A stretch of DNA of 64,000 bases, from positions 124,001-188,000 of the forward strand of contig DYEA01000017.1 in assembly GCA_020725885.1 (NCBI GenBank), written 5' to 3'. Positions 1 through 64,000 of this stretch are shown here, piece by piece. The number at the start of each line of letters is the position of its first letter. Position 1 is the first letter of the stretch. The position numbers and the translations under genes were made by a program. This DNA is from Slackia sp. (GTDB lineage: Bacteria > Actinomycetota > Coriobacteriia > Anaerosomatales > Anaerosomataceae). A model generated the notes under the pieces. That model was given only the letters and a program-made list of their open reading frames with translations, had not been told where the DNA came from and ran no database searches.

Positions 1-527
1 CTCGCTGGTTCGGCTCCGACGCCGCGTCCGCCGGGCTCGAAGCGGTCTACTACGTCGCTCTTGCCGTCAGCGCCGTGATCGCCGCGTGGCTCGTGTGGCG
101 CCTGTTGAGCGCGCTGCTCGGACGCGCCCCCTCGGATCGCTCGAGGGGCCGACAGAGCCGTGCCGGCCAGGCCGAGCCAGTGGTGGACGCGGCGAGGGGT
201 CTGCCCGCTGACGCGCTCGCGTACGCCGACGCCGAAGCGGACGCGGGGCGGTTCCGGGAGGCGGTCCGCGCGCTGTTCGGCGGTGCCGCGCGCCTGCTCG
301 TCGAGCGCGGAGCGATCCCTGTGACTCGGACCCGCACGACGAAAGAGATCCTCCAGGACGTGCTGCAACGTGCCCCCGGGGTCCACCGGCCCCTCGCTGC
401 GCTGGCGGGCGTGTTCGAACCAGCGTGGTATGGGCACGTGGATCCGGGCGCGGACGGGTACGCGGCAGCGAGGCTGGCGTATCTTCAGGTGGATCAGGCG
501 GCCGCCGCGGCAGGTGATCGCCCATGA
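1..527 (+). CDS. DUF4129 domain-containing protein (C-terminal part)
   Basis: The window opens inside this gene; the frame is open from base 3 and stops at 525-527. What is visible is one hydrophobic segment (VYYVALAVSAVIAAWLVWRL) followed by a basic linker and a soluble C-terminal helical region with the alternating aromatic/acidic pattern of DUF4129 (LPADALAYADAEADAGRFRE). DUF4129 proteins are membrane proteins of unknown biochemical function that are almost always found with MoxR and DUF58, as here. Its stop overlaps the next start by four bases (ATGA), so the genes are translationally coupled. Family assignment is good from context; no function can be given. Confidence 0.75.
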   Translation, partial: RWFGSDAASAGLEAVYYVALAVSAVIAAWLVWRLLSALLGRAPSDRSRGRQSRAGQAEPVVDAARGLPADALAYADAEADAGRFREAVRALFGGAARLLVERGAIPVTRTRTTKEILQDVLQRAPGVHRPLAALAGVFEPAWYGHVDPGADGYAAARLAYLQVDQAAAAAGDRP

Positions 528-1657
528 AGATCCGGCTGAAGGTCGATCCCCTGCTGGCCGTCGCGCTCAGCGTCACCCTCGCGGTGATCGTGCTGTACGC
601 TGTCGCGGTGTCGTCGGCGTTCAGCCGCGCGAGCGAGCGGATCCCGGTGCCGAGCATCTTCAGCTCCGCGCCCGAGGGGCTCCGCGTCCTGTACCGGTAC
701 CTCGACGAGAGCGGGGTCGACGTTCGGCCGCTCCAGCAGTTCGACGCGCTCCCGCGGTCCGGGTCGCTCGTCGTCGTCGGGGACACGCCGCTGCAGGTCG
801 ACCTGTCCGACGAGCACGTCGAGCGGCTCGCGGAGTGGGTCCGTGCGGGCGGCAGGCTCGTGATCGCCGGCGATGCGGGCGTCGCGATCGTCGAGCGTCT
901 CGGCCTTCCAGCGGCCGTCGCACGCGGCTCGGAAGCGGAGATTCGGCCTCGAGTCCGCGTCCCGCTCACGGAGGGCGTCGGCCGGGTGGCCCTCGGGCCG
1001 GGCCGGGCCATCGCGGGCGATCCTCGATGGGTGGAGCTTTGTGGAGACGAAGCCGGCGCGGCCTTGCTGGCAGCGCGGGTCGACGGGGGCCAGGTGCTGT
1101 GGCTGGCCGACGCAGGGCCGCTCACGAACGAACGCATCGGCGAGGCGGACAACGCCGTGCTTGCGCTGCATCTCGCCAGCGCTCGGCAGCCCGTGTGGTT
1201 CGACGAGTACCACCAGGGTTTCGCGCGAGGCGGAAGCGCCTTCGAGCGGCTGGGGCCGGGCGGTCAGGCGGCGACGGTGCTCGCGGCGCTCGGCCTCGTG
1301 CTGCTGCTCGCGAGCGCGTCTCGGCGCAGCGGTCCGCCGGTGCCAGCGCCCGCTGAGCAGCAGGCGCGCACGCTGACGTACATCGACTCCCTCGCCGCCC
1401 TTTACCGTCGAGCGGGCGCGCACAGGGAGGCGCTCTCCACGCTGCGGGACGGGCTGTCGCGCGCGCTCGTGCGCCGGTACGGCTCGCCAGTGGCGGGGCT
1501 CAAGCGGCATCCCGCGGCCGCCGAAGCGCTCTCGCGCGCCGACGCGCTGCTCGGGCGCGATACGATACCGGAAGACGAATTCCGCGAGGCGGCGCGCCTC
1601 GTGGCACGAGCGCGACGGGAGGTCGAGCGGCAGTGGCAGACGTCAGCAAGGTCGTAA
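524..1657 (+). CDS. DUF4350 domain-containing membrane protein
   Basis: 377 residues. There is an N-terminal membrane segment (about residues 9-32), a long soluble region containing the DUF4350 type Rossmann-like stretch (around SLVVVGDTPLQVDLSDEHVE and GGRLVIAGDAG), a second hydrophobic segment near residues 247-265 (AATVLAALGLVLLLASA) and a helical C-terminal tail. DUF4350 sits between DUF4129 and MoxR in many actinobacteria, so the order here is typical. ATG start overlaps the upstream stop (ATGA). The last 25 bases overlap the MoxR gene in another frame. The role is unknown; a part in assembling or tuning a membrane complex with MoxR and DUF58 is a common proposal, not a demonstrated one. 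Confidence 0.8.
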   Translation: MKIRLKVDPLLAVALSVTLAVIVLYAVAVSSAFSRASERIPVPSIFSSAPEGLRVLYRYLDESGVDVRPLQQFDALPRSGSLVVVGDTPLQVDLSDEHVERLAEWVRAGGRLVIAGDAGVAIVERLGLPAAVARGSEAEIRPRVRVPLTEGVGRVALGPGRAIAGDPRWVELCGDEAGAALLAARVDGGQVLWLADAGPLTNERIGEADNAVLALHLASARQPVWFDEYHQGFARGGSAFERLGPGGQAATVLAALGLVLLLASASRRSGPPVPAPAEQQARTLTYIDSLAALYRRAGAHREALSTLRDGLSRALVRRYGSPVAGLKRHPAAAEALSRADALLGRDTIPEDEFREAARLVARARREVERQWQTSARS

Positions 1658-2592
1658 AGCTCGCGGAGGCGGTTCGCGCGGAGGTCGGCAAGGCGGTCGT
1701 CGGGCAGACCGAGGTCGTCGACGCGCTGCTCGTCGGGCTGATCACCGGCGGCCACGTGCTCATCGAGGGCGTGCCGGGCACCGCGAAGACGCTCATCGCG
1801 CGGGCGATGGCGCACGCGCTCGACGTGTCGTTCAAGCGCATCCAGTTCTCGCCCGACATGATGCCGGCCGACGTCGTCGGCACGAACGTCTTCGATGCCA
1901 AGCAACAGGAGTTCTACCTGCGGCGCGGGCCGATCTTCGCGAACGTCGTGCTCGCCGACGAGATCAACCGGACGCCCCCCAAGACGCAGGCTGCGCTGCT
2001 GGAGGCGATGCAGGAGCAGTCGGTCACCATCGACGGGGTCGTGCACCCCCTGCCGTCGCCGTTCCTCGTCGTGGCGACGCAGAACCCGGTCGAGTACGAG
2101 GGGACCTACCCGCTTCCCGAGGCCCAGCTCGACCGCTTCTCGCAGAAGGTCGTGGTGACGTACCCGTCGGCCGAGGAGGAGCGGGCGATCCTCTCGCGGC
2201 ACGCGGGCGGCATGGAGATGCCGGACCTCGCCTCGCTCGGGCTCGCTCCAGTCGCCAGCGGCGCGGACGTGCTCGAAGCGCGCGCGGCGCTCGACGAGGT
2301 GCTGGTCGACGACGGCGTGCTCGACTACGTGGGCGCGATCGTGCGGGCCACCCGAGAGCACCCGTCGGTGTTCCTCGGCGCCAGTCCTCGGGCGGGCGTG
2401 AGCGTGCTCGTGGCGGCGAAGGCGCGCGCCCTGATGGCAGGGCGAACCTTCGTGACGCCGGACGACGTGAAGACGTCTGCGCTCACGGGACTCCGCCACC
2501 GCATCCTGCTCAGGCCCGAGGTCGAGATCGAGGGGACCGAGCCGGACAGCGTGATCGCTGACGTGCTCGAGAGCGTGCCCGTGCCTCGATGA
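1633..2592 (+). CDS. MoxR family AAA+ ATPase
   Basis: 319 residues from a GTG start. Walker A is GVPGTAKT (residues 46-53), Walker B is VVLADEIN (about 105-112) and sensor 1 is ATQNP (148-152); the TYPLPEAQLDRF stretch that follows is typical of MoxR. Proteins of this family act as ATP-driven chaperones for VWA/DUF58 partners, and the DUF58 gene begins within the stop codon of this one. The GTG lies inside the 3' end of the DUF4350 gene, giving a 25-base overlap. Function as an ATPase is secure; the client is inferred from gene order to be the DUF58 product. Confidence 0.95.
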   Translation: MADVSKVVKLAEAVRAEVGKAVVGQTEVVDALLVGLITGGHVLIEGVPGTAKTLIARAMAHALDVSFKRIQFSPDMMPADVVGTNVFDAKQQEFYLRRGPIFANVVLADEINRTPPKTQAALLEAMQEQSVTIDGVVHPLPSPFLVVATQNPVEYEGTYPLPEAQLDRFSQKVVVTYPSAEEERAILSRHAGGMEMPDLASLGLAPVASGADVLEARAALDEVLVDDGVLDYVGAIVRATREHPSVFLGASPRAGVSVLVAAKARALMAGRTFVTPDDVKTSALTGLRHRILLRPEVEIEGTEPDSVIADVLESVPVPR

Positions 2593-3932
2593 TCCGCCGT
2601 CTGAAAGACGCGTTTGCCGCCCTGCCGCTGCCGACGAGGCGAGCGGCGCTCGCCCTCGCCCTGCTCGCGGCCGCGCCGCTGGCGGTCGGAGGCCGTGGCG
2701 CATGGATCGCCGCGGCGGCAGTCCTTGCGGGATGGGCGGCGCTCGTGGCGTTCGACGCGAGGCAGATGCCGCCGACAGGCGCGCTGTCGATCGAGCGCGG
2801 CATGCCTGAGCGCCTCTCGATCGGCGTCCCGAATGCCGTGACGCTCACGGTCCGCAACGCGAGCGGGCAGGCCGCGCGGTTGCTCCTGCGCGAGACGCCG
2901 CCGCCCGGCTTCGCAGGCGAGCGTCTCGCGGGTCCGCTGGAAGTCCCGCCGCATGGCGAGGCCCAAGCCTCGCTCGCGTTCGTCCCGCCGTCCCGTGGTT
3001 CCTTCGTGTTCGGCGACATCGGCGTGCGAACGCTCGGTCCGCTGGGGCTCGCATTCAGACAGTCGGCGTTCCCGTGCTCACAGCGATGCGCCGTCTATCC
3101 GGACATCACGGCGGTGCGCGGGTACGCGCTGCTCGCCCGGCGCGGCAAGCTGCACGAGATCGGCGTGCGCGCTGCCCGTCTCGCCGGATCAGGCACCGAG
3201 TTCGAGTCGCTGCGCGAGTACCAGCCGGGCGACCCGTACCGAGACATCGACTGGAAAGCCACCGCCCGGCGAGGCCGCCCGATGGTGCGGCGCTACGAGC
3301 CGGAGCGCAGCCAGACGCTCGTGCTGGCGGTCGACGCGGGCCGCCTGATGGCAGCGAGGTCGGGCCGTCTGAGCAAGCTCGACGCGGCCGTGAACGCCGC
3401 GCTGCTGCTCGCGTACCTCGGCCTTGAGATGGGCGACCACGTCGGCCTGCTGGCGTTCGGCCGTGACATCGACGTGTTCGTGCCGCCGCGCAAGGGCCGA
3501 AGGCAGCTCAGCGTGCTCCTCGAAGCGCTCTACGACGTGCATCCGCGAGTGGAGGAGCCGGACTACGACCGCGCGATGCGTTACCTTGCCCAGCGGCTGT
3601 CACGCCGCGCTCTTGTCGTGCTGTTCACCGACATCGCTGGGCTCGAACCGTCGAAACGCCTGCTCGCAGTGCTCGGCGGCCTCATGCCGAGGCACCTGCC
3701 GCTCATAGCGACCCAGCGCAACCGGGGGCTCGAAGAGCGAGCGATGGCAGACGTGGCGGACGTCGACGACGCATTCGCGGCAGCGGTCGCCGAAGACCTG
3801 CTCCGCGACAAGGCCGAGGCGCTGCGCCTGCTGACGGCGCGCGGCGCGCTCGCGCTCGACGTCGACTCTGAGCGGCTGTCTGTGGCCGCGGTCAACCGGT
3901 ACCTGGAAGTGAAGGCGCGCGGGCTGCTCTAG
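2589..3932 (+). CDS. DUF58 domain-containing protein
   Basis: 447 residues. Two N-terminal hydrophobic stretches (about residues 18-55) precede a beta-rich region with a CARDB-like look (VTLTVRNASGQAARLLLRE). The DUF58 signature follows at about 203-225 (LREYQPGDPYRDIDWKATAR) and then a VWA-like fold (TLVLAVDAGRLM ... VVLFTDIAG), in which the metal-site motif is only partly recognisable. The ATG overlaps the MoxR stop (ATGA). Its stop codon overlaps the stop of the convergent SpoIIM gene (3929-3932). Partner of MoxR; molecular role unknown. Confidence 0.9.
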   Translation: MIRRLKDAFAALPLPTRRAALALALLAAAPLAVGGRGAWIAAAAVLAGWAALVAFDARQMPPTGALSIERGMPERLSIGVPNAVTLTVRNASGQAARLLLRETPPPGFAGERLAGPLEVPPHGEAQASLAFVPPSRGSFVFGDIGVRTLGPLGLAFRQSAFPCSQRCAVYPDITAVRGYALLARRGKLHEIGVRAARLAGSGTEFESLREYQPGDPYRDIDWKATARRGRPMVRRYEPERSQTLVLAVDAGRLMAARSGRLSKLDAAVNAALLLAYLGLEMGDHVGLLAFGRDIDVFVPPRKGRRQLSVLLEALYDVHPRVEEPDYDRAMRYLAQRLSRRALVVLFTDIAGLEPSKRLLAVLGGLMPRHLPLIATQRNRGLEERAMADVADVDDAFAAAVAEDLLRDKAEALRLLTARGALALDVDSERLSVAAVNRYLEVKARGLL

Positions 3933-4909
3933 GAGGTTCGGCCGGGGCGCGTGCGCCTCGGACGGCCCGGCAGCAGGACGTAGCCCGCGAGCACCAGTGT
4001 CATGGCGGCGCCGAACGCGAGCTTCGTGCCGGGGTCGAGGCGCGCTGGCGTGAAGAACCCTTCGATCAGACCCGCGACGACGAGCAGCGGCACGGCACCG
4101 AGCGCGAGCAGCACCGCCGGGCGCGACGCCGCCCGGAGCGCGTCCGCGCGCGGCAGGTCGCCGGGCGCGACGAGCGCGCGAGCGAGCGTGAGCCCCGCTG
4201 CGCCCGCGAGCACGATAGCCGGCAGTTCGAGCGCGCCGTGCGGAACGATGAGCGACCAGAACTCGAGCGCGTGACGCCCGGTCCCGAGCGCGCCGCCGAG
4301 GATTCCGAGCATCAGCCCGTTCTGCACGAGCGCGAACACGGTAAGCGCACCGAACGTGATCCCGCCCGCGAACGCGTAGAGCGAGACCTGGATGTTGTTG
4401 CTCATGATCGCGGCCGACACGAGCGGGGCGATCCCTGCGAACGAGCCGGTGGGCGCCGACCAGTCCTGCTCGCCGAGCACCTCCCGGAACATCGGCGGCA
4501 GCAGCGCGCGCGCGAGCGCTTGGTCGCTGAGCGCGACGATCCCCCCGGCGAGGCAGGACCCGAACAAGAGCAGCGCGGACAGCGCGATCGTCCGCCAGTT
4601 GGCGCGGACGAGCTGCGGATAGCCGACGGCGATGAACCGGAGCGCGGCGGACAGGCGGCCCGCTTCTTGTCCGTACAGGACCCCGTGCGCCTGCGAGACC
4701 AGCAGGTTGAGCGACCGCTCGGACTCAGAGCCGGGGAAGTGCGTCTGCGCGTACGCGAGGTCGGCGGCCGTCCGGCGGTAGTCCTCGTGCATGCGCTTGA
4801 GCTCCTGAGCGCTAAGCGTTCCGATGCCGCGGGCGCGCGCCGCTCTCGTCATGCCGGCGAGGCGTTCCCAGGCCTCGCGCGAGCCTTCCACGAACTCCCG
4901 CTCGTCCAC
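3929..4909 (-). CDS. stage II sporulation protein M (SpoIIM) family membrane protein
   Basis: 326 residues from a GTG at 4909, chosen because GGAGGAG lies just upstream (4913-4919 on the plus strand as CTCCTCC) and the first well-folded segment (VDEREFVEGSREAWERLAGM) begins there; an upstream ATG at 4966 would run into the divergent promoter. A helical N-terminus is followed by five or six membrane segments, including LSALLLFGSCLAGGIVAL and the NNIQVSLYAFAGGITFGAL stretch typical of SpoIIM-like proteins. In this context it is not evidence of sporulation: SpoIIM-domain proteins accompany the RDD/MoxR/DUF58 set in many non-spore-formers. Function unknown. Confidence 0.85.
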   Translation of the reverse strand: MDEREFVEGSREAWERLAGMTRAARARGIGTLSAQELKRMHEDYRRTAADLAYAQTHFPGSESERSLNLLVSQAHGVLYGQEAGRLSAALRFIAVGYPQLVRANWRTIALSALLLFGSCLAGGIVALSDQALARALLPPMFREVLGEQDWSAPTGSFAGIAPLVSAAIMSNNIQVSLYAFAGGITFGALTVFALVQNGLMLGILGGALGTGRHALEFWSLIVPHGALELPAIVLAGAAGLTLARALVAPGDLPRADALRAASRPAVLLALGAVPLLVVAGLIEGFFTPARLDPGTKLAFGAAMTLVLAGYVLLPGRPRRTRPGRTS

Positions 4910-4988
4910 GGGCTCCTCCGTCCGTCGGGTCGGACCTATGCTAGCATCGTCGGGACCCGGCAGCATCGTACGAGCGAACGGAGGAGCC
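4910..4988. promoter_or_regulatory. divergent promoter region with a 10-bp palindrome
   Basis: The 79 bases between the SpoIIM (minus) and RDD (plus) starts hold a perfect 10-base palindrome, ATGCTAGCAT, at 4938-4947. A -10-like TATGCT (4937-4942) can be read on the plus strand and TAGCAT on either strand, so the palindrome may simply be two overlapping back-to-back -10 elements. Strong Shine-Dalgarno sequences (GGAGGAG) flank it on both sides. No convincing -35 was found. Confidence 0.4.
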
Positions 4989-5735
4989 GTGGTGCAGGAC
5001 GGGCGGCCCCACGCCGCGACGCTCTCTGTCGAGACGCCTGAGGCTGTGGCGTTCTCCTACGAACTGGCGGGCATCGGCTCGCGTGGCGCAGCGATCGTGA
5101 TCGACACATTGCTGCTCGCACTGCTCGTGGCGGTCGAGGGAGGCGTCGCCACGCTCGCCGGGTCGCTCGCGGACGCTGCCGGTCTGTCCGACGCGGTGGT
5201 GCCGTGGATCATCGGCGCATTCGTCCTGGCTGCGTTCGCCACGTACTGGGGGTACTTCGTGTTCGGCGAGGTGCTGCGTGGAGGCCGCACGCCCGGCAAG
5301 CGGTACATGGGGATCCGCGTGGTGAGAGACGACGGCGGGCCGGTGCGCTTCACCGACTCGGTCGTCCGCAACGTGATCCGCATGGTGGACATGCTTCCAG
5401 GCTACTACGCGGTCGGCATCGTCGCTGCGCTGCTGTCGCGGCATGGCAAGCGTCTGGGCGACATGGCGGCGGGCACGGTCGTGGTTCGCGACGCCGGCGA
5501 GCTCGAGCTCCCCGATGCCGCAGCGCTGCGGAGCCAGGAGGTGCAGCTCGTCAAGGAGTTCCTCGACCGGCGGCCTGCCCTGACGCCAGCCGCTCGCCAC
5601 CAGGTGGCGGTCGAGCTGCTCGCGCTGTTCGGAGAGGCCCCGCAACCGGGGTGGGACGAGCCGGTCATCGCCGGGCGGCTCGCTGACCTGACCGGCCTTC
5701 GCGGCGAGATTGACGCGGACCACCCGTCGGGCTAG
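4989..5735 (+). CDS. RDD family membrane protein
   Basis: 248 residues. The start is GTG at 4989 (a second GTG follows at 4992), with GGAGGAG at 4980-4986. The protein has the RDD pattern: [17 protein letters not shown] with the Arg and Asp at the membrane edge, a second and third membrane segment ([20 protein letters not shown]), the [14 protein letters not shown] motif and a C-terminal [12 protein letters not shown] stretch, then a soluble tail of about 80 residues. RDD proteins are small membrane proteins; some have been linked to ion transport, but no substrate can be given here. It is divergent from SpoIIM, as in related actinobacterial clusters. Confidence 0.88.
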
Positions 5736-5738
5736 GGT
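5710..5738 (+). promoter_or_regulatory. sigma-70 type promoter for the FKBP-start gene
   Basis: TTGACG (5710-5715) and TAGGGT (5733-5738) are separated by 17 bases, and the -10 overlaps the stop codon of the RDD gene. The first transcribed bases would be near 5745, just before a perfect 7-bp stem-loop at 5747-5764 (TCGCCCG, loop CAGC, CGGGCGA) in the leader. The stem-loop has no T-tract, so it is not a terminator. Confidence 0.5.
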
Positions 5739-5799
5739 AGCGTGTGTCGCCCGCAGCCGGGCGAGAGGCCCGTCCGCACGAGGCGACAGGAGGCACGCG

Positions 5800-7317
5800 A
5801 TGCCAGCACGCAATGGTGACACGGTCACCGTCCACTACCGCGGCACGCTCGAAGACGGGACCGTCTTCGATTCCAGCGAAGGCCGCGCACCGCTTCTGTT
5901 CACGCTTGGGGAAGGCGACGTCATCCCTGGTTTCGAGGCCGCGGTGCTCGGCCTCGAGGTCGGCGAGAAGGCGAGCGCGTTCGCTGCTCCGCGCGGCCCG
6001 AGCGTCGGCGACGTGTGGGGCGGGGCCCCCGGCATGGAGATCGTCGTCGCGAATGCGGGTGAGACGAGCGATACGGTGGCCGTGTACGACGGGAGCGGCG
6101 ACCTGCTTGGGACGGCGACGGTCGACGCGGAGCTCGCCTCAGGCTCTCGCGCCTGGTACACGCTGCCCGTGGAGCTCGATGGCGCGTCACCTGGCGTCGA
6201 GCTTGCGGTCGCCGTCAACGGCTTCGACGGCACCAGCACCGTGAACGTCTTCCGGCAGTCGGGGGGCGGGCTTTCCGCGACTCCGACGCGGTTCGACACG
6301 GGCCTCGCCCGCGCGACCGGCTCGCTTGCGGCGGGTGATGTGGACGGCGACGGCACGCCCGAGCTCATCGTCGGCAACGGCGGCTGGTGGGCCTCCGGCG
6401 TGGGGCCGAGCGCGCAGGTCTTCGACGGCGTGCTCGCGCTGGCCCAGACGCTTCCGCTCGGCGGCACTGAGCGCGCGGGGTCGGTGCCGCTCGCCGTGGG
6501 CGATCTCGGCGCGATCGGCCTGTCGCGGCATCCCGTGGGCGCGGTTGCGGGCTCTCACAACTCGACGGAGACCGCGCCGTTCGCGCGGCACGTCGAGTGC
6601 GTCGACTGCCACGACCCGCACGAGGCGACCAGCACCGTCGCGGCCGCGCCGGCGGTGTACGGCGCCCTCAAGGGCGTCTTCGGCGTCGCCGTGACGAACA
6701 TAGGGGCCGGTTCAGCGATCACGTATGCGCAGGCGCAGCCTATCGCCAACGAGTACGAGGTCTGCTTCAAGTGCCACTCCGGGTACGGCGGCTGGCCGGG
6801 CGTGCGCGACGTCGCGAGCGAGGTGAACACGCAAAACGTCTCTGTCCACGCGGTCGAGGCGTCGCGGCTGGCGAGCGCGCCGGCTTCGACGTTCGAAGCG
6901 GGATGGGCGCCCGATTCGGTGCTGTACTGCGGCGACTGCCACGGTACGGCCGATGCGGGAATCCCGGCAGGGCCGCACGTCTCGAGCGCATCGCCGCTGC
7001 TCAAGCGTCCCGTCTTCGGCGTGACTGTCAGCGACTCCGGGATGCTCTGCTACGCGTGCCACAAGCGCTCCATCTACTACACGGGTGCGGACGACACCGG
7101 TACCGCGAGCTTGTTCTACGACGCCGCTGAGGGGGCGTTGCACGCGCGACATACGCTCGGAGCCGGGCTGTCGTGCGCAGCGTGCCACGTGAGCCACGGG
7201 TCGCCGACGGAGGATCGCCTCACGAGGGCCGACGTCGGGTTGACGCGGGCGCCGAGCGGGGGCTCGTGCGTCGGGTCGTGCCATCCGGGCGCGGGCGCTT
7301 CCTATACGCGGCCGTAA
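5800..7317 (+). CDS. chimeric ORF: FKBP-type PPIase start, VCBS-like middle, multiheme cytochrome end
   Basis: 505 residues from the ATG at 5800 (GACAGGAGG upstream). Residues 1 to about 58 are an ordinary FKBP-type prolyl isomerase N-terminus ([20 protein letters not shown] ... [24 protein letters not shown]), but the domain is cut off before its second half. From about residue 66 the protein reads as FG-GAP/VCBS-like propeller repeats ([34 protein letters not shown]). A third repeat breaks off at about residue 235 (LAVGDL) and goes straight into a heme protein with CVDCH, CFKCH, CGDCH, CYACH, CAACH and one CVGSCH. There is no signal peptide, so hemes could not be attached in the usual way. 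Either two in-frame deletions/recombinations joined three genes, or the assembly is wrong here. As it stands the gene is probably not a working cytochrome. Confidence 0.6.
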
Positions 7318-7353
7318 CGGCGTTCAGGTCTCAGCGAGAGGCGATGCGCGTGC

Positions 7354-7407
7354 TTGACCCGGCGGCTTGCGGCCCGTAGAGTAAACCACACGACAATAGT
7401 GGTTTAC
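7354..7407 (+). promoter_or_regulatory. bioY promoter with overlapping BirA-type operator
   Basis: TTGACC (7354-7359) and TAGAGT (7377-7382) are spaced by 17 bases. Overlapping the -10 and the expected start point is a perfect 9-base inverted repeat, GTAAACCAC (7381-7389) and GTGGTTTAC (7399-7407). Its core, GTAAACC-N13-GGTTTAC, closely resembles the biotin repressor BirA operator (TTGTAAACC, spacer of about 14-16, GGTTTACAA). With bioY directly downstream, repression by biotin-loaded BirA is the natural reading. The spacer is a little shorter than the usual consensus. Confidence 0.75.
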
Positions 7408-7430
7408 CAAATCGCACGAAGGAGCCAGCC

Positions 7431-7970
7431 ATGCAGTCTCGCCTCCGCTCGCTCACGCGCATCGCGCTTTCGGCCGCCCTGATCGCCGCCGGCGCGTGGA
7501 TCTCCGTGCCGATCGGCCAAGTGCCGTTCACGCTGCAAGTGCTCGTCGTGGTGCTGATCGCCCTCGTGCTTCCGCCGTACGAAGCGGGGATGGCGGTGGC
7601 GGTGTACCTGCTGGCTGGAGCCATCGGTGCGCCGGTGTTCTCCGGTGGGCGCGCCGGACTTCAGGTCTTCGCCGGTCCGAGCGGCGGCTACCTCGTCGGG
7701 TTCCTGTTTGGCACGGTCGCGGGATCGTGGCTGCGCCGGGCGCTCGCGGGTCGGACGGCCGCGTTCGCGGCCGATGCGGCCGCAGCCGCGGCAGCGATCG
7801 CGACCGTCTATCTGTTCGGATGGGCGCACATCGCGTTCGTGCTGGGCGCTGGTCCTGTCGCTGCCTTCGCCTCGGGCGTGCTTCCGTTCGTTGCGCTGGA
7901 CGCGGCGAAGGCCGTCGGAGCCATGGCCGTGGCCCGCGTGCTGCGGTCTGCGCGGATCGTTTCGTCGTAG
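7431..7970 (+). CDS. bioY: biotin transporter BioY (ECF S component)
   Basis: 179 residues, the usual length for BioY, with about six hydrophobic segments. The family pattern is clear: an N-terminal helix with ISVPIGQVPFTLQVLVV, then VYLLAGAIGAPVFSGGRAG, FAGPSGGYLVGFLFG, and a C-terminal GVLPFVALDAAKAVGA. BioY binds biotin in the membrane and works with the shared energising proteins EcfA/A'/T, which are not in this window. GGAGCC precedes the ATG. The operator just upstream makes biotin regulation likely. Single-gene transcript by appearance. Confidence 0.95.
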   Translation: MQSRLRSLTRIALSAALIAAGAWISVPIGQVPFTLQVLVVVLIALVLPPYEAGMAVAVYLLAGAIGAPVFSGGRAGLQVFAGPSGGYLVGFLFGTVAGSWLRRALAGRTAAFAADAAAAAAAIATVYLFGWAHIAFVLGAGPVAAFASGVLPFVALDAAKAVGAMAVARVLRSARIVSS

Positions 7971-8039
7971 CGGCTTCTTTCTGTCAGACCCTCCGCGTAG
8001 GATAGTCGTGAGCACCGTTGCGCGGCGGATGGAGGGCAT

Positions 8040-9302
8040 GTGAGCCGCACGGTCAGATTCGTGCATGCGGCGGACCTGCACCTGGGGGCGCCGTTCAAGG
8101 GCGTTGCGGCGGACGACGAGCAGGTGCGCCACGCGCTCGTGGAAGCGCCGTACAGGGCGCTCGGCGCCATCGTCGACCTGTGCGTGCGTGAGCGCGTGGA
8201 CTTCCTGGTGATCGCGGGAGACGTCTACAACAGCGCGGAGCGTCCGATCCGTCCGCAACTGGCTCTCATGGACGCCGCTCGGGCGCTCGAAGACGTCGGC
8301 GTCAGGATCTTCGTCGCGCACGGCAATCACGATCCTGCGGCCGATGCGCCTGCCCTGGTCGGTCTTCCCGGCAACGTGCACGTGTTCGCGCATGCGCGCG
8401 TCGACCGCGTCGTGGTGGAGCGCGACGGGGAGCCGCTGTGCGCAGTCTACGGCCGCAGTCTCGGGCGGCGCGACGTCAAGGACAACCTGGCCCGCAGCTT
8501 CTCGCGCGAGCCGGGCGACGCGCTCGCGGTCGGGGTGCTGCACGCCAACGTGGGGGCGCGGGCCGGCTACGACGACTACGCGCCGTGCTCCGCATCGGAT
8601 CTCGCTGCCGCCGGCATGGACTACTGGGCGCTGGGGCACATCCACGAACCCGGCGTCGTGAGCGAGACGCCGTGGGCGGTCTACGCGGGGGCGCCACAGG
8701 GGATGGATCCCACCCAGACGGGTGAGCGCGGGTGCTATCTCGTCACGGCGGAGCCCGGTCACGTGAGCGCAGAGTTCGTGCCCCTGGCGAGCCTGATCTG
8801 GGATGCTCGCACGGTCGAGCTGGGCGAGGCGGACACGCTGGACGTCGTCGAGGACCGCATCGCGGAGACGTGCGCCTTCGTGTCCAGGGCGTGGGGCCGC
8901 CCGTCGATCGTGCGGCTGACGCTGACAGGCAGAGGTGAGGCGCACGCCGCGCTGTCGGCCGCCGGGGCGCAAGGCGAGCTTCTCGCGCGCGTGCGCGAGC
9001 GGGCTCTCGGGCTCGACCCGTGGGTGTGGGTCGACCGCATCTCGGATCGCACCGCCCCGGCCATCGACCTGGAGGCGGTTCGTCAAGGCGCGGATCTCGC
9101 CGCCGACATCGTCCGGATCGCGGACGAGCTTCTCGCGGACCCGGATGCTGCCCGTGCCGCGATCGAGTCCCTCGTGGAGCCGCTCTCGTCGAAGCTCCGG
9201 CAGGCCGGGATTGACGCGGTGGCTGCGCTGGATCCGGTCTCCGTTGTCGAGCGCGCACGCGACAGGGTGCTGGACGCCGTGCTCGCGAAGGAGGGGCTGT
9301 GA
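8040..9302 (+). CDS. DNA repair exonuclease, YhaO/SbcD-like metallophosphoesterase
   Basis: 420 residues from a GTG start with GGAGGG close upstream. The metallophosphoesterase motifs are all present: D-x-H in HAADLHLG (residues 9-16), GDVYN (60-64), GNHD (95-98) and the GHIHEPG motif at about 200. The C-terminal 150 residues are helical, as in YhaO. Proteins of this group form a nuclease subunit with a large SMC-like ATPase, and the next gene is exactly that, overlapping by four bases (GTGA). Likely role: processing of DNA ends or structures. A -10-like TAGGAT lies at about 7998-8003 upstream. Confidence 0.88.
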   Translation: MSRTVRFVHAADLHLGAPFKGVAADDEQVRHALVEAPYRALGAIVDLCVRERVDFLVIAGDVYNSAERPIRPQLALMDAARALEDVGVRIFVAHGNHDPAADAPALVGLPGNVHVFAHARVDRVVVERDGEPLCAVYGRSLGRRDVKDNLARSFSREPGDALAVGVLHANVGARAGYDDYAPCSASDLAAAGMDYWALGHIHEPGVVSETPWAVYAGAPQGMDPTQTGERGCYLVTAEPGHVSAEFVPLASLIWDARTVELGEADTLDVVEDRIAETCAFVSRAWGRPSIVRLTLTGRGEAHAALSAAGAQGELLARVRERALGLDPWVWVDRISDRTAPAIDLEAVRQGADLAADIVRIADELLADPDAARAAIESLVEPLSSKLRQAGIDAVAALDPVSVVERARDRVLDAVLAKEGL

Positions 9303-11950
9303 GGCTGCGGCGCATAGAGGCGGTTCGGTTCGGCGCGCTCGAAGGCGTGACGGTGGGAGATCTTTCGGACACGCTCACCGTCGTGCACGGACCGAACGAA
9401 GCAGGCAAGTCCACGCTGATCGCCCTGGTGCGCGCAGTCCTGTACGGCTTCCAGGGCGCCAGGAGCAAGGAGCCCATCTACGTGCCTCTTGCGGGGGGGT
9501 CGCGCGTGGGCAGGCTCGTCTTCGAGGACGAGAGCGGCCAGTGGGTCGTCGAGCGGCAGGAAGGCCGGAAGCGTGGCGTCGTGACCGTACGGGCCCTGCG
9601 CGGACCCGACCGCCCGGACCTGCTGGAAGAGATGAAGCGTGGGGTCGACGAGAATGCGTATCGCGTCGTTTTCGGGTTCGGGCTTGATGAGATGGCCAAG
9701 ATCGAGGAAGCACGGAAGGACGGCGACGCCGTCTCTGGTGCGCTGTATGCCGCCAGCGCCGGGCTGCGGGTGAGACCCGAGGATATCCGCGAGCTCCTTG
9801 AGCGTCAGCAAAACGAGCTGTACAAGCGGCAAGGGCGCACCCAAGCCATCAACCAATCGTTGGAGGCGCTGTCCGAAGTCCGGAAACGCATCCGGGAAGC
9901 GAAAGAGGCGGGTCAGCGGTTCGCGGACGATCGCCAGAGGCTCGACGATCTGGTGCGGGAGCACGAGTCGCTCAAGTCGGAGGCCGAGCAAGCCCAGCGC
10001 GCTACGCAGCGGATCTCGTTCGACCTGCAACGCGCCTCTGCCGCGCTCGAGCGAGCGGGGTCGCTCGCGAAAGCCGAAGAGGAAGTGGAGACAGAGCGCG
10101 CGGACTTCCTGGCGCAGGCGGCCTCGATCGAGGTCGACGAGCGGCTGTCGGCCGCAGCGGATGCCGTCGAATCGCTCGCGCATCGGCTGCCGGCTGTCGC
10201 ACAGGCCGCCCAAGACTCGGAGCGCCTGAAAGAGCGCGCCCGTGCTGCCGCCGCAGAGTTCGAGCGCGTATGCGCGTCCGCCGGTCTCGAAGCTGAGGTG
10301 GTCCGGTCCGTGGCGGCGGACGGCCCGCTGGCCGTGTCGGTGCGAGCGGCGCTGGAGGACGTCACGCGGCTCGAGGCCCAGCTGGCTGCGCGCCGAGAGG
10401 CCCTGCAGCGTGCGGAAGCTGAGGCCGAGCGAGCGCGGGCCGTGGCTGCGCGGGCGCTCGAGCCGGCAGGCCTCGATGCGGTCGCGACGCTGCAAGACCT
10501 CGACCGCATCCTCGCCGACGTCGACGTCGGCGAAGACGTCGCGGCACCGCCACGCGAACGCATCCTGGCCATCGTGATGGTCGCGCTCGGGTTGTTCACC
10601 TTTTTCGTCGGCGGGCTGTGGCTGAAGGAGACCGTCTCGCTGGCAGCCGGGCCGATAGCGGCGGCTGTCGGGCTCTTGGCGTATCTGCGGCAGCGCAGAG
10701 CGGGCGGTATGGCGATGACGGGGCCGGAAGGTTCGCGCCGCCGCCGGCTCATCGACATCGCGCGGTCAGCCGTGCTCGGCCGCGATGCCGCAGAAGCCGA
10801 GGCGGAAAGGGCTCGCATCGAAGTCGGATCGGCCGAGTCTGCGCTGAACGCCCGCAAGGAGATCCTCGCGAGGGACCTCGCGGCCCACGGGCTTCCGAGA
10901 GACCTCGATGCGTCGCAGGCGGTCGCCGCCCTCGACGCCGTGAGGCAGGCGCAGCGCCACGACGCCGAGGCGCAGACAGCAGCGCAGGAGGCGGATCGCC
11001 TCGCTGCAGGGGTCGCGGCCTTCGTCGAAGAGGCGCGTTCCGTCGTGGGCGACGCAGGGTTCGCGCGGCCGGTCGAGTCCTTCGACGATGCGGCCTCGGC
11101 GCTGTCGGTGCTCGTCGAGCGCCTGAAGGAGCTTCGCGAGCGCACGGAACGCCTTCGCGAGACGCAGGCGCAGGTCGCGCAACTCGATGCGCGAGCGGCG
11201 GAGCTGCGGCGCCAGCGCGAGGAGGCCGAGGCGCAGGCGCGAGAGGTCCTCGAAGGCTACGAGCAGGCGTATGCGTCGGTCGACGGGCTCCGTGCCCTGC
11301 TCGAAGACGCGCGGCGGGTCGAAGCGGATCTCCTCGCTCGGAAGGAGCAGGTCGCAGCCGAGATCTCGCGCCTCGATGAGCGCTTGCGGTCGCTCGGCAG
11401 CGACGAGGAGGCGGCGCAGGCGCGGCTGGACGAGGCAGCGCTGGTCCGGCGGATCGAGGAGGCGGCCGAAGAGTACGTCGTCCTGGCTCTCGGCGTGCGG
11501 CTGCTTGCCGCGGCGCAAGAACGGTACGAGCGAGAACGTCAGCCGGACGTGGTCAAGGACGCGCAGCGCATCTTCCGCAGCATCACCGACGACCGCTACG
11601 AGGCCGTCGTCGTGCCGATCGGGTCGGGCCGCATAGAAGTCTACGATCGGCGTGCGGCGGTCAAGGACTCGGGCACGCTCTCGAAAGGGACGGCAGAGGC
11701 GCTCTATCTGGCGTTGCGGCTCGGCCTCATCGGGCGCTTGGACGGCGTGGGGCCGGGCCTTCCGGTGCTCATCGACGACGTTCTGGCCAACTTCGATCCC
11801 GAGCGGCTTGACGGGGCGCTTCAGGCGATTGCAGGGCTCTCGCGGAAGCGGCAGGTGGTGTACTTCACCTGCCACGAGGATGTCGCCGCACGCCTTGCGT
11901 CGGCCGGGCCGCCGGACACCGTGCGCATCGAGCTGCCCGAACGACGCTAG
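9299..11950 (+). CDS. YhaN-like SMC/Rad50-type AAA ATPase
   Basis: 883 residues. Walker A is GPNEAGKST (31-39) and the C-terminal half-site has an ABC signature (LSKGTAEALYLALRLGLI) followed by Walker B (LPVLIDDVLANFD). The two halves are separated by long coiled coils. In the middle, near residues 420-455, there are two adjacent hydrophobic stretches (ILAIVMVALGLFTFFVGGLWL and LAAGPIAAAVGLLAYL), as in the YhaN group, which suggests a membrane-bound hinge in place of the Rad50 zinc hook. It is translated with the YhaO-like nuclease upstream (GTGA overlap). It should form an ATP-gated nuclease complex with it. Confidence 0.9.
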   Translation: MRLRRIEAVRFGALEGVTVGDLSDTLTVVHGPNEAGKSTLIALVRAVLYGFQGARSKEPIYVPLAGGSRVGRLVFEDESGQWVVERQEGRKRGVVTVRALRGPDRPDLLEEMKRGVDENAYRVVFGFGLDEMAKIEEARKDGDAVSGALYAASAGLRVRPEDIRELLERQQNELYKRQGRTQAINQSLEALSEVRKRIREAKEAGQRFADDRQRLDDLVREHESLKSEAEQAQRATQRISFDLQRASAALERAGSLAKAEEEVETERADFLAQAASIEVDERLSAAADAVESLAHRLPAVAQAAQDSERLKERARAAAAEFERVCASAGLEAEVVRSVAADGPLAVSVRAALEDVTRLEAQLAARREALQRAEAEAERARAVAARALEPAGLDAVATLQDLDRILADVDVGEDVAAPPRERILAIVMVALGLFTFFVGGLWLKETVSLAAGPIAAAVGLLAYLRQRRAGGMAMTGPEGSRRRRLIDIARSAVLGRDAAEAEAERARIEVGSAESALNARKEILARDLAAHGLPRDLDASQAVAALDAVRQAQRHDAEAQTAAQEADRLAAGVAAFVEEARSVVGDAGFARPVESFDDAASALSVLVERLKELRERTERLRETQAQVAQLDARAAELRRQREEAEAQAREVLEGYEQAYASVDGLRALLEDARRVEADLLARKEQVAAEISRLDERLRSLGSDEEAAQARLDEAALVRRIEEAAEEYVVLALGVRLLAAAQERYERERQPDVVKDAQRIFRSITDDRYEAVVVPIGSGRIEVYDRRAAVKDSGTLSKGTAEALYLALRLGLIGRLDGVGPGLPVLIDDVLANFDPERLDGALQAIAGLSRKRQVVYFTCHEDVAARLASAGPPDTVRIELPERR

Positions 11951-13404
11951 CCTTCGGGTTCTTCCCGCCTCGGAGCCAGGGAAGGCAGCCGCACCGCGAA
12001 GACGCTGCCGCCCTCTGGCCGATTAGCTGCCGTGACGACACCCGCGTGCGCCCTGACGATCGCGGCCACGATCGCCAGCCCGAGCCCCGCGCCTCCCGTC
12101 GATCGGTCCCGGCTCGTCTGCGCGCGGAAGAAGCGTTCGAAGACGTGGGGCAGCGCATCCTCAGGGATGCCGGGTCCCTCGTCGAGGACTTCGAGCGTCA
12201 CCCCGTCGGCGCCCTCGCTGATGCGCACCTCCACCCGGCCGCCCTCCGGGGTGACGCGGGTGGCGTTGTCGAGCAGGTTGGCGACGACTTGCTGGAGGCG
12301 GTCGGCATCTCCGAGGACCACGGGGTCGTCGCCCGTCACCTCGACGTGGACTCCGCGCGCTTCCGTCAGCGGCTGCAGCGCTTCGGCAGCGCGTTCAGCG
12401 GCGTCGCGCAGCCGCACCCGGCCGAGCGGGAGCTCGCCGGTCGCGCCCTCGATGCGCTGCAGCGTGAGCAGGTCGTTCGCGAGCCGCGTGAGGCGATCCG
12501 CCTCGCGCACGATGGTCGCGAGGAACTGACGCTCGTCGTCCTCCGACACGTCCCCGTCCAACAGCGTCTCGGCGGCGCCCCGTATGGCCGTCAGCGGCGT
12601 GCGAAGCTCGTGGCTGACGTCGGACACGAAGCGACTCTTGCGGCGCTCCTCCTCTCTCAGTTCGGCGATCGCGCGCTCGACCTCGTCGGCCATCGCGTTG
12701 AACGCGCGCGCAAGCGCCTCCGTCTCCGCGGAACCGGACGGGACGGCGCGCGCTGAGTGGTCGCCGCTCGCGAACCGGGCGGCTGTCTCGGCCAGGCCGG
12801 TGAGGGGTCGTGACAGCCATCGCGCCAGGAGCTCCGCAAGAGCGAAGGTCGCGGCGATGAACGCGGCCACCACCATCGCCAGGCGCGTCCGGTAGTCCGA
12901 CAGCAGGCTCATGATCGAGAAGGTCGTCGATGATGCGTACGAGACCCCCGCGATCTCGTCGCCGGCTTTGATGGGCACGGCCACGTACAGCGCGACCCGT
13001 CCGCGCTCGGTGATCCGCGTCGCAGCGCCGTACTCTCCGGCGAGAGCGGCGCGGACTTCGCGTCGGTCCGCGTACGACGTTCCGGGCTCACCCCCCGAGT
13101 CGGCGAGGACGGTTCCGCGGGCGTCCAGGACGCGCATCCGGGACGCCGCGTACGGCGCCGAAGCGTCAAGCGCCCTTTGGATCGCCGCTGCGTCGCGGTC
13201 GTCCAGGGACCGTCCGTCTGCGAGGATGGTCTCGGCTACGAGAGCTGCCGTGATGCGCGCCTGGGTGTGGAGCCGCTCCTCGAGCTTGCGCAGCGCGAAC
13301 GACTCCAACTCGCGCAGGAAGTACGCGGACAGTCCGACGGCCGCCACGACCGCCACCGCGAGCAGTGCCACGAGGAGCCTGGTGCGGATCGAGGCGCGCG
13401 GCAT
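11947..13404 (-). CDS. sensor histidine kinase (PhoR/ResE type)
   Basis: 485 residues, starting at the ATG at 13404 just 7 bases after the response regulator stop. Order: first membrane helix (RTRLLVALLAVAVVAAVGLSAYFL), an extracytoplasmic sensor region of about 130 residues, a second helix (TRLAMVVAAFIAATFALAELLA), a HAMP domain, then the dimerisation/phosphoacceptor helix (SHELRTPLTAIRGAAE) and the ATPase with N box (NLLDNATRVTPEGG), G1 (DEGPGIP) and G2 (GGAGLGLAIV). It pairs with the adjacent OmpR-type regulator. The signal is unknown. The stop overlaps the convergent YhaN-like gene end by 4 bases. Confidence 0.95.
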   Translation of the reverse strand: MPRASIRTRLLVALLAVAVVAAVGLSAYFLRELESFALRKLEERLHTQARITAALVAETILADGRSLDDRDAAAIQRALDASAPYAASRMRVLDARGTVLADSGGEPGTSYADRREVRAALAGEYGAATRITERGRVALYVAVPIKAGDEIAGVSYASSTTFSIMSLLSDYRTRLAMVVAAFIAATFALAELLARWLSRPLTGLAETAARFASGDHSARAVPSGSAETEALARAFNAMADEVERAIAELREEERRKSRFVSDVSHELRTPLTAIRGAAETLLDGDVSEDDERQFLATIVREADRLTRLANDLLTLQRIEGATGELPLGRVRLRDAAERAAEALQPLTEARGVHVEVTGDDPVVLGDADRLQQVVANLLDNATRVTPEGGRVEVRISEGADGVTLEVLDEGPGIPEDALPHVFERFFRAQTSRDRSTGGAGLGLAIVAAIVRAHAGVVTAANRPEGGSVFAVRLPSLAPRREEPEG

Positions 13405-13411
13405 CGCAGGC

Positions 13412-14116
13412 TCAGGAGGAGATGCGGTAGCCGTAACCGCGGACCGTCTCGACCACGCTCGGGTCAGCGCCGGCCTGCGCAAGCTTGTCGCGCAGGCGCT
13501 TGACGTGGGTGTCCACGGTCTTGGTCTCGACCAGGTACTGCCATCCCCACGCCTCGCGCAGCAGGTGTTCGCGGGACAGCACCTTCCCCGCGTGACGCAT
13601 GAGACAAGCCAGGAGCTCGAACTCGCGGGGCGTCAGGTCGATCGGGGTCTCGCCGAAGTGCGCTTCGTGCGCGTCCTCGTCGAGCGTGATCCCTGCCGCG
13701 CGCAGCGTCGTGTGCTCGGATGCGTGCTGCGCGGCTGCGCTCGAGGCCGCCCGGCGCAGCAGCGCCTTCACGCGGGCCGTCAGCTCACGGATGCCGAACG
13801 GCTTCGCAAGGTAGTCGTCTGCGCCGAGTTCCAGGCCGACGACCTTGTCGAGCTCCGTGTCTCGCGCCGAGAGGAACAGCACGGGCACGGCGCTGCGAGC
13901 ACGCAGGCGGCGGCACACCTCGTAGCCGTCGGTGCCTGGCAGCATGATGTCGAGGATGACGAGGTCGAACGGCTGGGACTCGAACGCGGCGAGCGCTTCG
14001 TCGCCGTCGTGGACGCACTCGACCTCGTACCCCTCCTTCTTGAGGTTGTACGAGACGAACTGAAGGATCGAGTCCTCGTCGTCCACCACGAGGATGCGGG
14101 CCTGCGGAAGCGTCAT
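13412..14116 (-). CDS. OmpR/PhoB family response regulator
   Basis: 234 residues. The start is the ATG at 14116, with GGGAGGG immediately upstream; the frame is open further but the receiver domain begins here. The receiver has the acidic pair in VVDDED, the phosphoacceptor Asp in LVILDIMLPG, the conserved Thr/Ser position (VLFLSARD) and Lys (YLAKPFGIRELTARV). The C-terminal winged helix is of the Trans_reg_C type (LTPREFELLACLMRHAGKV ... VDTHVKRLRDKL ... VRGYGYR). First gene of a two-gene operon with the kinase. Confidence 0.96.
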   Translation of the reverse strand: MTLPQARILVVDDEDSILQFVSYNLKKEGYEVECVHDGDEALAAFESQPFDLVILDIMLPGTDGYEVCRRLRARSAVPVLFLSARDTELDKVVGLELGADDYLAKPFGIRELTARVKALLRRAASSAAAQHASEHTTLRAAGITLDEDAHEAHFGETPIDLTPREFELLACLMRHAGKVLSREHLLREAWGWQYLVETKTVDTHVKRLRDKLAQAGADPSVVETVRGYGYRISS

Positions 14117-14292
14117 GGGTCCCTCCCGGATCGCGGTCCCGGACGAGCCGATGATAGCACCAGGCAGGCGTGCTGGCCTGCGCCGTTGCCGTGCCGTAGG
14201 GCTGCCGTCGCGCCGCTGTCCGTGGAGGGCCGCCTCGCCGTCGTGCTGCGAGGGGTGGTATGGTACGGGAGTCATGTGACGCGGGAGGCGCG
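14117..14292. promoter_or_regulatory. divergent intergenic region between the two-component operon and coaX
   Basis: This 176-base gap must carry promoters for both directions. On the minus strand a -10-like TATCAT lies near 14151-14156, and on the plus strand a -10-like TATGGT near 14257-14262. A GC-rich inverted repeat occupies about 14160-14185. I see no recognisable operator. Confidence 0.35.
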
Positions 14293-15057
<765 letters not shown>

Positions 15058-15098
15058 ACGGCACGCGCCTTGCTCTCACCGGTGCCGACGCGCCAGCG

Positions 15099-15127
15099 TT
15101 GGCGGCACGGGTGGGGCGTGGTACCAT
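15099..15127 (+). promoter_or_regulatory. ccmE promoter
   Basis: TTGGCG (15099-15104) and TACCAT (15122-15127) are separated by 17 bases. Counting 7 bases on puts the expected start point at G15134, the first base of a 12-mer that is also found at the same place in the hemA promoter. No transcript data are available to me. Confidence 0.55.
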
Positions 15128-15133
15128 CCGGGT

Positions 15134-15239
15134 GTTCAGGCAAGCAGGCAGGCGAGCGGTGCCGTCTCTGCACACGCAGATGTGCGAGCATCTTCCCCTG
15201 CCGTGGTCGGCATGCGGCATGCGATTGGAGTGAGGCCCG
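15134..15239 (+). ncRNA. candidate structured leader RNA of the ccm operon (shares motifs with the hemA leader)
   Basis: The predicted transcript begins GTTCAGGCAAGC (15134-15145), identical to the predicted 5' end of the hemA transcript. Further on is a hairpin AGATG-TGCGAG-CATCT (15178-15193), matching the hemA leader hairpin in its loop (TGCGAR) but not in its stem bases, which still pair. A second, overlapping hairpin TCTGC-ACAC-GCAGA (15166-15180) cannot form at the same time, because both need the bases 15178-15180. GGCAGG (15147-15152) can pair with CCTGCC (15197-15202) to close the whole structure. A regulatory RNA is an inference from this comparison of two copies. Confidence 0.45.
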
Positions 15240-15911
15240 TTGAACAAGCGAGCCAAGCAGCGCCTGATCGGCGTCACGGTGCTCATCCTCGTCGTCGTGG
15301 GAGGACTCGTCCTGTTCGTGATGACGCAGGGCGGCGCCTATAAGAAGTCAGTCGCCGAGGTGGTCTCGGATCCGTCGCTCGTCGGCAAGCAGGTGCAGGT
15401 GCAGGGACCCGTCGTGTCCGGCTCGTGGACGCCGGACGCCAAGCCGCTGACGTTCTCGATCCGTCAGGAGGACGACCCGAACGGGCCGACGCTCAAGGTG
15501 GTGTGGGGCGGCCCGGTCCCGAGCGCGTTCGGTGACGGAACGGTCGCGATCGTCACGGGCATCGTCGGCGAGGGCCAGACGATCGAGGCCAAGCAGCTCA
15601 TCACGCAGTGCCCGAGCAAGTACGCGTCGTCCAAGGACGCGCTCACCGTCGACGCGCTCCTCAAGAGCGAGCTCGCGGGCAAGCCTGTGAAGATCACGGG
15701 CTACGTCGTCGAGGGGAGCGTCAAGCCCTCCGGGACGCAGCCGCGGTTCTTGCTCGGAACGACGTCCAAAGGCGGCGAGACAATCGGGGTGTCGTGGTCC
15801 GGCGCGATGCCGCAGGGCGCGACCGAAGGTGCCAAGATGGTCATCTCTGGAGAGTTGATCAAAGGCGTGTTCGTGGCCACCGATGTCGCCGTCGACGAGA
15901 AGGAGAAGTAG
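15240..15911 (+). CDS. ccmE: CcmE-type heme chaperone with Cys ligand and duplicated OB domain
   Basis: 223 residues from a TTG at 15240; a TGA lies in frame three codons upstream, so no earlier start is possible. One N-terminal membrane helix (about 8-28) anchors an extracytoplasmic OB-fold (about 45-118). Right after it, where classical CcmE has His-x3-Tyr for covalent heme binding, the sequence is CPSKY, with Cys124 and Tyr128: the CxxxY variant known from archaea and some Desulfovibrio. Unusually, a second domain (about 145-212) repeats the first (GKQVQVQGPVVSGS against GKPVKITGYVVEGS). It heads the ccm operon and should carry heme from CcmC to CcmF. Confidence 0.85.
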   Translation: MNKRAKQRLIGVTVLILVVVGGLVLFVMTQGGAYKKSVAEVVSDPSLVGKQVQVQGPVVSGSWTPDAKPLTFSIRQEDDPNGPTLKVVWGGPVPSAFGDGTVAIVTGIVGEGQTIEAKQLITQCPSKYASSKDALTVDALLKSELAGKPVKITGYVVEGSVKPSGTQPRFLLGTTSKGGETIGVSWSGAMPQGATEGAKMVISGELIKGVFVATDVAVDEKEK

Positions 15912-15959
15912 CCCTCGGGCTTCCCGGCGAACGCCCGCCCCCTCACGATTGGAGCGTTG

Positions 15960-18014
15960 ATGGGCCTCGACACCCTCGGCAACCTGCTGCTCGCGTTCGC
16001 GACGATGTGCGCGCTCGGAGCTTTGGTGAGCGTCGCGTTCTTGCGCTCCTCGTCTGGGACAGGGATGCGCTCGCTGTCGGCGTATCTGACCTTCGGGACG
16101 CTCGCGTTCACCACCCTGGCAGTCGTCCTGATCGTCGCCGCGTTCCTCGGCGAGAACTTCGCGCTCGAGTACGTCGCGTACAACCATCCGACCCTCGTCG
16201 GGCCGTGGGCGTGGCTGTTCCGCGTATCGGGGATCTGGGCCGGCCGCGAGGGATCGCTCCTGTTCTGGGAGTGGCTCGTCGCGATGTACGCGGCCTACGT
16301 CGCGTACAAGGCGCTCAAGCACGACGACGATCTGGGCTACGCGGCCACGGGCGTGCTCAACTTCATCCAGATCTTCTTCCTGGCGGCGCTGTTCATCCCG
16401 CTGAACAACCCCTTCAAGCTGCTTCCGCCGGAGTACCTTGACCCGCAGACGGGCAGGCTGCTCATCGAGGCGGCCATGAACCCGCTCCTGCAGACCTGGG
16501 CGATGATCGCGCATCCGCCGACCCTCTTCATCGGGTACGCCGGGCTTGCCGTGCCGTTCGCCTTCGCACTCGCGGCACTGTTCCTGGGCGACACGTCCAA
16601 GCGCTGGGTGCAGATGTCGGACCGCATCACCGTGTTCTCATGGCTCATGCTCGGCATCGGCATCGGGTTGGGTGCCATCTGGGCGTATATAGAGCTCGCG
16701 TTCGGCGGCTACTGGGCGTGGGACCCGGTCGAGAACGCGTCCTTGCTGCCGTGGTTGACGGGCGTCGCCCTCATCCACTCGATGACGGTCTACCGTCGGC
16801 GCGAGGGCTTCAAAGCGTGGACGATGTTCATGGCAGCGGTGACGTTCGTGGTCGTGCTGCTCGGCACGTTCATCACGCGGTCGGGCATCGTGCAGTCGGT
16901 TCACGCGTTCGAGCAGGACCCGCTGTCGTTCTGGCTGTTCCTGTCGATGATGGTCGGGTCGCTCGCCGTCATGATCGCGGCGATCGTCTGGCGACGGGAC
17001 CTGCTTCGCGGCAACGACTCGTTCGAGCGCGTGTTCTCGAAAGAAGGCTCGTACTACTTCAACAACCTGATCATGCTGCTCGCGACGGTCCTGATCGCGT
17101 ACATGACGCTCGCGCAGTCGCTGCCGGCGTTCATCGGCGGGGGCAAGACGTACGGCGTCGACGACTACAACCTGCTCGCGCGACCGCTCGGCATCTTCTA
17201 CATCCTCGTGATGACGGTCTGCCCGATCCTGTCGTGGGGCGGCCAAGGCGCCGCGGAGTTCTGGAAGCGCGCGAAGTGGCCGCTGCTCGGCGGGACGGTC
17301 GTGTTCGGGCTGCTCATGCTCGCGTTCTTCACGGCGATGATCCCGTACTACCAGCCGACAGGCGAGAGCCTGTTCTGGCACCACTTCATCGCGGTGTCGG
17401 GGCTGTTCACCGCCGGGCTCGCGGTCGCGCTGCCGCTGTACCTGTTCTACGACGGCGCCCGCAAGCGCGCTGCGGCTCGCGACGAGACCTTCGGGGTCGC
17501 GCTCGGCCGCATCTTCACGAAGGCGAGGACGCAGTCGGGCGGCTACCTGACGCACCTCGGCATGGGCATCATCCTGGTCGGTCTCGTGGGCTCGACGATG
17601 TTCGTGGAGACGCACGAGCTGACCATCGCCACGAAGCCGGGCACGACGGCCGAGGCGCACGGGTACTCCTTCACGGTGCGCGAGCTCAAGGAGACGACCG
17701 AGCCGAACGGCGACGTCGTGTACACGCTGGAGATGGACGCGAAGCGCGGCTCGCGTGACATCGGCGTCCTGCGGCCAAAGATCGTCTTCCCGATCCAGCT
17801 CCAAAGCCAGCGGCAGAGCACCCAGAAGGTCGCGTTGATTCAAGAACCGCTCAAGGATGTGTTCGTCTCGTTCCACGGGGTGGACCAGAACGACGCCGCG
17901 TCTGTGACCGTGAAGTTCTTCCCGATGCAGTGGTGGGTCTGGGCGGGCTTCATCGTTACCATCGTCGGGAGCGCGCTCGCGGCGTGGCCGAAACGGCAGC
18001 TCCAGGCGGCGTGA
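15960..18014 (+). CDS. ccmF: CcmF-type cytochrome c heme lyase
   Basis: 684 residues. I take the ATG at 15960 (GGAG ends 5 bases before) over the in-frame TTG at 15957. There are about 14 membrane helices. The WWD heme-handling motif is present (GGYWAWDPVENASLLPW), along with HPPTLFIGYAG and LGTFITRSGIVQSVHAF, all typical of CcmF. A C-terminal extracytoplasmic domain (about residues 545-655) precedes the last helix. CcmF takes heme from CcmE and joins it to CxxCH sites. No CcmH or CcmG is seen nearby, which fits the CxxxY type CcmE systems that lack CcmH. Confidence 0.94.
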   Translation: MGLDTLGNLLLAFATMCALGALVSVAFLRSSSGTGMRSLSAYLTFGTLAFTTLAVVLIVAAFLGENFALEYVAYNHPTLVGPWAWLFRVSGIWAGREGSLLFWEWLVAMYAAYVAYKALKHDDDLGYAATGVLNFIQIFFLAALFIPLNNPFKLLPPEYLDPQTGRLLIEAAMNPLLQTWAMIAHPPTLFIGYAGLAVPFAFALAALFLGDTSKRWVQMSDRITVFSWLMLGIGIGLGAIWAYIELAFGGYWAWDPVENASLLPWLTGVALIHSMTVYRRREGFKAWTMFMAAVTFVVVLLGTFITRSGIVQSVHAFEQDPLSFWLFLSMMVGSLAVMIAAIVWRRDLLRGNDSFERVFSKEGSYYFNNLIMLLATVLIAYMTLAQSLPAFIGGGKTYGVDDYNLLARPLGIFYILVMTVCPILSWGGQGAAEFWKRAKWPLLGGTVVFGLLMLAFFTAMIPYYQPTGESLFWHHFIAVSGLFTAGLAVALPLYLFYDGARKRAAARDETFGVALGRIFTKARTQSGGYLTHLGMGIILVGLVGSTMFVETHELTIATKPGTTAEAHGYSFTVRELKETTEPNGDVVYTLEMDAKRGSRDIGVLRPKIVFPIQLQSQRQSTQKVALIQEPLKDVFVSFHGVDQNDAASVTVKFFPMQWWVWAGFIVTIVGSALAAWPKRQLQAA

Positions 18015-18021
18015 GGGTGCG

Positions 18022-18750
18022 ATGACAGAGGCCGCCGAGCAGCCAGCCGTCGAAGCCAGCGCCCTCGAGCGCTCATTCGGCGCCCGCAAGGCGCTCGACG
18101 GCGTGAGCTTCGCGATACCAGAAGGCGCGTTCCTGTCCGTGTTCGGGCCGAACGGCGCCGGCAAGACGACGCTGCTCAAGGTGCTCACGACGCTGGTGGC
18201 GCCGTCCCGGGGCTCTGCGAGCGTCTGCGGGCTCGACGTCGTGGAGGGCGCGGTCGAGCTGCGGGCGCGTATCGGGCTGATCAGCCACAACCCCCTGCTC
18301 TACCCTGACCTCACCGCAGAGGAGAACCTGCTGTTCTTCGCCGACATGTACGGCGTCGAGAACCCGCGCGAGCGTGCGCGAGAGCTCTTGGAGGCCGTCG
18401 AGCTCGACCACCGGAGGCTCGACACGACGAGGACCTTCTCGCGCGGCATGCTCCAGCGCCTGTCGATCGCCCGCGCGCTGCTGCACCGCCCCGAGGTGCT
18501 GTTCCTCGACGAACCGTACTCCGGCCTCGACCCGCACGCTGCAGACATCCTGGACTCGCTGATCGCGAGCATCCGGCAGCACCACACGTTCGTGATGGTC
18601 AGCCACGACCTCGACAAGGGGCTCGAGCTGTGCACGCACGCGCTCATCTTGTCCAAAGGGCGCGTCGTGCTCTTCGAGCGGCGAGAGGACATCGACGAAC
18701 GCGAGTTCCGAGAGACCTACCGGCGCGTCGTGGGGATGGGGGTGGCGTGA
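18022..18750 (+). CDS. ccmA: ABC transporter ATP-binding protein CcmA
   Basis: 242 residues. Walker A FGPNGAGKTTLLK, Q-loop region LISHNPLLY, signature FSRGMLQRLSIARALL, Walker B EVLFLDEPYSGLD and the switch His in VMVSHD are all present. The gene lies between ccmF and ccmB and overlaps the ccmB start by one base (TGATG), so it is the ATPase of the CcmAB(C) complex, which uses ATP to release heme-loaded CcmE from CcmC. Confidence 0.92.
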   Translation: MTEAAEQPAVEASALERSFGARKALDGVSFAIPEGAFLSVFGPNGAGKTTLLKVLTTLVAPSRGSASVCGLDVVEGAVELRARIGLISHNPLLYPDLTAEENLLFFADMYGVENPRERARELLEAVELDHRRLDTTRTFSRGMLQRLSIARALLHRPEVLFLDEPYSGLDPHAADILDSLIASIRQHHTFVMVSHDLDKGLELCTHALILSKGRVVLFERREDIDEREFRETYRRVVGMGVA

Positions 18751-19454
18751 TGGGCTCGCTCCGCTGGAGGCAGTTCACGGCCATCCTGCGCAAGGACATC
18801 GTCATGGAGCTGCGCACGCGCGAGATGCTGACGTCGATGGGGCTGTATGCGATTCTCACGATGGTGGTCTACCAGATCGCGCTCGCGGAGGCGGGCGAGG
18901 GGCTCGACGTGCGCCTGATCATGCCGGGACTCGTGTGGGTCGCCTTCATCTTCATGTCCATGCTCGGGCTGAACCGCTCCTTCGTCCACGAGAAGGACCA
19001 GGGCTGCCTCGAGGCGCTCCTGCTGTCCCCGGTCGACCGCCCGGTGATCTTCTTCGCGAAGTTCGCGGGCAACCTGCTGTTCCTGCTCGTCGTCGAAGCG
19101 CTCACGCTGCCGGTCTTCGCGTTCCTCTTCTTGCAAGGGCGGGCGGGTTTCGGAGGCGGGCTGTGGATGCTCGCGCTCGTGCTGCTCGGAGCGTCGATCG
19201 GCATCGCCGGCATCGGAACGCTGCTCGCAACCATCTCGGTCAACACGACCGGCAAGGACATCATGCTCGCGGTGCTGTTCGTCCCGCTGCAGTACCCGCT
19301 CTTACGAGCCGCCGTCGGCGCGACCTTCGCGGGCGTCATCGGCGGGGAGGGCGCGACGTCGTCGTTTTGGACCTGGATGGGCTGGATCGCGGGATTCGAT
19401 ATCATAATGGTGCTCGCGGCCTTCGGGCTGTACGAGTTCGTCATCGAAGCCTAG
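18750..19454 (+). CDS. ccmB: heme exporter membrane subunit CcmB
   Basis: 234 residues with six membrane segments. The CcmB pattern is visible: an N-terminal LRKDIVMELRTREMLTSMGLYAILTM, the cytoplasmic loop NRSFVHEKDQGCLEALLLSPVDR and GTLLATISVNT. ATG at 18750 shares its A with the ccmA stop. It forms the membrane part of the CcmAB ABC complex. The stop is followed 19 bases later by ccmC. Confidence 0.93.
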   Translation: MGSLRWRQFTAILRKDIVMELRTREMLTSMGLYAILTMVVYQIALAEAGEGLDVRLIMPGLVWVAFIFMSMLGLNRSFVHEKDQGCLEALLLSPVDRPVIFFAKFAGNLLFLLVVEALTLPVFAFLFLQGRAGFGGGLWMLALVLLGASIGIAGIGTLLATISVNTTGKDIMLAVLFVPLQYPLLRAAVGATFAGVIGGEGATSSFWTWMGWIAGFDIIMVLAAFGLYEFVIEA

Positions 19455-19473
19455 ACGCAGGAAGGAGCCCTGC

Positions 19474-20157
19474 ATGAAGCGTGGCTACCTCGCTGAGGTC
19501 ATGCTGGCGCTTGGGGCCGTCATCACAACCGCGGCGTTCCTCATGACTTTCTTCTGGGCGCCGCCGAGCCTCTATCCGGACGGCCGGGTCGACTTCGCGC
19601 AGAAGATCTTCTACTTCCACGTGCCGGTGGCCGAGGCGTCGTTCCTGGTCTTCTTCTTCACGGCGTTCTACGGCGTGCGGTTCTTGATGACCAAGCGCAA
19701 GGAGTACGACGTCAAGGCGCGCATCGCCACCGAGGTGACGCTCTTCTTCGTGCTGCTCACGATGGCGACCGGCATCCTGTGGACGCGCGTCGAGTGGAAC
19801 GTCTGGTGGCAGTGGGAGCCGCGTCTGACGACCTACTTCATCATGACGCTTCTGGTGATCGGCTACTTCGTGCTGCGCAACTCCGTGGAGGACGAGGAGC
19901 GCCGCGCCACGTATGCGGCCGTGTTCGGCATCCTCGCGTTCATCGACGCCCCGATCTCGTTCTTCATCACCCGCGTCGTGCAGAGCACGCACCCGGTGGT
20001 GTTCAAGAGCGGCGGGCTGGAGCCGCCGATGCTCATCACCTTCATCGTCGGGCAGATCGGCATGCTCATGCTGGGGTACGCGTTCTACCAGCTCCGCTTG
20101 AAAGAAGAAGAGCTTAAGGAGCGTCTCGAGGCGCTCAAGGTCGCGCTAGGAGGCTGA
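19474..20157 (+). CDS. ccmC: CcmC-type heme handling protein
   Basis: 227 residues, six membrane helices. The tryptophan-rich motif reads NVWWQWEPRLTT, the CcmC form of the WWD domain with Asp replaced by Glu, flanked by the conserved His of FYFHVPVAEAS and THPVVFKSG. CcmC loads heme onto CcmE. It has a charged C-terminal tail (LRLKEEELKERLEALK). GGAGCC precedes the ATG, and ccmD follows after 4 bases. Confidence 0.92.
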   Translation: MKRGYLAEVMLALGAVITTAAFLMTFFWAPPSLYPDGRVDFAQKIFYFHVPVAEASFLVFFFTAFYGVRFLMTKRKEYDVKARIATEVTLFFVLLTMATGILWTRVEWNVWWQWEPRLTTYFIMTLLVIGYFVLRNSVEDEERRATYAAVFGILAFIDAPISFFITRVVQSTHPVVFKSGGLEPPMLITFIVGQIGMLMLGYAFYQLRLKEEELKERLEALKVALGG

Positions 20158-20161
20158 CGCG

Positions 20162-20335
20162 ATGCAGGACATCTACTCGCAGGTCATTCCCCAGGCTCCG
20201 TACGTGATCTGGGCGTACGCGCTGATCTGGGTCTCCTTGCTCGGCTTCGTCGGAATGGTGTTCGCGCGCCTGCGCCGGCTCGACAAGCAGATGCAGGCGC
20301 TCGAGGAAGCCATCAAGCGCCGCGAGCAGCAGTAG
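20162..20335 (+). CDS. ccmD: CcmD-like small membrane protein
   Basis: 57 residues, starting at the ATG at 20162. A short polar N-terminus leads into one membrane helix (YVIWAYALIWVSLLGFVGMVF), then a basic and charged helical tail (RRLDKQMQALEEAIKRREQQ). Size, topology and position directly after ccmC fit CcmD, the small protein that holds CcmE in the CcmABC complex. Sequence conservation in this family is weak, so the name rests mainly on topology and neighbours. Confidence 0.8.
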   Translation: MQDIYSQVIPQAPYVIWAYALIWVSLLGFVGMVFARLRRLDKQMQALEEAIKRREQQ

Positions 20336-20344
20336 GGGGCGCGC

Positions 20345-21172
20345 GTGGCCACAGCGGCCGTCATCGCGTTCTGGTTCGCCACCGTCCTGTACGGCGGGGC
20401 GACGGTGCTCTACGCGTACTTCTTCTTGAGCAAGCGGCCGTCGTACTCGTGGTACGCGACGTTCTTCACAGGCGCTGGGTTCTTGTGCCACACGGCGTCC
20501 ATCGGCATGCGGTCCGTGGCCGAGGACGGCACGCGGCTGGACGGCCAGAACCAGCTCATCCTGCTCGCGTGGGCCCTCGTGCTCGTGTACTTCGTCGTTG
20601 AGCACCTCGTGAAGTTCAAGGTCTACGGCGTGCTGCTGGTTCCCGCGGGCACGCTGCTCATGGTGATCTCGCAGTTCTTCGCACGGAAGGGCGCGGCGCC
20701 GGTCTCGCCGCTCGTCGAGAACTGGAAGATCGGCATCCACGTGGCGATGATCGTCTTCGCGAACGCCGGCTTCATCGTCGGCGCCGTCGCGTCGCTCGCG
20801 TACTTGCTGCAGGAGCGGCAGCTCAAGCGCAAGAAGGCGAGCGTGCTGTTCAAGCGCCTGCCGCCGCTCGCGAGCATCGACCTGCTCGCTCGCCGCGCGA
20901 TCGCCTTCGCGTTCCCGGCGTACACAGCGGGGCTCATGCTCGGCATCGTGCGGGCGTACGAGACCGACCAGCAGGGGTGGTGGGCCGACCCGCGCGTGAT
21001 GCTCGCCGGGCTGGTGTGGGGCGCTTTCGGCACCTACCTGGCGCTCCACTACTCCGAGCGGGCGACGGCGAGGACGACGGCCCGCATCGCGCTCGCCGGC
21101 ATCGTGCTGGTCGCGGTTCTCGCGGTCGTGGCGCGGACGGTGCCCGCTGGCTTCCACGTGTTCGGGGTGTAG
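20345..21172 (+). CDS. CcsA/HemX-like cytochrome c biogenesis membrane protein
   Basis: 275 residues from a GTG at 20345 (AGGGGG upstream). Eight hydrophobic segments and a tryptophan-rich stretch QQGWWADPRVMLAGLVW place it in the CcsA/ResC/HemX superfamily; two conserved His positions are in GFLCHTASIG and NWKIGIHVAMI. In Bacillus the related HemX is encoded with hemA and controls its level; CcsA/ResC proteins instead form the System II synthase with ResB, which is absent here. Its place between the ccm set and hemA fits either a heme-channel role or HemX-like control of HemA. I cannot choose. Confidence 0.8.
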   Translation: MATAAVIAFWFATVLYGGATVLYAYFFLSKRPSYSWYATFFTGAGFLCHTASIGMRSVAEDGTRLDGQNQLILLAWALVLVYFVVEHLVKFKVYGVLLVPAGTLLMVISQFFARKGAAPVSPLVENWKIGIHVAMIVFANAGFIVGAVASLAYLLQERQLKRKKASVLFKRLPPLASIDLLARRAIAFAFPAYTAGLMLGIVRAYETDQQGWWADPRVMLAGLVWGAFGTYLALHYSERATARTTARIALAGIVLVAVLAVVARTVPAGFHVFGV

Positions 21173-21173
21173 G

Positions 21174-22016
21174 GTGCCCGCGGCCCGTTTCGACGGCGCG
21201 TGCGTCCTCGTCACCGGCGCCTCTCAGGGCATCGGGCTAGCGACTGCGCGCGCGTTCGCGCAGGAGGGTGCGCACGTCGCGCTCGTGGCGCGCAACGTCC
21301 AGAAGCTCGAGGAGGCGGCCGAAGCGGTTCGCGCCGCGCGGCGGAGCGAAGCGCAGGTCGTCCTGCCGCTGTCGGCCGACGTGGCCGACGAGCAGGCCGT
21401 GCGGGACGCCGTCACGCGCGCGACCGACGCGCTTGGGCGCATCGGCGTGCTCGTGAACTGCGCCGGCATCTACGTGCCGCAAGCGTTCCTCGACATGCCG
21501 CCGGAGCTGTTCCGCGCGCACGTGGAGGTCGACTTGATGGGCGTGGTGAACGTGACGCGGGCAGTCGCGCCGGGCATGGTCGCGCGCGGAAGCGGCGCCA
21601 TCGTGAACATCTCCTCGATGGCGGGCTTCGTGGGGGTGTACGGTTACTCCGCGTACAGCGCCGCGAAGTTCGGCGTGATGGGTTTCTCGGAGGTGCTGCG
21701 AAGCGAGCTTGCGCCGCACGGGGTGCGCGTGAGCGTCGTGTGCCCGCCGGACGTCGACACGCCGGGGTTCGCCGAGGAACGCGCGATACGGCCGCCCGAG
21801 ACCGCGAAGATCGCGGGGTCCGCGAAGGCGGCGAGCGCGGACGAGATCGCCCGCGTGGTGCTCAAGGCAGCGCGGAGCAGGAAGCACCTGTGGGTCCCGG
21901 GCTTCGGCAACGCGCTGCTGTATCGGCTCAAAGGCGTGTGGCCCGAGCTCTTCTTCTGGGTCTTCGACCGCCAGATCGCTGCGGTGCGGAAGACAAGCCA
22001 AGAGACAGGAAGTTGA
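21174..22016 (+). CDS. short-chain dehydrogenase/reductase
   Basis: 280 residues from a GTG. Classical SDR: cofactor motif TGASQGIG (about 14-21), NCAGIY (about 97), the catalytic Ser in VNISSMAG and YSAYSAAK for Tyr and Lys. The C-terminal part (GNALLYRLKGVWPELFFWVFDRQIA) is longer and more hydrophobic than in most SDRs and resembles the 3-ketodihydrosphingosine reductase-like branch, so a lipid-like substrate is possible. It starts one base after the CcsA-like stop. Nothing ties it to heme synthesis besides position. Confidence 0.85.
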   Translation: MPAARFDGACVLVTGASQGIGLATARAFAQEGAHVALVARNVQKLEEAAEAVRAARRSEAQVVLPLSADVADEQAVRDAVTRATDALGRIGVLVNCAGIYVPQAFLDMPPELFRAHVEVDLMGVVNVTRAVAPGMVARGSGAIVNISSMAGFVGVYGYSAYSAAKFGVMGFSEVLRSELAPHGVRVSVVCPPDVDTPGFAEERAIRPPETAKIAGSAKAASADEIARVVLKAARSRKHLWVPGFGNALLYRLKGVWPELFFWVFDRQIAAVRKTSQETGS

Positions 22017-22064
22017 TTTACTCAGCACAGTGAGTAAAAATACTCACCGTCATGAGCATGACGG
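22017..22064. promoter_or_regulatory. cluster of inverted repeats before the DUF4143-type ATPase
   Basis: Three nested symmetric elements lie in 48 bases: TTTACTCA-GCACAG-TGAGTAAA (22017-22038), TGAGTA-AAAA-TACTCA (22031-22046) and CCGTCATG-AG-CATGACGG (22047-22064). The last spans the start codon. The first could terminate SDR transcription, though its T-run is weak. The repeated TACTCA/TGAGTA half-sites look like an operator with shared arms. The stretch is also A+T rich compared with its surroundings. Confidence 0.5.
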
Positions 22065-23266
22065 CTGACATCCCTGAGTATCGTCGCCCCTATGCTCGCA
22101 CGCTGCTCGATCGCTTGCGTGAGCCGCGGCGCTACATCCAGGTCATCTCCGGCCCGCGTCAAGTGGGCAAGACGACCCTCGTGCGTCAAGCTCTCGTCGA
22201 TTCCGGGTTGCCGTACGTCTTCGTCTCAGCGGACGAGCCGACGCTTCGTGACAGCGCCTGGCTGTCGGCCCAATGGGAGCGGGCACGGATCGACGCTCGT
22301 CGCGACGGTCGGGCGGTGCTGGCTGTGGACGAAGTGCACAAGATCACCGGATGGAGCGAGACCGTCAAGCGGCTTTGGGACGAGGACGCTTCGGAAGGGC
22401 TTCCGTTGCACGTGGTCCTGCTCGGCTCTGCACCGGTCGTCATCGGGCACGGCCTGTCCGAAAGCCTCGCTGGCCGGTTCGAGGTCATCCGGATCCCGCA
22501 CTGGTCGTACGGGGAGATGGCAGATTCGTTCGGCTTCGACTTGGACGCGTACATCTACTTCGGCGCTTACCCAGGAGCGGCAGCGCTCATCTCGGACGAG
22601 AGCCGGTGGCGCGCCTACGTGCTCGACTCGCTCATCGAGACGGCGATCTCGCGGGACGTGCTTCTCTTGCAACGGATCGAGAAGCCGGCTCTGCTGCGGC
22701 GCCTGTTCGAGCTCGGGTGTGCGTACTCCGGTCAGGTGCTGTCGTACACGAAGATGCTCGGGCAGCTGCAGGACGCTGGCAACACAGTGACGCTGGCGCA
22801 CTATCTGCATCTTCTTGCGGGTGCGGGTCTGCTGTGCGGGTTGTCGAAGCACTCGGGCGACATCGCCAGGAAGCGCGGCTCCAGTCCCAAGCTGCAGGTC
22901 TTCAACACCGCGCTGATCTCGGCAGTCGAGGGTCGGTCGTTCGCGAGCGTGCGCTCGGACGGCGAGGCTTGGGGCCGGCGGGTCGAATCGGTTGTGGGCG
23001 CGCACCTCGTGAACCTCGCATACCTTGGGCTGCTCGAGGTCTTGTGGTGGCGTGACGGAAACGACGAGGTCGATTTCGTGGTGCGGGACGGCGATCGTCG
23101 TCTGGTCGCGATCGAGGTCAAGAGCGGGATGGCTCGGCCGAGACGCTCAGGGCTGGACGCGTTCCTGAAGCGCTTCCCGGGCTCACGCGCGCTGATCGTC
23201 GGCGGCGTGGACGGCATCCCGCTTGCTGAGTTCCTTCAGGCAGGCGTCGTGGAGTGGCTTGGCTGA
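22052..23266 (+). CDS. AAA ATPase of the AAA_14/DUF4143 type
   Basis: 404 residues. Walker A is GPRQVGKTTL (34-43), Walker B is AVLAVDEVHK (about 89-98) and the ATPase domain ends with LLGSAPVVI. The second half carries the DUF4143 region with a PD-(D/E)xK-like stretch near the C-terminus (DEVDFVVRDGDRRLVAIEVKSG). Such proteins are common accessory genes of unknown function, often thought of as mobile or toxin-like elements. It interrupts the ccm-hem series and has its own symmetric upstream region. Start at 22052 or the second ATG at 22058. Confidence 0.88.
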   Translation: MSMTADIPEYRRPYARTLLDRLREPRRYIQVISGPRQVGKTTLVRQALVDSGLPYVFVSADEPTLRDSAWLSAQWERARIDARRDGRAVLAVDEVHKITGWSETVKRLWDEDASEGLPLHVVLLGSAPVVIGHGLSESLAGRFEVIRIPHWSYGEMADSFGFDLDAYIYFGAYPGAAALISDESRWRAYVLDSLIETAISRDVLLLQRIEKPALLRRLFELGCAYSGQVLSYTKMLGQLQDAGNTVTLAHYLHLLAGAGLLCGLSKHSGDIARKRGSSPKLQVFNTALISAVEGRSFASVRSDGEAWGRRVESVVGAHLVNLAYLGLLEVLWWRDGNDEVDFVVRDGDRRLVAIEVKSGMARPRRSGLDAFLKRFPGSRALIVGGVDGIPLAEFLQAGVVEWLG

Positions 23267-23297
23267 CGTGCTGAGCGCGCTCCGCTGCGTCCGTGCG

Positions 23298-23327
23298 TTG
23301 TCCGGGCGTCCTCGCTGGTGGTAGGAT
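23298..23327 (+). promoter_or_regulatory. hemA promoter
   Basis: TTGTCC (23298-23303) and TAGGAT (23322-23327) with 18 bases between. The predicted start point, 7 bases beyond the -10, is G23334, again the first base of GTTCAGGCAAGC as at ccmE. Confidence 0.55.
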
Positions 23328-23333
23328 GTACTC

Positions 23334-23474
23334 GTTCAGGCAAGCGAAGCGTGTGCGAACATGCGAGGCGTACACCGCCCCCGCCGGGCCTGCTTGCCTG
23401 AACAACAACGCACCGCACCGGCGGGGGCGACCCTTCTCTTGTGAGACAGGCATAGGCGTGACGAAGCAGGCGGC
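23334..23474 (+). ncRNA. candidate switch-like leader RNA of hemA
   Basis: The 141-base predicted leader contains four pairings. Stem A: GTTCAGGCAAGC (23334-23345) with GCTTGCCTGAAC (23392-23403), 12 perfect pairs. Stem B: CGCCCCCGCCGG (23376-23387) with CCGGCGGGGGCG (23418-23429), 12 perfect pairs, interleaved with A. Stem C: GCCTGCTT (23388-23395) with AAGCAGGC (23464-23471), which would cover the bases just before the ATG and cannot coexist with A. Inside A is a small hairpin GCGTG-TGCGAA-CATGC (23349-23364) shared in form with the ccmE leader. The topology suggests control of hemA translation or transcription by alternative folds. Ligand unknown. Confidence 0.55.
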
Positions 23475-24845
23475 ATGCATCTGGTCCTCGTCGGTCTGAG
23501 CCACAAGACCGCGCCCATAGAGATGAGGGAGAAGCTCACCTTCCCTGCTCCCAGGCAGGCGGAGGCGCTCTCGCAGCTCACCTCGGACGGGGCCGTCGCC
23601 GAGGCCGTCATCCTCTCGACCTGCAACCGCACGGAGATCTACGCGCTGTCGTCGGATGCCGAGCGTGGCGTCGACGCGGTGTTGTCGTTCCTTGCCGACT
23701 ATCACGACCTCGACCGCCACGACCTCGTCCGGTACCTCTACGTCGTGAAGGGCGAGGCCGTCGTCAGGCACCTGTTCCGCGTCGTGTCGTCGCTCGATTC
23801 GATGGTCATCGGCGAGGCGCAGATCCTCGGCCAGGTCAAGGAAGCGTACGAGCACGCGTTTGAGAACGGGGCGACGGGGCGCGCGTTCAACCGGCTGTTC
23901 CGTCAGTCCTTCGAGGTCGGCAAGCGCGTCCGCACGGAGACGGCGATCGGCGAGAACGCGGTCTCGATCAGCTACGCGGCCGTCGAGTTGGCCAAGAAGG
24001 TGTTTGATTCCCTCGCTGGCCGCACGGTGCTGATCATCGGCGCAGGGAAGATGAGCGAGCTGACGGCCAAGCACCTGGTGTGCAACGGAGCGGTCGACGT
24101 GCTGGTCGCCAACCGCACCTACGAGCGAGCGGTCGAGCTGGCCGGGCGCTTCTCCGGCCGCGCGATCGAGTACGGCGCGCTGTTCGAGCGGATGCGCGAC
24201 GCCGACATCGTCATCTCCTCGACGGCGGCGCAAGAGTACGTCGTGCGCAAGGACGACGTGGCCGGCGTGATGCGCGGTCGCCGCGGCCGGCCGCTGTTCT
24301 TCATCGACATCGCAGTGCCGCGCGACATCGACCCCGCCGTCAACGACCTGTCTGACGTCTACGTCTACGACATCGACGACCTCAACGGCGTCGTCGAGTC
24401 GAACCTCGAGGAGCGCATGCGCGAGGCCGAGCGGGCCGAGGCGATCATCGAGGAGGAGGTCGCTGAGTTCCTGCGCTGGCAGGAATCGCTCGAGGTGGTG
24501 CCTACTGTTGCCGCCATCCGTGCGAAGGCCGAGGCCATCCGGCAGGCCGAGCTCGAGCGCGCGCTCAAGCGGCTCGGGGGGCTTTCGGAAAAGGAGCTCG
24601 CCACGATCGACGCACTGACGTGCGCCATCGTGAACAAGATGCTGCACGGGCCGACTGCTCGCCTCAAGGCTGCCGCCGAGGAGGCCGACGGCTACCTGGT
24701 CGTCGAGGCTGCCCGCGAGCTCTATGGGCTCGACGAGCACGAGGCTGGACGAGGCGGGGTGCTGCGCTCGCTGCTCAACCGCAAGGCCCGCGAGATCCAC
24801 GACACGCACGCCGCGAAAGAGACGGGAGACGGACTTGGCTGCTGA
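23475..24845 (+). CDS. hemA: glutamyl-tRNA reductase
   Basis: 456 residues. The catalytic domain shows LVGLSHKTAPIEMREKL at the N-terminus, the nucleophile Cys50 in STCNRTEIY and SSLDSMVIGEAQILGQVK. The NADPH domain has VLIIGAGKMSELTAKHL and the C-terminal dimerisation helix is present. The enzyme makes glutamate-1-semialdehyde from Glu-tRNA, the committed step of C5 heme synthesis, and is normally the controlled step. No strong Shine-Dalgarno is seen; AAGCAGGCGGC precedes the ATG and can be sequestered by the leader. hemC begins inside its 3' end (11-base overlap). Confidence 0.98.
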   Translation: MHLVLVGLSHKTAPIEMREKLTFPAPRQAEALSQLTSDGAVAEAVILSTCNRTEIYALSSDAERGVDAVLSFLADYHDLDRHDLVRYLYVVKGEAVVRHLFRVVSSLDSMVIGEAQILGQVKEAYEHAFENGATGRAFNRLFRQSFEVGKRVRTETAIGENAVSISYAAVELAKKVFDSLAGRTVLIIGAGKMSELTAKHLVCNGAVDVLVANRTYERAVELAGRFSGRAIEYGALFERMRDADIVISSTAAQEYVVRKDDVAGVMRGRRGRPLFFIDIAVPRDIDPAVNDLSDVYVYDIDDLNGVVESNLEERMREAERAEAIIEEEVAEFLRWQESLEVVPTVAAIRAKAEAIRQAELERALKRLGGLSEKELATIDALTCAIVNKMLHGPTARLKAAAEEADGYLVVEAARELYGLDEHEAGRGGVLRSLLNRKAREIHDTHAAKETGDGLGC

Positions 24846-25794
24846 GCGCACCGAGCTCGTGATCGGCACGCGAGGAAGCAAGCTCGCCCTATGGCAGGCC
24901 GAGCACATCAAGGGGATGGTCGAGCGGATCACCGGGCTTCCGGTGCGCCTGAAGGTCATCAAGACCACCGGCGACAAGATCCTCGACGTGCCGCTCGCGA
25001 AGGTGGGCGGCAAGGGGCTGTTCACAAAGGAGCTCGAGGTCGCGCTCATGGCAGGCGAGGTCGACATGTGCGTGCACTCGATGAAGGACGTGCCCACCGA
25101 GCTCCCCGAGGGGCTGTTCATCGCGGCGATGCCAGAGCGCGTCGATCCGCGCGACGTCATCGTGAGCGGCAAGGGTTACACGCTCGACACGCTGCCCGAG
25201 GGCGCGCGCGTCGGCACATCGAGCCTGCGGCGGGTGGCCCAGGTGCGGCACCTGCGGCCTGACGTCGAGATCGTCGACGTGCGCGGGAACCTCGATACGC
25301 GGATGCGGAAGGCCGAGGAAGGCCAGGTGGACGCCGTGATCCTGGCAGCCGCGGGCATCACGCGAATGGGGTGGGCGGACCGCATCACGCATTACGTGGA
25401 GCCGGAGCAGATGATCAGCGCGGTCGGCCAGGGCGCCATCGGGGTCGAGATCCGCGAGGACGACGAAGAGATGCGGCATGTCATGGAGCGCATCGGGCAC
25501 CCCGAGACGATGGAGTGTGTGACGGCAGAGCGCGTCGTTATGCGGCGGCTCGAAGGCGGGTGCCAGGTGCCGATCGGCGCGTACGCTCGCATCGAGGGCG
25601 CGACGATGGTGATGGACGCGATGGTCGGCTCGCTCGACGGCTCGACGATCGTGCGCCGGCGCGTCGAAGGTCCGGCGGAGGACCCGGTCGGACTCGGCGA
25701 GCGCATGGTGCGCGAGCTGCTCGACGGCGGCGCGGGCGAGATCCTCGCGTCGATCCGCGGCGCGGAGCGCGCAGACGAGCTGCTGGGGACGTAG
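24835..25794 (+). CDS. hemC: porphobilinogen deaminase (hydroxymethylbilane synthase)
   Basis: 319 residues from a TTG at 24835, chosen because GGGAGA lies 6-8 bases upstream and the conserved core (VIGTRGSKLALWQAEHIK) begins just after; it overlaps the hemA stop by 11 bases. KDVPTELPEG, GTSSLRRVAQVRHLRPDV and RGNLDTRMRK are all family motifs. Cys243 in RLEGGCQVPIGAYA is the dipyrromethane cofactor attachment site. The enzyme joins four porphobilinogens into hydroxymethylbilane. Confidence 0.97.
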   Translation: MAAERTELVIGTRGSKLALWQAEHIKGMVERITGLPVRLKVIKTTGDKILDVPLAKVGGKGLFTKELEVALMAGEVDMCVHSMKDVPTELPEGLFIAAMPERVDPRDVIVSGKGYTLDTLPEGARVGTSSLRRVAQVRHLRPDVEIVDVRGNLDTRMRKAEEGQVDAVILAAAGITRMGWADRITHYVEPEQMISAVGQGAIGVEIREDDEEMRHVMERIGHPETMECVTAERVVMRRLEGGCQVPIGAYARIEGATMVMDAMVGSLDGSTIVRRRVEGPAEDPVGLGERMVRELLDGGAGEILASIRGAERADELLGT

Positions 25795-25797
25795 GCG

Positions 25798-26601
25798 GTG
25801 GACGCCGTGAGCGACCGGATCGAAGGCCCCCTCACCGGCGTGACAGTCGCCGTGACGCGTGCCCCCGACCAGTCGGCTGAGCTCGTCGCGCTGCTCGAGG
25901 AGCGAGGCGCGCGGGTGCTCCCGTTCCCGACGATCGCCATCGCCGATCCAGAGGACACGGAGCCTCTGGACGAGGCGATCCGTCACCTGGAGGTCTACTC
26001 CTGGGTGGTGTTCACGTCGCGCAACGCGGTCGAGCGGTTCTTCGCTCGCGTCTACGCGACGGCGAGGGATGCCCGCCACCTGGCGGGCGTGCGGGTCGCG
26101 TGCGTGGGGCCTGCGACGGCCGCCGCCTGCGAGCGTCATGGGATCCGCCCCGACTACGTGGCAGAGGAGCACATCGGCGAGGCGCTGGCCGAAGGGCTGC
26201 TCGCGCGCGGCGTGCGCGACGGCACGCGCGTCTTGCTGCCGCGCGCCGAGAACGCCCGCGAGGTGCTGCCGGATGCGCTGCGCGAGGCCGGAGCGCGGGT
26301 GGACGTGGTCGTCGCCTATCGGACTGTGAAGGGCGCGGGCGACCCGGCGACCCTCGCAGCCCTCGAAGCAGGCGAGGTGACGTACGTGACGTTCACCTCG
26401 GGTTCGACGGTCCGCAACTTCGTCGAGCTGGCGCCTGCGGTGGACCGCTCGCGCCTGGTTGCGGCGTGCATCGGGCCGGTGACGGCGAAGGCCGCCCGCG
26501 AGCACGGCTTCGACGTGGTGATCGAGCCGCAGGAGTACACCGCCCCGGCGCTCGTCGAGGCGATCGTGAAGCATGCGCGCAGGGTCGCGTCCTGCGGCTA
26601 G
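25798..26601 (+). CDS. hemD: uroporphyrinogen-III synthase
   Basis: 267 residues from a GTG at 25798, three bases after hemC; a second GTG at 25807 is also possible. HemD is poorly conserved, but the fold pattern is clear: VTRAPDQSAELVALLEERGA, WVVFTSRNAVERFF, VACVGPATAAACERHG, LLPRAENAREVLPDALREAGARVDVVVAYRT, VTFTSGSTVRNF and AACIGPVTAKAAREHG. It closes and inverts ring D to make uroporphyrinogen III, the branch point to siroheme. End of the first hem segment; a tRNA gene follows. Confidence 0.95.
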   Translation: MDAVSDRIEGPLTGVTVAVTRAPDQSAELVALLEERGARVLPFPTIAIADPEDTEPLDEAIRHLEVYSWVVFTSRNAVERFFARVYATARDARHLAGVRVACVGPATAAACERHGIRPDYVAEEHIGEALAEGLLARGVRDGTRVLLPRAENAREVLPDALREAGARVDVVVAYRTVKGAGDPATLAALEAGEVTYVTFTSGSTVRNFVELAPAVDRSRLVAACIGPVTAKAAREHGFDVVIEPQEYTAPALVEAIVKHARRVASCG

Positions 26602-26605
26602 CGGA

Positions 26606-26639
26606 TTGACAAAGCGCGCCGAGGTCGGCATTGTATACA
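26606..26639 (+). promoter_or_regulatory. promoter of tRNA-Ala
   Basis: A consensus TTGACA (26606-26611) is followed by an A+T-rich TTGTATAC (26631-26638) that must hold the -10. The spacing is longer than ideal for TTGTAT (19 bases), so the exact -10 is uncertain. A GC-rich inverted repeat (CCCGGC-ACGG-CCGGG type, about 26643-26658) lies between it and the tRNA. Confidence 0.5.
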
Positions 26640-26667
26640 CCTGCCCGGCACGGCCGGGACGCACAGC

Positions 26668-26743
26668 GGGGATGTAGCTCAGCTGGGAGAGCGCTACCTT
26701 CGCACGGTAGAGGCCGGCGGTTCGAGTCCGCTCATCTCCACCA
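26668..26743 (+). tRNA. tRNA-Ala, anticodon CGC
   Basis: 76 bases including an encoded CCA. The acceptor stem is GGGGATG with CATCTCC, and its third pair is the G-U pair that identifies alanine tRNAs. D-arm GCTCAGCTGGGAGAGC, anticodon arm CTACC-TTCGCAC-GGTAG giving anticodon CGC, and T-arm GGCGG-TTCGAGT-CCGCT (one G-U). It reads GCG, a frequent alanine codon in this GC-rich DNA. It sits between hemD and hemB on the same strand, with its own promoter. Confidence 0.97.
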
Positions 26744-26822
26744 ACGTATGCGATGTCGAGGCGGCCTGTGTTCGCAGGGCGCCTCGATTGCTTGAGAGGC
26801 TGGGACGGAAGAGGAGGCTCCG

Positions 26823-27041
26823 ATGGCTGCAGGCGGCTTCGCGATGCGGTTCGAGCAGGTCATGTTCTACCTTGGGCCGATCGTCCAGGTCCTGTACTGG
26901 ACGGTGATCAGCGTGTGCGCCGTGGCTGCTGTCCGTCTGCTGAAGCGCTGGGTGGACCACGCGACGAGCGGCGAAGGTGCGGCGGCAAGCGGCGAGACGC
27001 CCGGCGAGCCAGAGGTCGACATCGAGCCATTCGTCGAGTAA
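26823..27041 (+). CDS. small single-span membrane protein, function unknown
   Basis: 72 residues with a good Shine-Dalgarno (GAGGAGG, 26812-26818). One membrane helix ([25 protein letters not shown], about 13-37) is followed by a basic patch (RLLKRWVDH) and an acidic, low-complexity tail. I do not recognise it. It lies 32 bases before hemB and ends with a proper stop, so it is likely translated with hemB. A role near the heme enzymes at the membrane is only a guess from position. Confidence 0.6.
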
Positions 27042-27073
27042 GAGCCTACGACACGGAAGCGAGGCGGATAGCG

Positions 27074-28057
27074 ATGCCTGAGTTCCCGACGTACCGTCCG
27101 CGGCGGCTGCGCCGGAGCGAGACGCTGCGCGCCATGGTGCGCGAGACCTCGCTCGACGCGAAAGACCTCATCTACCCGCTCTTCGTCGAGTTCGGCGAAG
27201 GCGTCAAGCGCGAGGTCCCGTCGATGCCGGGCGTCTACAACATGTCGCTCGACCAGCTGCCCGCAGAGATCGACGAGCTCAAGTCGCTCGGGATCCCTGC
27301 GGTGATCCTCTTCGGCGTCCCGCCGTCGAAGGACGAGGCTGGCAGCGGCGCCTACGCCGAGGAAGGCATCGTGCAGGAGGCCGTGCGCACCATCAAGGCG
27401 CACGATCCGGACTTCTTCGTGATCACCGACGTATGCATGTGCGAGTACACCTCGCACGGCCACTGCGGCATCCTCGATGAGCACGGGTGCGTGATGAACG
27501 ACGTCACGCTGGAGATGCTCGCGCAGACGGCCGTGAGCCACGCGGAGGCCGGCGCCGACATGGTGGCGCCGTCCGACATGATGGACGGGCGCGTGGCGGC
27601 CATCCGCGCGGCGCTCGACGCCGAGGGCTTCACGGACGTGCCGATCATGTCGTACGCGGCCAAGTACGCGAGCGCCTACTACGGGCCGTTCCGAGATGCG
27701 GCCGACAGCGCGCCGGCGTTCGGCGACCGCCGCGCGTACCAGATGGACCCGGCGAACGCCGAGGAGGCGCTTCGCGAGGTCCTGCTCGACATCGAGGAAG
27801 GCGCCGACATCGTGATGGTCAAGCCGGCGCTCGCGTACCTCGACATCGTGCGGCGTGTCAAAGACGAGTTCGGGTATCCGACGGCCGCGTACAACGTGAG
27901 CGGCGAGTACGCGATGGTGAAAGCCGCCGCGCGCAACGGCTGGATCGACGAGCGGCGTGTGGTGCTCGAGACGCTGACGAGCATGAAGCGCGCCGGCGCA
28001 GACCTCATCTTGACCTACCACGCCAAGGACGCCGCGCGCTGGCTTGCTGAGGCGTGA
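27074..28057 (+). CDS. hemB: delta-aminolevulinic acid dehydratase (porphobilinogen synthase)
   Basis: 327 residues. Start at the ATG at 27074, where the family N-terminus ([20 protein letters not shown]) begins. The zinc-binding cysteines are present (Cys121, Cys123, Cys131 in [15 protein letters not shown]), and the Schiff-base lysines are Lys197 ([14 protein letters not shown]) and Lys250 ([11 protein letters not shown]). The enzyme condenses two 5-aminolevulinates into porphobilinogen. It is followed 19 bases later by ahbD. Confidence 0.98.
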
Positions 28058-28076
28058 CGAGGCCGGAAGGGAATCG

Positions 28077-29444
28077 ATGGCTGACAACGTCGGGAATGCG
28101 GATGCGCGGCCGGACCTCGAGCTCGAAGAGGAGTTCGGGGACGAGCGGCCGACCATCGATGAGCAGGAGATGGCCGAGGCCATGGCGCCATGCGGCGCCG
28201 AGGGCGTCGGCATTCCGATGAGTCACCCGGGCGGGGGCTCGGGCGGGCACCCTGCGGGCGTGCCCGGCGGCCCCGGAGGACATTCGGCGGGCGCGCCGAT
28301 GGAGCGTCAGCGGCACGGCGGGGCGCGCTCGGTCGGCTTCCGGCCGGGCGGCGGCCCGCAGGCGCTCGCGTACGAGGAGCGCACCGGCATCAAGGCGCCG
28401 CGCATCATCGCGTGGGAGATCACGCGCTCGTGCAACCTGTCGTGCGCGCACTGCCGCGCTGCGGCCGAGTTCGGCTACTACCCGGGCGAGCTGTCGCTCG
28501 ACGAGATAAAGGCGGTCATCGACGACATCGCCACGATCAGCAACCCGATCCTCATCCTCACCGGCGGCGAGCCGCTCATGCGGCCCGACATCTGGGACAT
28601 CGTCGACTACGCGCACGAGAAGGGCTGCATGCCCGTTATCGGCACCAACGCCACGCTGATCACCGATGAGATCGCGGCCAAGATGGCGGAGCACAAGATC
28701 CCGCGCATCTCGGTCTCGATCGACTTCCCGACGGCCGAGGAGCACGACGCGTTCCGCGGCCAGCCGGGGTGCTTCGAAGCGAGCATCGAGGGCATCAAGA
28801 TCGCCAAGCGCCACGGCATCGGCGTGCAGATCAACATGACCGTCACCACGCTCAACCACACGAAGGTGGCCGAGGTGCACGACTTGGCCGAGTCGCTCGG
28901 CGTGGACGCGTTCCACATCTTCATGCTCGTCCCGACCGGGCGCGGCGCCGACCTGCTCGACAAGGAGCTCCCGCCCGAGGAGTACGAGCGCGTGCTCACG
29001 TGGGCGTACCACCGGCAGAAGACGAGCCCGCTGCACTTCAAGCCCACCGACTCGCCGCACTACTACCGCATCATCCGGCAGCTGGCGAAGGCCGAGGGCC
29101 GCAAGGTCACGCGCGAGGAGTACGGGCTCGACGCGATGACCCGCGGGTGCCTGGGCGGCATCACGTTCTGCTTCATCAGCCACATCGGCGACGTGCAGCC
29201 GTGCGGCTACTTCGACATGCAGCTCGGCAACGTGAAAGAGCAGCCGTTCTCGAAGATCTGGACTGAATCGCCGGTCTTCAACGACCTGCGCGACTACAGC
29301 AAGCTGAAAGGCAAGTGCGGCCGCTGCGAGTACAAGGCCGTGTGCGGCGGGTGCCGCGCCCGCGCGCTGGAGATCACGGGCGACTACCTCGAGGCCGAGC
29401 CGTATTGCGTGTACGAGCCGAAGACCCCGGAAGGGAGCTGCTGA
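28077..29444 (+). CDS. ahbD: radical SAM heme b synthase AhbD
   Basis: 455 residues. From about residue 107 the sequence matches AhbD closely: radical SAM cluster C-x3-C-x2-C (Cys119, Cys123, Cys126 in [11 protein letters not shown]), [33 protein letters not shown], and a SPASM-type Cys-rich end ([18 protein letters not shown]). AhbD decarboxylates two propionates of iron-coproporphyrin III to give heme b without oxygen, the last step of the siroheme route. Odd: the first 100 or so residues are an acidic then Gly/His/Pro-rich extension that AhbD usually lacks. AhbA, AhbB and AhbC are not in the window. Confidence 0.93.
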
Positions 29445-29446
29445 GC

Positions 29447-30733
29447 ATGCGCACCGACCGTTCCCACGAGCTTCTCGAGCGCGCCCGGCGCGTCATCCCG
29501 GGCGGCGTGAACTCGCCCGTGCGGGCGTTCAAGAGCGTCGGCGGCGAGCCGGTGTTCTACGAGCGCGCGAAGGGTTGCCGGGTGTGGGACGCCGACGGCA
29601 ACGAGTTCATCGACTTCGTCGCGTCGTGGGGCCCGATGATCCTCGGGCACGCGCCGGACGCAGTGCTCGACGCGGTCCGCGAGCAGCTGGAGCGCGGCAC
29701 CTCGTACGGCGCGCCGTGCGAGGCCGAGGTGCTGATGGCCGAAGCGGTCGTCGAGGCGGTGCCGTCGATCGAGATGGTGCGGATGGTCTCCAGCGGCACC
29801 GAGGCGACGATGAGCGCGATCCGGCTCGCGCGCGGATATACCGGGCGCGAGAAGTTCGTGAAGTTCGACGGGTGCTACCACGGGCACTCCGATGCGCTGC
29901 TCGTGGCCGCCGGAAGCGGGCTTCTGACGCTGGGCATCCCCAGCACGCCGGGCGTCACGCAAGGCGCCGCCGCCGATACCATCGTGCTTCCGTACAACGA
30001 CATCGAGGCGGTTCGCGAGGCGTTCGCGGCGCAAGGCGAGCAGATCGCGGCCGTCATCGTCGAGCCTGTGGCGGGCAACATGGGCGTCGTGCCGCCGGAG
30101 CCGGGCTTCCTTGAGGGACTGCGGGCCGTCTGCGACGAGTACGGGGCACTGCTCATCTTCGACGAGGTCATCACGGGCTTCCGCGTCGCGCTCGGCGGCG
30201 CGCAGGAGCGCTACGGCGTGATGCCGGACCTGACGACGCTCGGGAAGATCATCGGCGGCGGGTTCCCCGTCGGCGCGTTCGGCGGGAAGCGAGAGATCAT
30301 GGAGCGCCTCGCGCCGGTGGGGCCCGTCTACCAGGCAGGAACGCTGTCGGGCAACCCCGTGGCGATGGTGGCGGGCCTCGCGCTCATCGAGGCGCTCAAG
30401 CAGCCGGGCGTCTACGACGAGCTCGAGCGGCTCGGCGCACGGCTCGAAGCGGGGCTGCGCGCGGCGGTAGAGGACGCGGGCGTCGAGGCGTGCCTCACCC
30501 GCGTGGGCTCGATGGCGTGCATGTTCTTCACCGGCGAGCGGGTGCGCGACTGGGCGACGGCGGCGACGAGCGACACCGAGCGCTACGCGCGCTACTTCCG
30601 CGGCATGCTTGAGCGCGGCATCATGCTCGCGCCGAGCCAGTTCGAAGCGACGTTCGTGGGGCTGGCGCACACCGACGCCGACGTCGACGCGATGACGTCC
30701 GCGGCAGCCGAGGTTTTGAAAGCGCTGCGGTAG
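29447..30733 (+). CDS. hemL: glutamate-1-semialdehyde 2,1-aminomutase
   Basis: 428 residues, starting 3 bases after ahbD. Class III aminotransferase fold; family motifs [55 protein letters not shown] and the PLP lysine Lys267 in [17 protein letters not shown]. It turns the HemA product into 5-aminolevulinate. Last gene of the hem block: hemB-ahbD-hemL are tightly spaced and look co-transcribed. Confidence 0.98.
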
Positions 30734-30834
30734 GGCGGCCGCGCGTGCGGGAGGGCGGTTGCTGGTGTACGCTTTCCTGGTTGCCGTTCGCGCCTCGAAG
30801 CGGCGCGTGTGCGTGAGTGTGTGAGGAGCGTTCG

Positions 30835-31686
<852 letters not shown>

Positions 31687-31705
31687 GGGTGGGGCGAAGC
31701 ACGCC

Positions 31706-32659
31706 TCAGTCGCCCGGGGCGCTCTCCTCGAACCCGGCACGCTCGCTCACCACGTACAGCGGCCGGCCCTTGACTTCCTCGTAGATGCGTCCGACGTACT
31801 CGCCGAGGACTGCGAGCGAGAGCAGTTGCACGCCTCCCATGAACAGGATCGCGACCATGAGCGACGTCCAGCCGGGCAGTACGTCGTGTCCGGCGAGCCG
31901 CTCGAAGATGGCGTACACGAGCACGCCGAAGCCGAGCAGCGCGGCCAGGGCGCCGAGCGCGGCCGAGAGCTGCAGAGGGCGGAGCGAGAACGACACGATG
32001 CCGTCCATCGCCAGCCGGAGCATCTTGCCGAGCGGGTATTTGGTGGTGCCGGCCGCGCGGGGGTCGCGCTCGTACTCGACGGCATCACGGCGAAAGCCGA
32101 CCCACGCCACCATGCCGCGGACGTATCGGTTCCTCTCACGCATGGAGATGAGGGCGTCGATGGCTCGGCGGCTCATCAGCCGGAAATCGCCCGCGTCCAC
32201 AGGGAGGTCGATCGCGGCGAGTCTCCGCACGAGGCGATAGAAGACCCGGGCCGTCGCACGCTTGAACACGCTCTCGCCGCGGCGCGCCTTGCGGACGGCC
32301 AGCACGACGTCGGCGCCGTCTCTCCATCGCTCGATCATGTCCGGGATGAGCTCTGGCGGGTCCTGCAAGTCGGCGTCGATCACGGTCACCGTCTCGCCGC
32401 GCGCCGCGTCGATGCCGGCCGTGATCGCGGTCTGGTGCCCGAAGTTGCGCGAGAAGCGGATGAGGCGGAGCTGCGGTATGCGTTCGCGGGCTGCAAGCAG
32501 CAGCTCCCAGGTGCGGTCCGAGCTGCCGTCGTCCACGACGATGATCTCGTACGACGGCACGTCTGCGAGCGCGGCGACGAGGCGCTCGAAGAACAGGCCG
32601 ACGACATGCTCCTCGTTGTACATCGGCACGACGATGCTGTGGAGTTCATCTGAAGCCAT
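31706..32659 (-). CDS. GT2 family glycosyltransferase, GtrB/DPM1-like
   Basis: 317 residues from the ATG at 32659 (GAGGAGG just upstream on the minus strand). GT-A fold: VVPMYNEEHVVGLFFERL, VVDDGSSDRT, VIDADLQDPPEL, SRNFGHQTAI and the RGMVAWVGFR loop. Two C-terminal membrane helices follow (SAALGALAALLGFGVLVYAIF and SLMVAILFMGGVQLLSLAVLGEYVGRIYEE). Such enzymes transfer a sugar to undecaprenyl phosphate; the GtrA-type flippase is encoded divergently next door. Sugar unknown. Confidence 0.92.
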   Translation of the reverse strand: MASDELHSIVVPMYNEEHVVGLFFERLVAALADVPSYEIIVVDDGSSDRTWELLLAARERIPQLRLIRFSRNFGHQTAITAGIDAARGETVTVIDADLQDPPELIPDMIERWRDGADVVLAVRKARRGESVFKRATARVFYRLVRRLAAIDLPVDAGDFRLMSRRAIDALISMRERNRYVRGMVAWVGFRRDAVEYERDPRAAGTTKYPLGKMLRLAMDGIVSFSLRPLQLSAALGALAALLGFGVLVYAIFERLAGHDVLPGWTSLMVAILFMGGVQLLSLAVLGEYVGRIYEEVKGRPLYVVSERAGFEESAPGD

Positions 32660-32717
32660 GCGTCCTCCTCGACCCGAGCGGTACCATGATAGTCCAGCGC
32701 GGCGGCGAGGAGGGCGG
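32660..32717. promoter_or_regulatory. divergent promoter gap between the GtrB-like and GtrA-like genes
   Basis: 58 bases. A GGTACCATGATAG stretch (32679-32692) gives -10-like TACCAT on the plus strand and TATCAT on the minus strand. Each side has a strong Shine-Dalgarno (GAGGAGG). No clear -35 boxes. Confidence 0.35.
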
Positions 32718-33134
32718 ATGCGGTTCGTCAAGTTCGGGTTGGTCGGCGTCGTGAACACAGCCGTGGCGTATGGGGTGTTCCTCCTGCTCGCTCTCGGGCT
32801 GGCTGTCCCCCCGACAGCTTCGCACGCCGCGGGCTGGCTGGCTGGCATGGCGACCTCGTGGCTGCTCAACCGCCTCTGGACGTTCGGCGACAGGGTCGTG
32901 TCGTTGTCGCGAGCTCTGCCGCGGTTCGCGGTGGCGAACCTCGTCGTGATGGGCGCAGGCGCGGCTGCGTTGGGCGTGGCGGCAGGACCCGCGCGAGCTG
33001 CGGCTGTCGGCGCTGGGGCGTCGGGAGCCGCCGGAGTAGCCGTGCTCGAAGCGCTGGTGCTGGCGGCCTCCGTCGTGCTGAATTACATGCTCGCGACGCT
33101 CTGGGTGTTCCGTTCGAGCCCGGCGAAGGACTGA
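32718..33134 (+). CDS. GtrA family membrane protein
   Basis: 138 residues, four membrane helices. Family motifs are present at the start (MRFVKFGLVGVVNTAVAYGV), in the loop (SWLLNRLWTFGD) and at the end (VVLNYMLATLWVF). GtrA proteins are thought to flip undecaprenyl-phosphate sugars made by GtrB-like enzymes. The helices are unusually alanine and glycine rich. Its 3' end overlaps the convergent gene by 52 bases. Confidence 0.9.
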   Translation: MRFVKFGLVGVVNTAVAYGVFLLLALGLAVPPTASHAAGWLAGMATSWLLNRLWTFGDRVVSLSRALPRFAVANLVVMGAGAAALGVAAGPARAAAVGAGASGAAGVAVLEALVLAASVVLNYMLATLWVFRSSPAKD

Positions 33135-34255
33135 GGATCAACCGCGTACGCGACGCAGGCGGCTCCGAACAGGCCAGACCAGCTGTACAGCCCGAGCATG
33201 TACGGATGGAACGGCATCGTCATGAGCGAGGGCAGCGTCTCGAACGCGATCGCGCCACCGAACGCGGCGAGCAGCGGAGTGGGCGGCCGACGTCTCATCA
33301 GGGCGATCAGCCCGAGCCCGATGCATGCCAGCGCCCGCGCAAGCGCGACAAGCAGCTTCGCCCCGTACGTTCGGACTGCAAACAGCGGGTCGGAGCGCAC
33401 GATCCGCAGGTACTCCGAGCGCAGGACCGCCTCGTAACGCTCTGAGAGGTAGGGCGCTTCAGAGTCGAGCTCCGCCGCTTTGCGGGCGGCGACGGTGTCG
33501 TCCCACGCGGAGACGTACGGGTTCGGCAGGTATGCGAGTCCGATGTACGCGCTGTGCCAGAAGGGGTGGCCGACCGGCGTCTTCTCGTAGCCGGGCACGT
33601 GGGCTTCGAGATATGCATCGCGGTGATCGAGCAGGAGCGTGAACCCGCCGAGCACTGCGTTCGCGCCGAGGACGAATGCGAGCAGCCAGGCGACGCGGGT
33701 CTTCAGGTCGCGGCGCGGCGTGAGGACGACGAGGACGCCGATGAAGAGCAGCATGGAGGTGGCGGCGTGGCTGCGCACAAGATGCGCGCAGGCGCCGAGC
33801 GCGCCTGCGACGGTTGCGAGCAGCGGTCCAGCAACCTTCAGCCGCTGCTCGCGGCGCCACAGCCAGAGCATCCAAGGCACGAGAGCCGTCGGATATGCGA
33901 ATCCGACCGTGTAGACGTCGGCGACCCGGTAGGCGCCTGCGCTCAACACCGCGAGCACGAGTACTGCGTATGCACGGGCGCGCGTGTCGCGCGTGAGCGC
34001 GAAGAAGCCAGCGAGGCCGACGGAGGCGGCCAGAAGGATGGAGCCGATGACGAAGATGCTGTATGCGGTCTGAGCGTCGGTTCTCAGGATGCGCGCGATC
34101 AGCGGGACGAAGAAGTAGAGCCCGGGGTCGTCGCTGAATCCCGCCGCCCGCAGCACGTCTGCAGTCTTCGCGACCAGAGGGACGCCGGTCTCCGTATAGC
34201 CGGCGAGCGTTGCAGCGAGCTCGCCCAGGCGGAACTCCATGATGCCGGGTGTCAC
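33083..34255 (-). CDS. polytopic membrane protein of unknown function
   Basis: 390 residues from a GTG at 34255 that overlaps the upstream methyltransferase stop (GTGA); ATG at 34240 is an alternative. About nine to ten membrane segments with a large extracytoplasmic loop of about 110 residues (from LLLDHRDAYLEAHVPGYEKT to LRIVRSDPLF). The layout recalls membrane glycosyltransferases or polymerases of surface-polysaccharide loci, but the N-terminal acidic motif of GT-C enzymes (GT39/GT83) is not obvious, so I assign no family. It forms an operon with the methyltransferase gene. Confidence 0.7.
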   Translation of the reverse strand: MTPGIMEFRLGELAATLAGYTETGVPLVAKTADVLRAAGFSDDPGLYFFVPLIARILRTDAQTAYSIFVIGSILLAASVGLAGFFALTRDTRARAYAVLVLAVLSAGAYRVADVYTVGFAYPTALVPWMLWLWRREQRLKVAGPLLATVAGALGACAHLVRSHAATSMLLFIGVLVVLTPRRDLKTRVAWLLAFVLGANAVLGGFTLLLDHRDAYLEAHVPGYEKTPVGHPFWHSAYIGLAYLPNPYVSAWDDTVAARKAAELDSEAPYLSERYEAVLRSEYLRIVRSDPLFAVRTYGAKLLVALARALACIGLGLIALMRRRPPTPLLAAFGGAIAFETLPSLMTMPFHPYMLGLYSWSGLFGAACVAYAVDPQSFAGLERNTQSVASM

Positions 34256-34992
34256 GACGCGGGCTCCTTCCGTGCTATTGCAAGCAACGACATGCCCACC
34301 GGCAGGTCGGCGTGGCGGAGTGCGACGGCTTCGAGCCCGAAGACCGCTCGCAGCACCTCGTTCACCGGTCGGGGCGGCAGGTCGACGCCGAGCGGCTTAC
34401 GCGAGCCGGTCAGCCGCGACACCCATCGGGACGCATAGCCGAGCGGCAAGAGCAGCGTGTTGAAGTAGGTCAAGCGTTCGATCGCAAAGCCGGCGCCTTC
34501 GAGCGCCGAAGCGAGCGTCCGGCGCGTGTAGCGGCGGAAGTGGGCGTTGTCGACGTCATGGACGCTCCACAGAGAGGGCAGGGCCGGCACCGTCGCGACC
34601 AGCCGGCCGCCGTCGGCGAGGACCCGGGCCATCTCGGAGGCTGCTGCGACGTCGTCCTCGCAGTGCTCGAGCACGTCCAGCGCAACCGCGCACTCGGCAG
34701 CGGCGCTGGGAAGCGGCAGGTCCGGCAGCGCTGCCTGTACGACGTCGCATCCCCGTCCGCGAGCCACCTGGCAGGCACCAGCGCTCGGCTCGACGCCGAG
34801 GCAGCGCCACCCAGGGTGACGCGCGCGCAGCTCCGCAAGCGTGCCGCCGGTGCCGCAGCCGACCTCCACGACTCGAGCGTCCGGCGGCAGGTCGAGCGCC
34901 TCGAGGGACTGCAGGACGATGGCGCGCCGCACCACGAACCACCAGTGGTCGCGTTCCACTTCGCCGATCTTCGCGAGCAGCGCCTCGTCCAC
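34252..34992 (-). CDS. class I SAM-dependent methyltransferase
   Basis: 246 residues. The start is taken as GTG at 34992, with GGAGG four bases upstream and the typical VDEALLAKIGEVERDHWWFVVRR beginning; an ATG 90 bases upstream lies in the opposite-strand promoter. SAM site VVEVGCGTGGTLAELRARH, then DVVQAALPDLPLPSAAAE and LDVLEHCEDDVAAASEMARVLADGG. Methyltransf_11 type, often seen with lipid-linked sugar genes. Substrate unknown. Confidence 0.88.
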   Translation of the reverse strand: MDEALLAKIGEVERDHWWFVVRRAIVLQSLEALDLPPDARVVEVGCGTGGTLAELRARHPGWRCLGVEPSAGACQVARGRGCDVVQAALPDLPLPSAAAECAVALDVLEHCEDDVAAASEMARVLADGGRLVATVPALPSLWSVHDVDNAHFRRYTRRTLASALEGAGFAIERLTYFNTLLLPLGYASRWVSRLTGSRKPLGVDLPPRPVNEVLRAVFGLEAVALRHADLPVGMSLLAIARKEPAS

Positions 34993-35049
34993 GCATCCTC
35001 CGTGCGTCGAAGGAACGAGCAGCCGTAAGCGTGCCAGCCGCCGCTGCGT

Positions 35050-35109
35050 TTGACAACCGCGCTCCCGTGCGCGACGATACACATCGACCGTTCAATCCGC
35101 GAACAGTCG
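35050..35109 (+). promoter_or_regulatory. promoter and imperfect inverted-repeat operator of the winged-helix regulator
   Basis: TTGACA (35050-35055) is followed by an A+T-richer GATACACAT (35076-35084) holding a poor -10. Directly after it lies an inverted repeat CGACCGTTC (35085-35093) and GAACAGTCG (35101-35109) with 8 of 9 arm bases complementary and a 7-base centre. It ends 7 bases before the ATG at 35117. The size suits a dimeric winged-helix protein, so autoregulation is a fair guess. Confidence 0.45.
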
Positions 35110-35116
35110 GAGCGAC

Positions 35117-35737
35117 ATGGGAGACGGCGCGGCGCACCGCATCCCGCAGGAGCGCGAGCTCCTCGTGCTCGAGCACATCGAGCGCAACCCTGCGATCTCG
35201 CAGCGGCAGCTGGCGCGCGAGCTCGGCGTGGCGCTCGGCGTCGCGAACGCGTGCGTGCGCACGCTCGTCCGCAAAGGGCTCGTCAAGGTCCGCGGTGAGA
35301 GCAACCGCTCTATCACCTACCACCTTACGCGGGAGGGCGTCCTGCGCAAGGCGGCGCTCGCGATCGAGTGGACCAACAACACGATCAACGACTACGCCGC
35401 CGCCCGTAGCCGCGTGCGGCGTCAGCTGGAGGCGATCGCCGCACGCGGGTTCAAGCGCATCGCCGTGCTTGGGGCGGACGAGGCCGCTGAGCTCGTGGCG
35501 CTGATCGCCCCGCACGCCGGGCTCGAGGTGTGCGCCATCGTCGACGTCGGCGGGAGGCGTATCGCAGACGCCCTGGCAGGCGTGCCGGTGGTGGGGCCGC
35601 GTGAAGCAGCCGCATCCGGCGTCGAGGCGGCGGTCGCTGCGTCGCCGGCCGTCGACCCAGGCGCGTTCGTCGCGCTCGCACCGCACGTGCCCGTGCTCGA
35701 CTTGAACGGCCGCGAGATTTCAAGGAGCGCTCGATGA
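35117..35737 (+). CDS. winged-helix regulator (MarR-like, exopolysaccharide-associated type)
   Basis: 206 residues. The N-terminal 75 residues are a winged helix (ELLVLEHIERNPAISQRQLARELGVALGVANACVRTLVRKGLVKV, then NRSITYHLTREG). A helical linker leads to a Rossmann-like C-terminal half (KRIAVLGADEAAELVALIAPHAGLEVCAIVDVGG) that may bind a nucleotide or sugar-nucleotide. Its stop overlaps the next start (ATGA), tying it to the sugar oxidoreductase. It probably controls this polysaccharide operon. Confidence 0.82.
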   Translation: MGDGAAHRIPQERELLVLEHIERNPAISQRQLARELGVALGVANACVRTLVRKGLVKVRGESNRSITYHLTREGVLRKAALAIEWTNNTINDYAAARSRVRRQLEAIAARGFKRIAVLGADEAAELVALIAPHAGLEVCAIVDVGGRRIADALAGVPVVGPREAAASGVEAAVAASPAVDPGAFVALAPHVPVLDLNGREISRSAR

Positions 35738-37881
35738 AGCAGGTGCTTATCAAGCAGGGCCAAGCCGTCGTCGAAGAGGTGCCGGCGCCTGGCGTCGAGC
35801 CAGGGACCGTGCTGGTGGCCGTCGACCACTCCTGCATCTCGATCGGCACCGAGATGGCGGGGATGCGAGCCAGCCAGACGCCGCTGTGGAAGCGCGCGCT
35901 CAAGAACCCCGACAAAGTGCTCGCGGTGCTGAAGATGGCAGCCACGCAGGGCCTCGGGCACACCAAGGACGTCGTGGAGGGACGGCTGCAGTCGGGCGAT
36001 CCCACCGGATACTCTGCGGCAGGCGTCGTGCTCGCGGTGGGCGAGGGCGTGAACGACATCGCGCCGGGCGAGCGCGTCGCGTGCGCCGGGGCGCAGTACG
36101 CGCACCACGCCGAGGTCGTCCGTGTGCCGCGCAACCTCGTCGTGAAGGTTCCAGACGGCGTATCGCTCAAGCACGCGAGCACGGTCACGCTCGGCGCCAT
36201 CGCGCTGCAGGGCGTGCGGCGGGCGAACCCGACGCTCGGCGAGACCTTCGTCGTCATCGGCCTCGGCGTGCTCGGCCAGCTCACTGTGCAGATGCTCAAG
36301 GCGAACGGCTGCCGCGTGATCGGCAGCGACCTCGACGAGGGCCGCGTCGCGCTCGCTGAGCGGCTCGGGTGCGACGTCGGGCTGCGCGCCGAAGACGGCG
36401 ACGCCGTCGAGCGCGTCGCGCGGCTGACGGACGGATACGGCGCCGACGGCGTCATCATCACGGCGGCCGCTTCGACGAGCGAGATCGTCTCGACCGCGTT
36501 CCGCATGTGCCGTCGCAAGGGCCGCGTGGTGCTCGTCGGCGACGTCGGGCTCGACATCAAGCGCGAGGACATCTACACGAAGGAGCTCGACTTCTTCATC
36601 TCGACCTCGTACGGGCCGGGCCGGTACGACGCGCGCTACGAGGAGCACGGGCTCGATTACCCGATCGGCTACGTTCGCTGGACCGAGAACCGCAACATGG
36701 CCGAGTACCTGCGGCTGGTGGCCGAGGGCCGCATCGACCTCGATGCGATGATCGCGCGCGTCTACCCGGTCGACGAAGCGCCGGCGGCGTACGAGGCGCT
36801 GAAATCCGGCGCCGACCGGCCGCTCATGGTGCTGCTCTCGTACCCGCGGCCGGAGGCCGAGCGCGCCGTCCGCAGCGTCCGCAACCCGATCGCGCGGCCT
36901 GTGGGCGAGCGCGCCGTCCGCATCGCGCTCATCGGCGCCGGCGGCTTCGCGAAGGGCATGCACCTGCCGAACATCAAGGCGAACCCGGACTTGCTCTCGC
37001 TGCGTGCCGTGTGCTCTCGCACCGGCCACAACGCGGCCGCCGTGGCTCGCCAGTACGGCGCGGCGTACGCGACCACTGACGTCGACGAGGTGCTCGCGGA
37101 CCCCGAGGTGGACGCCGTGCTCATCGCCACGCGCCACGACCTGCACGCGGACCTCGCGCTCCGCGCGCTCGAAGCCGGCAAGCACGTGCTCGTGGAGAAA
37201 CCGCTCGGCATCTCGCGGGAGGAGGTCGACCGCATCGAGGCGTTCTTCGCCGAGCGCGAGGCCGCAGGCGAGCCGGCGCCCGTGCTGCTCACGGGCTTCA
37301 ACCGCCGTTTCTCGCCGTTCGCGCAACGGCTGGCCGAGCTGCTCGAGCGGCGGAGCGACCCCTGGCAGGCGGTCTACCGCATGAACGCCGGCTACATCCC
37401 GCTCGACCACTGGGTGCATGGACCCGAGGGCGGCGGGCGCAACGTCGGCGAGGCGTGCCACATCTACGACCTCTTCACCTTCCTCGCGGGCGCGCGCGTC
37501 ACGAGGGTGCACGCGGAGGCGATTGCGCCGCGCACGGGCGCGTACGCGCGCAACGACAACTTCACGGCGGTGGTGACCTTCGAGGACGGCTCGGTCGCCA
37601 CGCTCGTCTATACCGCGCTCGGCTCGCCTGAGCATCCGAAGGAGCAGGCCGAGGTCTACTGCGACGGGAAGGTCTACGTGCTCGACGACTACCGGGCGCT
37701 GCGCGTCGTCGGCGCTCCCGCGAAAGGCGTGGAGACCAAGCTGGTCGACAAGGGTCAGGCCGCGGAGATGGTCGCGTTCGCGCGGGCGGTGCGCGAGGGT
37801 GGCGAGTGGCCGATCCCGCTGTGGCAGCAAGTCCAGGCGATGCGGATCGCCTTCGACGTCGAAGACGCGCTGAGGAGCTGA
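35734..37881 (+). CDS. two-domain oxidoreductase: zinc-type dehydrogenase fused to Gfo/Idh/MocA
   Basis: 715 residues. Residues 1 to about 365 form a medium-chain dehydrogenase (GLGVLGQLTVQMLKANGCRVIGSDLDEGRVALAERLG as the NAD site). From about 390 a Gfo/Idh/MocA domain begins (VRIALIGAGGFAKGMHLPNIKANPDLLSL) with EKPLGISREEVD as the family EKP motif and GGRNVGEACHIYDLFTFLAG. The fusion is known from surface-polysaccharide loci. It may convert a nucleotide- or lipid-linked sugar in two redox steps. Substrate unknown. Confidence 0.88.
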   Translation: MKQVLIKQGQAVVEEVPAPGVEPGTVLVAVDHSCISIGTEMAGMRASQTPLWKRALKNPDKVLAVLKMAATQGLGHTKDVVEGRLQSGDPTGYSAAGVVLAVGEGVNDIAPGERVACAGAQYAHHAEVVRVPRNLVVKVPDGVSLKHASTVTLGAIALQGVRRANPTLGETFVVIGLGVLGQLTVQMLKANGCRVIGSDLDEGRVALAERLGCDVGLRAEDGDAVERVARLTDGYGADGVIITAAASTSEIVSTAFRMCRRKGRVVLVGDVGLDIKREDIYTKELDFFISTSYGPGRYDARYEEHGLDYPIGYVRWTENRNMAEYLRLVAEGRIDLDAMIARVYPVDEAPAAYEALKSGADRPLMVLLSYPRPEAERAVRSVRNPIARPVGERAVRIALIGAGGFAKGMHLPNIKANPDLLSLRAVCSRTGHNAAAVARQYGAAYATTDVDEVLADPEVDAVLIATRHDLHADLALRALEAGKHVLVEKPLGISREEVDRIEAFFAEREAAGEPAPVLLTGFNRRFSPFAQRLAELLERRSDPWQAVYRMNAGYIPLDHWVHGPEGGGRNVGEACHIYDLFTFLAGARVTRVHAEAIAPRTGAYARNDNFTAVVTFEDGSVATLVYTALGSPEHPKEQAEVYCDGKVYVLDDYRALRVVGAPAKGVETKLVDKGQAAEMVAFARAVREGGEWPIPLWQQVQAMRIAFDVEDALRS

Positions 37882-37882
37882 G

Positions 37883-39793
37883 GTGTGCGGCATCGCAGGA
37901 GCGCTCGCGTTCGCGGGCTCGCGGTTCGAGGTCACCGAGCCGTACCTCGTCGCGATGCGCGACGTGATGGCGCATCGCGGGCCCGACGGCACGGGCGTTT
38001 GGGTGGCGCCCGATTGCCGAGCGGGCCTCGCGCACCGTCGGCTGTCGATCATCGACCTGTCTGAGTCAGCCAACCAGCCCATGCCGAACGAGGACGGCAG
38101 CGTCCAGGTAGTCTTCAACGGCGAGATCTACAACCACGCGGAGATCCGTCGCGAGCTCGAATCGCGCGGCGGCCATCGGTGGCGCACTGACCACTCGGAC
38201 ACCGAGGTCATCGTGCACGCGTTCGAGGAGTGGGGCATCGAGTGCGTGCACCGCTTCCGCGGGATGTTCGCCATCGGAATCTGGGACGGCCGGTCGCGCG
38301 AGCTGTGGCTCGTCCGCGACCGCATCGGCGTCAAGCCGCTGTACTGGAGCGTGCACCACGGGCGCCTTGCGTTCGCCAGCGAGATCAAGGCGCTGCTGCA
38401 AGACCCCGAGCAGCCGCGGGCGGTCGACGAGGAAGCGCTGTTCCACTACCTGTCGTTCCTCACGACGCCGGCGCCGATGACGCTGTTCGCGGGCATCAGC
38501 AAGCTCCCGAACGCCACCTGGATGCGCGTGCGCGAGGACGGCTCGACCGAGCAGCGCCGCTACTGGGACCCGGCCGAGCGCGCCGAGGACCTGAGCGGCG
38601 TGAGCGAGTCAGAAGTCGCGGAGCGGCTGCTCGAGGAGCTCCGGACGTCGGTGCGGCTGCGGAAGGTCGCCGACGTGCCGGTGGGGGTGTTCCTGTCCGG
38701 CGGCATCGACTCCTCGACGAACGCGGCGCTGTTCTCCGAGGGCGAGGGCGGTCCGGTCAAGACCTTCTCGATCGGCTACGAAGGCGAGTACGCGAGCTAC
38801 CAGAACGAATTGCACTACGCGCGGCTCATGGCGGGGCGGGTCGGCGCCGAGCACCACGAGCTGCTGCTCACGCCGCACGACCTCATCGATTTCCTGCCGC
38901 GCATGGTCTGGCTCCAAGACGAGCCTATCGCCGACCCGGTGTGCGTGCCGGTGTACTACGTGAGCAAACTGGCGCGCGACAACGGCGTGATCGTCTGCCA
39001 GGTCGGCGAGGGCTCGGACGAGCTGTTCTACGGCTACCCGTGGTGGAAGACGCGGCTGGACCTTCAGCGCTGGCACGACACAGTCCCCGTGCCGCGGTTC
39101 GTGAAGCGAGCGATGCTCGCCGGGTTGCGCGCGGTTGGCAAGGACCGCGGGCTGCTGTACGAGTATCTGAGCCGCAGCGCGCGCGGCGAGCGAATCTTCT
39201 GGGGCGGCGCGGAGGCGTTCACCGACACGATGAAGCACCGGCTGCTGTCGCCGCGGCTGCGCAAGCGGTTCGCCGGGCGCACGTCGTGGGAAGCCGTCGA
39301 GCCGATCTGGGAGCGCTACCGCTCCAGCGCAGCGCAGCCGTCGCGGCTCGGGTGGATGTCGTACATGGACCTGTCGTTGCGGCTGCCGGAGCTGCTGCTC
39401 ATGCGCGTGGACAAGATGAGCATGGGCGTGTCGCTCGAAGGGCGCGTGCCGTTCCTCGATCACAAGTTCGTGGAGTTCGCGATGGGCATCCCGGAGCGGA
39501 TGAAGGTCGGGGACGGACGCGAGTTCAAGCGCATCCTGAAGCGTGCCGTTTGCGGCCTGATTCCAGACGAGTTGATCGACCGCCCGAAGCAGGGCTTCGG
39601 CGTGCCGGTGTACGAGTGGATGTTCGCGGAGCTCGGCGACCGCGCCCGCCAGGAGCTGACGGAGTTCTGCGACGAGACGGACTACCTCGACAAGGCCGAG
39701 GTGATGCGCCTGTTCGAGTCGGGCTACCAGAGCGAGGCGTGGTACCTGCTCAACCTGGCGCTGTGGTGGAAGCGGTTCGTGAGAGATGGGTGA
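37883..39793 (+). CDS. asparagine synthase (glutamine-hydrolysing)-like amidotransferase
   Basis: 636 residues from a GTG one base after the previous stop. The class II glutaminase domain starts at the invariant Cys2 (MCGIAGALAF) and includes HRGPDGTG and FNGEIYNH. The synthase domain has the PP-loop SGGIDSSTNAAL (about 272-283) and HHELLLTP. Inside polysaccharide loci such AsnB-like proteins often amidate sugar carboxylates rather than making free asparagine, and that is the more likely role here. Full length, all key residues present. Confidence 0.93.
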   Translation: MCGIAGALAFAGSRFEVTEPYLVAMRDVMAHRGPDGTGVWVAPDCRAGLAHRRLSIIDLSESANQPMPNEDGSVQVVFNGEIYNHAEIRRELESRGGHRWRTDHSDTEVIVHAFEEWGIECVHRFRGMFAIGIWDGRSRELWLVRDRIGVKPLYWSVHHGRLAFASEIKALLQDPEQPRAVDEEALFHYLSFLTTPAPMTLFAGISKLPNATWMRVREDGSTEQRRYWDPAERAEDLSGVSESEVAERLLEELRTSVRLRKVADVPVGVFLSGGIDSSTNAALFSEGEGGPVKTFSIGYEGEYASYQNELHYARLMAGRVGAEHHELLLTPHDLIDFLPRMVWLQDEPIADPVCVPVYYVSKLARDNGVIVCQVGEGSDELFYGYPWWKTRLDLQRWHDTVPVPRFVKRAMLAGLRAVGKDRGLLYEYLSRSARGERIFWGGAEAFTDTMKHRLLSPRLRKRFAGRTSWEAVEPIWERYRSSAAQPSRLGWMSYMDLSLRLPELLLMRVDKMSMGVSLEGRVPFLDHKFVEFAMGIPERMKVGDGREFKRILKRAVCGLIPDELIDRPKQGFGVPVYEWMFAELGDRARQELTEFCDETDYLDKAEVMRLFESGYQSEAWYLLNLALWWKRFVRDG

Positions 39794-41108
39794 GGGGGCC
39801 GACGACGGCGTGCGTGCCGTGAGCACCGTGCGCGGTTGGGTGCGCGAGCGCTACGAAGCGGCCGTGCGCTCCGACTTCGTGCGAAGCGTCGCTGAGACGA
39901 TGGCGACGCGTATCGCGCTCGTCGGTGTCGGGTTGGTCACGAGCGTGCTCATCGCGCGGTCGCTTGGGCCTGAGGGGCGCGGCTTGCAAGCAACGATGGC
40001 CACCATCACGGCGCTTGGCGTGCAGTTCGGCAATCTCGGGTTGCACGCATCGAACACCTACTACGTGGCGCGTGACCGAAAGTCGCTGCCAACGCTCATG
40101 GGCAACAGCCTCTTGGTCGGTCTTGGTGCGGGATCGCTGTTGTGTCTTGTGGGTGGCGTGGCGATGCTGGCGATTCCCGGCATCTCGCCGCTTCCGCCTG
40201 CGCTCGTGGCGCTCGCTTTAGCCGCCGTTCCCATCGGGTTGTGCTACCTGCTCCTCCAAAACCTGCTGCTCGGCATCGGCGAGGTACGGCGCTACAACGT
40301 CATCGAGCTCGTCACGCGGGTCGGGATGATCGGGCTGATCGGTGTGCTGATCATCGGAAGGGCCGTGTCAGTGGAAGCGATCGCTGTCGCTGGTCTGGTG
40401 GTTTCGATGGTTGCCGGCGTGTGGGCGTTCGAGGTCCTGCGTCCCCACGCCAACGGCATCACGGCGTCGTTCTCAGCGCTTCGCGAGCAGCTCGGTTACG
40501 GCGTCAAGGCGTATCTCGCAGCATTGTTCTCGTACACCGTCCTGCGCGCAGACATCATCATGTGCAAGTACATGTTGGGTGCTGGCCCGACTGGTCAGTA
40601 CTCGATAGCTGTCTCGATGGCCGATTTGGTGTACATGCTGCCGGTCGTTGCGGGAACCATAGCGTTCCCGAGACTCGCGGCGACCGAGGACCCTATCGAG
40701 CGCTGGCTCAAAGCGAAGCGTGCGGCGAAGTGGGTCGGGGTCCTACTGGTCGGTCTTGCAGCCGTCGCAGCGGTATTGGCGCGGCCGGCCGTGGGAATCC
40801 TGTACGGCGATGCGTTTCTGCCCTCGGTGCCAGCGTTTCTATGGCTGCTGCCAGGGATCGTGGTGCTTGGGGTCAACAGCATTCTCCAGAATTACTTCGG
40901 AGCAGAGGGCGTGCCGCCTGTCGCCTTCCTCTCTCCTGCGGCCGCCTCACTCTTGAATATCGCGCTGAATCTTGTCCTGATTCGGAAGTTCGGAATCCGG
41001 GGTGCGGCTGTCGCGTCCACGCTTGCGTACGCGCTTATGCTCGTATTCAGTATGACGTACGTCGTCATGAGCCCAGCTCTGAAGGTTGCACGCCAGAGGA
41101 GAGCCTAA
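39786..41108 (+). CDS. polysaccharide flippase (Wzx/MATE-like)
   Basis: 440 residues, about 12 membrane helices. MurJ/Wzx-like features: MATRIALVGVGLVTSVLIARSLGPEGRG at the start, YVARDRKSL, VLRADIIMCKYMLGAGPTGQYSIAVSMADL in the middle and a late LLPGIVVLGVNSILQNYF. It should move lipid-linked repeat units across the membrane. It overlaps the AsnB-like gene by 8 bases. G+C falls along this gene, marking the start of a lower-G+C stretch. Confidence 0.92.
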   Translation: MGEGADDGVRAVSTVRGWVRERYEAAVRSDFVRSVAETMATRIALVGVGLVTSVLIARSLGPEGRGLQATMATITALGVQFGNLGLHASNTYYVARDRKSLPTLMGNSLLVGLGAGSLLCLVGGVAMLAIPGISPLPPALVALALAAVPIGLCYLLLQNLLLGIGEVRRYNVIELVTRVGMIGLIGVLIIGRAVSVEAIAVAGLVVSMVAGVWAFEVLRPHANGITASFSALREQLGYGVKAYLAALFSYTVLRADIIMCKYMLGAGPTGQYSIAVSMADLVYMLPVVAGTIAFPRLAATEDPIERWLKAKRAAKWVGVLLVGLAAVAAVLARPAVGILYGDAFLPSVPAFLWLLPGIVVLGVNSILQNYFGAEGVPPVAFLSPAAASLLNIALNLVLIRKFGIRGAAVASTLAYALMLVFSMTYVVMSPALKVARQRRA

Positions 41109-41942
41109 ATGTTACCTGATGGTAATGAGTTGAAGCGCCGATCACGTGCCGTTTGGGGTGCATCGCCGGCAGGAACTGCGTTCGCCCCAGACCTGGAGCC
41201 AGGCACTCAGGAGTTCTTCGAGCAGGTCATGCATGTGCGCAGTACGTATGAGCAGCCCTGGCTGTTCGAACTCGTGCCTTTCGAGCGTGCGGCCGGCCTG
41301 AAGGTGTTGGAGGTCGGTTTTGGGGCTGGATACGATGCCTACGAATTCTGTCGACAGGGAGCGATATACACAGGCGTAGACATCGCTCCCGAGAACGTCA
41401 GTCGAGCACGCCGACATCTAGCTGCTTACGGATTCGCTCCCGAGCTGATGCAAGGGGACGCCGAGAATCTGCCGTTTTCAGACAACTGCTTCGACATCGT
41501 GTACGCCAACGGAGTGCTGCATCACACCCCGGACATCCTGCGTGCCTTCAGGGAGGCTCGCCGAGTCCTCAAGCCGGGCGGTGACTTCTGGGTGATTGTT
41601 TACCACCGCGACTCGGTGTTTCACTGGGTTGCGCTGTTCCTCTTCGATCATGTGCTGCATGGCGGGTTCAGGAAGCGTTCCTTCTCTGAGCGTCTGTCGA
41701 TGATCGAGTACACCACTTCGGACTCGAGACCTCTGGTCCGCGTGTATAGCCGCTCCGAGGTTCGGAGCTTGATGCGCGATGCTGGTTTCGAGGTCATCAG
41801 GACTTGGGTTCGGAAGCTCACAGTCGATGACTTTCCGAGCTCGCTGCACCCGTTCGTGAAACGACTGCCAAGGTCATGGCTCAGTCTGCTTGGTCGGGCG
41901 TTCGGCTGGTATGTCATCGCGCACGCCAGGAGACCCGAATGA
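41109..41942 (+). CDS. class I SAM-dependent methyltransferase
   Basis: 277 residues, start immediately after the flippase stop. SAM motif LKVLEVGFGAGYDAYEFCRQG, then YTGVDIAPENVSRARRHL, NLPFSDNCFDIVYANGVLHHTPD and FREARRVLKPGG. Methyltransf_11 type. G+C is low: 32 of the 60 bases at 41341-41400 are G or C, against 40 of 60 at 44161-44220. It may methylate a sugar of the surface polymer; likely acquired with the flippase. Confidence 0.9.
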   Translation: MLPDGNELKRRSRAVWGASPAGTAFAPDLEPGTQEFFEQVMHVRSTYEQPWLFELVPFERAAGLKVLEVGFGAGYDAYEFCRQGAIYTGVDIAPENVSRARRHLAAYGFAPELMQGDAENLPFSDNCFDIVYANGVLHHTPDILRAFREARRVLKPGGDFWVIVYHRDSVFHWVALFLFDHVLHGGFRKRSFSERLSMIEYTTSDSRPLVRVYSRSEVRSLMRDAGFEVIRTWVRKLTVDDFPSSLHPFVKRLPRSWLSLLGRAFGWYVIAHARRPE

Positions 41943-42031
41943 AGCAGAGAGGTTCTGCTGGCGAAGAACTGGTGGTGGGGGTCTTACTGATCGCACGGGA
42001 CTTTGATTCGCTGTGGGCGCCCAATCGGTGA
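41939..42031 (+). CDS. 30-codon ORF, possible gene remnant
   Basis: An ATG overlaps the methyltransferase stop (ATGA) and opens a 30-codon frame (MKQRGSAGEELVVGVLLIARDFD ...). The tight coupling looks like a real start, but the product is too short for a known family. It may be the surviving N-terminus of a gene lost from this mosaic region. Low confidence as a functional protein. Confidence 0.2.
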   Translation: MKQRGSAGEELVVGVLLIARDFDSLWAPNR

Positions 42032-42170
42032 CGCCGCGCAAGAAGCGGCGGAGCAGGCGTAGTCCCGTCTCGGACGCCCGAGTAGTTGGAGAATGCATTG
42101 TGGTACGGATGAACGCGCGGCGGCATCCCTGCGGACGGGCTATCGGTGATTCTGTCTCCGGAGCACAGCA
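42032..42170. other. low-information gap in the polysaccharide locus
   Basis: About 140 bases without a convincing gene, promoter or terminator, in a cluster where all other neighbours touch or overlap. Together with the 30-codon frame before it this fits decay or deletion of a gene. Confidence 0.3.
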
Positions 42171-43763
42171 ATGGATCTCGTGATTGTGCACGTTGTGCGG
42201 CGGACGCCCGAACTGCGGCCGGGTGTCGACTTGCTGAACTATGCAGAGTTCAGGCAAGAGGTGATGAGCGGCAGATTGTGGCGTCGCTTCTTCAGGTACT
42301 CGTCAGTCGAGTTCGTCACATACAGGTACGACACTCTTGGCCGGGTGTTTCACATAGCCTTGCTGTTAAGGATGCTTTCTCGCAGGCGGTGTGTGATACG
42401 CGATGAGCTGGGGCATGTCCATGACGTAACCGCCGGGTATCTGTTGCGCCTCTTGCGTGGGCTGGTTAGAGACCTTGTGTCTGCGCGCGGTCTCATTGAT
42501 GCGAGCACACTGCACGTCGCCTCGCTGACTGAGTCTACGCGAAGGCGCTCGTACGGCTCCGGTCCGCCGATCATGCTGCGCACGGACTTCTGCTTCGGTC
42601 TGATTGCGGGCGGTTCGGTCGGTCACACACAAGGCGTACTTCGTGCACTCGTCGAGATGGGTTTAGCTCCAGTCTTCTTAGCCACTGACGCTCCGCCGTT
42701 CGATGTGTCGGGCGTTCGCCTGGAGGTGGTCGGTCCCGCCGAACGATATAGGAATCTTGGTGAGTTATGGCTACTGAGCTACAACGATACGTGCATCGAA
42801 GCCGCGCGGATGCTGCTGGGTGAGAAACCGCCGAGGTTCGTGTACCAGAGATACGCGTTGTTGGGCTACGCCGGACTAGGCCTCGCCGAGCGCTACGGTG
42901 TCCCCTTCGTCCTCGAGTACAACGGTTCCGAAGTGTGGATCTCCCGCCACTGGGGGAGGCGGTTGAAGTACGAAGCGCTTGCCGAGAAGATAGAGCTTGC
43001 GAACTTGCATGGCGCCGACCTCGTGGTGGTCGTCTCGAAGGCCATGCGCGACGAGCTTGTGGAGCGTGGCATCGACCCTGACAAGATTCTCGTGAACCCC
43101 AACGGCGTCGATCCAGAGATGTACCACCCCGACATCGATGGGACTGGGGTCCGCGAGCGGTACGGCCTGCAAGGCAAGACGGTCGTCGGCTTCATCGGCA
43201 CATTCGGCCTCTGGCACGGCGCCGAGGTGCTCGTCGATGCCTATGGCCGGTTGCTCGCGCGCAGGCCCGACCTGCGGCAGAGCACGCGGCTTCTCATGGT
43301 CGGCGACGGCGTGACGATGCCCGAGTGCCGTGCCTTCGTGGAGCGTCACGGCATCGCAGAGAACGTCGTCTTCACGGGACTCGTTCCGCAAGAGCAGGGT
43401 CCAGAGCACCTTGCCGCCATGGACGTGTTCGCCTCTCCGCACGTGCCGAACCCTGACGGCACGCCGTTCTTCGGCTCGCCGACGAAGCTGTTCGAGTACA
43501 TGGCGATGGGCCGCGGCATCGTGGCGAGCGGCTTGGACCAGATCGGGGAGGTGCTCGAGCACGGGCGCACGGCGTGGCTGGTGAAGCCGGGCGACGCTGA
43601 CGACCTGAGCCGCGGCATCGAGCGCCTGGTGGACGACCCCGCCTTGAGGGCGGAGCTCGGCCGAGCGGCACGCGCTGATGCGGTCGCGAAGCATACGTGG
43701 CTCGAGCACACTCGCCGCATCATCGAAGCGCTTGAAGCCAGGTGCGGGAAGGCCGGCCGATGA
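42171..43763 (+). CDS. GT4 family glycosyltransferase
   Basis: 530 residues, long for GT4 because of about 130 extra N-terminal residues. GT-B pattern: VLEYNGSEVWISRHWGRR, ADLVVVVSKAMRDELVERGI, ILVNPNGVDPEMYHPD, VGFIGTFGLWHGAEVL and the E-x7-E region SPTKLFEYMAMGRGIVAS. The first third has lower G+C and more A/T-ending codons than the last third, so the gene may be a join of imported and native DNA. No clear Shine-Dalgarno. Overlaps the next gene (ATGA). Confidence 0.9.
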   Translation: MDLVIVHVVRRTPELRPGVDLLNYAEFRQEVMSGRLWRRFFRYSSVEFVTYRYDTLGRVFHIALLLRMLSRRRCVIRDELGHVHDVTAGYLLRLLRGLVRDLVSARGLIDASTLHVASLTESTRRRSYGSGPPIMLRTDFCFGLIAGGSVGHTQGVLRALVEMGLAPVFLATDAPPFDVSGVRLEVVGPAERYRNLGELWLLSYNDTCIEAARMLLGEKPPRFVYQRYALLGYAGLGLAERYGVPFVLEYNGSEVWISRHWGRRLKYEALAEKIELANLHGADLVVVVSKAMRDELVERGIDPDKILVNPNGVDPEMYHPDIDGTGVRERYGLQGKTVVGFIGTFGLWHGAEVLVDAYGRLLARRPDLRQSTRLLMVGDGVTMPECRAFVERHGIAENVVFTGLVPQEQGPEHLAAMDVFASPHVPNPDGTPFFGSPTKLFEYMAMGRGIVASGLDQIGEVLEHGRTAWLVKPGDADDLSRGIERLVDDPALRAELGRAARADAVAKHTWLEHTRRIIEALEARCGKAGR

Positions 43764-45736
43764 TTCTCTCCCGCGACATCCGCCGGGCGTTCACGCTGCC
43801 GCCGCACGTCGTGGCGCGCAAGGCCGCCGCACGCGCCGCGCGAGCGCTGCAGGCGCGTCGCGCCCGCGCCGCAGACCTCCGCCGCTGTACGTACGCGTCG
43901 GACGCGCCGGCGCTCGCAGCGCCCGTGCTGGCGGTCGCGCCAGACGCGGCGCTTCGCGAGCACGACGAGCGCGACGCGGAGCGCTGGCTCGCGCACGAGT
44001 TCTCCCTGCTCGGGTCGCGGCGCATGGTGGTGGCGCACGGCGTGGCGTGCGATGGCGTTGAGGGTCACGTGTACCCGCCAGGCCGCCCCGTCGTGCCCGA
44101 TGCAGCCGGCGCGTGGCTGAGCGGGCGCGTGACGCGCGCGAACGCCGAAGAGGCCCAGCGCGCCTGGCGGCTGGTGTCGGCAGATTGCCCGCCCATCGAC
44201 TGGCAGCTGGACTTCAAGTCGGGCTATCGGTGGAGCGAGCGCACGTGGTATCGCGACGTGCCGTACGGGCACTTGCCCGGCGTAGACATCAAGGTCCCCT
44301 GGGAGCTGGCGCGCTGCCAGCACCTGCCGGAGCTCGCGAAAGTCGCCGTCCTCACGCACGACCGCGACCTCGCCGGGCGATGCGCGCGCGAGGTCGTCGA
44401 CGAGATCTGCGACTTCATCGCGCAGAACCCGCCACGGTTCGGCGTGAACTGGGCCTGCCCGATGGACGTCGGCATCCGGGCCGCGAACTGGGCAATCGCC
44501 GTGGACTTCCTCCGGAGCGCCGGCTTCGCGCTCGAGCCAGCCTTCGAGCGCGTGTTCGCGCGCAGCCTGCTCGAGCACGGGCGGCACATCGTCGCAAACC
44601 TCGAGTGGACGCCGGAGCTGCGCAGCAACCACTACCTCGCCGACGTCGCGGGGCTGCTCTTCGTCGCAGCGCATCTGGAGCCGACGCCGGAGGTCGACGC
44701 GTGGCTCGCGTTCGCGCTGCAGGAGCTCGCGCAGGCCGCGGAAGAGCAGTTCTACCCGGACGGCGGCAACTTCGAAGGCTCGACGAGCTACCACGTGCTG
44801 TCGCTCGACATGATCTCCTGGGCCCACGCGCTGCTCGTGCGGCTGCCTGAAGAGCGTCTAGCTCGGCTCGCGTCGTACGATCCTGCTCGGGTGACGGCAG
44901 GCCCCGGCCTGGCGCCGCCGCCGCTGGATCCGGAAGCTGTGCGGCTCGCGCTCGCTCGCTGCTTCGCGGCGGGCGCGGCGTTCGCGGCGAGCTTGAAACG
45001 CCCAGACGGCGTGCTCCCGCAGATCGGCGACAACGACTCGGGCAGGTTCGCGTCGGTATCGCTCGAGGTGCTGGGCGAGATCACCGGCGTCCACGGCGTC
45101 TCGCTGCCCGAGCTTCCGCGCACCGTCGGGGACCCGAACGCCGTGGAGCGGCTCCTCGCGGCGATCGAGCGAGGCGAGCTGACCGCGCACAGGTACGTCT
45201 TCCCGGGCGAGCGCCTGCGCGACAGTCTCGATCTCGCCTGCTTCCCTGACAGCGGCGTGTACCGATACCGCTCGGATCGGCTCTACCTCGTCGTCCGGTG
45301 CGGCGCGATCGGCCAGAACGGCGCCGGCGGCCACGACCACTGCGACCAGTTGGGCATCGAGCTGTGGATCGACGGCAGGCCGATCGTCCGCGACCCCGGC
45401 ACCTACCTCTACACGCCGCTTCCTGAGCGTCGAAACGAGTACCGTTCCGCGAAGGCGCACTTCGTGCCGCGCGTCCCAGGTCGCGAGCCGGCGCGGCTCG
45501 ACCTCGGCCTGTTCGTCCTTCCCGGCGCACGCCCCGGGGTGTGCGAGCACGCCGGTCCGGACGCCTTCGTCGGCTGGCACGACGGCTACGGCGAGCGCGT
45601 GTGGCGGCTCATCCAAGTGCTCGACGACGCCGTCGTGGTCACCGACGCCAGCACGCTGCCGCTGGAGGACCTGCACGACCACAAGCCGCCCCGCTACTCG
45701 CCCGGTTACGGGCTGCTGGAGGTCGAGGAAGCGTGA
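43760..45736 (+). CDS. heparinase II/III-like protein
   Basis: 658 residues from the ATG at 43760. An N-terminal alpha/alpha barrel (NWAIAVDFLRSAGF, GRHIVANLEWTPELRSNHYLADVAGLLFVA, FYPDGGNFEGSTSYHVLSLD) is followed by a beta-sandwich domain with GAGGHDHCDQLGIELWIDGRPIVRDPGTYLY, typical of the heparinase II/III C-terminal domain. No signal peptide is obvious, as is usual for such proteins inside capsule/exopolysaccharide loci, where they may trim or modify uronate-containing polymer. High G+C again. Confidence 0.88.
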   Translation: MILSRDIRRAFTLPPHVVARKAAARAARALQARRARAADLRRCTYASDAPALAAPVLAVAPDAALREHDERDAERWLAHEFSLLGSRRMVVAHGVACDGVEGHVYPPGRPVVPDAAGAWLSGRVTRANAEEAQRAWRLVSADCPPIDWQLDFKSGYRWSERTWYRDVPYGHLPGVDIKVPWELARCQHLPELAKVAVLTHDRDLAGRCAREVVDEICDFIAQNPPRFGVNWACPMDVGIRAANWAIAVDFLRSAGFALEPAFERVFARSLLEHGRHIVANLEWTPELRSNHYLADVAGLLFVAAHLEPTPEVDAWLAFALQELAQAAEEQFYPDGGNFEGSTSYHVLSLDMISWAHALLVRLPEERLARLASYDPARVTAGPGLAPPPLDPEAVRLALARCFAAGAAFAASLKRPDGVLPQIGDNDSGRFASVSLEVLGEITGVHGVSLPELPRTVGDPNAVERLLAAIERGELTAHRYVFPGERLRDSLDLACFPDSGVYRYRSDRLYLVVRCGAIGQNGAGGHDHCDQLGIELWIDGRPIVRDPGTYLYTPLPERRNEYRSAKAHFVPRVPGREPARLDLGLFVLPGARPGVCEHAGPDAFVGWHDGYGERVWRLIQVLDDAVVVTDASTLPLEDLHDHKPPRYSPGYGLLEVEEA

Positions 45737-46884
45737 AGGTGCTGTTCCTCGAGAACCTGCCGTACGAGAGCGACGTCCGCGTCGGCAGCCACCACTACGC
45801 GGCCCGGTTCGCGCGAGACGGCGCAGAGGTGCTGTGGGTCTGCCATCCGCTTTCGCTGCTGCACTTCGTGCGTCGCACGAAGCGGGACTTCGAGCAGCGG
45901 CTGCGAGCATGGCGCGGGGGCCCGCTCGAGTCCGACGGGCTGCGGTGGTACGCGCCGATGGTCGCGCTGCCTCCCGCGAACGCGCCAGTGCTCGGCTCGC
46001 GCTTCGTCTACCGAGGAGCGGGCGCTCTCAGCTTCCCGCGGCTCGCTCGCGTTCTCGCCCGCGGCGGATTCGACGCGCCCGACGTCGTGTGGCTGACGAA
46101 TCCGTACTACGAGGCGTTGTCGGAGTCGCTCGACGCGCGAGTGCGGGTGGTCCGGGTCGCCGACGACTCGGCGTCGTTCGCGGGCGTGTCGCCCGCCGTG
46201 CGGGAGGCGGAAGAGCGGGCCATCGAGCGGGCCGACGTCGTGTTCGCGGCCTCTGCGCACCTGCGCGACCGGCTGGCTCGCGTCCGGCCCGACGCTCTCT
46301 GGCTGCCGAACGGCGTCGAGTTCGAGCGCTTCAACGAGCCCGCGGCAGAGCCACCCGAGTACGCGGACGCTCCTCGGCCTCGCATCCTGTACGTTGGGGC
46401 CCAAGAGTACTGGTTCGATGCCGAGCTCGTCGCCGAATGCGCTCGAGCCATCCCGCAAGCAACTGTGTTCCTCGTCGGCCCGGTCTCCGCGCGCGTCGAA
46501 CGGGCGCTCGGGCCGCTGCCGAACGTCCACATCCTCGGCCCGAGACCGTACCAGGCGCTTCCCGGGTATGTTCAGCATGCCGACCTCGGCATCGTGCCGT
46601 TCACCAGAGACGAGATGATCGACGCCGTGCATCCGATCAAGGTGTACGAGTACCTCGCTGGCGGGCTCCCGGTCGTGGCGGTCCGCTGGACGGAGCTGGA
46701 GCGCATGACGGCGCCGATCCGCTTGGCAGACCGCTCCGAGTTCGTCGCGGCCGTCGCAGCGGAGCTCGAGGAACCGACCCATCCTCGTGAGGCGCGCGTC
46801 GCGTATGCCGCCGCGAACTCCTGGGACTCGCGCTATGCCGCAGCGCGTGAGCGCATCGAGGAGGTGCTCCAGCATGCTGGGTGA
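45733..46884 (+). CDS. glycosyltransferase (GT-B fold, TuaH-like)
   Basis: 383 residues from a GTG that overlaps the previous stop (GTGA). GT-B features: KVLFLENLPYESDVRVGSHHYAARF at the start, VVFAASAHLRDRLARVRPDALWLPNGVEFERF, then PRILYVGAQEYWFDAELV and HPIKVYEYLAGGLPVVA. The ADLGIVPFTRDEMIDAVHPIKVYEYL pattern is like TuaH-type transferases. Acceptor and donor unknown. Confidence 0.87.
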   Translation: MKVLFLENLPYESDVRVGSHHYAARFARDGAEVLWVCHPLSLLHFVRRTKRDFEQRLRAWRGGPLESDGLRWYAPMVALPPANAPVLGSRFVYRGAGALSFPRLARVLARGGFDAPDVVWLTNPYYEALSESLDARVRVVRVADDSASFAGVSPAVREAEERAIERADVVFAASAHLRDRLARVRPDALWLPNGVEFERFNEPAAEPPEYADAPRPRILYVGAQEYWFDAELVAECARAIPQATVFLVGPVSARVERALGPLPNVHILGPRPYQALPGYVQHADLGIVPFTRDEMIDAVHPIKVYEYLAGGLPVVAVRWTELERMTAPIRLADRSEFVAAVAAELEEPTHPREARVAYAAANSWDSRYAAARERIEEVLQHAG

Positions 46885-48040
46885 CGCCGGAAGCGCCCGG
46901 ACCGAGGCGAGCGGCATCGCCGTCCTGTTCCTCAACGCCTTCTCTGGCGAGGGGATGGGAGGCGGCGAGGTCCAGACGCTGCACCTGGCGCGCGGGCTCG
47001 TCCAGCGCGGCGCGGCAGTGCACCTGATGTGCCCGCCCGGCGAGCTTGCTGAGGCCGCTCGTGCGGCTGGCGTCGTCGTCCGCGAGCACGTGTTCCGCGC
47101 GTCGAGCCTCCTGACAGACGCCGGTGCAGTGCGCCGGCTATGCGACGAGTCCGGCTGCGGTATCGTCCACGGCACCGGATACCTCACGAACATGCTCGCC
47201 CGACGGGTCCGTGTCGACGGCAGGATCGCCGCGGTCAACACGGTGCACGTCGTGCCCGGCGCCTCGGTCCACGAGTCGGGCTCCCGGCTGGAGTTGGCTG
47301 CACGCTCGGCGCTCGACCGCTTCACGCTGCGGCGCGTGGACGGGCTCGTCGCCGTGTCCGAAGCGGTAGCCGAGGGCCTGAGGGAAGCCCGTCTCGTTCC
47401 ACCGTCGGGTGTGCGCGTCATCCACAACGGCATCGACGTCGAAGCGCTGGTCGACGCCGCGCGCGAGGAGGCTCCTGTTGACCTGCCGGCGGGCGAAGGC
47501 CCGCTCGTCGGCTTCCTCGGCCGGCTCGAGCGCGTCAAGGGGCCGGACGTGTTCGTGGAGGCGTGCTGCACGCTCGCGTCTCGCAGGCAGGACGTACGCT
47601 TCGCCGTGGCAGGCTCCGGCACCCTGGCAGGCGAGATCGAGCGGCGCTTGCGGGCTTCGTGCGGCGAGCGCGCGGCGTTCCTCGGTCACGTCCCGAACGC
47701 GGCGGCGTTCCTGCGTTCCCTCGACGTCCTTGTCGTCCCGTCACGTTCGGAGTCGTTCTCGCTCGTCGCCCTGGAAGCCATGGCGCTCGGGACGCCGATC
47801 GTCGCAGCCGACGTCGGAGGGCTCGGGGGCCTCGTCGGCGAGAGCGGGGCCGGGATCCTGGTGCCGCCGGAAGAACCCGGGGCCGTTGCCGACGCCGCAG
47901 AGCTGCTGCTCGCCGACCAGACGACGCGTGACCGCGTTCGCGAAGCTGGCCTGGACTATGCGCGCCGCTTCTCGGTCGAGCGCATGGTCGACGAGTACCT
48001 CGACGTGTACCGTTCGGTTCTCGGGGGATCCCGCCGATGA
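46874..48040 (+). CDS. GT4 family glycosyltransferase
   Basis: 388 residues from the ATG at 46874, inside the end of the previous gene (11-base overlap; GGAGG upstream). It has the GT4 donor-first pattern: GMGGGEVQTLHLARGLVQRGA, VDGLVAVSEAVAEGL, IHNGIDVEALVDAA, GFLGRLERVKGPDVFVEAC and RSESFSLVALEAMALGTPIVAADVGG with the E-x7-E glutamates. Confidence 0.9.
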   Translation: MLGDAGSARTEASGIAVLFLNAFSGEGMGGGEVQTLHLARGLVQRGAAVHLMCPPGELAEAARAAGVVVREHVFRASSLLTDAGAVRRLCDESGCGIVHGTGYLTNMLARRVRVDGRIAAVNTVHVVPGASVHESGSRLELAARSALDRFTLRRVDGLVAVSEAVAEGLREARLVPPSGVRVIHNGIDVEALVDAAREEAPVDLPAGEGPLVGFLGRLERVKGPDVFVEACCTLASRRQDVRFAVAGSGTLAGEIERRLRASCGERAAFLGHVPNAAAFLRSLDVLVVPSRSESFSLVALEAMALGTPIVAADVGGLGGLVGESGAGILVPPEEPGAVADAAELLLADQTTRDRVREAGLDYARRFSVERMVDEYLDVYRSVLGGSRR

Positions 48041-49176
48041 CCACCGTTCGCGACACCGCCGTCGTCTTCGTGACCTCGCACGCAGGCCGCTCGCTCGGCC
48101 GCGTCGAGCGGCGGTGGCTGCGCGTGATGGAGGCGCTCGTCGCGGAAGGCGCGCACGTGCACCTCGTGTGCGCGCTCCGGGCGCCGATCGAGCCCGAGGC
48201 GCGGGCGCGCGGGGTCACCGTGGCGCCGTACCGCCTGGACCGCCTCAACCTGCTCCGCACCCGCTCTCGGCTGCGCAAGTACTTCCTGCGCTACCGTCCC
48301 CGCGTCGTCCACACGACCGGCTACGAGGCCGACGTCGTCACCAGGTGGGCGGCGTCGGACCTGCCGATCGCGGTCGTGTCGTCGGTCACGGTGTCGTCGT
48401 GGCCGCCGCGCGGGTCGTGGTGGTTCGACACCTGGGTGCGCCAGCGCCTCGACCGCGACACGCTGGAGCGGCTCGACGCGCTCATCGTCGACGCTCCCGA
48501 GATGGTTGACGAGGCTGTGTCGCGCGGCCTGGCTCGGGAGCGCGTGGTGCTCGACCCGCCGAGCGTGCGGCTCGCGCGCGTGCTGGACGAAGCGCAGGCA
48601 GACGTCGTGCTTCCCGACGGCTGCCCGCTCGTTGGGTATGCCGGAGCGCTCACCCGCGGGCGCGGTCTTGCAGCGCTTGCCGCGATTGCTCCTCGTATCA
48701 GGACCCGGCATCCGGGCGCGCGGGTGATCGTGGCAGGCGAGGGCATCGCCCGTCACGCTCTGCTCGCTGCGGCCCGTGACGGCCGTGTCGCCCTCATCGC
48801 GCCAGTCGAGAGCGTGCCCGCCGTCCTCGCGCGGCTCGACGTGTGCGTCTTTCCGCTCGTCGAGCCCGGCATGCCGATGCCGCTGCTCGAAGCGCTCGCG
48901 CTCGGACGCCCGTGCGTGGCGGCTGCGGTGCCCGGTGTCGCGGGACTGCTCGAGGACGGCGTCGAGGTGGCGCTCGTGCCGCCGCGCGATCCCGACGCGC
49001 TTGCGGCCGCGGTGCTCGCGCTGCTCGACGACCCGGACCGTGCGCGCGCCCTCGGGGAGCGCGGCCGGCTCGCCGTCATCGAGCGCTTCCAGGCGGCGGA
49101 CTCGGTGCAGCGCCACCTTGCGCTGTACCGGCGGCTGGCCGCGGCAGGCCCTCAGCGGGCCCAGTCGTCCTCGTAG
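48037..49176 (+). CDS. GT4-like glycosyltransferase
   Basis: 379 residues; ATG overlaps the previous stop (ATGA). The N-terminal domain has VVFVTSHAGRSLGRVERRWLRVMEALVAEGA, the C-terminal domain VGYAGALTRGRGLAALAAIAP and EPGMPMPLLEALALGRPCVAAAVPG. The VNPNG-type loop is replaced by VLDPPSVRL, so substrate contacts may differ from the neighbours. Its last 25 bases overlap the convergent manC gene. Confidence 0.85.
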   Translation: MTTVRDTAVVFVTSHAGRSLGRVERRWLRVMEALVAEGAHVHLVCALRAPIEPEARARGVTVAPYRLDRLNLLRTRSRLRKYFLRYRPRVVHTTGYEADVVTRWAASDLPIAVVSSVTVSSWPPRGSWWFDTWVRQRLDRDTLERLDALIVDAPEMVDEAVSRGLARERVVLDPPSVRLARVLDEAQADVVLPDGCPLVGYAGALTRGRGLAALAAIAPRIRTRHPGARVIVAGEGIARHALLAAARDGRVALIAPVESVPAVLARLDVCVFPLVEPGMPMPLLEALALGRPCVAAAVPGVAGLLEDGVEVALVPPRDPDALAAAVLALLDDPDRARALGERGRLAVIERFQAADSVQRHLALYRRLAAAGPQRAQSSS

Positions 49177-50609
49177 CGGACGATGTCGTCCTCGCCGAGG
49201 TAACCGCCGACCGCGACCTCCACGATGACGAGCGGGCCGTCACCGGCGTTCGCCAGGCGGTGGCGCATCTTCGCGGGGATGAACGTGCTCTCGCCCGCGC
49301 GGAGCGTGAGGCGCTCGCCGTCTCGCTCCACGAGCGCTTCGCCCTCGACGACCACCCAGTGCTCGCTGCGGTGCTCGTGGCTCTGGAGCGACAGGCGGCG
49401 GCCCGGGAGCACCTCGATCGTCTTGACCTGAAAGCCTGTCCCTTTCACGAGCACCGTCCATGAACCCCACGGCCGGTTCGCAGTGCGCGGTTCGACCACC
49501 TCTCGAGCGCCGCGGGCCTTGAGCGCGTCGACGACGAGCCGGACGTCCTGCGCGCGGTCCTTCGGCGCGACGAGCGTTGCGTCGGCGGTGTCGATGACGA
49601 GCAGGTCGTGCAGTCCGAGCGTCGCCACGAGGCGGTCGAACGAGTAGACGATGGAGCTCGTCGAGTCCACGTCCACCACGTTGCCGACGAGCACGTTGCC
49701 GCGCTCGTCCGGCGGCGCGACGAGCTCGAGGGCGAGCAGCGAGCCGACGTCCGACCAGCGCAGGCGAGCTGGAACCACAGCCACGCGCTCGGACCGCTCG
49801 AGCACCGCGGTGTCGAACGGTTCGGCGCGGAGCGCGGCGAAGCGAGCGCGGGCGCGTTCGCCCGTCCACTCGGCGGGCGGGAGCGCGGCGATCTCGCGGA
49901 CCGCCGCCGCCAGGTCGCCGTTGCCGGTCGCCTCGAGCTCCCGGAGCACGGCGTCGGCTCTGGCGACGAGCATCCCGGAGTTCCACAGGTAGCCGCCCTC
50001 GGCAAGGTAGCGCTCGGCAGTACCGCGGTCAGGCTTCTCCACGAACCGCGCGACGCGTCGGGCAGCGGAGCCGGCCTCGCCCGTGCCGTCCAGCGGCTCG
50101 CCGACGCGGATGTAGCCGTAGCCGGTCTCCGGCCGCGTCGGCTCCAGGCCGATCGTCACGAGCCAGCCGTCGTTCGCAGCGGCCGCGGCCGTGCGGATGA
50201 CGCGCTCCCACGCGGGCCCGTCCTCGAGCAGGTGGTCAGAAGGGAGCACGACGAGCACCGCCTCGGAGTCGCGAGCAGCGACGTACGCAGCCGCGAGCGC
50301 GATCGCCGGCGCCGTGTTTCGCGGCGACGGTTCGCACAGGTACTCGACGGTCACGCCGTCGAGCGTCGGCTGCGACGCCAGGTGGCCTTTGAGCTCGCTC
50401 ACGAGCCGGTCGTTCGTGAGCACGGCGACGCCGCCGGCTTCCGCGAGCGGCGCGATGCGTCCGACTGCCTGCGCGATCAGGCTCACGCCGCCGAAGATCG
50501 ACACGAACTGCTTCGGCGCCAGCTCGCGCGACAGGGGCCAGAAGCGGGTGCCGCTTCCGCCGGCGAGCACGACGGCGTTCAGATGCGGGATCCGTTGCGT
50601 CTCGGGCAT
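49152..50609 (-). CDS. manC: mannose-1-phosphate guanylyltransferase / mannose-6-phosphate isomerase (type II)
   Basis: 485 residues from the ATG at 50609. The nucleotidyltransferase domain begins AVVLAGGSGTRFWPLSRELAPKQFVS and includes VVLPSDHLL and FVEKPDRGTAERYLAEGGYLWNSGMLV. The C-terminal cupin (about 380-485) has the isomerase motif RPWGSW ... LSLQSHEHRSEHWVVVEGEA with the metal-binding His and Glu residues. It makes GDP-mannose. A TATACT -10 lies only 6 bases before the ATG. Divergent from the phosphomannomutase gene, its pathway partner. Confidence 0.93.
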   Translation of the reverse strand: MPETQRIPHLNAVVLAGGSGTRFWPLSRELAPKQFVSIFGGVSLIAQAVGRIAPLAEAGGVAVLTNDRLVSELKGHLASQPTLDGVTVEYLCEPSPRNTAPAIALAAAYVAARDSEAVLVVLPSDHLLEDGPAWERVIRTAAAAANDGWLVTIGLEPTRPETGYGYIRVGEPLDGTGEAGSAARRVARFVEKPDRGTAERYLAEGGYLWNSGMLVARADAVLRELEATGNGDLAAAVREIAALPPAEWTGERARARFAALRAEPFDTAVLERSERVAVVPARLRWSDVGSLLALELVAPPDERGNVLVGNVVDVDSTSSIVYSFDRLVATLGLHDLLVIDTADATLVAPKDRAQDVRLVVDALKARGAREVVEPRTANRPWGSWTVLVKGTGFQVKTIEVLPGRRLSLQSHEHRSEHWVVVEGEALVERDGERLTLRAGESTFIPAKMRHRLANAGDGPLVIVEVAVGGYLGEDDIVRYEDDWAR

Positions 50610-50645
50610 GCGGCCAGTATACCGGAGCGCCGCGAACCGGTGTCG
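50610..50645 (-). promoter_or_regulatory. manC promoter, probably leaderless
   Basis: On the minus strand TATACT (plus coordinates 50616-50621) is separated from the ATG by 6 bases, so transcription should begin at or next to the A of the start codon. No Shine-Dalgarno fits in between. A weak -35 (GACACC at 17 bases or GCGACA at 19) lies upstream. Confidence 0.5.
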
Positions 50646-50780
50646 CTCCCGGTTCGGCGATGCGCGTTTCAGCGACGCGACCGGGTGTCGTTGCAGGCGC
50701 TTGGCGTATCGCTCGGTGCGCGGATGCGGCACAATAGGCACGACTCCGTGGTGATCCCATCGGTCTTCGAGGAGGTCGTC

Positions 50781-52181
50781 ATGCCTTCCGCGCACGACAT
50801 CAAGTTCGGTACCGACGGTTGGCGAGCGGTCATCGGAGACGGCTTCACGTACGACAACCTGCGCAGGGTCGCGGATGCCGCAGGCCGCGTGTACGCCGAA
50901 GACCATCCTGGCGGCCTCGTGCTCGTCGGCTACGACACCCGCTTCGAGGCGGGCTCGTTCGCTGCCGTCGCGGCCGAGGTGCTCGCCGCTCACGGGCTGC
51001 GCGTGCGCGTCTCAGACCGGCCGCTGCCCACGCCTGCGCTGTGCTGGTCGGTGGCGCACTCGGACGCGATCGGTGGCGTGATGCTCACCGCGAGCCACAA
51101 CCCGGCGAAGTACCTCGGTTTCAAACTCCGCATGGAGGACGGCGGCGCGAGCCCCGTGGCGTTCACCGACCGCGTCGAAGCGGCCCTGCCGGCCGAGCCG
51201 CCGGCTGCTCGCGGCGGCTTCGAGACCGTCGACCTCGTCGGCCCGTACCTGGAGGCGCTGCGCGCGTTCGTCGACGCGGACGCCATCCGCTCGGCCGGCC
51301 TCCGCGTCGTCGTCGACCCGCTCTACGGCGCCGGGCAGGGGTACCTCGCCGAGACGCTGCGAGTGCTCGGCGTGGAGGTCGTCGAGATCCACGGCGAGCG
51401 GAACCCGGGTTTCGGCGGCCTGCACCCCGAGCCCATCCCGCCCCACATCGACGAGATGCGCCGCGCCGTTGCCGAGGGCGGCTTCGACGCTGGCTTCACC
51501 ACCGACGGCGATGCCGACCGCATCGGCGCGTGCGACCGCGCGGGCGCGTTCGTGAACCCGCACCGCATCATCGCGCTCGTCACCCGGCACCTCGTGGAGG
51601 GCCGCGGCATGCGCGGGCGCGTCGTCAAGACGCTCTCGACGAGCGTGCTCGTCGACCGGATCGCCCAGCACCTCGGCCTCGAGGTCGTCACCACCCCCGT
51701 CGGCTTCAAGTGGATCTACGAGCAGATGGTCCAGGGCGGCGTGCTCATCGGCGGCGAGGAGTCCGGCGGGATCGGCATCCCCGAGCACGTGCGCGAGCGG
51801 GACGGCCTGCTCATGGCGCTCCTGCTCGCAGAGATGATGGGACAGCGGCGCGCAGGGCTTGGCGAGCTGGTCGAAGACTTGCTCGCGGTGACCGGGCCGA
51901 TGGAGTACTTGCGTCGCGACCTCGCGCTCGAGCCGGCGGTCAAAGACGCGTTCGTCGCCCGGATGCCGGACCTGGCGCCTGAGCGGCTTGCGGGCCTGCC
52001 AGTGTTCCGTGTGCTGCGCGACGACGGCGTCAAGTTCCTGCTTCCAGATGACGCGTGGCTGCTGCTCCGTACCTCGGGCACCGAGCCGCTCGTGCGCATC
52101 TACGCCGAGGCGCCGAACGCCGGTGTGGTCGACGATCTGCTGGCGGCCGGTGCGGAGCTCGTGCTCAGCGCCGGCAGCTGA
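50781..52181 (+). CDS. phosphoglucomutase/phosphomannomutase family protein
   Basis: 466 residues; ATG at 50781 with GAGGAGG 6-12 bases upstream. The four-domain alpha-D-phosphohexomutase motifs are present: phosphoserine loop GGVMLTASHNPAKYLGFK (active Ser), metal loop TTDGDADRIGACD, sugar loop GGEESGGIGI and phosphate loop LLRTSGTEPLVRIYAEA. It interconverts 6- and 1-phosphates of mannose and/or glucose, feeding manC and galU. Substrate preference cannot be read from the sequence. Confidence 0.93.
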   Translation: MPSAHDIKFGTDGWRAVIGDGFTYDNLRRVADAAGRVYAEDHPGGLVLVGYDTRFEAGSFAAVAAEVLAAHGLRVRVSDRPLPTPALCWSVAHSDAIGGVMLTASHNPAKYLGFKLRMEDGGASPVAFTDRVEAALPAEPPAARGGFETVDLVGPYLEALRAFVDADAIRSAGLRVVVDPLYGAGQGYLAETLRVLGVEVVEIHGERNPGFGGLHPEPIPPHIDEMRRAVAEGGFDAGFTTDGDADRIGACDRAGAFVNPHRIIALVTRHLVEGRGMRGRVVKTLSTSVLVDRIAQHLGLEVVTTPVGFKWIYEQMVQGGVLIGGEESGGIGIPEHVRERDGLLMALLLAEMMGQRRAGLGELVEDLLAVTGPMEYLRRDLALEPAVKDAFVARMPDLAPERLAGLPVFRVLRDDGVKFLLPDDAWLLLRTSGTEPLVRIYAEAPNAGVVDDLLAAGAELVLSAGS

Positions 52182-52204
52182 GCGGGAAGGACTTCGTCGA
52201 GCGC

Positions 52205-53323
52205 ATGCGCATCACGATGGTGAACAAGCACTACCCGCCGCACTTAGGCGGCATCGAGCACCACGTGCGCGATTTGGCGGAGGCGCTCGTCGCCGGCGGC
52301 CACGGCGTGCGTGCCATCGTGGCGAACGAAGCCCCGGACACGGCCGTCGAGACGGTCGGCGGCGTCGAGGTCGTGCGGCTCGGTCGCGCGTTCAACGTCT
52401 CCTCGGCGCCGGTTGCCTTCGGCATGGCTCGCGCTTTGCGCGACGAGGCGGCTCGCACGGACCTCCTGCACCTGCACTCGCCGTATCCCTGGGGCGAGCT
52501 CGAGTGGCTGCGCGCGCGGCCGCGGGTGCCGGCCGTGCTCACCTACCACAGCGACATCGTGCGGCAGCGGGTGTTGCTCGCCGGGTACGCGCCGTTCCTG
52601 CGCCGGGTGCTCGCGCTCGTGGACCGGATCATCGTCTCGAGTCCGCAGATGGTCGAACACAGCGCGTTCCTGGCGCCGGTCGCTGAGAAGTGCCGCGTCG
52701 TGCCGTTCGGCATCGACGTCGACGAGTTCGCCGACCCGGCGCTCGATGAAGAAGCCGCGGCGTTGCGCGCGCGGCACGAGCGGCCGGTCGTGCTGTTCGT
52801 CGGCCGGCTCATCTACTACAAGGGCGTGGACGTGCTCGTCCGTGCGATGGCGAGCGTCGATGCCGACCTCGTGATCGTCGGAGCAGGCCCGCTCGAGGAG
52901 GAGGTCCGCAGGCTCGCCCGCGAGCTCGGCATCGAGGACCGCCTGACGATCGTGCCGCCGCTGCCTCGTCGCGAGCTCGCCGCGCACTACCGCGCAGCGG
53001 ACGTCTTCTGCCTCCCGAGCGTCGCTCGCTCGGAGGCGTTCGGGCTGGTGCAGCTGGAGGCGATGGCGGCGGGCGTTCCCGTCGTCTCGACGCGGCTGCC
53101 CACCGGCGTGCCGTTCGTGAACGAGCACGGCGTAAGCGGGCTCACGGTACCGCCGGGCGACGTCGAGGCGCTGGCGGACGCGCTCAGGACGCTCGTCGAG
53201 GACGCGGACCTCCGCCGCCGGCTCGGCGCGCAGGCGCTCGAGCGCGTCCGGAGCGAGTTCACGCGTGCGCGCATGGTCGAGCGGACGCTCGCCGTGTACC
53301 GTGAAGCGCTGGAGGCGGTGTGA
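52205..53323 (+). CDS. GT4 family glycosyltransferase
   Basis: 372 residues from the ATG at 52205 (GGGAAGGA upstream). Well-conserved GT4: VNKHYPPHLGGIEHHVRDLAEALVAGG, VPAVLTYHSDIVRQRVLL, VVPFGIDVDEF, VVLFVGRLIYYKGVDVLVRAM, IVGAGPLEEEVRRLA and SEAFGLVQLEAMAAGVPVVST. This close to the PimA/mannosyltransferase type; with manC next door, a GDP-mannose donor is likely but not proven. Confidence 0.93.
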   Translation: MRITMVNKHYPPHLGGIEHHVRDLAEALVAGGHGVRAIVANEAPDTAVETVGGVEVVRLGRAFNVSSAPVAFGMARALRDEAARTDLLHLHSPYPWGELEWLRARPRVPAVLTYHSDIVRQRVLLAGYAPFLRRVLALVDRIIVSSPQMVEHSAFLAPVAEKCRVVPFGIDVDEFADPALDEEAAALRARHERPVVLFVGRLIYYKGVDVLVRAMASVDADLVIVGAGPLEEEVRRLARELGIEDRLTIVPPLPRRELAAHYRAADVFCLPSVARSEAFGLVQLEAMAAGVPVVSTRLPTGVPFVNEHGVSGLTVPPGDVEALADALRTLVEDADLRRRLGAQALERVRSEFTRARMVERTLAVYREALEAV

Positions 53324-54684
53324 TGTCCAGAAGGGCTTTTGTCGCGCTTTCGGTTCTGCTCGACGCGCTCGTCGTGAACGGGTGCTTCGTCGCGGCCTTC
53401 TTCTTGCGCTACGGCGGCCAGCCGCCAGCGTTCAACTACACGCCGTACGTGCTGCTGTGGCCGCTCATCACGGCGTTCTACCTGCTCGCGGGCTACATCT
53501 ATGGGCTGTACGAGCCGGAGCGGACCGAGAGCGGGTGGGCGGTCGCGAGCGCTGTCGCTCGGGCGACGGCGCTCGGCATCCTGCTCACGGCGGCCACGGC
53601 CTTCTTCCTGGGCCCGCGGTTCTTCTCGTTCAACCGTCTCGTCATCCTGATCGCGCCGGCGCTGCAGTTCGCAGCCCTGCTGGCGTGGCGGCTCGCCGCC
53701 TTCCGCCTCACCCCCATCCGGTGGCCTGAAAGCCGCATCCTCATCCTCGGGACCGACGACGCGGCGATCGAGCTTGCGCGAGAACTTCAGCGTCGGTCAG
53801 GGTGGGGACCCCGGGTGCTCGGCTTGCTCTCGCGCGATGAGAGCGGCCCGTCCGAGGCCGGCGGTTTTCCCGTGCTCGGAACGGTCGCCGACGCGACACG
53901 CCTCGTCGCCGCGCTCGACGTCGACAGGATCATCGTCTCGTCGCCTCCCGCGGTGCGCGAGCTGGTCGAGCAGCTGGCGCTTTCGGACGAGGTCGACGTT
54001 CGCGTCGAGGTCATCCCCGACCTGTACGAGATCTTCATCGGCACCGTTGACAGCGCGGTGAGCGACATCCCGCTCATGCAGCTGACCGGCCGCCCCGTGC
54101 CCGGCTGGTTCGAGGTGGCGAAGCGCGGGATCGACGTCGTCGGCGCTGCGATCCTGCTGGCGTTGCTGTCGCCGGTGCTGCTGTTCGCAGCCCTCGGCGT
54201 GCTCGCGACGATGGGGCGTCCCGTTCTCTACCTCCAGGAGCGCGTCGGGAAGGACATGCGGGCGTTCCGTATCGTCAAGTTCCGGACGATGGTGCGCGAC
54301 GCCGAGCGCGGGACAGGGCCTGTGCTCGCCGAAGAGGACGACCCCCGCATCACGCCGTTCGGGCGCTTCCTTCGCCGCTACCGCATCGACGAGCTGCCGC
54401 AGCTCCTCAACGTGCTCGTCGGGCAGATGAGCTTCATCGGGCCGCGGCCTGAGCGCCCGGAGTTCGTCGAGGAGTATCTGCGGACGATACCCGGCTATAG
54501 GGAGCGTTTCCGGGTCAAGCCCGGCATCACGGGGCTCGCCCAGGTGAGCGGCACGTACGCGACGACTGCGGAACGGAAACTGAAGTTCGACCTCATCTAC
54601 ATGTATCATCAAAGCCTGCTCATGGACCTGCAGATCCTGGTTCAGACGCTCAGGGTCGTGCTCACCGGGCGTGGGGCCCGCTAA
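53323..54684 (+). CDS. polyprenyl sugar-phosphate transferase (initiating enzyme, WbaP/WcaJ-like)
   Basis: 453 residues. I prefer ATG 53323 (GGAGG 7 bases upstream) to the in-frame GTG at 53320. Four or so N-terminal membrane helices, a CoA-binding-like Rossmann domain (RILILGTDDAAIELARELQRR), one more helix, then the catalytic domain: LYLQERVGKDMRAFRIVKFRTM, IDELPQLLNVLVGQMSFIGPRPERPEF and RVKPGITGLAQVSGTYAT. It places the first sugar-phosphate on undecaprenyl phosphate and so starts the polymer unit. Confidence 0.95.
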   Translation: MSRRAFVALSVLLDALVVNGCFVAAFFLRYGGQPPAFNYTPYVLLWPLITAFYLLAGYIYGLYEPERTESGWAVASAVARATALGILLTAATAFFLGPRFFSFNRLVILIAPALQFAALLAWRLAAFRLTPIRWPESRILILGTDDAAIELARELQRRSGWGPRVLGLLSRDESGPSEAGGFPVLGTVADATRLVAALDVDRIIVSSPPAVRELVEQLALSDEVDVRVEVIPDLYEIFIGTVDSAVSDIPLMQLTGRPVPGWFEVAKRGIDVVGAAILLALLSPVLLFAALGVLATMGRPVLYLQERVGKDMRAFRIVKFRTMVRDAERGTGPVLAEEDDPRITPFGRFLRRYRIDELPQLLNVLVGQMSFIGPRPERPEFVEEYLRTIPGYRERFRVKPGITGLAQVSGTYATTAERKLKFDLIYMYHQSLLMDLQILVQTLRVVLTGRGAR

Positions 54685-54693
54685 GGAGGACGA

Positions 54694-56832
54694 GTGGCGA
54701 AGAAGAGAAGCGCGGGCGCTCCGCCGCGAGGGAGCGCCGCCAAGACGGCGCAGCGGCCGCAGGCGGTCGCGCCTGCGATGGACGTGTTCGACCGCATCGC
54801 GTGGGTCTGCATGCACCTCATGGTCGTGCTTGTGCCGTTGGCGATCTCGAACCTGTCCGTGATCGGCTTCAGGGGCACGCTCCCGCTCACCTACGACCAG
54901 TTCGACATCGTCAAGGTGTTCACCATGCGGGCGCTGCTGCTGGTGGCGCTGGCCGCGTGGCTGACGGGCCTGCTCGTCCGCGGCGGCCGCGTGCGGTTCA
55001 CGCGCGTCGAATGGCTCGTCTTGGTGTTCCTCGGGTGGGTCCTGCTCACCTCGATCACGTCCATCCACCCGCCGACGGCCATCTTCGGCAAGTACCGGCG
55101 GTTCGAGGGGCTGCTGTCGTTCCTGACGTACGGCGGCTGGTTCTTCCTTGCGCTCCAGCTCGCGGACCGGCCGTCCCGGATCCGCTCGCTCGCGCGCTCG
55201 CTGGTCATCGGCGGCGTGCTCGTGGCCGCGTACGGGGTGGCGCAGCGTCTCGGCATCGACCCCGGGCTCTGGGGGCAGCTGCCGTTCGAGCAGCGCCGCG
55301 CGTTCTCGACGTTCGGCAACCCCGACCTCCTCGGCGGCTACCTCATCTTCCCGCTTGCCGTCGCCCTCGGGCTGGTGCTCTCCGAGAAGCGCCGGGATCT
55401 GCGGACCGCGTGGTGGGCCGCGTTCGCCGTCATCGGCTTCTGCCTCCTTGTCTCGTACGTCCGTGGCGCGTGGATCGGCGGGACGGTCGCCATCGGCGTG
55501 GTCGCGGCGGCGGCCGTCGTCGCCCGGGCGCCGTGGACGCAGGTCGACTGGGCCGCGGCCGGCGTCAGCGCCGTGCTCGCCGTCGTCGAGACGATCCGCA
55601 GCCTCTCGTCCACCGACGGCGTCACCAACGTGGTCGCGCGCATCCGCTCGATCTTCGAGTTCGGCGAAGGCAGCGCGCTCACGCGGTTCCAGATCTGGCA
55701 GGCCGCGATCGCCGCGATAAAGGAGCGTCCCATCCTCGGTTGGGGAGCGGACACGTTCCGCCTGCTGTTCCCGCGCTTCAAGCCGCGAGCGTACACCGGC
55801 ACGGCAGGCTACCTGTCGGTGGCCGACAACGTGCACAACTACCCGCTGCAGCTCGCGTCAGCCATCGGCATACCCGGCCTGCTCATGCTCTACGGGTTCT
55901 TCGCGTGGACGCTCGCCTGCTCGTTCCGCACGGTGTTCGTGAAAGACGGCGGCACGGAGCGCCTCGTGCTCGCCGGATTCTGGGCGGCGGCGCTCGGATA
56001 CATCGTGCACCTGACCTTCGGCTTGTCGATCACCGGCTCGACCGTGCTCTTGTGGCTGAGCCTCGGACTCCTGCTCTCGCCCCACGCGAGCGTGCGCGAG
56101 GTCTCCGCACCGGCGTTCGGCCTTCCGATCGCCGCCGCCATCTGCGGCCTGTGCGCTGCGCTCTTCGTCGGCAACGTCGTGTACCTGCGAGCGGACAACA
56201 TGTACCTCAAGGCCCGGATCGGCTCGCAAGGCATGACTCGCGTCGAGTATGCGCAGAAGGCCGTCAAGCTGAACCCGTACAACGACATGTACCGCACGGA
56301 GATCGGTCTCGCGTGGCAAGACCTGTTCATCTCGCAGGTGATGCAAGGCGTCGACGACCCGCAGTCCCGGGAGCGCGCCGCGTACTACCTCTCGCAGGCC
56401 GAGCGCGAGTTCCTGTCGGTGATCGACTTCGTGCCGACCGAGTACGACAACTACGTGTTCCTTGCGAACCTCTACAACCAGGCGTCGTACTACCTCGACG
56501 CAGCCTATGCCGATAAGGCGGTCGAGATAGCGCGCAAGGGAGTCGAGGTGGAGCCGTTCGGGCCTGCGATCCGTATCCAGCTCGCGCTCGCACTCATGAC
56601 GCGGGGAGAGTTCGCGGACGCCGCAGCCCAGGCCGCGGAAGCAGCGGATCAGGACCCGAACTACGTCGAGGCGTGGATGGCGCTCGGAGACGCGCGGCGC
56701 CTGATGGGCGACCTGCAGGGCGCGAAGGCCGCGTTCGAACGAGCCGTGCAGCTCAGCGGCGGCCGGGCGGACGCGCAGCAGGCACTGAAGTCCGTGGAAG
56801 CAAGCCTCGCAGCGAAGGAGGCGACACCGTGA
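54694..56832 (+). CDS. O-antigen ligase/polymerase family protein with C-terminal TPRs
   Basis: 712 residues from a GTG behind AAGGAGG. About ten to twelve membrane helices with the Wzy_C region in the middle (RFQIWQAAIAAIKERPILGWGADTFRLLFPRF and the periplasmic DNVHNYPLQLASAIGIPGLLMLYGFF). The last 190 residues are soluble and include TPR-like helices (FADAAAQAAEAADQDPNYVEAWMALGDARRLMGDLQGAKAAFERAV). Probably polymerises or ligates the polysaccharide outside the membrane. Overlaps the rex start (GTGA). Confidence 0.9.
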   Translation: MAKKRSAGAPPRGSAAKTAQRPQAVAPAMDVFDRIAWVCMHLMVVLVPLAISNLSVIGFRGTLPLTYDQFDIVKVFTMRALLLVALAAWLTGLLVRGGRVRFTRVEWLVLVFLGWVLLTSITSIHPPTAIFGKYRRFEGLLSFLTYGGWFFLALQLADRPSRIRSLARSLVIGGVLVAAYGVAQRLGIDPGLWGQLPFEQRRAFSTFGNPDLLGGYLIFPLAVALGLVLSEKRRDLRTAWWAAFAVIGFCLLVSYVRGAWIGGTVAIGVVAAAAVVARAPWTQVDWAAAGVSAVLAVVETIRSLSSTDGVTNVVARIRSIFEFGEGSALTRFQIWQAAIAAIKERPILGWGADTFRLLFPRFKPRAYTGTAGYLSVADNVHNYPLQLASAIGIPGLLMLYGFFAWTLACSFRTVFVKDGGTERLVLAGFWAAALGYIVHLTFGLSITGSTVLLWLSLGLLLSPHASVREVSAPAFGLPIAAAICGLCAALFVGNVVYLRADNMYLKARIGSQGMTRVEYAQKAVKLNPYNDMYRTEIGLAWQDLFISQVMQGVDDPQSRERAAYYLSQAEREFLSVIDFVPTEYDNYVFLANLYNQASYYLDAAYADKAVEIARKGVEVEPFGPAIRIQLALALMTRGEFADAAAQAAEAADQDPNYVEAWMALGDARRLMGDLQGAKAAFERAVQLSGGRADAQQALKSVEASLAAKEATP

Positions 56833-57476
56833 CCGACCGGAACATCTCAGACATTCCCCAAAGCACCATCGAGCGGTTGCCGCAGTACCTGCGCTGCCTG
56901 CTCGAACTGCAGGCGCTGGGCGTGCCGCTGGTCAAGTCCGACCGCCTCGCTGGGCTGTGCGGTTCGAACGCTGCACAGGTCCGCAAGGACTTCTCATACC
57001 TCGGCGAGCTGGGCACGCGCGGCATCGGGTACGAGGTCTCGGCGCTGATCGAGCACATCTCCCAGATCCTCGGCGTGAAAGAGCGGCGGAAGGTGGCCAT
57101 CGTCGGATACGGCAAGCTCGGGGCGGCCTTGCACGGCTATGCGGGCTTCGCGGAGCGCGGATTCGAAGTCGTCGCGCTGTTCGACGTCGATCCCGTGAAG
57201 GTGGGGCGGGAGTTCGACGGGGTGAGGCTGTACCACCTGGACGAGGCGCCTCGAGTGCTCAAAGAGCTGGGCGTCGAGATCGCGATCGTGGCGACGCCCG
57301 CCAGGGCGGCCCAGCTTGCCGCCGACGCCATCGTCGAGGGCGGCGTGAAGTCGATCTTGAACCTTGCGCCCACTCGCCTCGTTGTCCCCGACGACGTGAA
57401 CGTGAGGCAGGTGTGCCTCTCCACCGATCTGCAGATACTGTCGTTCTTCCTCGCGAAGCAGGAGGGTTCCGAATGA
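56829..57476 (+). CDS. rex: redox-sensing transcriptional repressor Rex
   Basis: 215 residues from a GTG inside the previous stop (AAGGAGG upstream). The N-terminal winged helix (IPQSTIERLPQYLRCLLELQALGVPLVKSDRLA and NAAQVRKDFSYLGELGTRGIGYEV) and the NAD(H) domain (KVAIVGYGKLGAALHGYAGFAERGFEVVALFDVD) are full length and typical. Rex lets go of DNA when NADH is high, switching on anaerobic respiration or fermentation genes. Its place at the head of the TPR-NHL-cytochrome series points to redox control. I found no clear Rex operator in the window. Confidence 0.96.
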   Translation: MTDRNISDIPQSTIERLPQYLRCLLELQALGVPLVKSDRLAGLCGSNAAQVRKDFSYLGELGTRGIGYEVSALIEHISQILGVKERRKVAIVGYGKLGAALHGYAGFAERGFEVVALFDVDPVKVGREFDGVRLYHLDEAPRVLKELGVEIAIVATPARAAQLAADAIVEGGVKSILNLAPTRLVVPDDVNVRQVCLSTDLQILSFFLAKQEGSE

Positions 57477-58192
57477 AGCCGGACATCGCCGGCACGGAAG
57501 ACAGCGCCGTCGAAGGCCAGCAGCCGGACGCGGCTTCAGACACGACGGTTGCCGAGGCGGTCCGAGAGGAGGACCTCGTCCCCGGCTGGCTTGCGCTCGT
57601 CGTGCTGTTGCTGCTGCTCGCGGTGACCGCGGCTGGCGGGTTCGTGCTCCGCGGCGTCCTCACGCGGGGTCAGCAGGCCACGCCCGCGACCGTGGCGGAG
57701 GACTCGTGGAAGGCCGCGGTCGAGAGGGACCCCGAGGACATCGAGGCACGGCTCAATCTGGCGTACTCGTACCAGCAGCAGCAGGAGTGGGACGCTGCGC
57801 TGCAGCAGTACGGCGAGGTCCTCAAGCGCGACCCGCAGAACCTTGCGGCGCTTTACAACAGAGGGGTCGTGCTGCTCCAGCAAGGCAAGACCAAGGAGGC
57901 CGAGGCGGCATTGTGGGACGTGCTGAAGGTCGCGCCTGACCACGTCCTGGCAGCCAAGACGCTCGGCGAGCTGTACCTCAGCCAGAAGCACTACAAGAGC
58001 GCGCTGTTCACGGTGGAGCCCGTCTTGAAGAGCCAGCCCCAGTACGCCGACCTCCAGTACATCGCCGGGTATGCCAGCGAGCAGCTAGGGAAGCGGGACG
58101 CCGCGATCGCGTACTACCGAGCGGCGCTGCAGTACGCCCCCGACATGACCGAGGCGAAAGAAGGACTCAAGAGGTTGGGGGCCAACCAGTGA
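57473..58192 (+). CDS. membrane-anchored TPR protein
   Basis: 239 residues; ATG overlaps the rex stop (ATGA). An acidic cytoplasmic N-terminus of about 40 residues, one membrane helix (GWLALVVLLLLLAVTAAGGFVL, about 43-64), then about four TPR motifs (PEDIEARLNLAYSYQQQQEWDAALQQYGEVLKRDPQNLAALYNRGVVLLQQGK and on) to the end. It should present a protein-binding scaffold outside the membrane, perhaps for cytochrome assembly; that is inferred from the genes around it. Confidence 0.88.
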   Translation: MKPDIAGTEDSAVEGQQPDAASDTTVAEAVREEDLVPGWLALVVLLLLLAVTAAGGFVLRGVLTRGQQATPATVAEDSWKAAVERDPEDIEARLNLAYSYQQQQEWDAALQQYGEVLKRDPQNLAALYNRGVVLLQQGKTKEAEAALWDVLKVAPDHVLAAKTLGELYLSQKHYKSALFTVEPVLKSQPQYADLQYIAGYASEQLGKRDAAIAYYRAALQYAPDMTEAKEGLKRLGANQ

Positions 58193-59289
58193 GCGCATTC
58201 TTTGACCGCATCCTCGCTCCCCTGAAGCGAGGGATCCGTCTTACGCCGCGCCAGTGGTTCACGGTCATCGCGGTCATCCTTCTCCTGCTCCTGATCGCCC
58301 TTCTCGTGTACCTGCTGTACTTCCTCGGGCGCCCAGAGCAGCTCGGTTCGGTGCCGCCCAAGCAGGGCATCCAGCCCGTCTGGCAGGTCTACGGGCCAGG
58401 CGTGGGCGAGAAGCCGCTGTTCGACCGTCCGATGGGCGTTGCCGTCGGGAAGGGCGGCCGCGTGTACGTCACGGACTCGGGCAACAACCGGGTGTGCGTG
58501 TTCGACTCCAACGGCCGGTTCCTGTTCGAGTTCGGAGGCTTCGGGGTCGCCAAGCCCGTGCCCGGCGGCAAGTACTCGTACAAGCCGGGGCGTCTGAACT
58601 ACCCCGTCGGCATCGACGTCGACGAGGACGGCAACGTGTACGTCGCGAGCTTCTACAACGACTCCATCGAGGTCTACGACCCGGACGGCAAGCCGCTCAG
58701 GCGATTCCCTGATCCGAAAGCGCGTGTCGGCAGGGGGTCGTCAGGCCAGGACGGCGGCGGCATCGCCGTCACCGACGTGGCGGTCAGCGGCGACTACGTG
58801 TTCGCGACGGACCAGTGGCAGGTCTTCGTGTTCAAGCGTGACGGCACCTTCGTCCGTCAGTGGGGCAAACCGGGCGTGGCCATCGGAGACCTCGACCATC
58901 CCAACGGGCTGGCGGTCGGCGAGGACGGCACGGTCTTCGTGTCGGACTCCAACCACGCGAGGGTGACCGCCTTCAGGCAGGACGGAACGCCGCTGTGGAC
59001 GGTCGGGACGCCTCCCAAGGGGCTCAACGACCGGTCGCCGCGTCCGCTGCAGCTGCCTCGCGGGCTGACCGTGATGAGAGGCGGCGACGTGCTCGTCGCT
59101 GACTCGTTCGCGTTCCAGCTCGTGCGCATCTCTTCGAAGGAGCAGACCGTGACCGCACGGTACGGCGAGCGGGGGACCGAGCCAGGGCAGCTGAACTTCC
59201 CGAACGACGTCGAGCGCCTGCGCGGCTTCTACGTGATAGCCGACAAAGAGAACGGCCGCGTGCAGTGCGTGCGGTTGCTCGGCGAGTGA
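58189..59289 (+). CDS. membrane-anchored NHL-repeat beta-propeller protein
   Basis: 366 residues from a GTG overlapping the TPR gene stop (GTGA). One membrane helix (WFTVIAVILLLLLIALLVYLLYFLG, about 23-47) and then six NHL-type blades, each with the pattern of GVAVGKGGRVYVTDSGNNRVCVFD or GLAVGEDGTVFVSDSNHARVTAF. No catalytic residues are apparent. A propeller next to cytochromes may act as a docking or scaffold protein at the cell surface. The 98 bases to the next gene contain a small hairpin noted separately. Confidence 0.9.
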   Translation: MSAFFDRILAPLKRGIRLTPRQWFTVIAVILLLLLIALLVYLLYFLGRPEQLGSVPPKQGIQPVWQVYGPGVGEKPLFDRPMGVAVGKGGRVYVTDSGNNRVCVFDSNGRFLFEFGGFGVAKPVPGGKYSYKPGRLNYPVGIDVDEDGNVYVASFYNDSIEVYDPDGKPLRRFPDPKARVGRGSSGQDGGGIAVTDVAVSGDYVFATDQWQVFVFKRDGTFVRQWGKPGVAIGDLDHPNGLAVGEDGTVFVSDSNHARVTAFRQDGTPLWTVGTPPKGLNDRSPRPLQLPRGLTVMRGGDVLVADSFAFQLVRISSKEQTVTARYGERGTEPGQLNFPNDVERLRGFYVIADKENGRVQCVRLLGE

Positions 59290-59387
59290 TGCGGAGCGGA
59301 ATCAGGTACTCCACGGCTGTGCCGACGCGTGATAGACTTCACATGGGTCTTGCATGAGCGAGCATGAATGCGCGCGAGGAGGGGTGA
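59290..59387. promoter_or_regulatory. gap with a CATG hairpin before the 15-heme cytochrome gene
   Basis: A -10-like TAGACT (59333-59338) has no good -35. Downstream lies CATG-AGCGAG-CATG (59353-59366), a 4-bp hairpin whose 6-base loop differs at one position from the UGCGAG loop of the ccmE leader. A strong Shine-Dalgarno (GAGGAGGGG) precedes the TTG at 59388. The genes may also be read through from rex. Confidence 0.3.
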
Positions 59388-60857
59388 TTGAGCAGCCCTG
59401 AGGTCACAGGGGGGAGCGCGGATCCCGCCGAGGAGCGGGCGCGTCCTGACGAGCGACGCGGCAGGTTGGCGTTCGGCCTGGCGTTGCTTGCGCTTCTGCT
59501 CGCGTGCGGCATCACCACCATCGTCCAGACGTACACGACGAAGACCCCTGAGCAGATCCGCCGCATCACGCGCAACCTCGAGTGCCTGCAGTGCCACTCG
59601 GAGCTGATTCCTCAGTTCTCGTATCCCACGGTGCACGATCCCTTCATGAAGAAGGACTGCACCGCGTGCCACACTCCGCACGGCCACGTCGAAGTCACGT
59701 CGGTGATCGCTGGGGCTCGTCAGCTGTGGCAGCGGACGAAGACGCTCGTCGAGTGGCTGCCATTGAAGATCGTGCTCGACGTCTTCTCGACGGGAGACGG
59801 CAAGGTCGCCGAGGAGGGCGGCGGAGAAGTCGTCTCGAAGACCGAGAAGAAGGTCAAAGGCAAGGACTCGCAACCCACGCTGCCCAAACGCGAGCTGTGC
59901 TGGATGTGTCATGGAAACATGAGCCCGCTGCTCGGCGCCGACTATCCGCACGTGCCGTTCGAGAGCGGGCGATGCACCGAATGCCACGAGCCTCACGCAT
60001 CGAAGTTCCGTGCGCTGCTGACGCAAGACGAGCGAGACTTGTGCATCACCTGCCACCCGATGGGACGTGAGCTCAACCGCGACCAGGTGCATCCTCCGGC
60101 TGGAGGCCGTTGGTGCCTGAACTGCCACGACCCACACGCCTCCGACTACCGCGGCATCCTCGTGGACAATCAGCGCGACCTGTGCTTCACGTGCCACCCG
60201 TCGGTGGCTCCGCTCTCGCTCAAGCCGGTGCAGCACCACCCGTTCCTGTACGACAACTGCACCGGGTGCCACGAGCCGCACGGGTCCGACTACACGCCGC
60301 TCCTGATCGAGAACCAGCCACCGCTGTGCTATCGCTGCCATCCGGGCATCAAGTACGACTTCTTGAAGCCGAGCCACCACCCGGTCGGCACGGTGAAGCT
60401 GAACTGCGCTGACTGCCACAACCCGCACGCGGCCGACTATCCTGCGCTCCTCACGGCGAAGGACAACGCCATGTGCTACGAGTGCCATCGCGTTGCGATC
60501 CAGGCCACGTACGACAGGAGCGCGCACTTCAAGACGCTGTGCATCCGGTGCCACACCCCGCACGGCTCGAACTGGGGGCCGTTGCTCATCAAGCCGCAGC
60601 CGGAGGTCTGTCTGCAGTGCCACCCGGCGACCTATTACGACGAGTCTTCTCCCACGGTGTATAGGAACAACCATCCGGTCAGGCCGACGCACTACGACGT
60701 TAACGCGCGCAAGCCGCTGACGTGCACCTCGACCTGCCACAACCCACACGGCACGAAGCAGAACTACATGCTTCGCAACTACGACTTCCCGAAGGACGGG
60801 AACTGCCTCATCTGCCACCGCGTCGTGCCTGGTAAGCGCGTCGGCATCGACTTCTAG
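59388..60857 (+). CDS. membrane-anchored multiheme cytochrome c (15 heme sites)
   Basis: 489 residues from a TTG with GAGGAGGGG close upstream. An N-terminal charged stretch precedes one uncleaved-looking membrane helix (LAFGLALLALLLACGITTIVQTY, about 27-49). The rest holds 14 CxxCH sites and one CTSTCH (CX3CH), arranged as doubled CxxCH repeats in which one site is followed by NPHG/EPHA-type loops (CTECHEPHA, CTGCHEPHG, CADCHNPHA). It probably sits on the outer face of the membrane and takes electrons from the quinone pool side towards exported cytochromes. The maturation genes are at 15-21 kb. Confidence 0.93.
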   Translation: MSSPEVTGGSADPAEERARPDERRGRLAFGLALLALLLACGITTIVQTYTTKTPEQIRRITRNLECLQCHSELIPQFSYPTVHDPFMKKDCTACHTPHGHVEVTSVIAGARQLWQRTKTLVEWLPLKIVLDVFSTGDGKVAEEGGGEVVSKTEKKVKGKDSQPTLPKRELCWMCHGNMSPLLGADYPHVPFESGRCTECHEPHASKFRALLTQDERDLCITCHPMGRELNRDQVHPPAGGRWCLNCHDPHASDYRGILVDNQRDLCFTCHPSVAPLSLKPVQHHPFLYDNCTGCHEPHGSDYTPLLIENQPPLCYRCHPGIKYDFLKPSHHPVGTVKLNCADCHNPHAADYPALLTAKDNAMCYECHRVAIQATYDRSAHFKTLCIRCHTPHGSNWGPLLIKPQPEVCLQCHPATYYDESSPTVYRNNHPVRPTHYDVNARKPLTCTSTCHNPHGTKQNYMLRNYDFPKDGNCLICHRVVPGKRVGIDF

Positions 60858-61191
60858 GGCGACGGCCGGGCGCTTCTGCGCTTGTTCGCTCGTTTTTCGT
60901 AAAGTGACGCGCATCACTATTGACTGTGGCGAGCCGCTGCCTGTACACTCACGGGCACCGCGAGTCCGTTCGTGAAGGGGCGCACTTTCGGTCCGTGGTC
61001 CGGAGGCGATGACTCGCCGCCCTAGTCTGGGCACCGTGGGCGGCGACGAGCTGGTGGTGCAACCGGCCGGTTTGTGTCAGCAGGGTTGCAGGACTGCGGA
61101 GCCATCGACTGGATCAGCGGCATCTCGTCCTCTCGACCCTGCCGACGTGAGACGTCCCGCCACGGTGTGCGAGTGCAGGGAGAGGGGAGTC
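60858..61191 (+). promoter_or_regulatory. CRP/FNR-like operator, promoter and 236-base structured leader of the giant cytochrome gene
   Basis: A T-run (60892-60896) near the start may end upstream transcripts, though no strong stem precedes it. AGTGA-CGCGCA-TCACT (60903-60918) is a perfect CRP/FNR-family type palindrome. One base later comes TTGACT (60920-60925), then TACACT (60944-60949) 18 bases on. The leader from about 60956 to 61191 holds a 9-bp stem TCGCCGCCC (61014-61022) with GGGCGGCGA (61038-61046), a competing GGCGA/TCGCC stem (61005-61009 with 61014-61018), and a 7-bp stem TGCAACC (61058-61064) with GGTTGCA (61084-61090). GGAGAGGGGAG-like Shine-Dalgarno precedes the ATG. Confidence 0.55.
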
Positions 61192-64000
61192 ATGAAGAGG
61201 CTGCTGCTTGCAGGCGCGGTGGTCGCTGTCCTGTGCGTCGGTCTGGTCGCAAGTGTTGCGTCCGCAGCCGCTCCTCCGGGAAACGCCGCATGTCTTCAGT
61301 GCCATTCCGTCACGGCCGGCGCCCCAGTGCGCCCAGTCGATTTCCGTGCGCCCGTTTCGCTGGCTAAGTGCGCTGCCTGCCACTCGATGAGTCCGGACCA
61401 AGGGATCCACGAGAAGGTCGTGGACTCCCCGAAGTGCAGCGACTGCCACGGCCGGGACAACGCCAACGTGGCATGGGCCGGGCAGTACTACGATCCGGTG
61501 GCCGGCCGGTTCGCGTCGTCGGCCTCGCTGATGACCTCTCCCGAGGAGCTGCACCGCATCCACGGCGACGCTGATTGGGTCACGAACGGCGTGTTCGTGA
61601 CCCAGTGGTGCAAGAACTGCCACCTCGCGGCTTCGTGCGACGCATGCCATGACGCGCCTGCTACGCACGGGAATCACGTCGCTTCGCAGTCCTCGGTCGC
61701 TTCGTACGCGCCGGTCCCGACGATGGTATGCACGGGCGCTGCTGGCGCCGTCTACATCGAGTCCACGTACAACTACCGCACGCTGCCAGTGACGTGCTAC
61801 GCCAGCGCGTGCCACCCGAAGACGAAGCTGGCCGTCGGCGCGGAGCTTCCGGCCTGCACGGACTGCCATGAGCCGCTCGATCAGCACTACGCTCCTGACA
61901 CGCACGAGAGCGCTTGGACGATGGAGGGCTGCCTCGCGTCCGGGTGCCATGACTCGCGCGATCTCGTCGCGGAGCATGAGGCGCGCCGCCCGGGGGAGGG
62001 TTGCACGCTTTGCCATGGCAACACGAGCGACCCGCGGTACGCGGCGGCCATCGCAGCCGGCGACACCGCGTGCGGCGCGTGCCACGACGCGACGTCGGCA
62101 GATCCGCACCGCTCGATCCACTGGGCCGTGCCGCAGCTCGTCGACTCGAGCGGCCCCCATTACGGCTACTACACAGGGTCGGCATCCACGGCGCCCACGG
62201 GCGACTGCATCATGTGCCACACGTCGAATCTCATCGACGAGCACATGGGAACCTCCAACGGCGTCGTGACACGGCTTCCACGGTACGCCAGTGATGGCAC
62301 GCCGCTGAACTGCGACTCGTGCCACAAGTCGACGAAGATAGAAGTCGTCGACGCCATCGCCACCGGCAAGACCAACTGCGAGGCGTGCCATCCCGTGCAC
62401 GGCCCCATCTACGGCGCCACGCACCGGAGCACGTACACGCCTGCCGGTGACGACGGGTGCAGCGGCTGTCACGCATCCTCGCTCGTCGAGGCGCACGAAG
62501 GCGTGAGCGCCACGACACCGAGCGGCCGCCAGCTGAACGGCTGCGACGTCTGCCACGGCTACTACGAAGGCGAGCGTGGGCAGCAGGTGCAATTCGCGAT
62601 CGAGGTGGCGAACGACACGCGCTGCACCGCGTGCCATGTCGACTACCACGCGGGCGCGACCGCGAAGCACACCGCGGATGATGCTGCCAGCATCGACGCG
62701 TGCGCGTCGTGCCACGGGACGGCAGGCCAGCCGATGGATGTGACGCAGGTGCATTCTGACGCAGCGCTCGGCGGCTGCAAGGTCTGCCATGCGAATCCGT
62801 CGCGGGTGCCGGACATCACGCAGAAGACCGCGGCGTGCGCGAGCTGCCATGCTGCGGAGGGCACGGACTACCATCGCAACCTGCCCGCTGCGCACACGTT
62901 CAGTGCGATGCCGTCGACGTGCATCGGTTCGCGCTGCCACGCAGCGAACACGCTGCCTGAAGCGCACGCGCCGTACCTCTCGCGGTACCCGCAGTACCCG
63001 ACGACGTGCGCGCTGTGCCACAAGAATGCTGATCCGAGCCGCATCGATTGGAGCGCAGCATCCGCTGACTGCTCGAGCTGCCACACGGTCCACGGCGACA
63101 TCGCCCAGATCCATACGGCTCCCGACAGCCAAGAGTGCGTGGACTGCCACGAGACGGCTGACGTCCGCGGCCTGCACGGCATGAGCCAAGACGAGTCGTG
63201 CGACTACTGCCACAACGCGTCGTTGGATCTGCCGGGCAGCACGAAGTGCGTCAACTGCCATGGCTCGCTAAGCCCAGTCGACCCGAACCACTATCCGGCT
63301 GCCGCCCACGACGCTTCGGCCGAGTCCGGTTGCGGGCAGTGCCACTACAAGGACATGAAGACCGAGCACTTCAAGCCCACGGTCGGCGTGAGCTGCGTGC
63401 AGTGCCACGAAGTGAAGGTCGACGCGTTCACCGCGCCATGGGACAAGACGTGCGCCGCGTGCCATCCGACGAAGCACAGCGAGCGTCAAGTCAAGCACCA
63501 GTCGACGAACACCGCCTGCGCTGGCACGGGTTGCCACGACATCACGAACGTCGAAAGCGTCCATGCCGGTCTTGCGGACGGCGGCTGCTCGGCGTGCCAC
63601 AAAGCGCCGGACAAGCCTGCGACCACGACTGACTGCACGGTGTGCCATACGGGTGTCGGTCCGAACCACCATGAGCAGCACGACGCTTCTGCGGCGAACC
63701 CGTCCGGGTGCAAGGGTTGCCACTACATGTACCTCGACGATGAGCACGCCGCGCTCGGATACACGTGCGGCACGTGCCACGCGTCGACCAATGCGACGGT
63801 GCGTGCGACGATCGAGGCGGGCGACCGGCGCTGCCTGTCCTGCCATCCGGACTCGCCGCACAACAAGCGGCAGGCGTGGGAGTTCACGCCGAACATGTCC
63901 TCAGGACACCGCGTGTCGAGCGACCTGCCCGGCATGAAGTCGTCGTTCACCGTCAACGGCCAGGCCTACACCTGGACGCTGCCGGCCGCTTCGAGCTTCC
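61192..64000 (+). CDS. giant exported multiheme cytochrome c (N-terminal 936 residues, runs off the window)
   Basis: ATG at 61192; the frame stays open to the end of the window, so the C-terminus is missing. A signal peptide is clear (MKRLLLAGAVVAVLCVGLVA, cleavage probably after SVASAAA). In the visible 936 residues I count 30 CxxCH and 4 CX4CH sites (CYASACH, CLASGCH, CIGSRCH, CAGTGCH), 34 in all, spread evenly until about residue 885. The last visible stretch (FTVNGQAYTWTLPAASSF) looks like the start of a heme-free domain. No lipobox or anchor is seen in this part. Likely a long conductive cytochrome for electron transfer across the cell wall; its promoter is separate from the gene before it. 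Confidence 0.93.
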   Translation, partial: MKRLLLAGAVVAVLCVGLVASVASAAAPPGNAACLQCHSVTAGAPVRPVDFRAPVSLAKCAACHSMSPDQGIHEKVVDSPKCSDCHGRDNANVAWAGQYYDPVAGRFASSASLMTSPEELHRIHGDADWVTNGVFVTQWCKNCHLAASCDACHDAPATHGNHVASQSSVASYAPVPTMVCTGAAGAVYIESTYNYRTLPVTCYASACHPKTKLAVGAELPACTDCHEPLDQHYAPDTHESAWTMEGCLASGCHDSRDLVAEHEARRPGEGCTLCHGNTSDPRYAAAIAAGDTACGACHDATSADPHRSIHWAVPQLVDSSGPHYGYYTGSASTAPTGDCIMCHTSNLIDEHMGTSNGVVTRLPRYASDGTPLNCDSCHKSTKIEVVDAIATGKTNCEACHPVHGPIYGATHRSTYTPAGDDGCSGCHASSLVEAHEGVSATTPSGRQLNGCDVCHGYYEGERGQQVQFAIEVANDTRCTACHVDYHAGATAKHTADDAASIDACASCHGTAGQPMDVTQVHSDAALGGCKVCHANPSRVPDITQKTAACASCHAAEGTDYHRNLPAAHTFSAMPSTCIGSRCHAANTLPEAHAPYLSRYPQYPTTCALCHKNADPSRIDWSAASADCSSCHTVHGDIAQIHTAPDSQECVDCHETADVRGLHGMSQDESCDYCHNASLDLPGSTKCVNCHGSLSPVDPNHYPAAAHDASAESGCGQCHYKDMKTEHFKPTVGVSCVQCHEVKVDAFTAPWDKTCAACHPTKHSERQVKHQSTNTACAGTGCHDITNVESVHAGLADGGCSACHKAPDKPATTTDCTVCHTGVGPNHHEQHDASAANPSGCKGCHYMYLDDEHAALGYTCGTCHASTNATVRATIEAGDRRCLSCHPDSPHNKRQAWEFTPNMSSGHRVSSDLPGMKSSFTVNGQAYTWTLPAASSF

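Follow-up and report, generated by a model that had tools for sequence, protein, structure and literature searches.

The window, which here means the whole stretch of 64,000 nucleotides that was analysed, carries the gene for glutamyl-tRNA reductase, hemA, followed on its 3' side by hemC, hemD, hemB and a radical SAM gene, and preceded on its 5' side by a ccm operon in the order ccmE-ccmF-ccmA-ccmB-ccmC-ccsA, in which the genes after ccmE end at 21172 on the plus strand (Pfam CcmF_C and Cytochrom_C_asm). C5 heme synthesis begins with HemA, whereas the ccm system consumes heme. The features that are used below are as follows.

15099-15104, plus strand: putative -35 box of ccmE (TTGGCG), read by eye and absent from the list of the strict promoter scan
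15122-15127, plus strand: putative -10 box of ccmE (TACCAT), read by eye and likewise absent from that list
15134-15148, plus strand: element a of the ccmE leader, complementary at 15/15 positions to element a' of the hemA leader
15156-15162, plus strand: element b of the ccmE leader (GCGGUGC), complementary to GCACCGC at b' of the hemA leader
15240-15911, plus strand: ccmE (heme chaperone), first gene of the ccm operon (Pfam CcmE, 1.2e-24)
23298-23303, plus strand: putative -35 box of hemA (TTGTCC), read by eye; the layout of -35 box, -10 box, 6-7 nt and GTTCAGGC is common to relatives
23322-23327, plus strand: putative -10 box of hemA (TAGGAT), followed by six bases and then element a at 23334
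23334-23345, plus strand: element a, 5' strand of helix P1 (stem A), from leader alignment and covariation
23353-23357, plus strand: element b (GUGCG), 5' strand of helix P3, from leader alignment and covariation
23376-23387, plus strand: element c, 5' strand of helix P2 (stem B), from leader alignment and covariation
23389-23403, plus strand: element a' (CCUGCUUGCCUGAAC), 3' strand of P1, its 15 nt being the trans complement of the ccmE mRNA 5' end
23409-23413, plus strand: element b' (CGCAC), extended in trans to GCACCGC at 23410-23416
23418-23429, plus strand: element c', 3' strand of P2, with ACCCUU next and no U-run in the window
23475-24845, plus strand: hemA, glutamyl-tRNA reductase, first gene after the leader (Pfam GlutR_N, 4.9e-56)

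The hemA -35 and -10 boxes were also not listed by the strict consensus promoter scan. The position of the TAGGAT box would place the 5' end of the hemA transcript at or beside 23334, so that the transcript probably starts with the 5' strand of stem A. Several other features were observed in the same stretch. An AAA_14/DUF4143 ATPase gene (22052-23266, plus strand) lies between an SDR gene on the ccm side and the hemA leader, and in one relative (G003, L031) an SDR gene is found upstream of the leader instead of the ATPase gene. A tRNA gene (26668-26740, plus strand; anticodon loop CUUCGCA, read as Ala-CGC) lies between the hemD-like gene and hemB, and a c-di-GMP-II riboswitch aptamer at 60993-61077 on the plus strand scored 61.8 bits, above the Rfam cut-off.

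The first-pass annotation had described three long stems in the hemA leader, all of which are present at the positions given for them: stem A pairs 23334-23345 with 23392-23403 and stem B pairs 23376-23387 with 23418-23429, both with 12/12 Watson-Crick pairs, and stem C pairs 23388-23395 with 23464-23471 with 8/8 pairs. The 141-nt leader segment holds two perfect 12-bp inverted repeats, and at least one such repeat occurred in 0 of 1000 dinucleotide shuffles; at least one 8-bp stem like C occurred in 19% of the shuffles, so that C is unsurprising when taken alone. The plain folding energy of the leader is unremarkable (z = -1.2), which is no surprise for crossing helices, since a nested folder is unable to score all of them.

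To place these stems in an evolutionary frame, HemA homologues of relatives were fetched and their leaders compared, with 69 genomes representing the order. The leaders of the order share GTTCAGGC..., GGTGCG, CGCCCyCGCCGG, CCTGCTTGCCTGAAC, AACAAC, GCACC and CCGGCGrGGGCG. A covariance model, R1, that was built on c-c' found the element in 65 of the 69 genomes, and its strong match was always at hemA, with scores of 83 to 112 bits there in comparison to at most 25 bits for the next best match. Among the four genomes without the element, G034 and G053 are without a HemA match, G024 has a weak HemA match only, and G040 is the sole genome of the order that has hemA and lacks the leader RNA; the hemA leader of G040 (L389) is now about 40-50 nt long. 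Weak R1 matches that might have been second copies in Anaerosomatales (L203-L213) were read as coding sequence or chance. Near the hemA start of L067 and L068, a' reads ACGCTT and the start region AAGCGT, a hint of a weak pairing between the two that may covary.

The alignment of the relatives' hemA leaders showed that stem A (a-a') and stem B (c-c') are conserved throughout the order and covary, and a check for loss of their paired bases in close relatives, an outcome that would have counted against them, did not refute A and B. The earlier proposal of helices that cross, as a pseudoknot or as alternatives, in a conserved structured leader, which would be a regulatory element heading the heme operon, is supported by this conservation and covariation. 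Its set of three stems needs revision, since A and B hold, C is restricted to the genus of the window, and a further helix, b-b' (P3), had been missed. This third helix crosses both A and B, which gives the element order a b c a' b' c', and in the order alignment it is 95% paired with 3 pairs changed on both sides. The linkers of the full form measure about 1-8 nt (a-b), 1 nt (c-a'), 3-6 nt (a'-b') and 2-3 nt (b'-c'), and in our judgement these lengths allow P1, P2 and P3 to form simultaneously. The comparative data show that 23334-23429 is a conserved structured RNA, in which the predicted helices P1, P3 and P2 mutually cross.

A pattern search showed that many relatives have a second copy of GTTCAGGCAAGC, which lies on the hemA strand some 7-8 kb upstream of that gene. 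In the window this copy consists of elements a and b at 15134-15162, with a at +1 of the ccmE promoter. Throughout the order the a tag lies at +1 in 34 of the 34 ccmE leaders compiled, a GCGGTG-like b comes next in most of them, and the ccmE leaders inspected have no a' or b' partner in cis. When each ccmE leader was compared with the hemA leader of its own genome, positions 1-15 of the ccmE element a paired almost throughout with a' of the hemA leader. Positions 9-13 paired in 32 to 34 of the 34 genomes, in comparison to only 15 of 33 for pairing of a' with the hemA leader's own cis a at positions 11-13, and the ccmE element can form as many as 15 bp with a', a closer fit than that of the distal a within the hemA leader itself. 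All of the G.U cells at ccmE positions 9, 10, 12 and 13 (30/30) represent A-to-G or C-to-U changes by which the pairing is kept.

Similar results were obtained for element b. The pairing sum of ccmE b was 719.5 in comparison to 478 +/- 15 for shuffled leaders, which is 15.8 sd above them and was reached by 0 of 300 shuffles, even though the pairing is not clearly greater than that of shuffles in about a quarter of the genomes when they are taken singly. Swapping partners among genomes lowered the pairing of b, and 50 of 5000 swaps reached the observed value (p about 0.01, a figure that ignores relatedness). The ccmE element b also tracks lineage changes of b', as in family f7, where b' is CGCACCAAUC and the ccmE leader of G045 carries GAUUGGUGCG; in G045 the ccmE sequence GAUUGGUGCGU pairs 11/11 with the hemA sequence ACGCACCAAUC. 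In the complete genome of G040 the genes hemA and ccmE are both present, but the hemA RNA and the ccmE tag are gone; in G009 the cis element a has decayed and both a' and the ccmE tag are kept. The predicted duplexes between hemA leader and ccmE range from -24 to -31 kcal/mol. The comparison shows that complementarity at the ccmE 5' end has been kept beyond the need of a cis partner. Given that the ccm genes usually lie about 7-8 kb upstream on the same strand in this order, the predicted pairing might also occur inside a read-through transcript.

The tag was also found directly before the Shine-Dalgarno sequence of an unlinked gene for a membrane-anchored protein (no Pfam match) in family f1 and G035, where it is present in 7 of 8 homologues (L395-L402), with a diverged copy in G011; the window genome has its own tagged gene of this kind at G000:C7:223231 (L301). 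Sites resembling a near other genes are short matches that are partly confounded by Walker-A codons, and many matches to GTTCAGGCAAG were set aside as Walker-A GSGK codons or other coding sequence.

R1 also matches members of a second Actinomycetota class, represented by 36 genomes (class X), in families f36, f64, f77, f83, f86 and f88. Full copies head the operon ccmC-ccmE-ccmF-ccmA-ccmB-ccmC-ccsA-met8-hemA in f36 and f88, precede moaB-ccsA-met8-hemA-hemC-hemB in f64, and head hemA-hemC-...-hemB in f86 and f77, and the weaker, shorter matches L155-L160 head ftrD-ccmE, ccmE or hemA operons. Weak matches elsewhere in the phylum (L124, L125, L135) had no heme gene adjoining in the sequence viewed and were taken as chance. 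In the two-class alignment, A2, whose construction fitted c-c' and left a-a' and b-b' unfitted, two-sided changes affect 18 of the 26 pairs, whereas shuffles gave 8.8 and slid controls no more than 5; by helix, they fall into 11 pairs in c-c', 3 in a-a' and 4 in b-b'. The percentage of cells that are paired is 95.8% in comparison to at most 45% when slid. A U-run follows c' in L113, L119-L123 and L155-L160, and none is found in the window or in most of the order. At those loci c-c' can thus be an intrinsic terminator, and in L155 and L158 the a'-c' linker is 0-3 nt, so that P1 and the terminator must exclude each other.

In f36 and f88, where hem and ccm genes form one operon, a cis copy was found and no second tag was seen, and a and a' drift together (GTTTAGGC, GTTTAGACAAG), which is the pattern predicted by a shared-partner constraint. 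Trans covariation was uninformative in the f36 genomes, with no second tag seen there, and they were kept as the single-operon case. In f64 and f83, the hairpin c-[a' b']-c' with its U-run is found without a cis element a (L119-L121, L123), and its loop is kept. These stand-alone hairpins are flanked by promoter-like sequence and a terminator-like U-run, and two of them lie away from heme genes, L121 about 0.9 kb before moaB and L123 before a transposase. In G353, the genome with both L120 and L158, the hairpin loop is matched by eye over 15 nt of the L158 element a and over 7 nt of its element b. The a tag follows promoter-like sequence at hemA, ftrD-ccmE, ccmE, resA/TlpA, FtsX-permease, cupredoxin and cspA genes in f64 and f83. 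At L241, L262 and L267 (f64), the a tag lies in the 5' UTR of cspA-like cold-shock genes. The contexts of the RNA element are in every case promoters of hem and/or ccm operons, or a stand-alone hairpin.

We consider it probable, on these comparative grounds, that the hemA leader is a dual cis/trans riboregulator which coordinates heme synthesis with cytochrome c maturation. Two kinds of evidence were found by comparison: a conserved covarying structure that heads metabolically linked genes, as is expected of a riboswitch, and 5' UTR complementarity with matching variation, as is expected of a trans-acting small RNA. The match of a' and b' to the 5' ends of other mRNAs points to trans RNA-RNA regulation rather than to a stand-alone riboswitch. 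In the proposed mechanism, the 3' half of the leader, a hairpin closed by c-c' with a' and b' in its loop, would act as a reader with two kinds of pairing partner: in cis, elements a and b where the hemA transcript itself begins, and in trans, the a-b tag carried at the 5' terminus by the ccmE operon mRNA and a small number of further mRNAs. RNA-RNA pairing would in this way couple the synthesis of heme (hemA-hemC-hemD-hemB) to its use (ccm). In some class X lineages the reader hairpin would be a putative small RNA that stands alone, with a promoter and a terminator of its own, and the carriers of the tag would be the hemA, ftrD-ccmE and ccmE mRNAs, and probably those of resA, FtsX-permease, cupredoxin and cspA.

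The outcome of pairing may differ with the position of the tag. Where a U-run follows c-c', pairing of a and b with the loop may decide termination, and where a lies beside the Shine-Dalgarno sequence, pairing may block translation. At ccmE, where a is at the extreme 5' end, pairing may change mRNA stability. This effect is favoured there because no response of the Shine-Dalgarno sequence of ccmE is predicted: blocking a and b did not raise its predicted accessibility (0.49 to 0.42), and the idea that the tag unmasks this site was set aside as unsupported. We infer that the pairing of the leader with other mRNAs may take place in cells and that the hairpin may act in trans. On a broader claim our confidence is evenly divided, namely that the reader hairpin, whether part of the hemA leader or released as a small RNA, would read a 5' tag of heme, cytochrome c and iron mRNAs through parallel-ordered a-a' and b-b' helices with its own stem kept, forming a three-helix trans pseudoknot, and that the lineages show a passage between cis leader and trans small RNA.

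A reading that we regard as unlikely is that of a purely cis riboswitch or attenuator, in which P1 and P3 form an aptamer-like pseudoknot, c-c' is a terminator or off-stem, the ligand is heme, a precursor or iron, and the a tag elsewhere is a separate matter. It fits the constant location at hem and ccm operon promoters, the near-invariant nucleotides, the class X U-runs, the exclusion between P1 and terminator in L155 and L158, and the cis-only copies of f36 and f88. However, positions 11-14 of a' hardly vary even though in about half of the genomes the cis partner is unpaired there, whereas ccmE does pair, and a' stays where the cis a is lost, as in G009 and in the stand-alone hairpins. The ligand is hypothetical, and the ccmE a-b tag and its lineage-matched b would go unexplained.

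Less probable still, and quite doubtful in our view, is that a is a DNA operator for a transcription factor downstream of heme and respiration promoters, with a' as a second, inverted operator and helices c and b as a separate attenuator. Operators overlapping +1 are common for repressors, and a is common to the promoters of hemA, ccmE, ftrD, resA and others. Among the promoter-linked sites examined, however, a is transcribed and sense-oriented, and it sits at +1 for hemA and ccmE, whereas in the unlinked f1 gene it follows the -10 box at a distance of about 18 nt. Its variation follows G.U pairing with a', P1 is kept in L158 and L157 by G.U pairs, for which a repeat acting as DNA would have no need, and the ccmE b complements b' with its lineage-specific extensions included. 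The switch of the first-pass annotation, in which stem A leaves the hemA start open and loss of A lets stem C mask it, is very improbable, since C, although perfect in the window's genus, is not conserved beyond it and the best pairing of a' with the start region in other registers averages 6.2 bp there in comparison to 5.3 bp for shuffled tails. A leader peptide was also rejected: single-base indels in the conserved core (AACAACAACGCACC, AACAACACGCACC) among relatives leave no conserved reading frame of the kind that a leader-peptide attenuator would have.

In comparison with known systems, a search of Rfam 15 over 22900-23900 with E up to 10 gave chance matches only (12.6-16.7 bits against cut-offs of 36.7-59), and the T-box and cobalamin families did not match the hemA leader. 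No heme riboswitch paper was found in literature searches that covered few subscription journals, two large papers on ncRNA discovery make no mention of hemA or heme in their main texts, and neither the literature searches nor Rfam yielded an RNA device that couples HemA supply to heme use by ccm. RNA control of bacterial heme or iron metabolism is known from the PrrH small RNA. The hemA leader, as proposed, would resemble PrrH as an RNA control linked to heme or iron, and PrrH differs in phylum and architecture.

Additional trans action by attenuators and riboswitches has precedents (PMC7298713, PMC9373788, PMC11394854, PMC8265627). The trp attenuator rnTrpL of Sinorhizobium meliloti also works in trans (PMC7298713), and the hemA leader as proposed here would likewise be a biosynthetic operon leader that doubles as a trans regulator; rnTrpL relies on a leader peptide ORF and ribosome-stalling attenuation, whereas the hemA leader is without a conserved frame and would pair with a shared 5'-terminal tag. 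Two further parallels are RZ, which is predicted to be a terminated SAM-II riboswitch of metZ (PMC9373788), and the Listeria RNA SreA (reviewed in PMC8079631); as with the hemA leader, each is a metabolite-operon leader with a pseudoknotted or structured 5' UTR, and its terminated form may act on other mRNAs. Both of these belong to known ligand classes, in contrast to the hemA leader, which has no Rfam match and has the crossing order a b c a' b' c'. Small RNAs derived from 5' UTRs include Rli51 (PMC11394854) and Vsr217 of malK (PMC8265627), with which the hemA leader would share small RNA activity in a 5' UTR, putative in our case; it differs in that its cis self-target and its predicted trans targets share one tag and in that there are lineages with the hairpin as a putative separate gene. 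What differs from these precedents is the architecture, the tag shared between self and other mRNAs, and the occurrence of cis-only, cis-plus-trans and stand-alone states, and the hemA leader looks like an undescribed RNA family of a large group of uncultured Actinomycetota. If the proposal is true, a whole order of uncultured Actinomycetota matches heme supply to demand by pairing at mRNA 5' ends, the 15-nt tag predicts targets, and f36/f88 (cis only), Anaerosomatales (cis plus trans) and f64/f83 (stand-alone) make up a testable series between cis leader and trans small RNA.
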